Origin: an uncultured Solirubrobacteraceae bacterium
Lineage (GTDB): Bacteria; Actinomycetota; Thermoleophilia; Solirubrobacterales; Solirubrobacteraceae
NCBI GenBank assembly: GCA_902806175.1
Contig: CADCVQ010000155.1
Coordinates: forward strand, 1 to 46,784
DNA length: 46,784 nt
Direction of reading: 5' to 3'
Shown: positions 1-46,784 of the stretch, in pieces
Layout: each line of letters begins with the position of its first letter
Position numbering within the stretch: the first letter of the stretch is position 1
Program-made: the position numbers and the translations under genes
Notes under the pieces: model-generated
Databases searched by the model: none
Told to the model about the DNA's origin: nothing
The model's input: the letters and a program-made list of their open reading frames with translations, nothing else

Positions 1-157
1 CTGCGATCGAGTCGGATGTGGCTGGCCCTGGTCTGCTGTCGTGCATCGTGCTCATCACGCCAGCAAGGTTCGGATGGCGGCCCTTTCAGCCAGGTTTCAG
101 GCGATAACAACCGGGTTTCAGTCGCCCGCCAGACGCGGTAGCGTTCCTGTCAGGACG

Positions 158-381
158 ATGGAATTTCAGATCCTCGGCCCGCTCGAGGTGCGCAACGCGC
201 ACGGCACGATCGCGCTGGATCGCACCAGGCCGCGCGCGGCGTTGGCTATCTCGTTGTTGCGTCGCGATGAGCCGGTGAGCGCGGAGCGCATGCGCTCGCG
301 CTGTGGGGCGAGGAAGCCCCGCATGAGGTGGGACCCATCCGGTCGAGCACGATCTCATGCCCGATAACGTGCGTTATGTGA
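158..381 (+). pseudogene. SARP/BTAD-type transcriptional regulator, N-terminal fragment, frameshifted
   Basis: From the ATG at 158 the translation (MEFQILGPLEVRN..., then RPRAALAISLLRRDEPVSAERM) matches the opening of the OmpR-like DNA-binding domain of SARP/AfsR-type regulators. Around position 300 the reading changes frame: LWGEEAPHE, the expected next conserved block, is encoded in the next frame starting at 301, and that frame stops at 381. Nothing of the recognition helix, the BTAD domain or the ATPase part follows. Full-length members are over 250 residues, so this is a decayed remnant of about 70 codons. The upstream 157 bases show no gene. Confidence 0.6.
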
Positions 382-430
382 AGTCGCCGCCGACACGCGC
401 GGCGTGTAGGTGTCCGGCCAGCTCGCGATC

Positions 431-466
431 GCTCGCGCCAATCTCCCCGCTCGCGCCAATCTCCCC
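431..466. repeat. Two tandem copies of an 18-bp unit
   Basis: The unit GCTCGCGCCAATCTCCCC occurs at 431-448 and again directly at 449-466. It lies in non-coding sequence between the SARP remnant and the anti-sigma gene. It is probably a slippage duplication; I see no function. Confidence 0.8.
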
Positions 467-535
467 CTGTCTCCCGTCGTCAGGACGAGGGCGCGGTCAG
501 CGCCGCGCGATCCGCCGGCTGATCCTGACGTTCTG

Positions 536-976
536 TCAGCCGATGGAGAACGTCATGCGGACGCTCGTACCGGGCGGACTGCGGCTCTCGATCTGCAGCT
601 CGTCGCTCAGCCGCGCGATCAATGGCAGCCCCAGTCCGAGCCCCTCGCTCGGGCCAGCGTGACCGATGCCTACGCCGTCGTCCCGGACAACTGCCACCAA
701 GGCGTGCTCATCCACAGACGCGCGCACTTCAACGACCTCGTCCTCGTTGCCGCCCGCGTAGGCGTGCACGATCGCGTTCGCGACCGCTTCAGAGATCGCG
801 AGTGCAATGGCGTTGCACTGGGCTTCAGAGGCTCCGTGCCCGGCCGCGAACTCCGTGACCGCTTCGCGCGCCCGCGCCACGCTGCGTGGGTGCGCTTCAA
901 GGCGTTCGTGTCGGCAGCCCCTGTCACCACGGGTCCTACGGTCGACAGCCTGCCCGCTGGCTGACCGAACGTTCAT
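536..976 (-). CDS. RsbW-like anti-sigma factor / serine kinase with HATPase domain
   Basis: A 146-residue protein of the size usual for the single-domain RsbW/SpoIIAB family, which binds ATP, holds sigma factors inactive and phosphorylates anti-anti-sigma partners. The N-box is visible as ISEAVANAIVHAY (about residues 60-72), the G1 box as VVRDDGVGIG and the G2 box as GLGLGLPLIARLSDELQI near the C terminus. The first 30 residues are not conserved-looking, so the true start may be one of several downstream codons. No sigma factor or STAS-domain partner lies beside it, so its target is unknown; the primary-type sigma gene at the other end of the window is 45 kb away. Confidence 0.8.
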   Translation of the reverse strand: MNVRSASGQAVDRRTRGDRGCRHERLEAHPRSVARAREAVTEFAAGHGASEAQCNAIALAISEAVANAIVHAYAGGNEDEVVEVRASVDEHALVAVVRDDGVGIGHAGPSEGLGLGLPLIARLSDELQIESRSPPGTSVRMTFSIG

Positions 977-1704
977 GTGCCTGGCACTCGTGTCGGCTGC
1001 ATGGTTTCTTCAACGCATGCGCGACGCGTTTCTGGCGGTCATGACGGCAGAACGTCGACTTGGCATCTGCGCCGGCGCGGGCGCTCGCCGAGTCTGGGCC
1101 CGCGAGACGGCCTGGATCAGCGCTGTGGATTGCCAGCGTCGGCCACGATTGGGCGCAACGACCTCATCTTCGGACGCGACACCACGAACCGTGCGACGAT
1201 CTCAGCGCGCCCGCGGATCGAGACTCGCGCGCACGCGATCACCGGTCGGACTCGCCGGGAACGCGCGATCGCGATCGTCGACGGATGCACTCGCTGTTCG
1301 CACGCTCCGCTTATCCGCGAAGTAGCTTCGCCTCGATCTCCCGAGGACGCCTGTGGCGTGTCTCGCCCTGACGCAACGCATGAACTGCGTGTCTTTGTCG
1401 GCGCGTGCGAGGGTAACGCGCACACTCACCGACGTGCCGGTGTTGGCGCCGATGTCACCGCCGGGCGTTCTGGGACCCGCCACAGCCGATCGCGGTGAAC
1501 GCGAGACCGAGCACTGCCGCTCCTGCAAGAGGGTTCGAACCCGGCAGGCTGTCCTGAGTTCGCGTCGATTCTCGATTGGTGCACGCCGTGCGGACTGTCA
1601 CACTGTGGATTCGATCCTCAGCGTAGGTTCAAGAGAAGGTCCAGGGGCGCAGGGACGCGCGGCCGACCAGCACGCGCTCGGCGTGCAAGAAAAGCAAGGC
1701 CTAC
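977..1704. other. 728-bp region without an intact gene; possible lipoprotein remnant on the minus strand
   Basis: No reading frame here gives a convincing protein. On the minus strand between about 1540 and 1460 one frame reads LAGAAVLGLAFTAIGC followed by GGSQNAR, which looks like a lipoprotein signal peptide with a lipobox cysteine, and then stops. Neighbouring frames continue with acidic, plausible pieces (ARADKDTQFMRC around 1400; AERANSECI around 1300), as if a secreted-lipoprotein gene had been broken by several frameshifts. This is a suggestion only. Confidence 0.3.
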
Positions 1705-2118
1705 ATGTCACAGATCGTCCTACCAACGCTGGCGTCACGCACTCCGATCGAGGAGTCCTGCGCGGATTCGTCCGCGTCGTGCAGGCCATCGCGCGAGCTG
1801 CTGAAGGCGTGGTTGCTGTTTCTTGTCGACTGCCAGGCGACTCATGGGTATGAGTTGCACCGGCAGCTGGAGGCTCATGGGATGACGACGGAGCCCGGCG
1901 CGCTGTATCGCACCCTGCGCAAGCTCGAAGACGCCGGATGCGTCGCATCGAGTTGGGGGAAGTCGGTCTCAGGCCCACGGCGCCGGCTGTATCAGCTCAC
2001 GGCAACGGGGCGTCGTGAACTCGATGCGCTCGTGCAGACGATCACTGTCATTCACGACGTCCACGCGGCCTTCCTGCACGCCCACCGGCGAGAGTCGACT
2101 GGCGAACGCCAGTCTTGA
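1705..2118 (+). CDS. PadR-family winged-helix transcriptional regulator
   Basis: A 137-residue protein. Residues of about 33-105 form a PadR winged helix: LLKAWLLFLVDCQATHGYEL, then the recognition-helix region GALYRTLRKLEDAG and the wing with GPRRRLYQLTATGRREL, followed by a short helical dimerisation tail. PadR proteins repress nearby genes for efflux or aromatic metabolism and respond to small molecules. The gene faces the remains of an aromatic meta-cleavage pathway (aldolase and dehydrogenase fragments) across a 9-bp gap, so it may once have controlled that pathway; this is inference. The first 30 residues are Ser-rich and unconserved, so translation may start further in. Confidence 0.8.
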   Translation: MSQIVLPTLASRTPIEESCADSSASCRPSRELLKAWLLFLVDCQATHGYELHRQLEAHGMTTEPGALYRTLRKLEDAGCVASSWGKSVSGPRRRLYQLTATGRRELDALVQTITVIHDVHAAFLHAHRRESTGERQS

Positions 2119-2127
2119 CGGAGACGC

Positions 2128-2862
2128 TCACGGGAGCATCGCGAGCTCGGCGGCCACGTCGATGATCATGTCCTCCTGCCCGCCGACCATCTTGCGGCGG
2201 CCTAGCTCGAGCAAGACATCGCGAGCGTCCACGTCGTACTTCAGGGCGGCGCGCTGGGCGTGCAGCAGGAAGCTCGAGTAGACGCCGGCGTAGCCCAGCG
2301 AGAGCGCGAGGCGGTCGATGACGGGCTCGCGCGGCAGGAGCGGCGCGGCGATGTCCTCAGCCGCGTCCATCAGTGCGAAGAGGTCGATCCCCGTCTCGTA
2401 GGACTCCATCAGGCGCGCCTGCTCGCGCAGCGGGCCCGGCTCCAGCATGTGGCTCATCATGAGAAAGCCGACGGGCAGCATGTCGTGCTCGGCCGCCCAC
2501 GGCAGGTGCTCCTGCGCGAGGTCGGCCTCCGAGCAATGCGTCGCCACGTGGACGATGCGCGCCCCCTTCGCGTAGGCCCGCCGCAGCGATGAGATCCTCC
2601 CGATCCCGGGGAGCAGCAGGACGGCGACCTGCGCCGTCGTGACGGCGGCGACCGCCGCCTCCACGTAGGCCTCGTCCGCAGCCGCCGCCGTTCCATACTG
2701 CACCGAAGAGCCGCCGAGCCCGTCGCCGTGGCCGACCTCGATCACGTCGATGCCCGCCCGGTTCAGTGCGCCGGCGAGCGCGGCGACCTGCTCGGGCGTG
2801 AACTGATGGCCGACGGAATGCATGCCGCCGCGCAGTGCGGCGTCGACGATCGTCAGGCTCAT
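2128..2862 (-). pseudogene. 4-hydroxy-2-oxovalerate aldolase with a large in-frame internal deletion
   Basis: 244 codons starting MSLTIVDAALRGGMHSVGHQ and ending GRRKMVGGQEDMIIDVAAEL, both diagnostic of the DmpG/MhpE/BphI aldolase that splits 4-hydroxy-2-oxovalerate to pyruvate and acetaldehyde. The family is about 340 residues. Here the text jumps in frame from QARLMESY to ETGIDLFALMDAAED (near 2396-2400), skipping roughly 100 residues. The lost stretch carries the second half of the TIM barrel with the metal-binding His pair, so activity is very unlikely. Its ATG overlaps the stop of the upstream dehydrogenase fragment (ATGA, 2859-2862), the usual arrangement of this channelled enzyme pair. 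Confidence 0.8.
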
Positions 2863-3266
2863 GCGACGGCGCTCGTGGTCTGCAGGCGGCGGGCGATGCC
2901 GTCGCCGACGCGGGCCGCGGCCGCCGTCATGATGTCCAGGTTGCCGGCGTACCGCGGCAGGAAGTCCCCTGCGCCTCGCACGCGAACCATCACGGTGACC
3001 AGGTCGCCGTCGACCTCGCAGAGCAGCAGCTCGTAGCCGGGAGCGTAGGCCTGCAGCCGCGTGACCATCGTCTCGACCGCTGCGACCATGCTCGCCTCGT
3101 CGGGCTCGCTGACGCGGGCGAACACCGTGTCGCGCATGAGGATCGGCGGGTCGACCGGGTTCAGGATGATGATCGCCTTGCCGCGCCCGGCGCCGCCGAC
3201 GACCTCCAGCGTTGGCCGGGTCGTCGGCCAGCAACGCGAAGCAAAGATGCGCGCCGCGACCGGCAC
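2859..3266 (-). pseudogene. Acetaldehyde dehydrogenase (acylating), C-terminal fragment
   Basis: From about residue 19 the translation reads TLEVVGGAGRGKAIIILNP, RDTVFARV and later LPRYAGNLDIMTAAAARVG, which is the C-terminal third of DmpF/MhpF/BphJ acylating acetaldehyde dehydrogenase, the physical partner of the aldolase that follows. The NAD-binding Rossmann domain and catalytic Cys of the roughly 300-residue enzyme are absent. The nominal start and first 18 codons (MPVAARIFASRCW...) do not match the family and probably mark the deletion junction. Together with the aldolase it is a relic of a meta-cleavage operon. Confidence 0.75.
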
Positions 3267-3350
3267 CGCCAGGCGCGCGCTGCTGATGGGCGCATCTTCT
3301 GTCGGACGCGGAGTTTGAATGCGGTCCGCCGCACCTGTCGTGTCGTTCGC

Positions 3351-5141
3351 TCAGGCGGCTGAACGTACAGCGTTGCGCCGGCGCCGGCCGCGGCCGGATG
3401 TCTCCGACTGTCCGATCCTGATCGGCTGCTCGATGAGATGCGGCTCGGGCTCGGGGCCGTCGGGGGCAAACCAGGGGGCGTCCGCAGGCGCGTCCGGTTG
3501 CAGCTTCCAGTTGCGTCCGACGCGCTCCACGCCGATCGGGTAGACGGTCAGGGCGCCGTCGGCCTGGATGTGCAGACGCAGAACATGCTTCTGGTCTTGA
3601 TGGTGCAGTGGCGCGTAGGCCTCGGTGGCGTGCAGGCCGACGTAGCCGGTGGCCCAGAGATACCCCGCCATGCCCATCATCCCCGAGATGCCGCCCAGCA
3701 GCCAGACGAGCCCGAGGAACGCGAGCAGGGAGCCGGCGCCCTCGAGCTCGAAGCTCTCCGAGGACAGGTGCGAGGCGGCAAGCATGACCCCGGCGACGCT
3801 CGACACCTGCAGCGTCGAGTGGGCCAGCCCGAGCAGTACGCGGCGGATCCCGGTGGCGTCGTGCGCGAAGCGGACCATCCCGACCAGGGACGCCAGCACG
3901 AGCAGGCTGAGCAGAAACGCCGTCGGGCTCTCCCACATGGCACGCAGCAGGTCGACGACCCCCAGCGAGACGTGGCGGTCCTCGAGATGCAGTCCCAGCA
4001 TGAACGCCAACAGCACCTGGACGGTGCCGAAGACCGCCGCCAGGGGCAGGTTGTAGGCCGGCATCAGCCAGATCCGCTTGCGCAGGCTCCGGGAAAACGC
4101 GGCTGACGGATAGGTCCCGGCTCTGCGGTACGTGCTGGGTCCTTCGGGGCCGGGGAACTCGGCGTGCTCGCGCAGGTTGTGGGTGGGGTGCAGGAACGCG
4201 CCGCCGCCGCCGGACTCGATGTGGTGGCGCGGACCGTCCTGCTCCTCGTAGCGCGAGTAGTAGTGCTTGCCGCTCCTGAGGTACAGCAACAACTGCGCGC
4301 CGCTGGGCTGGATGATCTCGCGCTCGAGGTACGCGACGTCGCGATCGGAGTGGACCTCGCCCTGGTTGCGACCGCTGTCGACCTCTTTGGACATGCACAG
4401 GACGACGCGGTCACCGCGCTGCATCTGACCGGCGGCGACCTCCGCGAAGTAGCGCAGTTGGACCTCGTCTATCGAGGCGCCGAACTGGATGTCGATCCCC
4501 CACAGCCACCAGCCGTTTGGAAGCTTCAGCGCGAAGTAGCTGCGCCGCTGCCGCGTCCTCCATCCGCCGATCCAGCGGTTGCGGCAGAAGATGCTGGTGA
4601 AGTTGACCAACCCGTCATACCAGTCGTGGCTGCCGGGGATCGCGAACAGCTCAGGAGCGTCCGCGGGAGCGCAGGGAAGCGCCGACCGGTACGGCCCGAG
4701 CATGCGGTTCTCGTACTCCCCGGCCTTCGGCACCGGGTAGACCGCGTCGCCCCCCATGACGAGGATCTGCCCGCGCTCGGTGCGGTGCGTCTCGCCGTCG
4801 TGTTCCAGCGTGAGCTCTTCGGTGGCGAGCAGCCGGGCGATGGTGTAGGTCGAGTTCCACCCGTCGCCGAGGTCGGCGACGTAGTCGAGCCACAGATCTT
4901 CCTGTTTGGAGCGATCCGGGACCTCGGCCGGCTCTCGCGCCTGCGATTCGCGGTTGTCGGCGTAGGAGCTGAACATGCCCGAGAGCAGGACCCGCACGGC
5001 AGTGTCGACGAGTTGATGGGGATCGAACCAGCGCACCATCGGCCTGCGGACGAACCCCAGTTCGGAGTCTGCGGCCGGGCGAGCGGGACACGGCGCAGGC
5101 GGGTCGTCGAGGTCAGCAGGGTTCTCGGCCATGCCCGGCAT
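3351..5141 (-). CDS. Membrane-anchored calcineurin-like metallophosphoesterase
   Basis: A 596-residue protein with an N-terminal phosphoesterase domain and a C-terminal membrane region. Metal-site motifs of the calcineurin-like fold are visible but divergent: DLGDGWNST at about 90-98, GGDAVYP at 130-136, PGSHDWYDG at 169-177 (in place of GNHD), SGKHYYSRY near 290 and GGGGAFLHPTH near 311-321. Hydrophobic segments lie at about 362-384, 407-424, 439-457 and 471-500, followed by a soluble tail. The substrate cannot be read from sequence. It follows arsR by 27 bp on the same strand, so it is probably co-transcribed and under ArsR control, which is not a standard ars gene content. An alternative start is the Met at residue 4. 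Confidence 0.75.
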   Translation of the reverse strand: MPGMAENPADLDDPPAPCPARPAADSELGFVRRPMVRWFDPHQLVDTAVRVLLSGMFSSYADNRESQAREPAEVPDRSKQEDLWLDYVADLGDGWNSTYTIARLLATEELTLEHDGETHRTERGQILVMGGDAVYPVPKAGEYENRMLGPYRSALPCAPADAPELFAIPGSHDWYDGLVNFTSIFCRNRWIGGWRTRQRRSYFALKLPNGWWLWGIDIQFGASIDEVQLRYFAEVAAGQMQRGDRVVLCMSKEVDSGRNQGEVHSDRDVAYLEREIIQPSGAQLLLYLRSGKHYYSRYEEQDGPRHHIESGGGGAFLHPTHNLREHAEFPGPEGPSTYRRAGTYPSAAFSRSLRKRIWLMPAYNLPLAAVFGTVQVLLAFMLGLHLEDRHVSLGVVDLLRAMWESPTAFLLSLLVLASLVGMVRFAHDATGIRRVLLGLAHSTLQVSSVAGVMLAASHLSSESFELEGAGSLLAFLGLVWLLGGISGMMGMAGYLWATGYVGLHATEAYAPLHHQDQKHVLRLHIQADGALTVYPIGVERVGRNWKLQPDAPADAPWFAPDGPEPEPHLIEQPIRIGQSETSGRGRRRRNAVRSAA

Positions 5142-5168
5142 ACTCGCACGGGCGCCTGCCGGATCTCG

Positions 5169-5522
5169 TCAGGCCAGCCAGGCCGACAGCTCTTCGAGCG
5201 CCTGATCGTGGACGTAGTAGTACGCCCACAGGCCCGGTCGCTCGACGCCGACGATGCCGGCGTCGCGCAGTTTCTTGAGGTGGTGGCTGAGCGTCGGCTG
5301 GCTGACGTCGAACAGCGGTAGCAGCTCGGCGACGCAGACCTTCCCGGCGTGACGTCGCAGCACGTCGACGAGCTGCAACCGGATCGGGTCGCCCAGGGCC
5401 TTGGCGACCGCGGCCATGCGCAGCGCGTGCTCGCGGTCGACATCGGGATAGACGACGGGCTCACAACAGGGCTCGCCCTTGCGGCGCTTGGTCTTCGGAG
5501 TCAGGTCGAAGTCGACGCTCAT
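5169..5522 (-). CDS. arsR: ArsR-family metalloregulator
   Basis: 117 residues, normal for ArsR/SmtB repressors. A winged helix covers about residues 35-110, with LGDPIRLQLVDVLRRH, the recognition segment DVSQPTLSHHLKKLRDAGIV, and a wing PGLWAYYYV. The segment KVCVAEL carries a Cys in the helix where ArsR proteins often bind As(III), and an N-terminal Cys pair (EPCCEPV, about residues 18-24) could complete the thiolate site. It is divergent from the GAPDH-arsJ pair across 56 bp containing a perfect inverted repeat. I expect it to repress both directions until arsenite binds. Confidence 0.88.
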   Translation of the reverse strand: MSVDFDLTPKTKRRKGEPCCEPVVYPDVDREHALRMAAVAKALGDPIRLQLVDVLRRHAGKVCVAELLPLFDVSQPTLSHHLKKLRDAGIVGVERPGLWAYYYVHDQALEELSAWLA

Positions 5523-5561
5523 CGCCGGCCGAGGCTAGCGCCTAGTTCGATCGATTTCTAT

Positions 5562-5579
5562 TTGCATCTGTCGATGCAA
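5562..5579. promoter_or_regulatory. Probable ArsR operator (inverted repeat)
   Basis: TTGCATC at 5562-5568 and GATGCAA at 5573-5579 are perfect reverse complements separated by four bases. The site sits in the divergent spacer between arsR and the GAPDH gene, in the only AT-richer patch of the area, where a dimeric ArsR protein would block both promoters. If the GAPDH gene starts at 5579, its ATG overlaps the last base of the site, which favours the GTG at 5597 or a leaderless message. Confidence 0.65.
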
Positions 5580-6610
5580 TGGGCCAGCCTGCCGGTGTGA
5601 CGCGTGTCGCCATCAACGGGTTCGGCCGCATGGGCCGGCTGGCGCTGCGCGCCGCGTGGGACCGCGACGACCTCGAGTTCGTCCACGTCAACGAGCTGCA
5701 CGGCGACGCCGCAACCGCGGCGCACCTGCTCTGCTTTGACTCCGTCCACGGGCGCTGGGAACGCGCGGCGAGCGGCGCCGGCAACACGCTGACGCTCGAC
5801 GGCCGATCCGTCGGCTACAGCGCCGCGGCCGCCCCCGGCGACGTGCCCTGGGGCGAGCACGGCGCCGAGGTCGTGCTGGAGTGCTCGGGCAGGTTCCGCA
5901 CGGTCGACTCGCTGATGTCCTACTTCGACCGCGGCGTGCGCAAGGTGATCGTCGCCGCCCCCGTCAAGGACGCGCGCGCGCTGAACGTCGTCATCGGCGT
6001 CAACGACGATTGCTATGCCCCGGCGGTCCACGACATCCTGACCGCGGCGTCGTGCACGACGAACTGCCTCGCGCCGCTGGTCAAGGTGCTGCACGAGGGC
6101 ATCGGCATCCGGCGCGGCTCGGTCACGACGCTGCACGACATGACCAATACGCAGACGCTCGTCGACGCCCCGCACAAGGATCTGCGCCGGGCGCGCGCGG
6201 CGTCGCTGTCGCTGATCCCGACGACGACCGGTTCGGCGACCGCGATCGGGCTGATCGTCCCCGAGCTCGCAGGCAAGCTCGACGGCCTCGCGGTGCGCGT
6301 CCCGCTGCTCAACGGATCGCTGACCGATGCCGTCTTCGAGGTCGCCCGCCCGACCACGGTCGCAGAGGTCAACGGCCTGATGCGGGCCGCCGCGGAGGGT
6401 CCGCTGGCGGGGATCCTCGGCTACGAGGAGCGCCCGCTGGTCTCCGTCGACTTCAAGGACGACCCGCGGTCGGGGATCGTCGATGCCCTGTCGACGATGG
6501 TCACGGACGCCACGCAGGTGAAGCTGCTGGCGTGGTATGACAACGAGTGGGGCTACGCCAACCGGCTCGTCGAGCTGGCCGCCAGCGTCGGCGCGCGCCT
6601 GGCGCGCTAG
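5579..6610 (+). CDS. Glyceraldehyde-3-phosphate dehydrogenase of the ArsJ arsenate-resistance pair
   Basis: 343 residues with the NAD-binding NGFGRMGR motif (13-20), the catalytic [10 protein letters not shown] (Cys159) and the C-terminal [12 protein letters not shown]. Enzymes of this subgroup use arsenate instead of phosphate to make 1-arseno-3-phosphoglycerate, which ArsJ exports. The motif after the active site reads LHDMTNTQ rather than the glycolytic HSYTNDQ type, as expected for this subgroup by my recollection. The immediate downstream arsJ (2 bp gap) and upstream arsR support the role. Start: ATG at 5579, but the in-frame GTG at 5597 ([13 protein letters not shown]) gives the more typical N terminus; neither has a clear ribosome binding site. 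Confidence 0.88.
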
Positions 6611-6612
6611 CC

Positions 6613-7866
6613 GTGGGCACCAGCGCGGCACCTCGCAGCGCCGACGTGCGCAACTACGTCCTCGTCACGGGCGCGTACTGGGCCGACACGCTCACGGACG
6701 GCGCGATCCGGCTGCTCGTCCTCTTCTACTTCTACGAGCGCGGCTACAGCCCGATCGCGGTCGCATCGCTGTTCTTGTTCTACGAGCTCTTCGGCATCGT
6801 CACGAACCTCGTGGGCGGGTGGCTGGCCGCGCGCAGGGGACTGCGCTTCACCCTGCTCGGCGGGCTCGCCACGCAGCTCGTCGCGCTCGCGATGCTCGCC
6901 CTGGCGCCGCAATCGCTGCTCGTCGTCGCGTACGTGATGGCGGCGCAGGCATTGTCGGGAATCGCGAAGGACCTCACGAAGATGAGCTCCAAGAGCGCGA
7001 TCAAGCTCGTCGTCCCGCAGGACGCCTCCGGCCAGCTGTACCGCTGGGTCGCGCTGCTGACCGGATCGAAGAACGCGATCAAGGGCGTCGGATTCTTTCT
7101 CGGCGGGCTGCTGCTGACGACCGTCGGGTTCCACGCCGCGCTCGCCGTCCTCATGGCGATCGTGGCGACGGCGCTCGTCCTCGTGCTGGTCTCGATGCGC
7201 GGCGAGCTGGGCCGCCCCGACCGCCAGGCGAAGTTCCGCGGGATGTTCTCCAACAACCGCTCGGTCAACGTGCTGGCGTCCGCGCGGATCTTCCTGTTCG
7301 CGTCGCGCGACGTGTGGTTCGTCGTCGCGGTGCCGGTGTTTCTGCGATTCGAGCAGGGCTGGTCCTTCTGGCAGGTCGGCGCGTTTCTCGGGGTCTGGGT
7401 GATCGGCTACGGCCTCGTGCAGGCGACCGCCCCGCGCTACGTGCGCGATCCCGACGGCCAGACCGCGACATGGCTTGCGTTCGCGCTCGCCGCGTTTCCC
7501 GCCGGCATCGCGGTCGCACTGGCGGCCGGCGTCGACGGTTCGGTCGCGGTCGTCGCCGGCCTGATCGTCTTCGGCCTCGTCTTCGCGCTGAACTCCGCCG
7601 TGCACAGCTACCTCATCCTGGCCTACGCCGACGGCGACAAGGTGGCGATGAACGTCGGCTTCTACTACATGGCAAACGCTGCTGGCCGGCTGACGGGCAC
7701 GGTTCTGTCAGGCGTTCTGTACCAGTGGCAGGGACTCGGGGCCTGCCTGTGGTGCTCGGCGATCTTCGTGATTGCAGCCGGACTGCTGTCGCGCGCGCTT
7801 CCGGGCACGCGCGGGCTTGCGTTCGGTGGCGCCCGCGGCGTTGCCGGCCCACCCGCCCGCGGCTGA
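6613..7866 (+). CDS. arsJ: Organoarsenical efflux MFS transporter ArsJ
   Basis: 417 residues from the GTG at 6613, two bases after the GAPDH stop; longer readings run into that gene. About twelve hydrophobic segments are present. The N terminus NYVLVTGAYWADTLTDGAIR and the central block KDLTKMSSKSAIKLVVPQ followed by LYRWVALLTGSKNAIKG are signatures of ArsJ, the major-facilitator carrier that expels 1-arseno-3-phosphoglycerate. With the preceding dehydrogenase it forms a complete arsenate-export route that needs no reductase. The C-terminal 15 residues are Arg/Gly/Pro-rich and probably cytoplasmic. Confidence 0.92.
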   Translation: MGTSAAPRSADVRNYVLVTGAYWADTLTDGAIRLLVLFYFYERGYSPIAVASLFLFYELFGIVTNLVGGWLAARRGLRFTLLGGLATQLVALAMLALAPQSLLVVAYVMAAQALSGIAKDLTKMSSKSAIKLVVPQDASGQLYRWVALLTGSKNAIKGVGFFLGGLLLTTVGFHAALAVLMAIVATALVLVLVSMRGELGRPDRQAKFRGMFSNNRSVNVLASARIFLFASRDVWFVVAVPVFLRFEQGWSFWQVGAFLGVWVIGYGLVQATAPRYVRDPDGQTATWLAFALAAFPAGIAVALAAGVDGSVAVVAGLIVFGLVFALNSAVHSYLILAYADGDKVAMNVGFYYMANAAGRLTGTVLSGVLYQWQGLGACLWCSAIFVIAAGLLSRALPGTRGLAFGGARGVAGPPARG

Positions 7867-7918
7867 GCGCGCGGAGGCGGTAGCGGGAGAGCGCGTTTGA
7901 ACCTGGCGCGTTGGCGCT

Positions 7919-8173
7919 ATGCTCGGGCGCCTTGTCCGCCTCACGATCGCCGCCCCACGGTCCGAGATCGATTTCGACCACCAGCTCGCGTGGCTGGCGC
8001 GCGTACTGGAGGCGCGCGGGTTCCCGCTGGAGCGCCTTGCCCGCAACCTCGTCCTGCTCGCCGACGTCGTCGCGCAGCACCACGCCGACGAGGCCGACCT
8101 GCACGCTCGCCTGCTCGCCGGCGCGAACACGGTGCGGTCGCGCCGCACGTTCCTGACCGAGGGCCCGGCATGA
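7919..8173 (+). CDS. Small hypothetical protein, possibly a C-terminal remnant
   Basis: 84 residues reading DFDHQLAWLARVLEARGFP and then LERLARNLVLLADVVAQHHA, an amphipathic, helix-rich composition that looks like real protein rather than frame noise. An in-frame stop lies just upstream of the ATG at 7919 and there is no clear ribosome binding site, so this may be the surviving tail of a larger helical gene. I do not recognise the family. Confidence 0.4.
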   Translation: MLGRLVRLTIAAPRSEIDFDHQLAWLARVLEARGFPLERLARNLVLLADVVAQHHADEADLHARLLAGANTVRSRRTFLTEGPA

Positions 8174-8431
8174 GCGCGCGCAGACGGCGCTGCACTGCCT
8201 GACCTCAGACGCGGACGTCGGCGCAGTTCGCCGCCGCCGGCGCCCGCACAGCCTGAGTTCTCAGCGCGCTTGCCCCTCGCCGGCCAGAGCCGGAAATCTC
8301 GCCGATCGCGGGCCGAAGCGCCCACAATCTGTCCATCGCGTGGTTCTGGCGCACTAGGGTGCCGCACAGCGGCGCCGAGGTGCCCGTCGCTGCACCGGAC
8401 CCAGGTTCCTCACTTCGAGCGGAGACTGCAG
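8174..8431. other. Spacer before the RCK channel-like gene
   Basis: 258 bp with no convincing gene on either strand. It presumably carries the promoter of the next gene, but I cannot assign -35/-10 boxes with confidence. Confidence 0.4.
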
Positions 8432-9775
8432 ATGAGCGCAACACAACCGGCCGACGACAAGGTGCACGAGCGCCGGCAACCGGTCGTCGCCCTGATCGGT
8501 GACGGCGACCTGACGGAGGAGACGACGCGCGCGCTCGAGGCGGGCGACGTGCGCGTGATCCGTCTCCTGCGGCCCGACGAGGACGACGTGCGCGATGTCC
8601 TCGAAAACGAGGATCTCGACTACGTCGCCGTGGTCGCGCTCAGCGACGCCGTCGTCGTTCGGCTGGCGCTGATGGTTCGCGCGGCATCAAAGGACGTGCC
8701 GCTGCTGCTGACGATCTTCGATCGGACCATGGCCGAGCAGATGACGAGCATGATCCCGGGCACGCAGGTCACCTCGCTCGCGGACATCGTCGCGCCGTCC
8801 CTGGCGGGCCCGTGCGTCGACGAGCGCTTCTCCGCCCTCACGCTCGACGGCGGCAAGCCCGTCGGCCTGGTCGAGAAAGACGACAACGTGACCGAGGAGC
8901 CGGTCGCGACCTTCCGGCCGCGGCGCGTGGAGGGGCTTATGCGCGCGCTGTTCACGCCGTATGACAAGAGCGCCGGAATGCTCCTGTTCGGCGCCATCGG
9001 GCTGGCCGCGGTCTTCTCGATCGAGACCGTCACCGCGATGTTCACCCTCGACGAGGGCTTCGTGGACGCCACGTACGGATCGGCGAAGACGCTCGTCACG
9101 GTCGACCCCAACCCGAAGGTCGCCGAGGGACCGGCCTGGTACAAGCTCTTCACGTCGGTGACGATGATCGTCGCCCTGCTGCTCGCGGCGGCCTTCACCG
9201 CCGGGCTCGTCAACCGGGTGGTCGAGCGGCGGCTGACCGGGCTCTTCGGCCGCCGCGCGGTGCCGCGCCGCGACCACGTCGTCGTGGTCGGCCTCGGCCA
9301 GGTCGGCATGCGTCTGTGCCTGCTGCTGCGCGCCTGCAAGATCCCGCTCGTCGCCGTCGAGTCCAACGCCGACGCCGAGAGCGTCGGGATCGCGAAGGAA
9401 CTCGGGCTCCCCGTCGTGATCGGCCGCGGCGCCGACCCGTCGCTGATGCGACGGCTGTCGCTGAACCGGGCGCGCGCGGTCGCGGCGGTGACTTCCGACG
9501 ACCTGGAGAACATCTCGGTCGCGATGACCGCGCGCGGGATCGAGCCGGACATCCGCACCGTGCTGCGGGTCGGCGACGGCAACATCGCCAACGAGACGCG
9601 CTCGCTGCTCGCGCTGGGTCTCGTGCGCGACGTCAACAGGCTGGCGGCGACGTTCCTGGCGGCGAAGATCCTCGGCGAGGATGCCGAGAGCGTCGTCTGC
9701 ATCGACGATTCCGCACACCTGCGCTTCCCCGACGGCCGGCTCGAGCGCGCGCAACTCGAAGCGCTCGCCCAGTGA
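8432..9775 (+). CDS. Two-TM RCK (TrkA-N) channel-like protein with non-canonical pore
   Basis: 447 residues from the ATG at 8432, chosen because GAGCGGAG lies upstream and the protein domain starts directly afterwards. Order: a divergent Rossmann-like domain (about 17-120), TM1 (181-203), a pore-like loop, TM2 (239-262), then a TrkA-N/RCK domain opening with VVVVGLGQVGMRL (about 283-295) and continuing to GEDAESVVCIDDSAHLRF. The architecture is that of bacterial K+ channels gated through RCK domains, but the selectivity-filter position reads TLVTVDPNPK instead of TVGYGD. It may be a non-selective or differently selective channel, or a sensor. It stands alone, convergent with the MmpL gene. 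Confidence 0.78.
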   Translation: MSATQPADDKVHERRQPVVALIGDGDLTEETTRALEAGDVRVIRLLRPDEDDVRDVLENEDLDYVAVVALSDAVVVRLALMVRAASKDVPLLLTIFDRTMAEQMTSMIPGTQVTSLADIVAPSLAGPCVDERFSALTLDGGKPVGLVEKDDNVTEEPVATFRPRRVEGLMRALFTPYDKSAGMLLFGAIGLAAVFSIETVTAMFTLDEGFVDATYGSAKTLVTVDPNPKVAEGPAWYKLFTSVTMIVALLLAAAFTAGLVNRVVERRLTGLFGRRAVPRRDHVVVVGLGQVGMRLCLLLRACKIPLVAVESNADAESVGIAKELGLPVVIGRGADPSLMRRLSLNRARAVAAVTSDDLENISVAMTARGIEPDIRTVLRVGDGNIANETRSLLALGLVRDVNRLAATFLAAKILGEDAESVVCIDDSAHLRFPDGRLERAQLEALAQ

Positions 9776-9806
9776 CGGCGCCGCGCGCGCGTCAGGCGTC
9801 GAGCGG

Positions 9807-12800
9807 TCAGGACACGCTGCGGCCCGCCTCCAGCGCCGGCGCTTCGAAGGCCCGGTAGGCCGCGGCCGGGGCCGGCGCCGGACGAGCCGGTGGCGGCTCG
9901 TCGTCGAGGTCGAGGCCGGGCGTGTACCACGTCCACTCGCCCGCGAAGTACAGCGCCGCCGGCATCATCACGAGCCGCACGAGTGTGGCGTCGATGATCA
10001 CGGCGATTGCGAGACCGACGCCGAACTGACGCAGGCTCGAGACGTCGGCGAAACCGAAGGCGACGAACACGCCGAGCATGCTGAGTGCCGCTCCGGTGAC
10101 GACGCGCGCGGTTCGCGACAGGCCGACGTGCAGCGCGCGCTCCTCGTCGCCGCAGCGCAGCCACTCCTCGCGGACACGGCTCAGGATGAACACCTGGTAG
10201 TCGATCGACAACGCGAAGACGACGCCGAAGATCGCGGTCACGGCGACCGCGTCGATCGTGCCCGGGCCGCCGAACAGCGGCGCGCTGCCCTGGAAGAGCA
10301 GCGCGAGCAGGCCGAGCGTCGCGCCGACGGCGAGCAGGTTCAGGACGACGCCGACGATCGGCACGACGATCGAGCGCAGCAGGATGCCGAGCAGCAGCGC
10401 CGTCACGAGCGTCAGGACGATCACGATGATCGGCAGCCGCTTCCCGGCGACGGCGTTGTAGTCCGTGAGCACCGCAGCGGGACCCCCGACGGCGGAGTCG
10501 GCGCGCAGCGACTTGCCCAGCTGCGCGCTCGTGGCGCGCAGGCGCTGGTAGAGGGCCTGCGTGCGCGGATCGGACGCGTTGTAGCGCGGCACGACGACGA
10601 TCCGTGCGCCCTGGCCGCCCCGGTCGACGTTGACGCCAAGCGGCTTGTCGTTGCCGCTCTCCAGCGCGGCGAGCAGGAAGTAGCCGGAGTCAAAGAAGCT
10701 CGCGGTCGCGCCCTTCGGCGTCGCGCCGCCGCCGGACGCCGACTTGTTGAGGCCGTTGACCGCGCTCTGCGCTTCGTCGAGGCCGGTCGCGAGCTGGCTG
10801 CTGCGCTTCTCTCCGTCGCGCACGCCGCTGGCGAAGCCGTCGAGGTCTTTGCGCACGTCGCCGACCGCGCTGCCGATCTTGCTCGCGCCACCGTCGAGCT
10901 CGTCGAGCGTCTTGGCGAGCGAGTCGCTGCCCTGCGACAGGGCGCCGACGGAGCCGCCGAGCTTCTTGACGCTGCGGGTCATCGCCTCGGCGCTGTCGGC
11001 GAGGGTGCCGACGGCGGTCGCCAGCTTCGCCGCTTCCCGCGTCGGCGTCGCCGCGGCGAGCTTGGCGGCGTACTGGGCGTCATAGCCCAGCTGGCGCATC
11101 GGCTCGTCGAGCGCCGCGCCCGCGTCGGCGGCGAGCGCACGGCGCGCGGCGGCGAGCGCAGCTCGCGCGCGGATGCCGGCGGCGGTCGTCGGGGAGATCG
11201 AGCGCTCGGCGGCGGCGATCGCGTCGTGCGCCTGGCGGCGCTGCGCGCGAACGCTCGCCTGCACGCTCTGCAGGCTGCTCATACGGTTCTGCAGACGGTC
11301 CTGCAGAAAACGCGCGCCGCCGGCGAGCTTGCTCAGCCCGTCGCTGAGGGATCGTGCGCCCTGACGGACACTGCGCGCGCCGCTGCCGGCAGCCGCCGAG
11401 CGGGATGCGAGGTCGTCGGCGCCGCGACCGGCGTCGGTGAGCTTCTCGGCGAGCTTGCGCGCGCCGCTGCCGGCGCCGTTGATCCCCGTCTTCAGCTGGC
11501 CGACGCCGCCTTCGAGGTTGCGTGATCCGGAGGTCACGCGGTCCGCAGCGGACGTCGCGCCCGACAGCGAGCTGCGCAGCGAGCCGGCGCCGTCGGCGGC
11601 CGTGCTGACGCCGGCGTCGAGCTTGCGCAGCCGGCCACCGTCGCGCGGCTTGCCGCGACCGGCCGACAGCGCCTTGCGGCCGCTGTTGCGCAGCTTGGCG
11701 GCGGAGCTCGCGATCTCACCCGGCCCGAGCACGGCCCGCACGGCGGGGTCCTTCGCGAGCCTGCGCTGCACTTGGGCAAGCTCCGCCAGCCGCGGCTGCG
11801 TCGTCACGGTGCCCTTGCGGGTCACGGCGACGATCTCGAAGGGCTCCGTCCAGCCTGCCCCCATCGCCTTCGTGACGGCGTCGTAGTCCGTCCGCGCCGG
11901 GCTGTCTGACGGAAGCGACTGCGCCGTCGGAGCGCCGGTGCTCAGGCCGAGAACCGGCACGCAGGCGGCGAGCAGCAGCGCCGCGGCGGCAAGTCCGAGG
12001 ACCGGGCGGCGCATCGCCGCGCGGGCGATGCCCGCGCTGATGCCGCCGGCCGCGGCGCTCGTGCGAGGCGCGCCGCCGAGGTGCTGGCCGGCGAGGACGA
12101 GGATCGACGGCACGACGAGCATCGCGGTGGCGGCCGACACGATGGCCACGACGCTGACGCCGAGCGCGGCGCCCAGCAGGCCGGTCCCCGACGAGGCTGC
12201 GGCGGCGACCGCCATCGCCACGACGATCGCCGCGGCAGCGACGGCCACGGTGCGGATCGTCGGCGCGGCGGCCGCATCGACGGCGGCGCGGATGTCGCCG
12301 TCACGCTGCTCGGCGACCTCCTCGCGCACCCGTGAGACGAGCAGCAGCGAGTAGTCGACGGCGAGCGCGAGCCCGACCATGCAGGAGATCGCCAGCGCGA
12401 ACGCGTCGAGCTTCACGGCGCCCGCGAGCAGCGAGAGCAGCCCGGTCGACGACGCGATCGTGGCCGCGCCGAAGGCAGCGGGGATCGCCGCGGCCGCGAA
12501 GGACTGAAAGACGAGCAGCAGGGCGACGAAGAGCAGCGGAAGGGCGATGAGCTCGGCGCGATGGATCGCCGACAGCGACCGGCGCGTGCCCTCGCTGCTC
12601 AGCAGCGGCGTGCCGGTGACGCTCGCGCGCACCGGGGCTGCGGTGCGGGCGGCCACGAGCCGCTGCGCCGCTGCGCTGCGGCGCTCGATCTCGTCGCGCG
12701 TGCCCGAGATCGAGAGCAGCAGCAGCGCGCGATCGGAGCTCGGGCGCAGCGCGCTGCGCCCGGCGGAGGCCGACCAGGGGCTGAGGACCCGCACGCCCGG

Positions 12801-13106
12801 GCGCTTGGAAAGCCGGCTCGCAAGTTCCTTGCCCTGTGTCTTGACCGCCGCACGTGGACCGCGCAGCAGTACCGGCACGGTGGCCGAGTCGCCGAAGTTG
12901 CCGCCGATCAGCGCGCGCGCACGGGCCGACTCGGAGTTGGAGACCTGCAGCGCGCTGGGCGACAGCCGGCTCTCGATGCCGAGCCCGACGACGCCGAGCA
13001 CTGCCACGACGACGAGCCATGCCGACAGAACCGCCCACGGATGCCTGAGGGCGACACGGGTAAGTGCAGGCGCGTTGCGGCGGCGCCCGCTGGATAGCGG
13101 CTGCAT
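9807..13106 (-). CDS. MMPL-family RND transporter with long coiled-coil periplasmic insert
   Basis: 1099 residues. The N terminus (HPWAVLSAWLVVVAVLGVVG) is a membrane segment typical of MmpL lipid or drug exporters, followed by an outer domain, a first transmembrane bundle with DYSLLLVSRVREE, a very long second outer region and a second bundle with DYQVFILSRVREEW. The two D-Y motifs match the proton-relay position of the superfamily. The second outer region (about 480-790) is a run of short Gly/Ala/Ser/Leu helices such as GAGSLRSSLSGATSAADRV, resembling YhgE-type repeats and probably forming a long coiled hairpin. The end is Pro/Ala-rich. The substrate is unknown; there is no adjacent regulator. 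Confidence 0.9.
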   Translation of the reverse strand: MQPLSSGRRRNAPALTRVALRHPWAVLSAWLVVVAVLGVVGLGIESRLSPSALQVSNSESARARALIGGNFGDSATVPVLLRGPRAAVKTQGKELASRLSKRPGVRVLSPWSASAGRSALRPSSDRALLLLSISGTRDEIERRSAAAQRLVAARTAAPVRASVTGTPLLSSEGTRRSLSAIHRAELIALPLLFVALLLVFQSFAAAAIPAAFGAATIASSTGLLSLLAGAVKLDAFALAISCMVGLALAVDYSLLLVSRVREEVAEQRDGDIRAAVDAAAAPTIRTVAVAAAAIVVAMAVAAAASSGTGLLGAALGVSVVAIVSAATAMLVVPSILVLAGQHLGGAPRTSAAAGGISAGIARAAMRRPVLGLAAAALLLAACVPVLGLSTGAPTAQSLPSDSPARTDYDAVTKAMGAGWTEPFEIVAVTRKGTVTTQPRLAELAQVQRRLAKDPAVRAVLGPGEIASSAAKLRNSGRKALSAGRGKPRDGGRLRKLDAGVSTAADGAGSLRSSLSGATSAADRVTSGSRNLEGGVGQLKTGINGAGSGARKLAEKLTDAGRGADDLASRSAAAGSGARSVRQGARSLSDGLSKLAGGARFLQDRLQNRMSSLQSVQASVRAQRRQAHDAIAAAERSISPTTAAGIRARAALAAARRALAADAGAALDEPMRQLGYDAQYAAKLAAATPTREAAKLATAVGTLADSAEAMTRSVKKLGGSVGALSQGSDSLAKTLDELDGGASKIGSAVGDVRKDLDGFASGVRDGEKRSSQLATGLDEAQSAVNGLNKSASGGGATPKGATASFFDSGYFLLAALESGNDKPLGVNVDRGGQGARIVVVPRYNASDPRTQALYQRLRATSAQLGKSLRADSAVGGPAAVLTDYNAVAGKRLPIIVIVLTLVTALLLGILLRSIVVPIVGVVLNLLAVGATLGLLALLFQGSAPLFGGPGTIDAVAVTAIFGVVFALSIDYQVFILSRVREEWLRCGDEERALHVGLSRTARVVTGAALSMLGVFVAFGFADVSSLRQFGVGLAIAVIIDATLVRLVMMPAALYFAGEWTWYTPGLDLDDEPPPARPAPAPAAAYRAFEAPALEAGRSVS

Positions 13107-13378
13107 GAGTCCCCTTAAGTTGCGGACGGCCCGTCACCGCCTCGTGTCCACCTCATCGGCGAAAGCAGCGGACGCCTTGAGCCGTCCGTTCAAGCTGCGC
13201 CCTTTCGCGCCGATCACACGGGAGCTGGCCCGGGCCATGCCGGCGGGGCGTCGTCTGGGTGATCTACGGGGAACGTGGAGGTCGCCCGGATGCGCCCCGC
13301 CCAGGCTTTGCGTCACGGCGGATCGGCGATCCTGACGTCGTGCACGGCGATCACGAACACTGCGGGACGGATCGCGCG
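13107..13378. other. Divergent spacer between the MmpL gene and the glycosylase gene
   Basis: 272 bp containing the promoters for both genes. The reading frame of the glycosylase is open back to 13259, but that stretch (MIYGERGGRPDAPRPG...) is Arg/Gly/Pro-rich and does not resemble the AlkA family. I see no RNA gene here. Confidence 0.4.
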
Positions 13379-14275
13379 TTGAAGCTGCGCCTGCCGTTCG
13401 ACCTTCCACTGTGTCCCGACAACCTGTTCGGCCATCTCGCGGCCACCGCCGTGCCGGGTGTGGAGGAATGGCGCGACGGCTCCTATCGCCGCACGCTGCG
13501 CCTGCCGCACGCCGGTGGGGTGGTCGCGCTGTCGCCGCGATCCGATCACGTCGCCTGCCGGTTGACGCTCGGCGATCTGCGCGATCGCGGCGCCGCCGTC
13601 GACCGCTGCCGGCGGCTGCTTGACCTCGACGCCGATCCGGTCGCCGTCGACGAGCACCTCGCGCGCGATCCGGATCTCGCGCCGCTCGTCGCCGGCGCGC
13701 CGGGCCGGCGCGTGCCGCGGACGGTCGATCCGGCGGAGCTCGCCATCCGCGCAGTGCTCGGCCAGCAGGTGTCGACCGCCGCAGCCCGGACCCACGCGGC
13801 GCGGCTCGTGAGCGCCCACGGCGAGCCGATCGACGATCCCGCGGGCGGCCTGACGCATCTGTTCCCCGACCCGGCGGCGCTCGCGCAGCTCGATCCACAG
13901 ACGCTCGCCCTCCCCCACTCGCGACGCCGGACGCTGCTCGGCCTCGTCGCCGCGCTGGCGGCGGGCGAGATCGGCCTCGGCCCGGGCGCCGACTGGCAGC
14001 AGGCGCGCGCTCAGCTGCGGGCGCTGCCCGGCCTCGGTCCCTGGACCGTCGAGATCGTCGCGATGCGCGCGCTCGGCGATCCCGACGCCTTCCCCGGCGG
14101 CGATCTCGGCGTCGTGAAGGCCGCGCGGGGGCTCGGGCTGCCGTCGACGCCCGCGGCGCTCGCCGCCGCCTCCACGCGATGGCGCCCGTGGCGTGCGTAT
14201 GCCGTGCAGCACCTGTGGGCGACGGGCGACCACGCGATCAACCGGCTGCCGGCGCGAGCGCCAGCGTCCGGGTGA
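13379..14275 (+). CDS. DNA-3-methyladenine glycosylase II (AlkA-like, HhH-GPD)
   Basis: 298 residues from the TTG at 13379, giving MKLRLPFDLPL, with GGGACGG about ten bases upstream; an ATG at 13259 would add 40 unlikely residues. The N-terminal AlkA beta domain (LKLRLPF... RTLRLPHAGGVVALS) precedes the helical glycosylase fold with RAVLGQQVSTAAARTHAARL. The helix-hairpin-helix is LPGLGPWTVEIVAMRALGD and the catalytic Asp is in DAFPGGDLGV. It excises alkylated purines in base-excision repair. E. coli AlkA is 282 residues, so the length fits. It lacks the methyltransferase and AraC parts sometimes fused in actinobacterial Ada proteins. Confidence 0.85.
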   Translation: MKLRLPFDLPLCPDNLFGHLAATAVPGVEEWRDGSYRRTLRLPHAGGVVALSPRSDHVACRLTLGDLRDRGAAVDRCRRLLDLDADPVAVDEHLARDPDLAPLVAGAPGRRVPRTVDPAELAIRAVLGQQVSTAAARTHAARLVSAHGEPIDDPAGGLTHLFPDPAALAQLDPQTLALPHSRRRTLLGLVAALAAGEIGLGPGADWQQARAQLRALPGLGPWTVEIVAMRALGDPDAFPGGDLGVVKAARGLGLPSTPAALAAASTRWRPWRAYAVQHLWATGDHAINRLPARAPASG

Positions 14276-14348
14276 GCGGTTCATCGACGACAGCGGCGGT
14301 TCAGCTACGAACGGCGGGCGGCCGTCGTGGAGCAGCCCTGCGGGCGGC

Positions 14349-14810
14349 TCAGAGGCGCTTCTCGCCGAAGAAGCTCGCGACCGGGTTGGCGTTGAAGTTC
14401 TCGATCGCGACGTAGCCCGCGCGCTCGTACATGCGCTGCGCGCGCGTCTGCCGCGGTCCCGTGTCCAGCCGCGCGACCGCATAGCCCAGCTCGCGCGCGC
14501 GCCGCTCGAGCTCCGCGAGCAGGGTTCGCGCGACGCCGCGCCCGCGGGCGTCCGGCACGACGAACATCCGCTTGATCTCGCAGGCGCCGTCGGGCAGGCG
14601 CTTGACGCCGCCGCAGCAGACGGCCACGCCGTCCTCGAAGCCGACGACGAACGTCCCGCCCGGCAGGCCGAGCTCGTCGGGCCCGGCCTTCGGCATGTCG
14701 GGACCCGCGAGGTCGAGGCCGTCGTACAGCGCGGCGATGTCCGCGCTCATCGCCCGCACGAGCGAGGCGGCGGGCTCCTCGTCGACTGGGCAGCGGCGGA
14801 ACTCGAGCAT
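14349..14810 (-). CDS. GNAT-family N-acetyltransferase
   Basis: 153 residues from the ATG at 14810 (MLEFRRCPVDEE). The acetyl-CoA pyrophosphate loop is visible as VVPDARGRGVARTLLAELE, followed by LGYAVARLDTGPRQTRAQRMYERAGYVAI, the standard motif B order. The substrate is unknown. The frame stays open upstream to 14957, but that extension lies inside the MITE-like repeat and is not part of the gene. The gene is convergent with the glycosylase gene and divergent from the ABC-F gene. Confidence 0.85.
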   Translation of the reverse strand: MLEFRRCPVDEEPAASLVRAMSADIAALYDGLDLAGPDMPKAGPDELGLPGGTFVVGFEDGVAVCCGGVKRLPDGACEIKRMFVVPDARGRGVARTLLAELERRARELGYAVARLDTGPRQTRAQRMYERAGYVAIENFNANPVASFFGEKRL

Positions 14811-14865
14811 CCACCCATAGCTTGCCGGACGGCTTCTTGACCTCGAGGTTGAACTGGACTCGAGA

Positions 14866-15034
14866 CTAGTGGGCGCGTCCGGAAGTTGTGCGAGGTTTTG
14901 CGGGATGCCCGGCCGTGATCTGACGGTCGACGGTGTCCCGCCTTCGTGCTGGTGCACGGGGGCGGGCGCCGGCGGACGTCAGGCGCGGATCGGGCGCCCG
15001 GAAAACCCGCAGAACTTGCGGACGCGTCCACTAG
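14866..15034 (+). mobile_element. MITE-like element, copy A, with about 36-bp imperfect terminal inverted repeats
   Basis: The element begins CTAGTGGGCGCGTCCGGAAG and its right end, read on the other strand, begins CTAGTGGACGCGTCCGCAAG; similarity continues for about 36 bases through a TTTT-containing block to a CCC. It has no coding capacity of its own. A second copy in opposite orientation is at 35423-35601, nearly identical except in the centre (about 14960-14972), where copy B has roughly ten extra bases. CTAG at both ends may be a 4-bp target duplication or part of the repeat; CTAG is palindromic, so sequence alone cannot say. It separates the divergent GNAT and ABC-F genes. Confidence 0.8.
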
Positions 15035-15236
15035 CGCGAGGGCGCCGCAGTCGCGCCGCGGGACGTCGCGGCGCAGTGCTCTGGTGAACATCGCGTGTGT
15101 CCACCCCAACCTCCCGCTCGCGACCCGCGGTGCGGGGCCGGTGTCGCGTACCGGGATCGGCGGGCTGCTCTACCTTCGCCTGCACGGCCGCGCGCTGCCG
15201 TCGCTGCTGATCGGCGCCGCCGCCTCCTCGAAGACC

Positions 15237-17045
15237 ATGGCCGTCGCGCGCAACCTCCTCAACCTCAAGTCCGTCTCCAAGGGCTTCGGCAGCCGCTCGG
15301 TGCTGCACGACGTGACGCTCGGCGTCGCCGCCGGCGAGCGGATCGGGATCGTCGGGCGCAACGGCGACGGCAAGTCGACGCTGCTGCGCCTGATCGCCGG
15401 GACCGAACGGCCCGACGCCGGCAACGTGACCCGCGCCCGCGACGTCGAGCTCGCGATGCTCGGCCAGGACGATGAGCTCGACCGCTTCCGCACGATCCGC
15501 GACGCGCTCGTCGGGGCCCGCGCCGACCACGAGTGGGCGGCCGACAGCGCGTTTCGCGCCGTCCTCGACGGGCTGCTCGGCGGCGTCGGCCTGGCCCGCT
15601 TCCCGCACGGCATCGAGTCGGCGATCGCCGAGCTGTCGGGCGGCGAGCGGCGGCGGATCGCGATCGCGCGGTTGCTGCTCGACGGCCCTGAGCTGCTGCT
15701 GCTCGACGAGCCGACGAACCACCTCGACGTCGAGGCGGTCGACTGGCTGGCGCACCACCTCGCGGCGCGGCGCGGGGCGCTGCTCGTCGTCACCCACGAC
15801 CGCTGGTTTCTCGATGCCGTCTGCACCGCGACGTGGGAGGTCGCGGACGAGACGGTGCACCAGTACGACGGCGGCTACGCGGCCTTCGTGCTCGCGCGCG
15901 CCGAGCGCGATCGCCAGGCCGCGGCCCGCGACGATCGCCGCCGCCAGCTGCTGCGCAAGGAGCTCGCCTGGCTGCGGCGCGGCCCGCCGGCGCGGACGAG
16001 CAAGCCGAAGTTCCGCATCGACGCCGCCAACGAGCTGATCGCCGACGAGCCCGAGGTCCGCGATAGGGCCGAGCTGCTGCGCTTCGCGACCGCCCGCCTC
16101 GGCGACAAGGTGCTCGAGGCGGTCGACGTGTGGCTCGCGTTCGGCGACAACCCGCCGTTGCTGCACGACCTGACCTGGCGCCTGGGGCCGGGGGATCGCG
16201 TCGCGCTCGTCGGCGTCAACGGCTCGGGCAAGACGACGCTGCTGTCGCTGCTGGCGGGCGCGCTGGAGCCCGACACCGGCGAGGTGCAGCGCGGCGCCAC
16301 CGTCCGTCTCGCCCGGCTGTCGCAGGACAGCGCCGAGATCCCCGGCCACCTGCGCGTGCTCGAGTCGCTCGAGGAGGTCAAGGACGTCGCCACGCTGAGC
16401 GACGGCCGGCAGATCACAGCCAGCATGCTCTGCGACCGCTTCGGCTTTCGCGGCGACCTCGCGCGGACGCCCGTGCGCGACCTGTCGGGCGGCCAGCGCC
16501 GGCGGCTGCAGCTCATGCGCCTGCTGATGGCCGAGCCCAACGTGCTGCTGCTCGACGAGCCGACGAACGACCTCGACATCGAGACGCTGACCGCGCTCGA
16601 GGACCTGCTCGACCGCTGGCCGGGGACGCTCGTGATCGTCAGCCACGACCGCTACTTCGTCGAGCGCGTCTGCGACGACGTCTACGCGCTCACCGGCGAC
16701 GGCGCGATCCGCCACATGCCCGGCGGGATCGATCAGTACGTGCAGTCGCGGCGCGCGAGCGCGGCGACCGCTGCTGCGCCGCGCGCACCCGCGGTCGCGA
16801 CCACGCCCGCGACGCCGAGCCTCGGCGGTGGCGCGACACGCGCCGCGCGCAAGGAGATCCAGCGCCTGGAGCGTACGCTCGAGCGCCTCGGCGCGCGCGA
16901 GGACGAACTGCACGCCGCGATGGCGCAGAGCGCCACCGACCACAACCGGCTGCGCGAGCTGCAATCAGAGCTCGAGGCATGCGTCACAGAGCGCGACCAG
17001 GTCGAGGCGACGTGGCTGGAGGTCGCCGAGGCGCTCGAGGCGTGA
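15237..17045 (+). CDS. ABC-F ATPase (Uup/Ettp-like, ribosome-associated or duplicated ATPase)
   Basis: 602 residues from the ATG at 15237 (MAVARNLLNLKSVSKGFGS). Two ABC domains without membrane segments: Walker A GRNGDGKST then signature LSGGERRRIAIARLL and Walker B LLLLDEPTNHLD; second domain Walker A GVNGSGKTT, signature LSGGQRRRLQLMRLL and Walker B LLLDEPTNDLDIE. An Arg-rich linker (about 225-280) joins them, and the last 80 residues form a charged coiled coil as in Uup. ABC-F proteins act on ribosomes or, for Uup-like members, possibly on branched DNA. The first Walker A has Asp where most have Ser or Cys (GDGKS). Upstream open frame to 14946 lies partly in the MITE-like element and is disregarded. 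Confidence 0.9.
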   Translation: MAVARNLLNLKSVSKGFGSRSVLHDVTLGVAAGERIGIVGRNGDGKSTLLRLIAGTERPDAGNVTRARDVELAMLGQDDELDRFRTIRDALVGARADHEWAADSAFRAVLDGLLGGVGLARFPHGIESAIAELSGGERRRIAIARLLLDGPELLLLDEPTNHLDVEAVDWLAHHLAARRGALLVVTHDRWFLDAVCTATWEVADETVHQYDGGYAAFVLARAERDRQAAARDDRRRQLLRKELAWLRRGPPARTSKPKFRIDAANELIADEPEVRDRAELLRFATARLGDKVLEAVDVWLAFGDNPPLLHDLTWRLGPGDRVALVGVNGSGKTTLLSLLAGALEPDTGEVQRGATVRLARLSQDSAEIPGHLRVLESLEEVKDVATLSDGRQITASMLCDRFGFRGDLARTPVRDLSGGQRRRLQLMRLLMAEPNVLLLDEPTNDLDIETLTALEDLLDRWPGTLVIVSHDRYFVERVCDDVYALTGDGAIRHMPGGIDQYVQSRRASAATAAAPRAPAVATTPATPSLGGGATRAARKEIQRLERTLERLGAREDELHAAMAQSATDHNRLRELQSELEACVTERDQVEATWLEVAEALEA

Positions 17046-17409
17046 CAGCCTCGACCGCCTGCTGCTCGAGCCGGCGATGCTCGAGGCCGTCAGCCCGACG
17101 TGCACCTCGTCGGCACGTTGCTGTCGCTGACCGGCGTGATCCCGGCGCGCTCGCGCGAGCCCGCGCGGATGATCGTCCGCAGCGTCGTCGCGGATCTCGA
17201 GCAGCGCCTGGCGCTAGTCCACGCGCGAGGCCGTGACCGGCGCGATCAACCGCGCCGCGCGCACGCGGCGGCCGCGCCGCCTCGCCGAGGTCGACTGGCC
17301 GCGGACGATCCGGGCGAACCTGCGCCACTACCAGGAGGCGTACAAGACGGTGATCCCCGCGACCCTGCACGGCCACGGCCGCCGCTGCCAGGCGATCGAG
17401 ACATCGTGA
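17044..17409 (+). pseudogene. VWA/CoxE-like protein, internal fragment with two frameshifts
   Basis: Joining frames gives SLDRLLLEPAMLEAVSP, then DVHLVGTLLSLTGVIPARS and VVADLEQRLA, then TREAVTGAINRAARTRRP and DWPRTIRANLRHYQEAYKTV, ending HGHGRR. This is the middle of a family of roughly 400-residue VWA-domain proteins that are usually coded with a MoxR-type AAA ATPase. Frame changes are needed near 17096 (one base lost) and near 17215. The N-terminal hundred residues and the whole VWA domain are missing. It abuts the ABC-F stop codon, so that gene may have been fused to this locus by deletion. Confidence 0.65.
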
Positions 17410-17563
17410 CCGCGCGTCCGGCGGGCTGACGCGGAGGCGCAGGCCCGGCCCCGGCGGCGCACGCGCCAACACGTTCGGCCGCGGGCGAAAGCGCGACTGC
17501 AGCCGCTCGTGTTTATCTACCATTGCGTTCCGGTTTCAGCCGATCCAGGGGCAATGCGCGCGC

Positions 17564-18373
17564 GTGACATCTCGCCGGACGAAATTCGCTGTGCTCGGCG
17601 TGGTCGCGCTCACGCTGGCCGGCTGCGGCGGCAGCGACGCCCCGTGCACCGCGGCACCCGGTGCGGCGCCCGGCAGCGTGGAGGCCCCCGCCGACTGCGC
17701 CGTGAGCGCCGTGGTCGCCGTCGATGCGACCGGCGCGCTGCAGGATCGCGCGCTGGCGCGCGACGTCGGCTCGGCGGCGCTGCGAGCGGCCGAGCACACG
17801 ATCACCGCGGGCGGGCACCTGCGGCTGGTCGTGTTCGCCGGCGACGCGAACTCCGTCGAGGTCATCTACGACGACGAGGTACCGACCCTCGAGGAGCTCG
17901 ACGAGACGCGCCGCGGGCCGATGGAGCAGGATCTGCGCGCCGCGCTGGGCGAAACGCTCGACAGCGCGCTCGGCGTCAGCCGCGCCGACCGGGCCCTGAC
18001 CGCGCGTGTCCGCACGCTGACGCGCGGCGGCACGTCGGACATCGCCCGCGCCGTTCGCAACGCGCTGCAGACGCTGCAGCAGCGCTCCGGCGCCGCGGCG
18101 ATGACGCTCGTCTCCGACGGCGTCCAGGCCAGCGACCAGCTCATGCTCGCGCGCCGGATGCAGGCGGGCGATCCGCGCGAGCGCCTGGGCGCGCAGCTGG
18201 GCGACCTGCTCGGCAGCGCGGATGGCGTGGAGGTGCTGCAGGCCGTCGGCCTCGGGCGGCTGCCCGACCGCGTCAACCAGAGCGCGCGCCGCACCGACGA
18301 CCTCGTCCAGATCTGGAAGACCGCCTGCGAGCAGACCGGCGCGGCGAGCTGCGCTACGACGACAGAGCTATGA
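17564..18373 (+). CDS. Lipoprotein with VWA-like domain (first gene of an unknown envelope operon)
   Basis: 269 residues from a GTG start. A lipoprotein signal peptide ends in TLAGC (Cys21). The rest reads as a von Willebrand A-like fold: AVSAVVAVDATGALQD opens with a MIDAS-like D54-x-T56 (the third position is Ala instead of Ser), the third ligand can be Thr157 in RGGTSDIARAV, and Asp185 in TLVSDGVQASD fits the fourth motif. Such domains bind metal and protein ligands outside the membrane. No family name comes to mind. It is followed after 24 bp by a four-TM protein and then a third gene that overlaps, so I infer an operon. Confidence 0.7.
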   Translation: MTSRRTKFAVLGVVALTLAGCGGSDAPCTAAPGAAPGSVEAPADCAVSAVVAVDATGALQDRALARDVGSAALRAAEHTITAGGHLRLVVFAGDANSVEVIYDDEVPTLEELDETRRGPMEQDLRAALGETLDSALGVSRADRALTARVRTLTRGGTSDIARAVRNALQTLQQRSGAAAMTLVSDGVQASDQLMLARRMQAGDPRERLGAQLGDLLGSADGVEVLQAVGLGRLPDRVNQSARRTDDLVQIWKTACEQTGAASCATTTEL

Positions 18374-18397
18374 GCCGCCACGGCTGAGGAGCACCGG

Positions 18398-19759
18398 ATG
18401 AAGCCAGACGATTCCCAGCAGGATCAGATCTCGGACCTGCCGCCGCCTCTGCTGTCGATCCCCGACGTCGGCGAGCCGGCAGAGGCGCCCGCCGAGGCCG
18501 AGCGCCCGATCGCCGACGGCACGCTGCCGGCCCCCGACCTGGCGGACGAGGGGCGGCGCACGCAGGCCGGTCATCCGCGCGACGACGCCGACCGCGTCCG
18601 CGGGACGATCGTCTCGGAGAGCATCGCTCAGCACGCCGACCACGCCATCGGCTCGCGCCTGGGCCCGCTGATGGAGCGCGCCGTCCGCGTGCGCACGCTC
18701 GACGACGACCTCATCGAGGCCACGACGGCCGCCGAGCAGATCTCGACACCGCCCGGCGAGGCGCCGCCCGCGCCGCCGCCGACGACGATGCGCGGACGGC
18801 TGGGAGCCCGCATGGCCGCCGGCGGCGGGTTGCTGGCGCTGTTCTTCGCCGTCGGCATCGCCGAGGCGCTGTTCGCCTATGACGGCTTCCGCGAGCTCGC
18901 GCGCTTCCGGGAGAGCGATCCGGCGCTGCTGCGCGAGGGCGCCCCCGCCTTGTCGGCGATCGTCATCGCCCTGCTCATCGCCGTCGGGCAGAAGGCCGTC
19001 GGCAAGAACCTGCGCCTCGCGCACGCAACGGACCCGCACCCGCCCGCCGAGGGGCGCCGGCCGCTGCTGGAGCGGGACCTACCGGGCACCGCGCGCTACG
19101 CGATCGCACTGGCGATCATCATCACCGGCCTCGGGCTGTGGTACGGCGTGCAGAGCGCACGCACGACCGCAAACAACGCCGCCGCCGCCCGCCAGCAGGC
19201 CAATCAGGCCGCCGGCGCACGCGGTTCTGCCGCCCAGCGCCTGACGCAGAACACCCAGCCGTCGGCGAGCGAGCCCGGCGTGTACTTCCTCGTGTCGGCG
19301 TCGGTGTTCCTGCTCGGCATCGGCGTGGCGTACCTGCTTGTCGATCCGCTGCGCGAGGCGCGCGAGCGCCAGCGCCGCCGCGACGCCGGGACGATCGAGC
19401 ATCGCGATCGCGTGCGCGCCGAGCTCGCATCGGAGGTCGGCGCGCTGGTCGCCCAGCGCGCGGAGATCGCGACCACCGTCGCCAACGCCAAGCGCCAGAT
19501 GCACCAGGAGGCCGTGCTGCACCCGCAGGTCGCCTTCCTGCAGCGCGCCGACGAGCTTCCGCATCTCTACGGCACGTGGAGCGCGCGCTCCGAGGAGCCC
19601 CTGCGCGGCGTGCCGGAGGTCGGCGAGGCGCATCACGCGCAGGCCGATCTGGCGCGGACCGGCGGGCTGACGGTCCCCGACAAGCTCGCCGACGTCGACG
19701 CGCTGATCGCGGAACTGCTCGGCCGCAACCTCGCGGGCCCCAAGAGCCGGCCCGAGTGA
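18398..19759 (+). CDS. Four-TM membrane protein of unknown function with acidic N terminus and coiled-coil tail
   Basis: 453 residues; GAGGAG lies about ten bases before the ATG. Residues 1-130 are acidic and Pro-rich, probably disordered and cytoplasmic. Membrane segments: about 140-161, 185-200, 232-250 and 294-316. Between TM3 and TM4 is an Ala/Gln-rich loop (ANNAAAARQQANQAAGARGS). After TM4 comes a basic stop-transfer (REARERQRRRDAG) and an Ala/Glu-rich helical stretch, then HPQVAFLQRADELPHLYGTW. I recognise no family. It sits between the VWA-like lipoprotein and the one-TM protein and probably forms the membrane core of their complex. Confidence 0.65.
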   Translation: MKPDDSQQDQISDLPPPLLSIPDVGEPAEAPAEAERPIADGTLPAPDLADEGRRTQAGHPRDDADRVRGTIVSESIAQHADHAIGSRLGPLMERAVRVRTLDDDLIEATTAAEQISTPPGEAPPAPPPTTMRGRLGARMAAGGGLLALFFAVGIAEALFAYDGFRELARFRESDPALLREGAPALSAIVIALLIAVGQKAVGKNLRLAHATDPHPPAEGRRPLLERDLPGTARYAIALAIIITGLGLWYGVQSARTTANNAAAARQQANQAAGARGSAAQRLTQNTQPSASEPGVYFLVSASVFLLGIGVAYLLVDPLREARERQRRRDAGTIEHRDRVRAELASEVGALVAQRAEIATTVANAKRQMHQEAVLHPQVAFLQRADELPHLYGTWSARSEEPLRGVPEVGEAHHAQADLARTGGLTVPDKLADVDALIAELLGRNLAGPKSRPE

Positions 19760-20778
19760 GCGGGCCGCGCCAGCCGTCGGGGCGGCGCGCCGCAGCAGGC
19801 CCGCGCGCGCCCGCAGCAGCCCGTCGCACGCGCGGCACGACAGGCTCCGGCCGCGCGTCGCATCCGCCGCTCCGCGCGGGCAGCGATCCAGAACGCGAGC
19901 CCGGCGCCGCCGACGAGCAGGTCGCGCCGGCGCCCGAGCTGTCGACCTGGCAGCTGCTGCTGCACCAGTTCGACGCCTTCCTGCGCGATCCGCGGCTGAC
20001 CAACGCGCTGCGGGCGTCCATGGCGAACCTGTCGGCCGGCGTACGCGGCCTCGGAGCAGCGACGCGCGAGGCGCTCAGGCAGATGGCGCTCGCCCTGCGC
20101 CGCATCCGCGTGCCGTTTCCGCGCCGCCTGCTGCTCGCCCTGCTGGCGCTGGCCCTGCCGCTCGCGCTGCTGGCCCTGCTGAGCTCATCTGACGAGCGCA
20201 GTACCCGCAGCGCGACAGAACAGCGCCCACCCGCGGCCGAAGCCGATGGCGGCCTGTCGCTGCCGGGCGTCGGGATGCCGGACCTGCTGCCCGCGCCGGC
20301 GAAGGTGCCGCGGGTGCGCGTCGCGCTCGTCCTGGACCCGAACAGCTACGACCCGGCGGCGCTGCGCGGCGAGCTGCGGGCGCTGGGCACATGGCTCGCC
20401 GACAACCACGCGCCGGGCACGCGCGTCTCGCTGATCGATGCCGCCAGCGGCCGCGCGAGCGCTCCGCTGCGCGCGGCGCAACTCGCGACCGCTCGCGCCG
20501 CGCGCCCGCGGCCGAGCACGAAGGCCGCGATCCGCTCGGCGTTCGCGCGCCAGAAGCGCCGGCGCCTGCTCGTCACGCTCGGCGCGGCGGTGACGCCGCC
20601 GGGCCGGGCGACCACGTTGGCCGTCGACACCCGCCGCGGCGCCGGCGCGGGATCGGCCACTGCGCTGCGGCGCGGGCGACGGTCGCGCGTGACGATCGAC
20701 GAGCGGCGACCGAACGCGCTCGCGGCGAACGTCGCACGGGCGATCATGGCGATCTCCGGCCAGCGCGAGCGGCGCTGA
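19756..20778 (+). CDS. One-TM protein with a basic N terminus and an outer alpha/beta domain, third gene of the unknown operon
   Basis: 340 residues from the GTG at 19756, which overlaps the previous stop (GTGA), indicating translational coupling. Residues 1-50 are Arg/Ala/Pro-rich; helices such as STWQLLLHQFDAFLRDPRL precede one membrane segment at about 122-144. The outer part starts RVRVALVLDPNSYDPAALRG and continues GTWLADNHAPGTRVSLID and RRRLLVTLGAA, alternating strands and helices like a Rossmann or VWA-type fold, but without a MIDAS DxSxS. I infer that it partners the VWA-like lipoprotein outside the membrane. The function is unknown. Confidence 0.65.
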   Translation: MSGPRQPSGRRAAAGPRAPAAARRTRGTTGSGRASHPPLRAGSDPEREPGAADEQVAPAPELSTWQLLLHQFDAFLRDPRLTNALRASMANLSAGVRGLGAATREALRQMALALRRIRVPFPRRLLLALLALALPLALLALLSSSDERSTRSATEQRPPAAEADGGLSLPGVGMPDLLPAPAKVPRVRVALVLDPNSYDPAALRGELRALGTWLADNHAPGTRVSLIDAASGRASAPLRAAQLATARAARPRPSTKAAIRSAFARQKRRRLLVTLGAAVTPPGRATTLAVDTRRGAGAGSATALRRGRRSRVTIDERRPNALAANVARAIMAISGQRERR

Positions 20779-20785
20779 CGCTGTC

Positions 20786-21013
20786 TCAGCCCGAAGGCTC
20801 GGGCGGAAGCGGCTGCGGATTGAGCGCGACGGCGTCGACGAACGACTGAAAGATCTCCTGGAAGCGCGGCGGGAGCGGCTGCGGATTGAGCGCGACGGCG
20901 TCGATCACCGACAGCAGGATGCCCTGGGTTCGCTCGTCGGAGAGGCTGTCGGTGAGCCCGCGGATCTCCTCGAGGATCGCGCTGTCGCTGCTGGCGTCTG
21001 CAGAACCCGTCAT
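20786..21013 (-). CDS. Small protein with two ALNPQPLPP motifs
   Basis: 75 residues. An acidic helical start (SDSAILEEIRGLTDSLSDER) is followed by two copies of a module: IDAVALNPQPLPP and VDAVALNPQPLPP, the second ending four residues before the stop. The repeat is nearly identical in DNA too (about 28 bases within 20813-20841 and 20873-20901), implying recent duplication. GGGGAGGG lies about ten bases before the ATG, so it is translated well. I have seen the NPQPLPP motif in small uncharacterised proteins of diverse bacteria, with no function known to me. It converges with the VWA-like operon, seven bases apart. Confidence 0.75.
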   Translation of the reverse strand: MTGSADASSDSAILEEIRGLTDSLSDERTQGILLSVIDAVALNPQPLPPRFQEIFQSFVDAVALNPQPLPPEPSG

Positions 21014-21072
21014 GTGTGGCGACCCTCCCCGGTTGTTGTGAGAGCTGTCCTATCCGACCCGCCCGGGCCGCG

Positions 21073-21534
21073 TCAAGCGGCGCGCCGGTCCGCGAGCCGG
21101 TCGAGCAGCGCGATCTGGCCCGGCACGATCCTGCGCTTCGCGGTCTCGAGGTCACACCACGCGACGCGGTCGACCTCCGGGAACGCCTGGATGCGGCCCG
21201 AGCGCGGCGGCCACTGCATCTCGAACGTCCCCGGTCGCAGCCGCGCCGGGTCGAAGTCGCCCTCGACGGCGAACGCGACGACGACCTTGCCGGCCTTCTG
21301 GCGGATCTCGCCGAGCTCGAGCAGCGCGCCCTGCGGCGGCGCGTGCCCGAGCTCCTCCTCGAACTCGCGCAGGGCCGCCGCCAGCGGCTGCTCGCCGTCC
21401 TGCAGCTCGCCCTTCGGAATCGACCACGCGCCCTCGTCCTTGCGCGCCCAGAAAGGCCCGCCCATGTGCCCGAGCAGGACCTGCAGCACGCCCGCGCGCT
21501 CGCGAAACACGATCAGGCCGGCGGACGTCTTCAT
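21073..21534 (-). CDS. NUDIX hydrolase
   Basis: 153 residues from the ATG at 21534 (MKTSAGLIVFRERAG); an upstream start at 21588 would add an unconserved basic leader. The NUDIX box GELQDGEQPLAAALREFEEE (about 42-61) contains the metal-binding REFEEE core. Upstream WARKDEGAWSIPKGE is typical of small NTP or dinucleotide pyrophosphohydrolases of the AP4A/MutT group that carry the SIPKGE element. It cleaves a nucleoside diphosphate linked to another moiety; the exact substrate is not readable. Confidence 0.88.
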   Translation of the reverse strand: MKTSAGLIVFRERAGVLQVLLGHMGGPFWARKDEGAWSIPKGELQDGEQPLAAALREFEEELGHAPPQGALLELGEIRQKAGKVVVAFAVEGDFDPARLRPGTFEMQWPPRSGRIQAFPEVDRVAWCDLETAKRRIVPGQIALLDRLADRRAA

Positions 21535-21668
21535 CACAATCGAGTGTCGCAGCCGCACGCGCCTGCTGACGCGGCCGCCGGCCGGCACCGCACCTGCGCC
21601 AGGTCCGAGCTCGCTCGCGCCGGCACACCGCCGACGTATCCAATGACCTGAATGTCCACTACGCTGGC

Positions 21669-22379
21669 ATGCTGTATGGGGGAAGGGCGGTGAAGGTCGA
21701 ACACCTCGCGCCGGGCGCGTCCCGCCCCGTGACGCTTCAGGCGATCCTGCGTGCCGAAGCCACGAAGCTCCCGTTCCTCGTCGTCTCCCCCGCGAGCGAA
21801 GGCCAGCGCATCGTCATCCTCGAGGCCGTCGACGAGGCCCTGTGGATCGGCCGCAGCCCCGACTGCCACATCCCGCTCGAAGGCGACCGGCTGGCCTCTC
21901 GAACCCACGCCGGGCTCGTGCGCACAGGCGGCGACTGGGCGATCGCCGACGACGGACTCTCCCTCAACGGGACGTTCGTGGGCGCCGACCGCGTCGTCGG
22001 CCGCCGGCGCCTGCAGGACGGCGACGTCGTCTCCGTCGGGGAGTCGACCCTCGGGTTTCGCGCGGCGCGCACGGGCGCGGTTGCGAACAAGACGGTCGCG
22101 GGCGACCGCCTGCCGGCCCGCCCCGACGTCACCCCCGCACAGCAGCGGGTGCTCGTGGCGCTGTGCCGACCGCTGCTCGGCGATCCGCCCGGGTCGTTGC
22201 CGGCCTCCAACCGGCAGATCGCGGAGGAGCTCTGCCTCTCGGAGGACGCGGTGCGCACGCACCTGAAGGCGCTCTTCGAGCGCGCGCGGGTGGGCGCGGT
22301 CGCCCAGGGCGCGAAGCGGGTTCGTCTCGCCGAAGTCGCGCTCGCCACAGGCCTCGTCGCCCGCCACGACGTCGAGTAG
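21669..22379 (+). CDS. FHA-domain protein with C-terminal winged-helix/LuxR-like DNA-binding region
   Basis: 236 residues. The FHA domain spans about 45-125, with ALWIGRSPDCHIPL, the phosphothreonine-binding Arg/Ser elements and SLNGTFVGADRVVGRRRLQDGD. A helix-turn-helix follows: LPASNRQIAEELCLSEDAVRTHLKALFERA, then VRLAEVAL. FHA-HTH proteins link Ser/Thr kinase signalling to transcription in actinobacteria. No kinase is nearby. It is directly upstream of the two cell-wall enzyme genes (122 bp gap), so it may regulate them. An internal GTG at residue 8 is an alternative start. Confidence 0.85.
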   Translation: MLYGGRAVKVEHLAPGASRPVTLQAILRAEATKLPFLVVSPASEGQRIVILEAVDEALWIGRSPDCHIPLEGDRLASRTHAGLVRTGGDWAIADDGLSLNGTFVGADRVVGRRRLQDGDVVSVGESTLGFRAARTGAVANKTVAGDRLPARPDVTPAQQRVLVALCRPLLGDPPGSLPASNRQIAEELCLSEDAVRTHLKALFERARVGAVAQGAKRVRLAEVALATGLVARHDVE

Positions 22380-22500
22380 CCGCTGCAGGGGGTGGTGCGA
22401 ACCACCGCGGGCGGGGGTGGGAGGGTCGGCTGCACGGGCGCAAGCTGGCGGGGTCAGCAACCCCAGCCGGCCGATCGGCCGGAGAAGGCAGGAACACACC

Positions 22501-23460
22501 ATGCGCACGACGCAGCGAGCCGTCCTCAGCACGATCGCCCTCGCGGCGGCGCTCCTCGGGACCGCAGCGACCTCCGCCTCCGCCCTCGAGATCACCGCGT
22601 GCCCCGACGAGGGGCGGCTCGACTGGGCGAAGGTCCAGCTCTTCGCGGGAGCCAACTGCTCCGGCGGTCAGATGGTCGTCAAGGCCGCCGACCCCAGCCC
22701 GGACCGCCCGAACTTCGTGTCGTTCACGAACTTCGACGGCAGGCAGTACAACGTCGACAATTCCCGTTCGTCGCTGCGGCTCGCCCCCGGGACCTGCGTG
22801 CGCTTCTACGACGGCGCCAACTACACGGGGACCGCCTCCACGGACATCTGCGCGAGGGACCGCCCACTCGAGTGGGATCTGCAGCGCTTCGACAACCGCG
22901 CCTCCTCGATGCGCGTGTTCGCGCTGCCCGGCGCCGGCGCCCCGGTGCCCGTCCCGGTGCCGCAGCCGGCTGCGGCACCCCCCGCCAGCCCCGCGGCGGA
23001 CCGCGCGACGGCCTGGGCTGAATCGAAGGTCGGCATGCGCGAGTGCACGCCCGAGCAGACGGGCTGGGTGCGGGCCTACAACCGCTCCTGGAGCTGCCAC
23101 ACCTATTGGTGCGGGATCTTCGTCTTCAATGCATACAGGAGCGCCGGCGCGCCGCTCAGGGGCGGGTACGCCTCGACCGAGTGGATCCACGACTCCGCGA
23201 CGGCCGGTCGCAACGGCCTGAGCGTGGTGCCGCTTGACCAGGTCCGCCGCGGCGACCTCGTGCTCATGTACACGCGCAGGGTCGCGAGCAGCCGGGATGT
23301 CGGCCACGTCGGCATCGCACGCGGCCCGGTCAACAACGGCACGATCCCGACCGTCGAAGGCAACATCTCGAACAAGGTCGTACTGAAGGAGCGCTCGATC
23401 ACCGCGCGCTATAACAGCGCCCACAAGCTCGTCGTCCTCGTCGCCCGCGTCGGGGTCTGA
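22501..23460 (+). CDS. Secreted cysteine peptidase/amidase (CHAP-like) with N-terminal crystallin/I36-like domain
   Basis: 319 residues from the ATG at 22501, preceded by GGAGAAGGCAGG. A signal peptide ends near ATSASA (about residue 27). Residues 40-142 form a two-motif beta-gamma-crystallin or peptidase-inhibitor I36-like domain (AKVQLFAGANCSGGQ, FVSFTNFDGRQYNV, TCVRFYDGANYTG). After a Pro/Ala/Val linker (145-165) comes a CHAP/NlpC-like domain with the nucleophile in TYWCGIFVFNAY (Cys204), His in DVGHVGIA (His269) and VEGNIS. It should cleave amide bonds in peptidoglycan stems. Two bases separate it from a paralogue sharing its N-terminal domain. Confidence 0.82.
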   Translation: MRTTQRAVLSTIALAAALLGTAATSASALEITACPDEGRLDWAKVQLFAGANCSGGQMVVKAADPSPDRPNFVSFTNFDGRQYNVDNSRSSLRLAPGTCVRFYDGANYTGTASTDICARDRPLEWDLQRFDNRASSMRVFALPGAGAPVPVPVPQPAAAPPASPAADRATAWAESKVGMRECTPEQTGWVRAYNRSWSCHTYWCGIFVFNAYRSAGAPLRGGYASTEWIHDSATAGRNGLSVVPLDQVRRGDLVLMYTRRVASSRDVGHVGIARGPVNNGTIPTVEGNISNKVVLKERSITARYNSAHKLVVLVARVGV

Positions 23461-23462
23461 GC

Positions 23463-24422
23463 ATGCGCCGCTCGCTCCTGATCGCGCTCGCCATGGGCGC
23501 CACCACCCTGCTTGCGCCCACAGCGGCGCAAGCAGGCGAGGCCGCGGCGTGCCCCGCCGCGACGAAGCTCTCCTTCGCCCGCGTGCAGCTCTTCGTGGGT
23601 GCCTCCTGCTCGGGCGGCCAGGTCGTCATCCGAGCCGATGACTCAAACCCCGACCGGCCGGACTTCTCGCGCTTCGTGAACTTCGACGGCAGGACCTACA
23701 ACGTCGAGAACTCGCGCTCGTCGCTGCTGATCGCCAATGGCACGTGCGTGCGGCTGCACGACGGGCGCGGCTTCACCGGCCTCGCCTCGACGGACATCTG
23801 CGCGATCGGGCGCGACCTCGGCTGGAATCTCGCCCGGTTCGACGACCGGACGAGCTCGATGCGGGTGTTCGCGGCCCAGGGCGCCGCACCGCTCCCAGCG
23901 CCTGCGCCGGTGCCCGCGCCCGCCCCGTCCGCGGCGCTGGAGCCCAATCCCGCGCCGTTCTCGAGCAGGGAGGACTTCATCGCCCGCTCGGCGCCACTGG
24001 CGCAGGCGACCCAGCGGGAGTTCGGGGTGCCCGCGTCGATCACGCTCGGCCAGGCCGCGCTCGAGTCCGGCTGGGGCGCGCACACCGTCGGTCCCGCGAA
24101 GAACTACTTCGGGATCAAGTGCGGAGTCGGCCCGGCCCGGATCGCGTTCGGCTGCCTGGCGCGGCCGACGCGCGAGTGCGGGCGCGGCGGGTGCCGGACG
24201 GTCAGGCAGTCGTTTCGCATGTACCGGTCGATGCTCGACTCCTTCCGCGACCACGGCGAGCTGCTGCGCCGCAAGTACCCGCGCGCGATGGGCGTGTCCG
24301 GCGACCCGCGGGCGTTCGCGCGGGAGCTCAAGCGCGGGGGCTACGCGACCGATCCCGACTACGTCTCAAAGCTCGTCCGGACGATGGACGCCCGCGGGCT
24401 CTACCGGTACGACCTGCGATGA
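23463..24422 (+). CDS. Secreted glucosaminidase (FlgJ/LytG-type) with N-terminal crystallin/I36-like domain
   Basis: 319 residues. A signal peptide ends at TAAQA (about 24). Residues 36-137 repeat the domain of the preceding gene (ARVQLFVGASCSGGQ, FSRFVNFDGRTYNV, STDICAIGRDLGWNL). A Pro/Ala linker (143-165) leads to an endo-beta-N-acetylglucosaminidase domain: FIARSAPLAQATQREFGVP, the catalytic Glu201 in GQAALESGWG, KNYFGIKC, then FRMYRSMLDSFRDHGELLRR. It cuts glycan strands of peptidoglycan, complementing the peptide-cutting neighbour. The two genes form an operon and arose by duplication of the N-terminal domain plus exchange of the catalytic part. Confidence 0.85.
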   Translation: MRRSLLIALAMGATTLLAPTAAQAGEAAACPAATKLSFARVQLFVGASCSGGQVVIRADDSNPDRPDFSRFVNFDGRTYNVENSRSSLLIANGTCVRLHDGRGFTGLASTDICAIGRDLGWNLARFDDRTSSMRVFAAQGAAPLPAPAPVPAPAPSAALEPNPAPFSSREDFIARSAPLAQATQREFGVPASITLGQAALESGWGAHTVGPAKNYFGIKCGVGPARIAFGCLARPTRECGRGGCRTVRQSFRMYRSMLDSFRDHGELLRRKYPRAMGVSGDPRAFARELKRGGYATDPDYVSKLVRTMDARGLYRYDLR

Positions 24423-24703
24423 CCCCGCGGACCGCGCCGGCGGCCCGGTGGCCGCCGGTCGGTTCAACGACGACTGCTGCGACGCCGCCGGCACATCCAG
24501 CAGCGCCGAGGACGAGTACGGGCAGAACTGCGCCCCGCACCCGCGGTGGATCTCGTTGCGGGCGGCGGCCGCGGACATCGCCGGGCGGTACGGACGATGT
24601 GAGATGAAGCGGAGCAAACCCGTCCGCACGGTGAATGTGGCACCGACCGCGGGACGTTCGCGCAAGGAGCGACATCGCAGTGGTCGGCCGGGAAGATGGG
24701 GCG
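24423..24703. other. Spacer between the glucosaminidase and the alpha/beta hydrolase
   Basis: 281 bp. One plus-strand frame reads RFNDDCCDAAGTSSSAEDEY and then PRWISLRAAAADIAGRYGRC, unusually low in Arg for a shadow frame, but it has no clear start and runs on into the next gene in the wrong frame. It could be a gene remnant. Nothing else is visible. Confidence 0.3.
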
Positions 24704-25519
24704 ATGCGACCGCTGCTCAACGCGTTGCTGTACTTCCCGTCGCGGACGATCGAGCAGGCGCCCGCGCAGGCGGGTCTCACCTACTACGAGCTGGATTTCG
24801 CGGCTGCCGACGGCGTGCGCCTGCACGGCTGGTGGATCCCGCGCCGCGCGGCCGCGGCCGGGCACGTCCTGCTGTGCCACGGCAACGCGGGCAACATCGG
24901 CGACCGGGTCCTGCACGCCGCCGTACTCACGGCAGCCGGCTTTGACGTGCTGCTGTTCGATTACCGCGGCTACGGCCACAGCAGCGGCAGGCCCACGGAG
25001 CAGGGGACCTATCGCGACGCGCGCGCGGCACTGACCTGCCTGCTGCGCCGGCCCGACGTCGACCCCGCGCGCGTGCTGTACCTCGGCGAGTCGCTCGGCG
25101 GCGCGGTCGCTCTGGAGCTCGCGATCGCGCACCCGCCGGCGGGGCTCGTGCTGCTGTCAGCGTTCACGAGCATCCGCGCCATGGCCCGCAAGCACTACCC
25201 GCTGATCCCGCGGGCGCTTGTCCCAGACGCCTACCCGAGCCTGCGCCTGATCTCGACACTGCGCGTTGCGGTGCTCGTGCTCCACGGCGAGGACGACGCG
25301 ATCGTGCCGGTCGAGCACGCCACGGCGCTCTTCGACGCCGCGCCCGAGCCGAAGCGGCTGCGGATCGTCCCGCGCGCCGGACACAACGACCTCATCTCGC
25401 AGAGCGGCACGCGGATCGCTCAGGAGATCGCCTCCTGGGCGCCGCGCAGCATGACCCCGCTCACGGGCGAAAGCCAACTCAACCGCGAAGTTCCTTCGAC
25501 GCGGCACCGACCGTCTTGA
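24704..25519 (+). CDS. Alpha/beta hydrolase (bem46/YfhR-like serine hydrolase)
   Basis: 271 residues from the ATG at 24704, with GAAGATGGGG just upstream. The pattern matches the bem46-like family: LLCHGNAGNIGDRV oxyanion loop, VLLFDYRGYGHSSGRP, nucleophile Ser130 in LGESLGGAVALE, Asp198 in LHGEDDAIVP and His227 in PRAGHNDL. The first residues (RPLLNALLYFPSR) may be a short membrane or peripheral anchor. The natural ester or thioester substrate is unknown. Its tail overlaps the convergent small membrane-protein gene by 41 bp. Confidence 0.85.
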   Translation: MRPLLNALLYFPSRTIEQAPAQAGLTYYELDFAAADGVRLHGWWIPRRAAAAGHVLLCHGNAGNIGDRVLHAAVLTAAGFDVLLFDYRGYGHSSGRPTEQGTYRDARAALTCLLRRPDVDPARVLYLGESLGGAVALELAIAHPPAGLVLLSAFTSIRAMARKHYPLIPRALVPDAYPSLRLISTLRVAVLVLHGEDDAIVPVEHATALFDAAPEPKRLRIVPRAGHNDLISQSGTRIAQEIASWAPRSMTPLTGESQLNREVPSTRHRPS

Positions 25520-25682
25520 CGACGTACATCACGGAGAGCGCGAAGAACAGCGCCCCGATCGCCGCCTTGACCTGCTCGCTGCCGAGCGGCGTGCGCTGCG
25601 CGACGGGGTCGGCGACGACGTCGCCGACCTTGCGGCGCCAGCCCTGGAGTCCTGCGGTTCCGATTCGGGTCGCTGATGGCAT
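25479..25682 (-). CDS. Small one-TM membrane protein, unknown
   Basis: 67 residues with AGGAGGA correctly spaced before the ATG, which supports a real gene. A basic amphipathic start (LQGWRRKVGDVVADPVAQRT) precedes one membrane segment, AAIGALFFALSVMYVVKTVG (about 40-59), and a short tail. I recognise no family. It overlaps the end of the hydrolase gene on the other strand. Confidence 0.6.
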   Translation of the reverse strand: MPSATRIGTAGLQGWRRKVGDVVADPVAQRTPLGSEQVKAAIGALFFALSVMYVVKTVGAASKELRG

Positions 25683-25798
25683 GGGTTCCTCCTGCGTCGC
25701 TGTGGGGGCATGGTTCCCGAACAGGCGCCTTTTGATCGCGAGCTCCGGTGGCGGGCACCGCGTCTTCGCCGAAGGGCAGAAGGTGTAGCGTCACGGAT

Positions 25799-26071
25799 AT
25801 GTCCCAACCACGTGATGACGAACAGGTGCAGGCGCGTATCGACGCGCTCGAACACGAGCGCGCCCGCTTGCGTCGCGACGAGGGTGACGCCGCCGATGCG
25901 GACCGCGACGATCAGGTGGCGGCTGACGCGAGGCGGCTGGAGGCGATCCGGATCGAGTTGGATCAGCTGTGGGACTACCTGCGCCAGCGCCGCGCGCTGC
26001 GCGACGCCGGACAGGACCCCGCCGGCGCCCAGCTACGCGATCCCGACACGGTCGAGCGCTACCTGGGCTGA
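25799..26071 (+). CDS. DUF2630-family protein
   Basis: 90 residues from the ATG at 25799. The sequence is helical and charged: QARIDALEHERARLRRDEGD, then RRLEAIRIELDQLWDYLRQR and RDAGQDPAGAQLRDPDTVERYLG. The LDQ-WD-LRQRRA core and the C-terminal DPDTVERYL are hallmarks of DUF2630, a small actinobacterial family of unknown role predicted to form a two-helix coiled coil. Confidence 0.8.
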   Translation: MSQPRDDEQVQARIDALEHERARLRRDEGDAADADRDDQVAADARRLEAIRIELDQLWDYLRQRRALRDAGQDPAGAQLRDPDTVERYLG

Positions 26072-26168
26072 GGATGGCGCGCAGGCGAGGCCCGCGCTGC
26101 AGGCCTCCGCGCCGACGCTCCTGCAAGGCTCTGACGCGTCCCAGGTGACCGCGCGGTAGCGTCGGCCG

Positions 26169-27350
26169 ATGTCGCGCGATGCACCGACGCCACGCCGGCC
26201 GCGAGGCAGCGCGCCGCTTCGCCGCGCGCTCGTCGAGCAGCTCGAGGCCAGAGGGTGCATGAGCGTCCCCGCGATCCGACGGGCGTTCCTGGCGGTGCCG
26301 CGCGAGCGATTTCTCAGCGATGTGGCCGCACGCGAGGGGCTGCCGCGCGTCTATCAGGATCAGGCGATCGTGACCGTCTTCGACGAGCGCGGCGCCCCGG
26401 CAAGCTCGTCCTCGCAACCGTCGCTGATGGCGTCGATGCTCGAGCGTCTGGAGCTGCGGCCCGGGCACCGCGTGCTCGAGATCGGCGCCGGCACGGGCTA
26501 TAACGCCGCGCTGCTGGCGCGGATCGTCGGCGCCCGCGGCGAGGTGATCTCCGTAGAGCTTGACCCGGCGACGGCGCGGCGCGCGCGCAGCGCCCTCGCG
26601 ACGGTGAAGTCGGCGGCCAGCGTCGTCGTCGGCGATGGCCGCGACGGCTGGGCGCGTGGCGCGCCGTATGACCGCATCGTCGTGACCGCGAGCTCGCCGA
26701 CGGTGCAGTTCGCCTGGCATGACCAGCTCGCGGACGGCGGGCTGCTCGAGCTACCGCTCGTGCTGCATCGCGGGGACCAGGCGCAGGTGATCGTCACCCT
26801 GCGCAAGGACGCGGACGTGCTGCGCTCGACGGCGGTGCTCGGCGGCGGGTTCATGGCGCTGCGCGACGCGCCCGGAGCGCCCGTGCCGTCGCCGCCGCCC
26901 AGCGTCGCCGCGCACGAGCGCGTCGACGGCGACTTCCGGTCGCTCGCGCAGCTCAGCGGCGCGGCGCTGCGCGGGCTGTCGCGCACGCGCCGCCGCCAGC
27001 TGCTGGCACTGGCCCTCTCCGAGCCGCGCCGCCGCGCGCTGGGTCTGCGAGCCCCACTTCCGGATCTGATGCTGTACCTGACGATCCAAGCGCCACGCGA
27101 CCGCCTGGTCGGCGGCTGGCCGGCGATCGGCGTCATCAGCGCAGACGGGGACGGCCTCGCGCTGCTCGCCGGCGGCCCGAAGGCGTTCACCCGGATCGAG
27201 GCCTTCGGCGACGGCGACGCCGAGCGGCTGCTGATCGAGTTGATCGAGACGTGGAAGCACTGCGGCCGGCCGGCCGCCGACGACCTGCAGGTCACCGTCG
27301 ACTTCGACCGGACGCAGAGATCCGCCGTTCGCATGATCTGGGACTGCTGA
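26169..27350 (+). CDS. Protein-L-isoaspartate O-methyltransferase-like protein with C-terminal extension
   Basis: 393 residues. The N-terminal 220 residues match PCMT: LVEQLEARGCMSVPAIRRAF, VPRERF, SSQPSLMASMLERLEL and the SAM-binding HRVLEIGAGTGYNAALLARI (about 100-119). PCMT repairs isoaspartyl sites in aged proteins. The catalytic domain normally ends near 210 residues; here about 170 more follow (LSGAALRGLSRTRRRQLLAL ... DLQVTVDFDRTQ), a pattern found in actinobacterial PCMT-like proteins, some of which act on peptides in RiPP pathways. No RiPP precursor is adjacent. Monocistronic. Confidence 0.82.
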   Translation: MSRDAPTPRRPRGSAPLRRALVEQLEARGCMSVPAIRRAFLAVPRERFLSDVAAREGLPRVYQDQAIVTVFDERGAPASSSSQPSLMASMLERLELRPGHRVLEIGAGTGYNAALLARIVGARGEVISVELDPATARRARSALATVKSAASVVVGDGRDGWARGAPYDRIVVTASSPTVQFAWHDQLADGGLLELPLVLHRGDQAQVIVTLRKDADVLRSTAVLGGGFMALRDAPGAPVPSPPPSVAAHERVDGDFRSLAQLSGAALRGLSRTRRRQLLALALSEPRRRALGLRAPLPDLMLYLTIQAPRDRLVGGWPAIGVISADGDGLALLAGGPKAFTRIEAFGDGDAERLLIELIETWKHCGRPAADDLQVTVDFDRTQRSAVRMIWDC

Positions 27351-27371
27351 GGCGCAGGCGCGCGATGCGCG

Positions 27372-28375
27372 TCAGGCCGCCTGGCGCTCGCTGTCGAGCT
27401 GCGCCATCTGCGGCTGCGCATAGCGTGCGCCCTCGGCCGCGCCGGCCGGCAGCGCGTCCTCGATGCGCGCCACGTGCTCGCCGCTGAGCTGCACGTCGAG
27501 GGCGCCGAGCGCCTCGTGCAGCCGGTCGCGCCGGCGCGCGCCGACGAGCGCCACGATGTCCTCGCCACGCGACAGCGCCCAGGCGATCGCGACCTGCGCC
27601 ACGCTCGCGTCCTGCTCCTGCGCGACGGCGCGCAGGCGCTCGACGAGCGCGAGGTTGCGCTCGAGGTGTCGCCCTGAAAGCGTGGCGAGATGCCGCGGAA
27701 GTCATGCGGATCGAGCGAGCGCTGCGCGCACAGTGGCCGCTGAGCAGGCCGCGCGACAGGACGCCGTAGGCCGTGAGCGCGATGCCGAGCTCGCGCAGGA
27801 CCGGGATGATCTCCCGCTCGGGCCCGCGCGAGAGCAGCGAGTACTCGATCTGCAGGTCGCTGATCTGATGCACGGCAGCCGCGCGGCGGATCGACTGCGC
27901 CCCGACCTCGGACAGGCCGATGTGGCGCACGTAGCCGGCCTGCACCATCTCGGCGATGGCGCCGATCGTCTCCTCGATCGGGACACTTGGGTCCAGCCGC
28001 GCGGGGCGGTAGACGTCGATGTGGTCGGTGTTCAATCGCGTCAGCGAGTTGGCGAGGAAGTTCTTGACGGCGGCGGGCCGGCCGTCGAATCCGCCCCAGC
28101 CCGCCGGACGGGTCGCGCAGCGCGCCGAACTTCACGCTGATCGTGACGGCGTCGCGGTCGCGGTCCTTCAGCGCCTTGGCGATCAGCAGCTCGTTGGCGC
28201 CCGATCCGTAGAAGTCGCCGGTGTCGATCAGCGTCATGCCGGCGTCGATCGCGGCGTGGATCGTGGCGATGCTCTCGCCCTCGTCCGCGGGGCCGTAGAA
28301 GTCGGACATCCCCATCGCGCCGAGGCCGATGGCGGAGACGGTGGGGCCGGTGCTGCCGAGCGTTCGCGTGTTCAT
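27372..28375 (-). pseudogene. Aldo/keto reductase with three frameshifts
   Basis: From the ATG at 28375 the text reads MNTRTLGSTGPTVSAIGLG, then DTGDFYGSGANELLIAKAL and SVKFGALRDPSGG. One extra G near 28105 breaks the frame; the next piece continues LNTDHIDVYRPARLDPSVPIEE and GYVRHIGLSEVGAQSI. Further shifts near 27730 and 27670 are needed to reach DPHDFRGISPRFQGDT, ERNLALVERL and AQVAIAWALSRGEDIVALVG to the stop at 27372. Reassembled it is a standard NADPH-dependent aldo/keto reductase of about 330 residues with the catalytic Asp and Tyr present. Three independent indels argue for a true pseudogene, though base errors in GC-rich reads remain possible. Confidence 0.8.
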
Positions 28376-28490
28376 CGTGAGGTCCTCTCGGTGTGCCTGG
28401 ACTACGTGCCTGACAGCATGCGCTGCGTGAAAGCCCTTGTGAAACACCCATCGGAGGTCACCCCACAACCGCTTGGCGTGGACGGCGGGC

Positions 28491-29363
28491 GTGCCTGATC
28501 TGCGTCAGCTGCGGGCGTTCGTCGCCGTCGCCGAGGAGCTGAACTTCACGCGCGCGGCCGAGCGGCTGCACCTCGCGCAGCAGGCGGTGTCGAAGTCCGT
28601 CGCGCAGCTCGAGCGCGAGCTCGGGGCAGAGTTGCTGCAGCGCACGACGCGCGACGTGCGACTGACACAGGCCGGCGCGGCGCTGCTGGAGTCCGGGCGC
28701 GAGGCGCTGGCCGCCGCCGACAGCGCCTTTGAGTCTGTTCAGCGGATCGGCCAGGCCGTCACCGGGACCGTGCGGATCGGAGTGAGCCCGGCGGTCGGCG
28801 TCGCGATCCGCAAGCAGGCGGTCGACGTGCTGCGCGCGGGAGCACCGGAGCTGTCGGTGTCCTTTCACGAGGTTCGTCCCGCCGCGGTCGCGCCGATGCT
28901 GCGCAGCGGCAGCGTCGACTTCGTCCTCGCCCGCACGGCGCCGAGCGCGCCGGACATCGACAGCACCGCGCTGCGCCCGACGCCCGTCGAGCTGCTCGTG
29001 CCGGCCGGACACCGGCTGGCCGGGGCGAGCGCGGCGCGCCTGGCCGATCTCGACGGCGAGCGCCTGTTGACGTGGAGCCCTGCCGGCACGCCGTTCACCG
29101 ACCTGTTGCTGACATGGCTGGCCGCGGCCGGCGCGCAGGTCGAGCTCGTCGAGGCGCACGTGACCGGCGCGCCGTATCCCTACGAGGTCAGCGAGCTCGG
29201 CGCCGTCGCGCTGATGGCGGTCGGCTCGCCGGCGGCCGACGGGGCCGTCAAGGTGCCGCTGGCCGACGACGTCTCGCTGCCGCTGCTCGTGCTCTGGCCT
29301 GCCGGTCCGTCGTCGCCCGCGCTGCGCCGCCTGCGCGCGGGCATGTCGAGCGCCGCCGGCTGA
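28491..29363 (+). CDS. LysR-type transcriptional regulator
   Basis: 290 residues from the GTG at 28491 (VPDLRQLRAFVAVAEELNFT). The winged helix (AAERLHLAQQAVSKSVAQLE) spans about 15-45, with a linker helix and a periplasmic-binding-like effector domain from about 90 (GTVRIGVSPAVG...). LysR proteins activate a divergent target gene. Here the divergent gene, 115 bp away, is the broken aldo/keto reductase, so this regulator has probably lost its main target. Confidence 0.9.
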   Translation: MPDLRQLRAFVAVAEELNFTRAAERLHLAQQAVSKSVAQLERELGAELLQRTTRDVRLTQAGAALLESGREALAAADSAFESVQRIGQAVTGTVRIGVSPAVGVAIRKQAVDVLRAGAPELSVSFHEVRPAAVAPMLRSGSVDFVLARTAPSAPDIDSTALRPTPVELLVPAGHRLAGASAARLADLDGERLLTWSPAGTPFTDLLLTWLAAAGAQVELVEAHVTGAPYPYEVSELGAVALMAVGSPAADGAVKVPLADDVSLPLLVLWPAGPSSPALRRLRAGMSSAAG

Positions 29364-29376
29364 GCCTGAGAGCAGC

Positions 29377-29393
29377 GCCGGCTGTCAGCCGGC
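29377..29393. terminator. Hairpin between convergent LysR and ligase genes
   Basis: GCCGGCT at 29377-29383 and AGCCGGC at 29387-29393 form a perfect 7-bp stem with a GTC loop, in the 21-bp gap and the first codons at the end of the ligase gene. It lacks a T tract, which is common for high-GC actinobacteria; it may stop transcription from both sides. Confidence 0.4.
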
Positions 29394-30500
29394 CGAGCGC
29401 TCGCCCGCGGGCGCCCTGCAGCCGTCGGCGACGAGCGTGCGCAGCAGCGCCTCGAAGTCACCCTCGCCGTAGGCGGCACGCTGCACGCCGGCCCCGCCAC
29501 CGGCCTCGAGCAACGCGGTCAGGCCGTCGAGATGGCGCTCGCAGCGCAGCTCGCGCGCAGCGGGCCGGATCCGCTCGACGAGCTCCTCGAGCAGCTCGGC
29601 GACCGGACGCAGCCGGCCCTCGTCGTCTGGCAACGTCGCTCCGACTCCGTCGCGGCCGGCGCGGAAGGAGGCTTCGTCGAGGATCTCGAGGACCGGCCCA
29701 GGGACCGGATCGGCTTGCGCCTCGTGGCGCGCCAGAGCGTGGACGGCGGCGGCGACGGCGGCGGTGTGCTGCGCCGACGCCTGCGTGTCCAGCGCGCGGA
29801 TCTCGACCGTCCCGAGACGCGGATGCGGTCGCATCTTCCACCAGTGAAAGGTGTAGTCGGGAACGTCGGCGACGCGCGTCAGCAGCTCGGTCGAGCGGAT
29901 GAAGTCGTCGAAGTCGGCCATCTCGCGGGGAACACCGGAGCGCGGCCACGAGCGCAGCGTCAGCTCGCGCGCCGACGCCAGTCCGGTGTCGCGACTATGG
30001 CGGTAGGGCGAGTTGGCGCCGAGCGCCTCCAGCAGCGGCAGGTACCGGCGCAGCCCGTTGAAGACGCGGATCGCGGTCTCCGCGTCGGGCATCCCGACGT
30101 GGATGTGCAGCGCGCACACCGGCGTCGCGCCCGCATCGCCGAGCAGGTCGTTGATGCGCTCGTAGCGCGGCTTGGGGGTGATGATCGAATCGCCCTCGCG
30201 GGCGGTCGGGTGGGTGCCTGAGGCGATCAGCCCGACGCCGGTGGCGAGAACCGCCGCGCGCAGCTCGCACAACTCGGCGACGGCGTCTTCGACAGAGGCG
30301 CAGACGCCGGTGATGAGCTCGATCTGGCTGCGATGAAGCTCGTTCTTGACCTCGCCGCGCGCGGGCTCGCCGAGTCGCTCGAGCACGTCGCCGCCGGCGT
30401 TGATCAGCCGCCCGTCGTCGGGATCGACGACGAACAGCTCCTCCTCGAGTCCGAGCGAGAAGGGCTCGCCCTCGCCGAAATGCTGCTCATCGTCGGTCAT
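29385..30500 (-). CDS. YbdK-family carboxylate-amine ligase (glutamate-cysteine ligase GCS2 type)
   Basis: 371 residues, the usual length. The N terminus FSLGLEEELFVVDPDDGRL carries the LGxEEE motif that binds ATP-Mg. Further family blocks: ITGVCASVEDAVAEL, GTHPTAREGD, CALHIHVGMPDAETAIRVFN, ANSPYRHSRDTGLASARE and RLGTVEIRALDTQ. Members ligate glutamate with cysteine or other amines; in E. coli YbdK this activity is weak. Actinobacteria make mycothiol, so the in vivo product is uncertain. There is no partner gene, and it converges with the LysR gene. Confidence 0.88.
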   Translation of the reverse strand: MTDDEQHFGEGEPFSLGLEEELFVVDPDDGRLINAGGDVLERLGEPARGEVKNELHRSQIELITGVCASVEDAVAELCELRAAVLATGVGLIASGTHPTAREGDSIITPKPRYERINDLLGDAGATPVCALHIHVGMPDAETAIRVFNGLRRYLPLLEALGANSPYRHSRDTGLASARELTLRSWPRSGVPREMADFDDFIRSTELLTRVADVPDYTFHWWKMRPHPRLGTVEIRALDTQASAQHTAAVAAAVHALARHEAQADPVPGPVLEILDEASFRAGRDGVGATLPDDEGRLRPVAELLEELVERIRPAARELRCERHLDGLTALLEAGGGAGVQRAAYGEGDFEALLRTLVADGCRAPAGERSAG

Positions 30501-30532
30501 GGGGATGGGTCACTACCCGCAGCGCGACCTGA

Positions 30533-30676
30533 TCAGACGCGCCGTCGCACATGCGCGCGCTCCGCGGCCGACCGCCGCACGTCAGCCTTCCACCGGCGCG
30601 CGCCGCAGTCCGTGTCGCAGGGGCGGTCGTTGGGCCGCGGCCAGTGTTCGGGGTGACGATCCTCGTCGCCGGTCAT
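30533..30676 (-). CDS. Possible 47-residue Cys-containing protein overlapping the upstream gene
   Basis: The ATG at 30676 overlaps the stop of the upstream gene (ATGA), a sign of coupling. The translation reads MTGDEDRHPEHWPRPNDRPC then DTDCGARRWKADVRRS and ends RAHVRRRV. The C-DTD-C arrangement could hold a metal but only two Cys are present. The Arg-rich end resembles frame noise, so the gene is uncertain. Confidence 0.3.
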   Translation of the reverse strand: MTGDEDRHPEHWPRPNDRPCDTDCGARRWKADVRRSAAERAHVRRRV

Positions 30677-30996
30677 CGGCTCGAGTCCGCGCGCGCCGCG
30701 CCCTGACGCGCGGTGAGATCGCCGCTGGCGACCTTGAAGGCGATCGTGTCGATGTAGTCGCCGCGCCCGTCGCGCGTGCGCTTGCTTGCCTGCGCGGGCG
30801 TCACCGCGAGATCCGCCAGCTCGCTGGCGGCCTGCGGGTCGAAGCAGCGCGCCTCGAGCCACTTCGCCGTCTCCTCGTCGTCGAAGCCCGCGTCGCTCCA
30901 GGCTTTCGCGGCGTCGGAAGGATCCTTACCGCGGTCGGCGAGCTCGCCGAAGCGGATGATCGTGTCGACGCTCGTCCGCGCCCGTGACCAGTGCAT
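30673..30996 (-). CDS. Hypothetical 107-residue protein
   Basis: The sequence DPSDAAKAWSDAGFDDEETA, then KWLEARCFDPQAASELADLA and QASKRTRDGRGDYIDTIAFK is acidic and helical with normal amino-acid use, unlike shadow frames, and ACGAGGG precedes the ATG. The first 15 residues (HWSRARTSVDTIIRFGELAD) are plausible. I know no named family. It runs in the same direction as the coiled-coil gene downstream of which it does not lie; it ends 33 bases before nothing but the small overlapping frame. Confidence 0.55.
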   Translation of the reverse strand: MHWSRARTSVDTIIRFGELADRGKDPSDAAKAWSDAGFDDEETAKWLEARCFDPQAASELADLAVTPAQASKRTRDGRGDYIDTIAFKVASGDLTARQGAARADSSR

Positions 30997-31028
30997 GACC
31001 CTCGTTGTACCTCATTGCGCCGTGCCCG

Positions 31029-31898
31029 TCACAGCCGCTCGAGGTCGGCCCGTGCGCGTTTGAGTTCCGCGGCGGCCTTCTGCGCCTCGGCCTGCGCCGC
31101 GGCGAGCGCCTCGTCGGCCTCGTCGAGCGCCCGCGCAGCCCGCTCGCGGCGCTCCTTCGCGGCGCGCAGCGCGTGCTGGCTGCGCTCGACCCGGCGGCGG
31201 GCGGCCGTCTCGGCGGAGCGCGCCGCCTTGCGCGCGGCCTCGCGCTCGCGCGCGCCCTGCTTGTCAGTCTGCGCCTGCTCGCGCGCCTCGCGCTCACGCG
31301 CGGCCTGCTGCGCATTCGTCTCCGCCTGCTTGGCGACCGGCTTCGCCGGCTTCGGCTTGGTCTTCGCCTTCGCAGCCGCAGCCGCAACCGCCGGCACCGG
31401 CGGCGCCGCGAACGCCGACTCGCCGAGGCCGAGCCCCACGTGGCGCAGCTCGCGCTCGAGGCGCCCGACGCGAACCTGCTCGCGCGCGCGCTCGTCGAGC
31501 GCCGCTGCATGCAGCGTGTCTGACACGCGCTCGACGACCGTCGCGCTCAGCTCGTGGCCATCAGAGTCCAGGAGGCCGCGGGCGGCCTCGACGAGCGCGT
31601 CGACGGCGGCCCGCTCGCGCTCGTCGGCGGCGCGCAGCGCGCGCCCGTCGCCGCTGCCGGCGAGCAAGTTCTCCTGCGCCCCGCGCAGGGCGTCGCCGGC
31701 GGCGTACAGCTCGGCGACGCCGGCCCCCTGGGAGCGCACGAGCTGGTTGACGGCCCACGCCGCGACGGACGGCTTGCGCAGCGCGGCGACCGCCGTCGCC
31801 TCGTCGCGGCGCTTGTCTGCGCGCAGCGCGCGGGCCAGCGCCGTGCGCTCGGGGATGAACCGGTCCAGCGGCAGGCCGTAGAGGTCGGCGGGCTCCAT
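31029..31898 (-). CDS. Coiled-coil hypothetical protein
   Basis: 289 residues from the ATG at 31898 (MEPADLYGLPLDRFIPERTA); the frame is open further upstream but overlaps the oxidoreductase gene. Residues 1-140 are a mixed helical domain with KPSVAAWAVNQLVRSQGAGV. From about 165 on it is Ala/Lys/Glu/Arg-rich (KTKPKPAKPVAKQ, REREAREQAQTDKQ, ARALDEADEALAAAQAEAQK) and should form a long coiled coil. This N-terminal domain recurs in actinobacterial hypothetical proteins as I remember them, with no function known. Confidence 0.7.
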   Translation of the reverse strand: MEPADLYGLPLDRFIPERTALARALRADKRRDEATAVAALRKPSVAAWAVNQLVRSQGAGVAELYAAGDALRGAQENLLAGSGDGRALRAADERERAAVDALVEAARGLLDSDGHELSATVVERVSDTLHAAALDERAREQVRVGRLERELRHVGLGLGESAFAAPPVPAVAAAAAKAKTKPKPAKPVAKQAETNAQQAAREREAREQAQTDKQGAREREAARKAARSAETAARRRVERSQHALRAAKERRERAARALDEADEALAAAQAEAQKAAAELKRARADLERL

Positions 31899-31947
31899 GG
31901 CGCCATGGTGCCTGTCGCGGGCGGTGCGCGCTATGCGCCTGGGGTCT

Positions 31948-33162
31948 TCAGCCCGAGACGCCGGCCGCGCCGCGCATGATGCGCCCGAGGTGCTCGTCGT
32001 TGAAGAACGTCTGCGGCGCGACCATGCCCTGCGTGGCGAGGAAGAAGTGGTCGGTCGCCTGCCGGTCGCCGCGCAGCGCCGCGCGCAGCCGCAGGTGCTG
32101 CTCGGGCAGCGGCTCGAAGTGCGCCATCGCGAGGTTCTGGCGGTAGTCGGGCAGCGTTGCCTCGTCGCGCCGGCGGGCGTACTCGGCGAGCGCCTCCGGC
32201 ATCGGCCGGGTACCCGCCAGCCCCTCCCCGACGCCCGTGGACAGCAGCTCGGCGTCGCGCAGCGCGTCGCAGATCCCCAACGCCATGAACGGGTCCTTGT
32301 GGCAGCCGGCGTCGCCGACGAGCGCCCAGCCGGGCCCGTGCGGCGTGCGCAGGAAGTTCGGCAGCTGCGTCGCGCCGTAGCAGCGCTCCTCGCGCCGCCC
32401 GCCGCGGACCCGCTCGCCGAGTCCGGCGATCGCATCGACGCTGTCGAGGATCGCCGCCTCGGGGTCGGCCCGCACGTGGCCGAGCTCGCCGATCGCAAAG
32501 CCGACGAACAGCCCGACGAGGCCGTCGTTCGTGGGAAAGGCGAAGACCACGCGGCCGGAGCGGACGTGGAGCTCGAGCCCGCGGCAGTCCAAGCCGCTCC
32601 AGTACGAGAAGTACCAGCAGGTGGCGGTCGGCGCGGACTCGTAGACCTGCGCGCCGACCGCGCTCGCCAGCGCCGAGTTGCGTCCGTCCGCGCCGATCAC
32701 GATGCTCGCGTGCTCCGTCACATGGGCGCCGCTGCGCGCGTCACGGCCCGTGATGCCGGTGACGCGCTCGCCGTCGCGCACGGGGTTAAGCACGGCGAAG
32801 CGGTCGCGCAGCTCGACGCCGGCCTGCACCGCCGCCTCGGCGAGCACCGCGTCGAGGCGGTCGCGGCGCGGAGCGATCCCGAGCGGCACGCCGTCGACGG
32901 TGAGATCGTGGCCCGCCAGCGCGTGGTCGCCGAAGTCGGTCGTCATCGAGGTGACCGCCGGGCAGTTCGTCGCCAGCACGCGCTCGAGCAGGCCCCACCT
33001 CGCCAAGCGCTCGGGCCCGTGGCGGTGCACGAAGTGCCCGTGCGGGATGTCGCTCGGCAGGGCCGCGCGATCGACGAGCAGCACCTCGAAGCCGCCGCGC
33101 GCGAGCAGCATCGCGGTCGCCGCACCGGCGCAGCGCGCTCCGATCACGATCGCGTCGTACAT
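31948..33162 (-). CDS. FAD-dependent oxidoreductase (geranylgeranyl reductase / aromatic hydroxylase-like)
   Basis: 404 residues from the ATG at 33162; the open frame upstream covers the promoter of the glutaredoxin gene on the other strand. The FAD-binding start reads MYDAIVIGARCAGAATAMLL, with the second Gly replaced by Cys-Ala, then LVDRAALPSDIPHGHF. The GD motif is ALVGDAGCHKDPFMALGICD, typical of flavin monooxygenases and geranylgeranyl reductases, and SIVIGADGRNSALASAVGA is the DG motif. The substrate is unknown. Members of this group reduce or hydroxylate isoprenoid or polyketide rings. It is divergent from the glutaredoxin gene across 75 bp. Confidence 0.85.
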   Translation of the reverse strand: MYDAIVIGARCAGAATAMLLARGGFEVLLVDRAALPSDIPHGHFVHRHGPERLARWGLLERVLATNCPAVTSMTTDFGDHALAGHDLTVDGVPLGIAPRRDRLDAVLAEAAVQAGVELRDRFAVLNPVRDGERVTGITGRDARSGAHVTEHASIVIGADGRNSALASAVGAQVYESAPTATCWYFSYWSGLDCRGLELHVRSGRVVFAFPTNDGLVGLFVGFAIGELGHVRADPEAAILDSVDAIAGLGERVRGGRREERCYGATQLPNFLRTPHGPGWALVGDAGCHKDPFMALGICDALRDAELLSTGVGEGLAGTRPMPEALAEYARRRDEATLPDYRQNLAMAHFEPLPEQHLRLRAALRGDRQATDHFFLATQGMVAPQTFFNDEHLGRIMRGAAGVSG

Positions 33163-33237
33163 CGCCCGCGAGCCTAATCGCGTGGCCGCGGGCGCGGTGT
33201 GCGCGAGGTCACGCAACGCAGCGGCCATACTGATCCG

Positions 33238-33495
33238 ATGTCCTCCCGCGTCATCCTCTTCTCGACGGATGCCTGCACGTACTGCGAGCACGCCAAGTCG
33301 CTGCTGAGCAAGCGCGAGGTCGCCTTCGAGGAGGTCAACCTCAGCGAGCACCCCGAGCTGCAGTCCGAGCTGGCCGCGGTCACGGGCCTGGAGAGCTTCC
33401 CGCAGATCGTCGTCGACGGCGAGCCGCTCGGCGGCCTCAACGAGCTGCGCGCGGCCGACAAGAACGGCGTTCTCGCGTCCTGGAGCACCGCGTGA
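33238..33495 (+). CDS. Glutaredoxin
   Basis: 85 residues from the ATG at 33238 ([20 protein letters not shown]). The redox motif is [24 protein letters not shown] contains the cis-Pro and the glutathione/thiol-binding GG. This size and the dithiol site fit a mycoredoxin- or NrdH-like electron donor as well as a classical glutaredoxin. The stop overlaps the next start (GTGA, 33492-33495), so it is coupled to the haemoglobin gene. Confidence 0.88.
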
Positions 33496-33878
33496 TCGCG
33501 CCCCAGCGGACCCTCTACGCCGCCGTCGGCGGCGAGCCGACGTTTCGCCGGATCGTGGCGCGCTTCTTCGACCAGGTTCGCGACGACGAGGTGCTGCGCA
33601 GCGTCTATCCGCTCGACGATCTCGACGGCGCCGAGCAGCGGCTGGGGCTGTTTCTCATGCAGTACTGGGGCGGGCCGACGACGTACTCCGACGCGCGCGG
33701 CCACCCGCGGCTGCGGATGCGCCACGCGCCCTTCCGGATCGGCCCCGCCGCGCGCGACGCGTGGCTGCGCGCGATGCGCCTCGCCATCGACGAGGCGGAG
33801 CTCGAGGAGCCCCACCGCGAGCAGCTGTGGGGCTACATGGAGTCGACGGCGACGCACATGATCAACAGCCCGCGATGA
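33492..33878 (+). CDS. Group II truncated haemoglobin
   Basis: 128 residues from a GTG that overlaps the glutaredoxin stop. [19 protein letters not shown] is the family opening; the E-helix region [20 protein letters not shown] leads to the proximal His78 in RHAPF, and Trp91 (DAWLRAM) is the conserved G8 residue of group II globins. These small globins bind O2 or NO and support detoxification. Coupling to a glutaredoxin suggests a thiol-dependent NO or peroxide function. The final ATGA overlap couples it to the EamA gene. Confidence 0.92.
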
Positions 33879-34879
33879 GCGCGCGCGCCTGGATCGCGTT
33901 CGCCGCGGTCTCGACGCTCTGGGGGATCCCCTACCTCTTCATCAAGGTCGCCGTCGACGACGGCGTCCCGCCTGCCTTCCTCGCGTGGGTGCGAGTCGTG
34001 CTCGGCGGCGCGGTGCTGCTCGCGCTGGCCTGGTCGGCCGGCATGCTGGGGCCGCTGCGCGGCCGCTGGCGCTGGCTGTCGATCTTCGCCGTGATCGAGA
34101 TCGTCATCCCGTTTCCGCTGATCGCGGCGGGGGAGCAGCACGTCTCGTCGTCGCTGGCCGCGATCATCGTCGCCGCCGCACCGCTGTTCGTCGCGCTGCT
34201 CGCGCTGCGCTTCGACGACGACGAACGCGTCCACGGCGCGCGGCTCGGCGGGCTGCTGCTCGGCCTCGCGGGCGTCGTCGCGCTCGTCGGCCTCGACGCG
34301 ACGGGCTCGGGCGCGGAGCTGCTGGGCGCCGGCGCCGTCCTGCTGTCGGCCTTCTGCTACGCCGTCGGCCCGATGATCCTCAAGCGCCAGCTCGCCGACC
34401 TCGATCCGCGTGCCTCGATGGGCGGCGCGCTCGCCGTCGCCGCCGTCATCTTGACGCCCGCGGCGCTGATCGCGCCGCCGGCGGGCACGCCGTCGGGCGA
34501 GGCAATCGCGTCGCTCCTCGTGCTCGGGATCTTCTGCACCGCGGCCGCGTTCGCCTTCTACGGTGCACTCGTCGCCGAGGCGGGACCCGGCCGCGCGCTC
34601 GTCATCACGTACATCGCGCCCGTCGTCGCCGTCGCGCTCGGCGTTGCGATCCTCGGCGAGCGCCCGGGCGCGGGCGCTGCGGCGGGGCTGCTGCTGATCC
34701 TCGCCGGGTCGTGGCTGGCGACGGGCGGGCGGATGCCGCCGCGCTGGCGACTGCCCGTCGTCACACGCGAACGGACACGCTCGCCGAGGCCCGAGCGGCG
34801 AGCTCCGGCGCCACCGTCCCACGAACGCGTAGCGACACCCGCCCCTGGCGCTCGAGCATGCGCCGCCCGGCGTACGTGA
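33875..34879 (+). CDS. EamA-family (DMT) transporter
   Basis: 334 residues from the ATG at 33875, overlapping the haemoglobin stop. Ten hydrophobic segments in two EamA repeats: [20 protein letters not shown] at the start, and in the second half [20 protein letters not shown] to [19 protein letters not shown] carriers export amino acids or other metabolites. After about residue 290 comes an unconserved Arg/Pro/Ala tail ([20 protein letters not shown]...) that is read from the antisense of a decayed gene on the other strand, so the original stop has probably been lost. Confidence 0.85.
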
Positions 34880-35020
34880 GCCGCAGGCGCACGGTACGCG
34901 CGCCTGCGGCGGCGAAGCGCGGCGGGCGCCGGCGGCCGTGAACGACCCGCCGCCGCGGCGGGCGAGGAGCTTGACCGTCACCATCGACGGGACCGCCGCG
35001 TACGAGGACGTGGAGTGAAG
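34764..35020 (-). pseudogene. C-terminal remnant of a secreted Ig-like/adhesin-type protein
   Basis: Read on the minus strand, one frame gives SSYAAVPSMVTVKLLARRGG and a second gives [20 protein letters not shown], then [20 protein letters not shown] and SVSVRV before a stop. The phrase LRLT-AGRRML with alternating Val/Arg strands is the usual end of Ig-like or cadherin-like repeats in secreted actinobacterial proteins. A frameshift separates the two parts and no upstream protein remains. It overlaps the tail of the EamA gene. Confidence 0.4.
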
Positions 35021-35112
35021 GCGAAGCAGCGGCGGCCGGTTCGGCACTGCCCGCGACCGCCGCCTTGAGTGCGCTCGATCCGCCGACCGGCCCGTGCCCA
35101 TAGGATTGGCCC

Positions 35113-35370
35113 ATGGCGATCGTTCGACTACGCGGGCAGCTCGAGAAGCTCGCAGGCTCGTCGCAGCTGACCGTCGAGGGCGACACCGTGACCGAGCTGC
35201 TGCAGGCGCTCGAGGGGGAGCACGCGTCGCTGGAGGGCTGGATCCTCGATGAGCGCGGCGTGCTGCGCCGGCACATCAACGTCTTCGTCAACGGCGAGCC
35301 TGCCGAGCCGGAGTCCGCGGTGCAGGAGCAGGACAAGATCGAGATCCTGCCCGCGATCTCCGGCGGATGA
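35113..35370 (+). CDS. MoaD/ThiS-family sulfur carrier protein
   Basis: 85 residues ending ILPAISGG. The double-Gly C terminus and the ubiquitin-like pattern (MAIVRLRGQLEKLAG, VTELLQALEGEHASLEGWIL, HINVFVNGEP, EQDKIEILPAISGG) identify a MoaD/ThiS protein, which is adenylated and thiocarboxylated at the terminal Gly and donates sulfur. No moeB, moaE or thiamine gene is nearby. In actinobacteria I recall such carriers paired with a BNR propeller gene as here, so a role other than molybdopterin is likely. Confidence 0.88.
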   Translation: MAIVRLRGQLEKLAGSSQLTVEGDTVTELLQALEGEHASLEGWILDERGVLRRHINVFVNGEPAEPESAVQEQDKIEILPAISGG

Positions 35371-35422
35371 TCCTGCTCAGTGACCGCTGTGGTCGGTCCC
35401 GCTACGAGACGGGCCACTACTG

Positions 35423-35601
35423 CTAGTGGACGCGTCCGCAAGTTCTGCGGGTTTTCCGGGCGCCCGATCCGCGCCTGACGGCCGCCGGCGCCCGGGCGGG
35501 CGGGGTCGAGTCCACCAGCACGAAGGCGGGACACCGTCGACCGTCAGATCACGGCCGGGCATCCCGCAAAACCTCGCACAACTTCCGATCGCGCCCAGTA
35601 G
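35423..35601 (-). mobile_element. MITE-like element, copy B, inverted relative to copy A
   Basis: Read on the minus strand this 179-bp segment matches 14866-15034 almost base for base: the same terminal inverted repeats (left end here CTAGTGGACGCGTCCGCAAG) and the same inner block with ATGCCCGGCCGTGATC. About ten extra bases lie in the middle (35506-35517 region). The right end reads CAGTAG instead of CACTAG and is followed immediately by the ATG of the BNR gene. It sits between the sulfur-carrier and BNR genes, so it now supplies the leader of the second gene. Confidence 0.8.
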
Positions 35602-36663
35602 ATGACCGAGCTGCTGGTCGGGACCCGCAAGGGCCTCTTCGTGCTCGAGGGCGAGCCGGGAGCCCAGTTTCAGATCAGGACGCGAGCCTTTGTCGGCGAG
35701 CCCGTCGACTACGCCATGCGCGACGCGCGCAGCGGGCGCCTCTTCGCGGCCGTGAGCTCGCCGTTCTGGGGGCCACGGATCTGGTTCACCGACGGCGACC
35801 CCGGTGGCGACTGGCAGCCGGCACGCGGCGTGGCGCTGCCCAAGGGCGGCGACGACGCGCTCAAGCGCGTCTGGGTGATCGCGGCGGGCGAGGCCGGCGG
35901 CCTCATGTACGCGGGCGGCGATCCCGGGGTGCTGTTTGCGAGCTGGGACAACGGCGAGACCTGGGAGCTCAACCAGGCGCTGTGGGAGCACCCGACGCGG
36001 CCGCGCTGGCGACGCGACTCCGGCGGCCTGTCGGTGCACTCGATCGTCCCGTGGCCGGGCGACCCGCAGCGCCTCGCGCTGGCGATCTCCGCGGCCGGCG
36101 TGTGGCTGACCGACGATGGCGGCGCGACGTGGAGCCACGGTAACGCGGGCATCGTCGCCGACTACCTGCCCGAGGAGACGCGCGCAGGCGCGATCGACCT
36201 CTGCGTGCATCACCTCGAGCGCGCCCCGCAGCGGCCCGAGCGGCTGTTCTTGCAGTTTCACGGCGGCGTCTACCGCTCCGACGACGCGGGGCGCTCGTGG
36301 ATCGACATCGCCGCCGGGCTGCCATACGACTTCGGCTTTCCGGTCGTGCTCGATCCCGCCGATCCCGACAGTGCGTTCGTGATCCCCGTCACGACCGAGG
36401 ACCGCGTGACCGACGGCAGCGTCGTGGTGTGGGAGACACGCGACGCCGGGGCGACCTGGATCCCGCGCGACCGCGGGCTGCCGCCGTCGAACGCGTGGCT
36501 GTCGGTGCTGCGCCAGTCGTTCACCACGACCGGCGCGGGCCCCGGTCTCGAGCTGTACTTCGGGGCGACGTCGGGAGAGATCTTCGGCTCGGGCGACGCG
36601 GGGGCGAGCTGGTTCGGCGTCGCGTCGCGGCTGCCGGCGATCGCGTCGCTGCGCGCGTCGTGA
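35602..36663 (+). CDS. BNR/sialidase-like beta-propeller protein
   Basis: 353 residues. Repeated Asp-box-like motifs mark blades: ASWDNGETWELN, LTDDGGATWSHG, RSDDAGRSWIDI, ETRDAGATWIP and GSGDAGASWFGV. The N terminus MTELLVGTRKGLFVLEGEPG opens the propeller directly, with no signal peptide, so it is cytoplasmic. Annotation pipelines often call this an exo-alpha-sialidase; I see no catalytic Arg triad and would not claim that activity. The preceding sulfur-carrier gene is in the same direction. The start codon directly follows the MITE-like element, leaving the normal ribosome binding site in doubt. Confidence 0.8.
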   Translation: MTELLVGTRKGLFVLEGEPGAQFQIRTRAFVGEPVDYAMRDARSGRLFAAVSSPFWGPRIWFTDGDPGGDWQPARGVALPKGGDDALKRVWVIAAGEAGGLMYAGGDPGVLFASWDNGETWELNQALWEHPTRPRWRRDSGGLSVHSIVPWPGDPQRLALAISAAGVWLTDDGGATWSHGNAGIVADYLPEETRAGAIDLCVHHLERAPQRPERLFLQFHGGVYRSDDAGRSWIDIAAGLPYDFGFPVVLDPADPDSAFVIPVTTEDRVTDGSVVVWETRDAGATWIPRDRGLPPSNAWLSVLRQSFTTTGAGPGLELYFGATSGEIFGSGDAGASWFGVASRLPAIASLRAS

Positions 36664-36705
36664 GCACACCGCCGGGCGCGGTTTGGGCATACGCTGGCGC
36701 GCACG

Positions 36706-37608
36706 ATGTCGACCCCCCCCGCCCCCAGCGCCCGCCGCTCGTGCCTGTCGGTGCCCGGCTCGTCGGCGTCGATGCTCGCCAAGGCGCCTCAGCGCGGCGC
36801 CGACGAGGTCATCATCGACCTCGAGGACGCCGTCGCCGTGTCCGCGAAGGACGAGGCCCGCGAGACCGTCGTGGCGGCGCTGCAGGAGCCGCAGTACGAC
36901 GGCGTGCGGACCGCTGTGCGCGTCAACGCGGCGCGCACGCCGTGGTGTCACCTCGACGTGATCGCGGTGGCGTCGCTCGCGCGGGGGCCGGCGTCGATCA
37001 TCGTGCCGAAGGTCGAGGGTGGCGGCGACATGGCGTTCGTCGAGCGGCTGCTCGACGGCGTCGAGGCGTCGGCTGGGGTCGCGTCGCGTGCGCCGATACG
37101 CGTGCAGGCGCTGATCGAGACCGCGGCCGGCGTGGCGCGCCTGGACGAGATCGCGGCGGCGTCCGCGCGCCTGGACGCGCTGATCCTCGGCTACGCCGAC
37201 CTGTCGGCGTCGCTGGGACGCGCGGCCGGAGCAGGCGCAGAGCTCGATTCGTGGCGCTCGATCCAGGATCTGGTGCTCGTCTCCGCGCGAACGCACGGCG
37301 TGCTCGCGATCGACGGGCCGTTCCTCGGGATCGCCGTCGACGCCGAGTTCATGGCCGCCGCGCAGCGCGCCCGCGCCATGGGCTTTGACGGCAAGTGGGC
37401 AATCCATCCGGCGCAGGTGGCGGCGCTGAACGACCTGTTCACGCCCTCCGACGACGAGGTCTCGCACGCGCGGGCTGTGATCGGCGCGCTGGAGGAGGCC
37501 GAGCGCGCGGGCGGCGCGGGCGCCGTGGCGCTGGACGGGCAGATGCTCGACGAGGCGGTGCGGGTGGCAGCGCTGCGCGTGCTGGCGCAGGCGGGCGCTG
37601 GGGGCTGA
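36706..37608 (+). CDS. CitE-like HpcH/HpaI aldolase / citrate-lyase beta-like protein
   Basis: 300 residues. CitE/MclA-family blocks: RRSCLSVPGSSASMLAKAPQ, RGADEVIIDLEDAVAVSAKD, VRVNAARTPWCHLD, SIIVPKVEGGGDM, IQALIET (as VQALIETAAGVARLDEIA), LILGYADLSASLGR and FDGKWAIHPAQVAALND. These bind Mg and a CoA ester or an acyl-carrier thioester and split or form C-C bonds (malyl-CoA, citramalyl-CoA, beta-methylmalyl-CoA). The true substrate is unknown. The ATG follows the BNR stop by 42 bp; transcription may be shared. Confidence 0.88.
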   Translation: MSTPPAPSARRSCLSVPGSSASMLAKAPQRGADEVIIDLEDAVAVSAKDEARETVVAALQEPQYDGVRTAVRVNAARTPWCHLDVIAVASLARGPASIIVPKVEGGGDMAFVERLLDGVEASAGVASRAPIRVQALIETAAGVARLDEIAAASARLDALILGYADLSASLGRAAGAGAELDSWRSIQDLVLVSARTHGVLAIDGPFLGIAVDAEFMAAAQRARAMGFDGKWAIHPAQVAALNDLFTPSDDEVSHARAVIGALEEAERAGGAGAVALDGQMLDEAVRVAALRVLAQAGAGG

Positions 37609-38061
37609 CGCGGGGTGGGCGGCGCGCGGTTTCTGGCGCGGATGCCGCTCCGGGACAGCCCATGCTGCGCGATGAGCTGGGAGCGCTGGCGATGACTGGG
37701 ATCCGTGGTGACAAGCCTTCACCACGACGGCGCCGCGCAGCGGGCTCGCGCCGCCGCCGCCGGGCGGCGGGCGGTGGCCATGCAGCGCCTTCATGAACGG
37801 CATCGACGAGGCGTGTGGTTGCCGAAGTGGCGGCCGCTTTGGGAGGTCTTGCCCGCCACGACGCGCATGCAGGCGGTGATGGCGCCTGTGCAGCGCCATG
37901 GGCGGCAAACGCGCCACGACGCGAGCACCGTGGCCGGTGATGGCGCCAATGCAGCGCCATGGGCAGCAAATCCGCCACGACCGCGAGCACGCCACCGTGA
38001 TGGCGCCAACGCAGCGCCATAGGCAGCAAATCCGCCCCGGGCCGTCCCGCGGGGCGTCACG
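37609..38061. other. Intergenic region with hairpin and tandem repeats
   Basis: 453 bp between convergent genes. GTGGTGA (37705-37711) and TCACCAC (37719-37725) can form a 7-bp stem that may end CitE-gene transcription. From about 37845 to 38040 lies a 60-bp tandem repeat listed separately. I see no gene; long open frames here are made by the repeats. Confidence 0.6.
37845..38040. repeat. 60-61 bp tandem repeat, about three and a half copies, each with a hairpin
   Basis: Each unit begins GTGATGGCGCC at 37876, 37937 and 37997, a period of 61 then 60 bp, with a partial unit before. Inside a unit ATGGCGC is followed after a few bases by GCGCCAT, which can pair, then GGCAGCAAATCCGCCACGAC (or a close variant) and GCGAGCAC. 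The units differ by a few bases each. No spacers are unique, so this is not a CRISPR array. It lies between convergent genes, where such repeats may act as transcription-stop or gyrase/structure elements. Confidence 0.85.
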
Positions 38062-38904
38062 TCACCCCTCCCCGCGGTGCAGCGCCACCCCCGCCACCAC
38101 CAGCCCCACCCCCACGACCTCCACCGGCGTGGGCAGTTGCGCGAGCACCGCGACCCCCACGACGGTCGCGGTCGCCGGCAGCAGCGCTACGAGCAGCGCA
38201 TAGCTGGCGCGCGCGAGCCGCTTCATCGCGAGTTGGTCGCAGACGTAGGGGATCACCGAGGACGCGATGCCGACGCCGGCGCCCGCCGCCAGTGCGACCG
38301 GGTCCAGGAACGCCGGCGCCGCCGCCCAGGCGGCCAGCGGGGTCGCGACCAGCGCAGCGACGAGCATCGAACCGGCCAGGCCGTCGATGCCGCCCATCCC
38401 GCTCAGGCGCGACACGCGATGGCCGAGCACGATGTACAGCGCGAACAGCACCGCGTTGGCGAACGCCAGTGCGACCGCGATCGGCGCCCCCTCGGCACGC
38501 GGGCCGGTCAGGAGGAACACGCCGCCCATCGCCAGCACGAGCGCGACGCCGTTGCGGGCGCTGCGCACGCCGAACGCCGCCAGCGCGATCACCGGGAGGA
38601 ACTCGATCGCCGCCACCGTCGCGAGCGGCAGCCGGTCGATCGCCAGGTAGAAGCAGCCGTTCATCGCCGCGAGCACGGCGCCCCACGCGAGCAGCAGCCG
38701 CCGGCCCTCGCGGTCGGACCGCACAAGCAGCCGCCACGGCCGTCGCCACAGCGCGAAGATCACGGCCGCGCTGGCGATCCGCAGCCAGGCCACGCCGAGC
38801 GCGTCGACGCGCGCGAACAGCAGCACCGCGAACGCCGGGCCGAGGTAGTGGAACACCGCGCTGACGACGAAGTACGCGTGCGGCGGGATCCGCGCCCAGA
38901 ACAT
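38062..38904 (-). CDS. RhtA-like EamA-family amino-acid exporter
   Basis: 280 residues with ten hydrophobic segments, from HAYFVVSAVFHYLGPAFAVL to VVGVGLVVAGVALHRGEG. The block LAAMNGCFYLAIDRLPLATV followed by AAIEFLPVIALAAFG is typical of RhtA-type threonine/homoserine exporters. It is divergent from an Lrp-family gene 63 bp away, the usual pairing for amino-acid exporters under Lrp-type control. Confidence 0.87.
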   Translation of the reverse strand: MFWARIPPHAYFVVSAVFHYLGPAFAVLLFARVDALGVAWLRIASAAVIFALWRRPWRLLVRSDREGRRLLLAWGAVLAAMNGCFYLAIDRLPLATVAAIEFLPVIALAAFGVRSARNGVALVLAMGGVFLLTGPRAEGAPIAVALAFANAVLFALYIVLGHRVSRLSGMGGIDGLAGSMLVAALVATPLAAWAAAPAFLDPVALAAGAGVGIASSVIPYVCDQLAMKRLARASYALLVALLPATATVVGVAVLAQLPTPVEVVGVGLVVAGVALHRGEG

Positions 38905-38967
38905 GCCTGCAATGCTGGCCGTGGACGTCCGATCCGCACAGTGCCGATCAACGGAGGATCAGCCGAC

Positions 38968-39456
38968 ATGGCTACAGAACGACGGTCAAAGCGCTCGCGC
39001 ACCTTCGAACCGCCGCAACTTGACGCGGTCGACCGTCTGATCCTCGCGGAGCTTCAGGCCGAGGCACGCATCAGCAACGCCGAGCTGGGCCGCCGCGTCG
39101 GCCTGTCGGCACCCGCCGTCAGCGAGCGCGTGACCCGGCTGGAGCTCACGGGTGCGATCACCGGCTACCACGCCCACGTCGACCCGAAGGCACTTGGCTA
39201 CCCGATCGCCGCGGTGGTGCGGATCCGCCCGGCCGCCCAGCAGCTGCGCAAGATCCCGCAGGTGGCGCGCGAGACGCCCGAGGTCGTCGCCTGCCATCGC
39301 ATCACCGGCGACGACTGCTTCCTGCTCGAGCTGCACCTGCGCGCGATCGAGGACCTCGAGGAGATCCTCGACCGCTTTGTCCTGTTCGGCCAGACGACGA
39401 CCTCGATCGTCCACTCCTCCCCCGTCGCCCGCCGGCCGCTGCCACTCGACGCGTGA
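38968..39456 (+). CDS. Lrp/AsnC-family transcriptional regulator
   Basis: 162 residues from the ATG at 38968, with GGAGGA about ten bases before. The HTH (LDAVDRLILAELQAEARISN, then AELGRRVGLSAPAVSERVTR) precedes the RAM ligand-binding domain (ITGYHAHVDPKALGYPIAAV, VACHRITGDDCFLLELHLRA). An amino acid probably modulates its grip on the divergent exporter promoter. The last 20 residues are specific to this protein. Confidence 0.9.
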   Translation: MATERRSKRSRTFEPPQLDAVDRLILAELQAEARISNAELGRRVGLSAPAVSERVTRLELTGAITGYHAHVDPKALGYPIAAVVRIRPAAQQLRKIPQVARETPEVVACHRITGDDCFLLELHLRAIEDLEEILDRFVLFGQTTTSIVHSSPVARRPLPLDA

Positions 39457-39529
39457 TCTGCGCCGCAGCCGGGCGCGCCCGCGGGAGCCGGCGCGGCCGG
39501 CATGGCAGCAGCCGCGCCAGCGTCCCGGT

Positions 39530-39739
39530 CTAACCGATCCTGATGTCGAGGCCGAGCAGGAGCAGCGGCCACAGCACCACGGCCAGCAGCGCCGAGAGCA
39601 GCCGGCCGAAGGTCGTCAGATGGTCGAAGTAGTTGTTCGCGATCGCGACGAGCAGGCCGAGGACCAGGTAGATCGCGACGGCGATCCTCGATCCGTGACT
39701 CGGTGCGTAGCTGTATCTGTCGTAGGCATGAGTGCGCAT
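39530..39739 (-). CDS. Small two-TM membrane protein
   Basis: 69 residues: a polar, Tyr/His-rich start (MRTHAYDRYSYAPSHGSRI), then segments AVAIYLVLGLLVAIANNYF (about 20-38) and LSALLAVVLWPLLLLGLDI (about 49-67). The hydrophobic pattern and normal residue use support a real gene. The function is unknown. Confidence 0.65.
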   Translation of the reverse strand: MRTHAYDRYSYAPSHGSRIAVAIYLVLGLLVAIANNYFDHLTTFGRLLSALLAVVLWPLLLLGLDIRIG

Positions 39740-39847
39740 ACCGTCTGCCTACCCGCCGCGCCCGCCGCGCCCGGTCACCGTCGACGGACGTTCGATACGC
39801 AGAGCTGCCCGCAACGCCCGCCGCGACCAATCGCCACACTGGCTGCG

Positions 39848-41413
39848 GTGATCGCGCCGCGCGCAGCCTCCTACGACGCCGTCATCGTCGGCGGTGGCCA
39901 CAACGGGCTCGCTGCTGCCGCCTACCTCGGGCGCGCGGGCTGGTCGTGCCTCGTGCTCGAGCGGCGCGACCACCTCGGCGGCGCGGCGGTCTCCGAGCGC
40001 GCGTTCGACGGCTTCGACGCGCGCCTGTCGCGCTACGCGTACCTCGTCAGCCTGCTGCCGCGCCAGATCATCGACGAGCTCGGCCTGCGTGTCCGGCTCG
40101 TGCGCCGCAGCGTGGTCTCGTACACGCCGGACCCGCGCGCAGGCGCCATGAGCGGGCTGCTCATCTGCGCCGACGAGCACGCCACCGGCGCCGCGTTTGG
40201 CCGCAGCGGCGCGGGCGACGGCGAGCGGCGCGCGTGGTTTGCGTTTCATCAAGCGCTGGCAGGCTTTGCGCGCCGCGTCTTCCCGACGCTCACAGAGCCG
40301 CTGCGCTCGCGCGCCGAGCTGCGCCGGATCGCCGCCGACGACGAGCTGTGGGAGACGATCGTCGAGCTCCCGCTCGGGGTCGGGCTGCAGCGGATCTTCG
40401 CGGACGACCTCGTGCGCGGAGTCCTGCTCACCGACGGGCTGATCGGCACGTTCGCCGCCGCCGGCGACGACCACCTGCGCCAGAACCGCTGCTTTCTGCT
40501 GCACGTCATCGGCGGCGGAACGGGTGCCTGGGACGTCCCGGTCGGCGGCATGGGCGCAATCTCCGACGCGCTGCGCGACGCCGCGCTCGCCGCCGGCGCT
40601 GAGCTGCGCACAGGTAGCGAGGTGACCGCGATCGGCGACGGCGAAGTGCGCTTCCAGCACGGCGACGGCGGCGCGCAGCGCTCGGTCGGGGCCCGGCGGC
40701 GCATCCTCGCCAACGTGGCGCCCGCCGAGCTGGACCGGCTGCGCGGACGCCGCCCCACACAGGCGGCTCCGCAGGGCGCGCAGCTGAAGGTCAACCTCCT
40801 GCTCGCGCGCCTGCCGCGCCTGCGTGACGCGCTCGTCGCGCCCGAACAGGCCTTCAGCGGGACGTTTCACGTCAACGAGACCGCCGCACAGCTACAGGCC
40901 GCCTACGACGAGGCCGCCGTCGGGCGCATCCCGGCCTTGGCGCCGTGCGACGCCTACTGCCACACGCTCAGCGACCGCAGCATCCTCGGGCCGCAGCTGG
41001 CAGCGAGCAGCGCGCAGACGATGACGCTGTTTGCGCTGCACATGCCCACGCAGCTGTTCGCCGCCGAGCCCGAGCGGGCGCGCGCCGCCGCGCTGCAGGC
41101 CACGCTGCGCTCGCTGGACTCCGTGCTCGCCGAGCCGATCGAGGACTGCATCCTGCGCGGCGCCGACGGCGCGCCCTGCATCGAGGCGCGGACCCCGCTG
41201 GACCTCGAGCGCGAGCTGCGGCTGCCGGGCGGCAACATCTTCCACCGCGATCTCGCCTGGCCGTTTGCCGAGGATCCCGACGAGGTCGGCCGCTGGGGCG
41301 TCGAGACGGACGATCCCGCGATCCTGCTCTGCGGCGCGGGCGCGCGCCGCGGCGGCGGCGTCAGCGCGATCCCCGGCCGCAACGCGGCGATGGCCGCGCT
41401 GGCCGGCGCCTGA
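39848..41413 (+). CDS. FAD-dependent phytoene desaturase/CrtI-like oxidoreductase
   Basis: 521 residues from the GTG at 39848; upstream frame is unrelated. The dinucleotide-binding motif is VIVGGGHNGLAAAAYLGRAG followed by LVLERRDHLGGAAVSE. Internal family blocks include GGGTGAWDVPVGGMGAISDA, and the C terminus CGAGARRGGGVSAIPGRNAA. This matches the pyridine-nucleotide-disulfide domain-containing protein 2 (PYROXD2) and CrtI-like group, whose bacterial substrates are mostly unknown. No carotenoid genes are nearby. An M20 peptidase gene follows after 4 bp, so they are probably co-transcribed. Confidence 0.87.
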   Translation: MIAPRAASYDAVIVGGGHNGLAAAAYLGRAGWSCLVLERRDHLGGAAVSERAFDGFDARLSRYAYLVSLLPRQIIDELGLRVRLVRRSVVSYTPDPRAGAMSGLLICADEHATGAAFGRSGAGDGERRAWFAFHQALAGFARRVFPTLTEPLRSRAELRRIAADDELWETIVELPLGVGLQRIFADDLVRGVLLTDGLIGTFAAAGDDHLRQNRCFLLHVIGGGTGAWDVPVGGMGAISDALRDAALAAGAELRTGSEVTAIGDGEVRFQHGDGGAQRSVGARRRILANVAPAELDRLRGRRPTQAAPQGAQLKVNLLLARLPRLRDALVAPEQAFSGTFHVNETAAQLQAAYDEAAVGRIPALAPCDAYCHTLSDRSILGPQLAASSAQTMTLFALHMPTQLFAAEPERARAAALQATLRSLDSVLAEPIEDCILRGADGAPCIEARTPLDLERELRLPGGNIFHRDLAWPFAEDPDEVGRWGVETDDPAILLCGAGARRGGGVSAIPGRNAAMAALAGA

Positions 41414-41417
41414 CGTC

Positions 41418-42647
41418 ATGGCCGGCGCACTGCAGTACATCGCCGCGGACGCGATCGCGCGCGACGTCGGCCGCGCCGTGCGGGTGCCGAGCATCACCGG
41501 CAGCGAGCGTGCCGTCGCGGCCGAGGTCGTCGCGATCGCCGCCGAGCTGGGGCTGCAGGCAGAGCTCGTCGAGTTCGACCTCGACGCGCTGCGCCGCGCG
41601 CCGGGCTATCCCGGCGAGGAGGCCCCGCGCGACGAGCTCGTCGGCGCGCTCGTCACGCTGCCGGGCCGCGATCCGGGCGCGCCGCGACTCGCGCTCAACG
41701 GGCACATCGACGTGGTAGCGGCGGGCACCGAGCCGTGGCAGCGCGACCCCTGGTCGGGCGCCGTCGCCGGCGGCTGCGTGCACGGCCGCGGCTCGCTGGA
41801 CATGAAAGGCGGACTGATCGCCGCGCTGCACGCGATGGGCGCGCTGCGGGCCGCCGGCGTCCGCCTGCCCGGCGACGTCGTCCTGCAGGCGGTCCCCGCC
41901 GAGGAGGACGGCGGCCTGGGCACCTTCGCCGCGCTGCAGCGCGACGACGACTTCGCCGCCGCGCTCATCCCCGAGCCGACCGAGCTGCGGATCGTCTGCG
42001 CCCACGGCGGCGCGCTGACCTTCACCGGCACCGTGCGCGGCAAGACGGCGCACGCCGCGCTGCGCCTCGAGGGCGTCTCGGCGATCGACCGCTACATGCC
42101 GATCCATGCCGCGCTGCACGAGCACGAGCGCTCGATCAACGCGCGCCCGCGCCATCCGCTGCTGGCCGACCACCCGCTCCCCTACCCGCTGCTCGTCGGG
42201 CAGTTGCAGGCCGGCCGCTGGTCAAGTCAGGTGCCCGAGGAGCTGACCTTCGAGGGGCGCCTCGGCGTGCCCGTCGGCCAGACGCTCGAGGACGCGCGCG
42301 CGGGCCTCGAGCGCGCCGTCGCAGCCGCCGCCGACGACCATGGCCCGCCGGTGCAGATCGTCTGGAGCGGCGGCCAGTTCGCGCCCGGCGAGACGGCGCT
42401 CGACGACCCGTGGGTGACGCTCGTGCAGGACGCCGCCGCGGCCGAGCTGGGCGCGCCGCCACCGCTGGTCGGCGTCGGCTACGGCTGCGACATGCGCCTG
42501 TTCTGCGCGCGCGGCATCCCCTGCGTGCTGTTCGGCCCGAGCGGGATCGAGCTCGCGCACGCGGTCGACGAGCGCGTCGCGATCGCCGGCCTCGCGGCCA
42601 CCGCACGCGTGATCGTGCGCTGCGTGCTGGCCTTCGCGACTCGGTGA
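41418..42647 (+). CDS. M20-family metallopeptidase (ArgE/DapE/acetylornithine deacetylase-like)
   Basis: 409 residues from the ATG at 41418. Di-zinc ligands can be followed: His96 in ALNGHIDVV, Asp128 in GRGSLDMKGG, the catalytic/metal Glu pair 162-163 in VPAEEDGG, Glu in IPEPTEL and the final His in GIELAHAVDE. The dimerisation domain carries RGKTAHAALRLEGVSA. It removes acyl or succinyl groups from amino acids or splits small peptides. It may act with the preceding oxidoreductase on an N-acyl substrate. An IS110 element lies immediately downstream. Confidence 0.9.
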   Translation: MAGALQYIAADAIARDVGRAVRVPSITGSERAVAAEVVAIAAELGLQAELVEFDLDALRRAPGYPGEEAPRDELVGALVTLPGRDPGAPRLALNGHIDVVAAGTEPWQRDPWSGAVAGGCVHGRGSLDMKGGLIAALHAMGALRAAGVRLPGDVVLQAVPAEEDGGLGTFAALQRDDDFAAALIPEPTELRIVCAHGGALTFTGTVRGKTAHAALRLEGVSAIDRYMPIHAALHEHERSINARPRHPLLADHPLPYPLLVGQLQAGRWSSQVPEELTFEGRLGVPVGQTLEDARAGLERAVAAAADDHGPPVQIVWSGGQFAPGETALDDPWVTLVQDAAAAELGAPPPLVGVGYGCDMRLFCARGIPCVLFGPSGIELAHAVDERVAIAGLAATARVIVRCVLAFATR

Positions 42648-42652
42648 GCTGA

Positions 42653-43700
42653 TATGGAGCGTCGTTCGTCAAGCTGAGCAGCCTGTTGTGGCGCGTTGGC
42701 GCTCTCGTTGGTGTTGGTGTGGTCGGCTGGGTTGGTGGCGGTCCGGCGGTTGCTGTGCGCGACGCGCGGTCAGGCTGATATGCGCGGATCCGGGTGGCCG
42801 CAGGACCGTGGTTCGTCGTGGGGTGCCGCTGTCTAGGATCGGGCGCCGGCCCGGTGCTCGGGCGGGTTGCTCATAGCTCAGTCGCGGGTTCCCCATCCCG
42901 CGCAGGCAGCGCAACCTGGCGACCTGGCTCACCCATGGCGAGGCGGGCAGCATCGCGACGATCTGGCGCTCCAGCTGGTCGCGGCGATGCACGAGCGCGT
43001 CGACCGCGCCGCAGGCATCGATCAGTGTCGTCTGCGCTGCCGGTAGCCCAAGCTGCACCTGCGCCAGCCACGCGCGGTGACGCTCGTTGCATGCCCGCCC
43101 GTCGTCAAAGCGAATGCCGTGGCGCAGCAGCAGTTTGGACACACGATGCCGGCAGCGCATCAGGTCTACGCGGACGGCCTCACGCGCCCGGACGAGGTCG
43201 CGCAGCGCTTCCTCGCCAGCGTCCGGTACCCGGACTGCGTGCAGCTTGCACGCCAACAGCAGCCGCACCAGCAGTTCGGCGTCACGGCGATCGGTCTTGA
43301 CGCGATCGCCCGGCGCCCTGGGGATCTTGCTCGGCGCGGCGACCACGCACTGCACGCCGCGGCGCTGCAGCTCGCGCGCCAGACCGTAGCCGGTCGGCCC
43401 GGCCTCATAGGCCGCGCGCACCGGGCGCGGCAGTCCCGCGCACAGGCCGGCCGCCTCACCGACATCCCCGCTGATCCCGAAACACTGCAGCTCACCGGTC
43501 TCGGCATCGAGCACCGCCGCCACGACCTTGTTGGCGTGCACGTCCACACCGACGAGGCTTCTAGCCTTCGCCATGGCCGGCTCCTTCTCTGCGATTGTGG
43601 ACCCGTCACGCGGGGTCCAGCCCGCGCGACAGAACATCACCCCACGACCGTCGCGGGGGACCGGCCCTATCTACACCGCGGGCCGGACAGACGCTCCATA
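42653..43700 (-). mobile_element. IS110-family element with 11-bp terminal inverted repeats, defective
   Basis: TATGGAGCGTC at 42653-42663 occurs as its reverse complement GACGCTCCATA at 43690-43700, framing the transposase gene. Terminal repeats of this size occur in the IS1111 subgroup of IS110. The span of 1048 bp is shorter than the usual 1.2-1.5 kb, consistent with the truncated transposase. No direct target duplication is seen, as expected for IS110. It separates the M20 peptidase from the epimerase gene. Confidence 0.7.
42669..43574 (-). pseudogene. IS110-family transposase, C-terminal domain lost
   Basis: From the ATG at 43574, with AAGGAG upstream, the text reads MAKARSLVGVDVHANKVVAA, then YEAGPTGYGLARELQRRGVQ, VKTDRRDAELLVRLLLACKL and HRVSKLLLRHGI: the RuvC-like DEDD domain with Asp, Glu and DRRDAE residues in place. 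At about residue 237 LRCLRGM is followed by GNPRLSYEQPARAPGRRP instead of the transposase_20 block with its catalytic Ser. Roughly 100 residues have been deleted and the rest reads non-coding sequence to a stop. It should be inactive. Confidence 0.8.
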
Positions 43701-43704
43701 CGGT

Positions 43705-44709
43705 CTAGTGGGCGCGCTGCGCGCGCAGCGTGTCGCGCAGCGCTTCGAGACCCGTGTAGCGCGGGCTCCAGCCGAGCTCGCGCCTGGCCTTGGCGGCGTC
43801 CATGATCACCGGCCTGGAGATCGCCTCAGTCCAGCCGACCTGCGGCGGTGCGAACGGCAGCCTGGCGAGCAGCCCGGCCGCTGCCTGCACGGGCGCGCTG
43901 GGCACGCTGACGGGCAGCAGCCCGAGCTCGCGCGCGACGTCGATCGCCGTCAGGACGCCGTCGCCGGCGAGGTTGTAGGCGCCGGGCGGCCCGGCGCCGA
44001 GGACGCAGAGGCGCAGCGCCTCGCCGACGTCCTCCTCGTGGACGAACTGGACCGGCAGCGGCGCCACGGGCGCGGGGAGCGCCACCGGCAGGCGCAGCGC
44101 AACCGCGCCGGCCCGCTTGACCAGCGGCTCCAGCGCCGCCGGGAGAAAGCTCTTGGCGCCGACGCTGTGCGGGCCGAGGACGATCGGCGGGCGCAGGAGG
44201 TACAGGCCGATCCCCGGATGCTCGGCGGCGGCCTCCTGTAGCAGCTGCTCGATCTCCGCCTTCTCCTGTCCGTAGTCGAGATGTGCCGCGGGCCGGGTCG
44301 GCCACTCCTCGGTCATCACCGCGGGGTTGTCGCGGCCGAAGCCGTAGGCCGCGACCGAGGACGCGTAGACGAAACGCCGCGCGCCTGCCGCGGCAGCGGC
44401 GGCGAAGGCGTTCAGCGTCCCCTCGACGTTGATCGTGCGCCGGCTCGAGAACCCGGTGATCAGAAACGCGAGGTGCACGACCACGTCGGCGCCGTCGAAG
44501 CCCTGCTCGAGCGCCGCCGTGTCGCGCACGTCGCCGCGGCGGTACTCCATCTTCGTCCAGCCGTGCCCGGCGGGATCGAACGGGCGCCGGGCGATGCCGA
44601 CGATCCGGCCGATCGCCGGGTCGGCCTGCAGCAGCGGCATGAGCCCGAACCCGAACGTGCCCGTCGGACCCGTGACGGCCACCGTCAGGCCTTGACTGGG
44701 TGAAGCCAC
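43705..44709 (-). CDS. NAD-dependent epimerase/dehydratase (extended SDR)
   Basis: 334 residues. The Rossmann motif is VAVTGPTGTFGFGLMPLL; DVVVHLAF and FVYASSVAAYG are standard extended-SDR blocks, and the active-site Y-G-Q-E-K in LDYGQEKAEIEQL keeps the YxxxK pair. The downstream part (RPPIVLGPHSVGAKSFLP, NLAGDGVLTAIDVARELGLL) fits sugar-nucleotide or steroid-type SDRs. The substrate is unknown. The stop is four bases from the IS110 end, so the insertion has barely spared it. Confidence 0.85.
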   Translation of the reverse strand: MASPSQGLTVAVTGPTGTFGFGLMPLLQADPAIGRIVGIARRPFDPAGHGWTKMEYRRGDVRDTAALEQGFDGADVVVHLAFLITGFSSRRTINVEGTLNAFAAAAAAGARRFVYASSVAAYGFGRDNPAVMTEEWPTRPAAHLDYGQEKAEIEQLLQEAAAEHPGIGLYLLRPPIVLGPHSVGAKSFLPAALEPLVKRAGAVALRLPVALPAPVAPLPVQFVHEEDVGEALRLCVLGAGPPGAYNLAGDGVLTAIDVARELGLLPVSVPSAPVQAAAGLLARLPFAPPQVGWTEAISRPVIMDAAKARRELGWSPRYTGLEALRDTLRAQRAH

Positions 44710-44732
44710 CCCGCGACGGTAGCGCCCTGACC

Positions 44733-45221
44733 ATGCAGATCGCGATCATCAGCGACACGCACATGCCGCGCGGCGCGCGCACCCTTCCGCAACAGTGCAT
44801 CGAGCGCTGCGCCGCCGCGGACGCGATCCTGCACGCCGGCGATCTCAGCGACGTCCCGGTGCTCGACATGCTGCGCGAGCTCGGCCCGCCGGTCCACGCG
44901 ATCAGCGGCAACGTCGACAGCGCGGCGGTCCACGCGCTGCTGCCGTCGCGCCTGGAGCTCGAACTCGGCGCAGCGCACGTCGGCATGACGCACATCCCGG
45001 GAGCCGCGCGCGGTCGCCTCGAGCGGCTGCGCACCGACTTCCCGGGCTGCGACGCCGTCGTCTTCGGCCATACGCACATGCCCGAGCACGGCGAGCTCGA
45101 CGGCTTTCAGATCTTCAACCCCGGCTCGCCCACGGAGCGGCGCCGTGCGCCCGCGCGCACGATGGGGCTCGCGACGATCGACGGCGCGCGCATCACGTTC
45201 GAGCTGCTCGTCCTCGCCTGA
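44733..45221 (+). CDS. YfcE/MJ0936-type metallophosphodiesterase
   Basis: 162 residues from the ATG at 44733. All calcineurin-like motifs are clear: ISDTHMPRG (DxH), HAGDL, SGNVDS (GNxD in place of GNHD), GMTHIPG and FGHTHMPEH, then IFNPGSPTERRR. This compact phosphodiesterase family acts on non-nucleic phosphodiesters in vitro. It is divergent from the epimerase gene with only 23 bp between starts, so the two promoters overlap the coding ends. Confidence 0.9.
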   Translation: MQIAIISDTHMPRGARTLPQQCIERCAAADAILHAGDLSDVPVLDMLRELGPPVHAISGNVDSAAVHALLPSRLELELGAAHVGMTHIPGAARGRLERLRTDFPGCDAVVFGHTHMPEHGELDGFQIFNPGSPTERRRAPARTMGLATIDGARITFELLVLA

Positions 45222-45561
45222 CGCAGGCCCGCGGTCCGTGCCGGCCTGCTCGCAGACCCGATCGCCGGCACGCCGATCAGGTGACCGTCTTCATCGGCGC
45301 GTCGGCCCGAACATCGGCCAGAGAGGCAGCTACACTGCGCACAGCAGAGGATCGCCCGCGCGTCGCGTTTGTTTGCTCGCGCAATCATCTGCTATGCTTA
45401 CTCGCGGTGTCGTGCGGGGAGCCCGTGATGAGGGCTTTCCGCCATTCGCTTGACCGCCTCTTCTCCTCCCTTCTGACGTGCCGCGCCTCATGGTGGGCAA
45501 CGGGCAGACGGGCGAGGTGAGTCGCGAACAGCGACGCTCCGACACATCTGAAAGGGAACGC
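45222..45561 (+). promoter_or_regulatory. Leader region and probable promoter of the sigma-factor gene
   Basis: TTGTTT at 45369-45374 and TATGCT at 45393-45398, 18 bp apart in a locally AT-rich patch, look like a housekeeping promoter. A start near 45405 would give a leader of about 155 nt. In it an ATG at 45428, preceded by GGGGAG, opens a 30-codon frame (MRAFRHSLDRLFSS... to 45520), a possible leader peptide. A weak hairpin GAGTCGC...GCGACGCTC lies near 45521-45541. Confidence 0.5.
45428..45520 (+). CDS. Possible 30-residue upstream leader peptide
   Basis: ATG at 45428 with GGGGAG six bases before it. The peptide (MRAFRHSLDRLFSSLLTCRA, then SWWATGRRAR) ends 41 bp before the sigma-factor start. 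It could serve translational attenuation, or be chance. Only the spacing of the ribosome site supports it. Confidence 0.25.
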   Translation: MRAFRHSLDRLFSSLLTCRASWWATGRRAR

Positions 45562-46509
45562 ATGGCCAGGACTACCACAACGACGAGTGCACGCCGTCGC
45601 GGCGAGCACAGCGCACCGACGAAGCGCCCCCGGCGGCGGACGCCCGCCGAGGACGTTGCGAAGCATGGCGCGCGCGTCCAGGCCGAGATGACGGCCGATT
45701 CGCTGCAGACCTTCCTCAACCAGGCGTCGCGCTACGCCCTGCTGACGGCGGCTGAGGAGATCGAGCTTGCCAAGCGCATCGAGCGTGGTGACATCGCTGC
45801 GAAGGACCGCATGATCAATGCGAACCTGCGCCTTGTCGTCTCGCAGGCGCGCCGCTACCAGGGTCTGGGTCTGCCGCTCGGCGACCTCGTCCAGGAGGGC
45901 ACCCTCGGGCTGATCCGTGCCGCCGAGAAGTTCGACTGGCGCAAGGGCTTCAAGTTCTCGACGTACGCCACGCTCTGGATCCGTCAGAGCATCCAGCGCG
46001 GCCTCGCGAACACGTCGCGGACGATCCGCCTCCCGACGCACATCGAGCAGCGCGAGCGCAGGCTCGCGCGCGTCGAGCGCGACCTAACGGCGAAGCTCTC
46101 GCACGATCCGTCCGACGAGGAGGTCGCGGCAGCGGCCGACATGACCGTGCCGGAGATCCTCGCGCTGCGCGAGGCGCGCCGCCACGTCACGAGCCTCGAC
46201 GTGCCGATCGGCGACGACGGCGACAGCAACCTCGGTGACTTCATCGCAAGCGAGCGGCCCGATCCGAGCCAGGAGGCGGAGTCCAGCGAGCTCGAGCGCA
46301 CCGTCGCCGACGCCCTCGGGCGCCTGACCGGCGAGGAGCGCCGCGTCGTCGAGCTACGGTTCGGACTGCGCGACGGCCGCGAGCGCTCGATCGAGGCGAC
46401 GAGCCGCGAGCTCGGCCTGACCCGCGACCGCGCGCGTCAGATCGAAGAGGCCGCGATGCGCAGCCTGGGCGACGAGCCCGCGCTGGAGAGCCTGCGCGAA
46501 GCCGCGTAG
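45562..46509 (+). CDS. RNA polymerase sigma-70 factor, primary-like (RpoD/SigA-related group 2)
   Basis: 315 residues from the ATG at 45562, with GAAAGGGA just upstream. The N terminus is basic and Thr/Arg-rich (MARTTTTTSARRRGEHSAPT). Region 1.2 DSLQTFLNQASRYALLTAAE, region 2 NLRLVVSQARRYQGLGLPLG, DLVQEGTLGLIRAAEKFDWR, KFSTYATLWIRQSIQRGLAN, and region 4 ELRFGL (as VVELRFGLRDG) with RELGLTRDRARQIEEAAM. Region 1.1 of vegetative sigmas is lacking, so this is a group 2 factor. No anti-sigma gene is adjacent. A terminator follows. Confidence 0.9.
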   Translation: MARTTTTTSARRRGEHSAPTKRPRRRTPAEDVAKHGARVQAEMTADSLQTFLNQASRYALLTAAEEIELAKRIERGDIAAKDRMINANLRLVVSQARRYQGLGLPLGDLVQEGTLGLIRAAEKFDWRKGFKFSTYATLWIRQSIQRGLANTSRTIRLPTHIEQRERRLARVERDLTAKLSHDPSDEEVAAAADMTVPEILALREARRHVTSLDVPIGDDGDSNLGDFIASERPDPSQEAESSELERTVADALGRLTGEERRVVELRFGLRDGRERSIEATSRELGLTRDRARQIEEAAMRSLGDEPALESLREAA

Positions 46510-46537
46510 CGCGGGCCGCACCCGTCAGAGCAGCATC

Positions 46538-46565
46538 CCGAGCGCCCGCACCTGCGGGCGCTCGG
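46538..46565 (+). terminator. Strong hairpin downstream of the sigma-factor gene
   Basis: CCGAGCGCCCGC (46538-46549) and GCGGGCGCTCGG (46554-46565) pair perfectly over 12 bp with an ACCT loop, 28 bp after the sigma stop. The T run is weak, but the stem is stable enough to end transcription from both this gene and the convergent proline-rich gene. Confidence 0.7.
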
Positions 46566-46596
46566 TCGTTGTGGGGCCTCCTTGCAGCCGCGTGTA

Positions 46597-46784
46597 CTAC
46601 TCGCGCGGCGGCTTGCGCAAGCGGATCCTCCCCTGCCGGAAGCGGGGCGGCGCGGCCTCTGCAGCGGCGGGCTCGGGCGGCGCGGGCGGTCCGGGCTCGG
46701 GTGGCGCCGGCTGCTCGGCGGAAGGGAGGTCCGGCACCGGCGGCTGCTGGCCGGCAGCGGGCTGCGGCGCCGCCGGCGGCTCGG
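46597..46784 (-). CDS. C-terminal end of a proline-rich protein, cut by the window edge
   Basis: On the minus strand from the edge the frame reads EPPAAPQPAAGQQPPVPDLP, then SAEQPAPPEPGPPAPPEPAA and ends PRFRQGRIRLRKPPRE before a stop at 46597. The Pro/Ala/Glu tail with a basic end suggests a cell-wall or membrane protein with a disordered C terminus. No start or domain is in the window, so identity is open. Confidence 0.5.
   Translation of the reverse strand, partial: EPPAAPQPAAGQQPPVPDLPSAEQPAPPEPGPPAPPEPAAAEAAPPRFRQGRIRLRKPPRE

What the first reader, a model, noticed from the sequence alone, without database searches (positions are those of the whole stretch)
17564..20778. Uncharacterised three-gene envelope operon with a VWA-like lipoprotein
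A lipoprotein with a near-complete MIDAS (D54, T56, T157, D185; third Ser changed to Ala), a four-TM protein with a disordered acidic tail and coiled coil, and a one-TM protein with an outer alpha/beta domain are packed with 24 bp and then a 4-bp overlap. No member resembles a named family I know. The architecture suggests an envelope complex in which VWA-type domains act outside the membrane, for example in adhesion, sensing or secretion. Of all loci here this is the best candidate for a new system.
Basis: inference. Interest (0 to 1): 0.7.

Follow-up and report, generated by a model that had tools for sequence, protein, structure and literature searches.

The report
Rare three-gene VWA surface-protein cassette
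Three tightly packed genes in an uncultured actinobacterium encode a surface lipoprotein, a four-helix membrane protein and a second membrane-anchored protein, with von Willebrand A (binding) domains in two of the three; the set is a real, rare, undescribed family that also occurs in a distant family of the same class, there partly inside mobile DNA elements, and its exact job is still unknown.

Summary
Genes A (17564-18373, lipoprotein), B (18398-19759, four TM) and C (19756-20778, one TM) are packed as stated, conserved in order in 4 of 6 other genomes of the genus, and under purifying selection. "No member resembles a named family" is only partly right: A is a divergent VWA protein, and C's outer domain is a second VWA fold that has lost its metal site (AlphaFold pLDDT 80; best PDB matches are VWA domains). 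Within the genus, DNA similarity starts at a shared ATCTACCAT element about 40 bp upstream of A and ends at C's stop codon; the flanks differ at most sites, so the trio behaves as a self-contained cassette. Distant copies exist in another family of the class: two full trios with a canonical MIDAS in A and C, and two A-B pairs inside integrative elements with a VirD4-type coupling ATPase, a MobC-type relaxase and a serine recombinase. Best explanation: an envelope complex whose outer VWA domains bind a surface partner, with B as the membrane hub, related to parts carried by integrative elements. Contact, exclusion and transfer roles are inferred; none is shown. A new variant of VWA envelope systems, moderately interesting.

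The parts
17515..17523 (+). ATCTACCAT element, about 40 bp upstream of gene A; promoter (-10-like TACCAT) or operator candidate
   Evidence: Invariant in all five genus copies; once in the window, chance expectation 0.01; in the genus loci only upstream of this operon. A promoter scan found no sigma-70-type site.
17564..18373 (+). Gene A: 269-aa lipoprotein with a divergent VWA domain
   Evidence: ORF and translation; weak VWA_CoxE match in 5 of 5 members; profile match over its length to distant A proteins with DxSxS (E 1e-10; E 3.5e-12, far above shuffled null).
17624..17626 (+). Lipobox Cys21 (LAGC)
   Evidence: Sequence; conserved in all five genus copies.
17723..17737 (+). MIDAS loop 1, D54-A-T56-G-A58 (canonical D-x-S-x-S in most distant relatives)
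   Evidence: Alignments A7 and A10.
18035..18040 (+). MIDAS loop 2 candidate S158-D159
   Evidence: Invariant in genus; aligns with GTD of distant relatives.
18116..18121 (+). MIDAS loop 3, D185-G186
   Evidence: Alignments A7 and A10.
18314..18352 (+). C-terminal signature W-x3-C-x7-C (possible disulfide)
   Evidence: Present in all nine A homologues.
18398..19759 (+). Gene B: 453-aa protein; N-terminal acidic disordered region, four TM segments, cytoplasmic C-terminal coil-like tail
   Evidence: homology to distant B proteins E 9.1e-5, score 41.9 against null maximum 20.
18818..18874 (+). B TM1
   Evidence: Hydropathy
18947..19003 (+). B TM2, running into the conserved GxxLR cytoplasmic loop
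   Evidence: Hydropathy and alignment
19100..19156 (+). B TM3
   Evidence: Hydropathy
19286..19342 (+). B TM4
   Evidence: Hydropathy
19756..20778 (+). Gene C: 340-aa single-TM protein with an outer VWA-fold domain
   Evidence: 4-bp overlap with B.
20128..20184 (+). C TM segment; N side RRIRVPFPRR suggests N-in, C-out
   Evidence: Hydropathy and charge
20281..20775 (+). C outer domain: VWA fold with the MIDAS lost (DxSxS loop deleted, GGT loop shortened, DG replaced by LG)
   Evidence: Alignment with canonical VWA of distant C proteins; AlphaFold pLDDT 80.5, pTM 0.79; VIA-align Z 11.0 to SpaC, 10.8 to Mfa5, 9.8 to BatB and the VWF A2 domain.

Best explanation
A, B and C are one transcription unit and most likely form one envelope complex. 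A is a lipid-anchored extracellular VWA domain that binds a partner through a modified MIDAS face. C puts a second, metal-free VWA domain next to it on the outside and probably serves as a docking scaffold. B is the four-TM hub whose cytoplasmic coil-like tail would pass binding on, or anchor the complex inside. Relatives of A and B sit in integrative elements with a coupling ATPase and a relaxase, so the most likely role is recognition at cell-cell or envelope contact (a mating- or element-related surface function), now standing alone on the chromosome in this genus. Shown: gene packing, conservation, VWA fold of C (by prediction), homology of A and B to the distant copies, and the mobile-element context of two A-B pairs. 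Inferred: complex formation, A's ligand binding, the topology of C, and the contact role.
For: Same order A-B-C with tight spacing in five genus copies and in two trios of a distant family (L063, L067); A-B adjacency also in L068 and L078. Homology tests against column-shuffled nulls: A 85.5 vs 21.8, B 41.9 vs 20.0, C 22.5 vs 20.5. Reciprocal check: a profile of distant A proteins only finds the genus copies at 1.7e-9 and 2.2e-8. C is a VWA fold. Among pairs with a continuous match, DNA similarity runs from the ATCTACCAT element to C's stop. Mobile context: recombinase, relaxase PF13814, VirD4-like ATPase and A-B in two related elements.
Against: No direct evidence of interaction or ligand. 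The window trio has no coupling protein or relaxase beside it, and the genome's one clear Replic_Relax gene sits beside a tyrosine-integrase-like gene, not this operon. C's relatives lack a TM and are probably cytoplasmic, so C's place in the complex may differ between lineages. C-to-C' homology by profile alone is weak (E 0.03), and the C model's alignment included two canonical VWA sequences. The two A-B elements are homologous to each other, so the mobile link rests on one element lineage. The AlphaFold model of A failed (pLDDT 37).
Confidence: 0.45

Rival explanations
1. Exclusion or defence at the envelope: A (surface lipoprotein) and B (inner-membrane protein) act as an exclusion pair that blocks incoming conjugative elements or other invaders, by analogy with TraT/TraS; the genus keeps a stand-alone copy as protection.
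For: A-B pairs are carried by integrative elements beside defence-like genes: type I restriction-modification and a PDC-S11-like gene in L068, a PD-T4-6-like kinase in L078. Distribution is rare and patchy and genomic sites vary.
Against: No PADLOC model matches A, B or C convincingly. TraT and TraS have no VWA domain (own knowledge). No evidence of phage or plasmid blocking.
Confidence: 0.2
2. A part of a DNA-transfer machine: A-B form a minimal envelope channel or mating-contact module working with the VirD4-type coupling ATPase; the genus trio is a domesticated remnant.
For: A and B lie on the same strand as the coupling ATPase, MobC-type relaxase, methylase and recombinase in two elements, with no VirB4 or PrgI recognised in the stretches read.
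Against: A related coupling-ATPase/relaxase pair on an Embleya plasmid lies with PrgI and ATP-binding (VirB4-like) genes and no A-B was annotated there. A-B is separated from the ATPase by 0.5-2.5 kb holding opposite-strand ORFs. The trios lack ATPase and relaxase.
Confidence: 0.15
3. A general adhesion or envelope-sensing complex unrelated to mobile elements; the elements merely picked up A-B as cargo.
For: The structure neighbours of C include pilus-tip adhesins (SpaC, Mfa5, PilB) and integrin domains; a trio-only unit is kept under purifying selection in the genus.
Against: A shared VWA fold shows no function; no sortase, pilin or repeat-adhesin gene was recognised next to the trio.
Confidence: 0.15
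4. A member of the published VWA systems with tubulin-like FtsZl1, GAP1-N2 GTPases or MoxR ATPases.
For: Those operons often hold signal-peptide or TM-bearing VWA proteins (PMC2875224; PMC7159879).
Against: No tubulin-like, GTPase or MoxR gene was recognised beside the trio or its relatives in the stretches read.
Confidence: 0.05

Closest known systems
VWA/integrin I domains (Pfam PF05762, PF13519, PF00092)
   Same: C outer domain has the VWA fold; A has the D and DG elements of MIDAS, and distant A and C proteins carry DxSxS-type motifs
   Different: A in this genus has D-x-T-x-A and scores below Pfam's cut-offs; C has no MIDAS
FtsZl1-VWA operons (Makarova and Koonin 2010, PMC2875224)
   Same: VWA proteins with signal peptides or TMs in operons with membrane proteins
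   Different: No tubulin-like protein, GTPase or OmpA gene recognised here
MoxR-VWA and GAP1-N2 conflict systems (PMC7159879)
   Same: VWA component, sometimes extracellular with TM helices
   Different: No MoxR AAA+ ATPase or GAP1-N2 GTPase recognised beside the trio
Integrative elements with VirD4-type coupling ATPase and Replic_Relax (MobC) relaxase
   Same: Two such elements in the same class carry A-B homologues
   Different: The window trio has none of the mobility genes next to it and has gene C instead
Pilus-tip VWA adhesins (SpaC, Mfa5, PilB)
   Same: Among the best structural neighbours of C (Z about 10-11)
   Different: No pilin or sortase context recognised; no MIDAS in C; C is a 1-TM protein

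Membership tests
VWA domain family (gene A) | Score above Pfam gathering threshold | tested here: not met
   PF05762 19.6 bits against 26.4; 5 of 5 members match weakly
VWA domain family (gene A) | MIDAS DxSxS...T...D | tested here: inconclusive
   Here DATGA, S158, D185; most distant homologues have DxSxS, GTD and TDG
VWA domain family (gene A) | VWA fold | tested here: inconclusive
   AlphaFold model failed, pLDDT 37
VWA domain family (gene C outer domain) | VWA fold | tested here: met
   Model pLDDT 80.5; the best-ranked PDB matches are mostly VWA/I domains, Z up to 11.0
VWA domain family (gene C outer domain) | MIDAS | tested here: not met
   Loops deleted or changed against canonical relatives
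MoxR-VWA systems | Adjacent MoxR AAA+ ATPase | tested here: not met
   None recognised among the neighbours scanned or read
FtsZl1-VWA operons | Adjacent tubulin-like gene | tested here: not met
   None recognised among the neighbours scanned or read
Conjugative/integrative element component | Coupling ATPase and relaxase in the same locus | tested here: not met
   None recognised around the window trio; present with A-B in L068 and L078
PADLOC defence systems | Match to a defence model | tested here: not met
   Only E 0.036 for B; none at 1e-3 for L078 A and B

The most novel reading that the evidence does not exclude
A new family of compact envelope cassettes (VWA lipoprotein, four-TM hub, second VWA protein) that moves between genomes, in part on integrative elements, and governs contact-dependent acceptance or rejection of DNA from neighbouring cells.
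Probability: 0.12. Interest if true: 0.75.

Novelty: new variant of a known kind. Interest (0 to 1): 0.45.

Why it matters
Bacterial VWA proteins outside the membrane are common but poorly understood. This family is small, self-contained and testable: three genes, one apparent promoter element, paired VWA domains of which one lost its metal site in one genus, and a link to integrative elements. If the contact or exclusion reading holds, it would show how element-borne surface proteins become chromosomal envelope systems in a little-studied class.

Tried and rejected
AlphaFold of A from five close relatives failed (pLDDT 37). Weak hits of A, B and C elsewhere in the family were translated and looked like unrelated proteins or signal-peptide matches. 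PDB sequence searches gave only chance-level hits for A and none for B and C. Phage and plasmid collections gave no relatives for A; B was searched in plasmids only. Viral contigs gave none. A direct A-to-C profile comparison is not significant, so the two VWA proteins are not shown to be recent duplicates. A motor-stator role was considered: the C TM segment (LLLALLALALPLALLALLS) has no acidic residue, which argues against a MotB-like part (sequence only). No terminal repeats stood out at the edges of the conserved block. Papers on a VWA-linked exclusion system or on VWA in Solirubrobacteraceae were not found in the held library.

Full report
Observation. A carries a lipobox; B has four hydrophobic segments; C has one, with an Arg-rich N side. 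In A, D54, T56, A58 and D185 are as described, but S158 rather than T157 is the invariant residue that lines up with the MIDAS threonine of distant relatives.

Conservation in the genus. The trio is present in the same order in four of six other genomes of the genus held (G013-G016) and was not found in G012 (77% complete) or G017 (98% complete); none of the other 139 genomes of the family holds a true copy (weak hits inspected). A scan of about 85,000 species genomes with B returned only the same four genomes, titled as Solirubrobacteraceae or Actinomycetota MAGs. Identities to the window copy are 70-81% (A), 78-86% (B) and 54-67% (C); dN/dS is about 0.25-0.38, 0.23-0.28 and 0.53-0.61.

A discrete block. 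Where blastn gave one continuous match (window against L028, L029 and L031), it runs from 17511-17514 to 20779-20781, that is from an invariant ATCTACCAT element about 40 bp upstream of A to the stop codon of C; for L030 the match is split into pieces by the longer B and begins at 17535. Flanking DNA within the stretches read is not shared, except between L029 and L030, and except one sigma-factor gene near the L031 trio that lies 25 kb away in the window. The 9-mer occurs once in the window and, in the genus loci, only upstream of this operon. No synteny control for other genes of these genomes was run, so mobility of the trio is suggested, not shown.

Distant relatives. A profile of A found one true relative in another family of the class (G522, E 1.3e-7); searches from there found G477, a second copy in G522, and G440. 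Full trios occur at L063 (G522) and L067 (G477); A-B pairs at L068 (G522) and L078 (G440). Genus against distant profiles: A E 3.5e-12, B E 9.1e-5, both far above column-shuffled nulls; C E 0.03, just above its null maximum. In reverse, a profile of distant A proteins alone finds the genus copies at 1.7e-9 and 2.2e-8. Most distant A proteins and both distant C proteins carry DxSxS-type MIDAS motifs. Phylum samples gave no further convincing hits.

C is a VWA fold. Aligned with the canonical VWA of its relatives, C has lost the DxSxS loop, shortened the GGT loop and changed DG to LG. AlphaFold gives pLDDT 80.5 and pTM 0.79; the best PDB matches are VWA-type and integrin I domains, with VIA-align Z 11.0 to the pilus adhesin SpaC. 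Two canonical sequences were in that alignment, which helps the prediction but is a caveat. The same tool failed for A with five close relatives.

Mobile context. L068/L069 and L078 are stretches of two related integrative elements. On one strand they carry A, B, a VirD4/TrwB-type coupling ATPase, a Replic_Relax protein, a DNA methylase and a serine recombinase (ATPase 49%, relaxase 40%, recombinase 54%, A and B 44% identical). Replic_Relax (PF13814) is listed as the MobC relaxase family in PMC5357655. Their flanks hold defence-like genes. The window trio lacks all mobility genes; the genome's own clear Replic_Relax gene lies beside a tyrosine-integrase-like gene and apart from the trio.

Interpretation. 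The packing, order and co-conservation support one functional unit at the envelope. Two of three products have VWA-type domains and, in this genus, both are predicted outside. The link to integrative elements makes a contact-related role (mating, exclusion, adhesion) the most economical guess, but it rests on one element lineage. Published VWA systems with MoxR ATPases, tubulin-like FtsZl1 or GAP1-N2 GTPases were considered and are disfavoured because none of those partners was recognised beside the trio.

Verdict. Real, rare, previously undescribed in the sources searched, built from known domain kinds. Function remains open and testable.

Noticed in passing
window 20785-21013, - strand: Small protein read by eye with two copies of a VDAVALNPQPLPP-like motif (a 60-nt direct repeat at 20802 and 20868), convergent with gene C.
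   Followed up: partly
window 17100-17520: What looks like a broken reading-frame remnant between the ABC-F-like gene (14946-17045) and gene A.
   Followed up: no
window 21669-22379: FHA domain protein with a weak LuxR-type HTH match.
   Followed up: no
window 22417-24422: Two tandem secreted proteins with similar N-terminal halves and different cell-wall hydrolase domains (Amidase_5/CHAP-like and glucosaminidase).
   Followed up: no
L031 12736-13710 and window 45535-46509: The sigma-factor gene beside the G014 trio is 81% identical to a gene 25 kb from the window trio, which suggests local rearrangement.
   Followed up: partly
L078 13249-14589; L068 8720-13199: Element cargo: PD-T4-6-like kinase; PDC-S11-like gene plus type I restriction-modification.
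   Followed up: partly
L095 (G000:C160) 10135-12308: The genome's own Replic_Relax gene lies next to a tyrosine-integrase-like gene at a contig end.
   Followed up: partly
L067 4295-6196: 634-aa multi-TM protein without a Pfam match, just upstream of the G477 copy of A on the same strand; possible fourth gene there.
   Followed up: no
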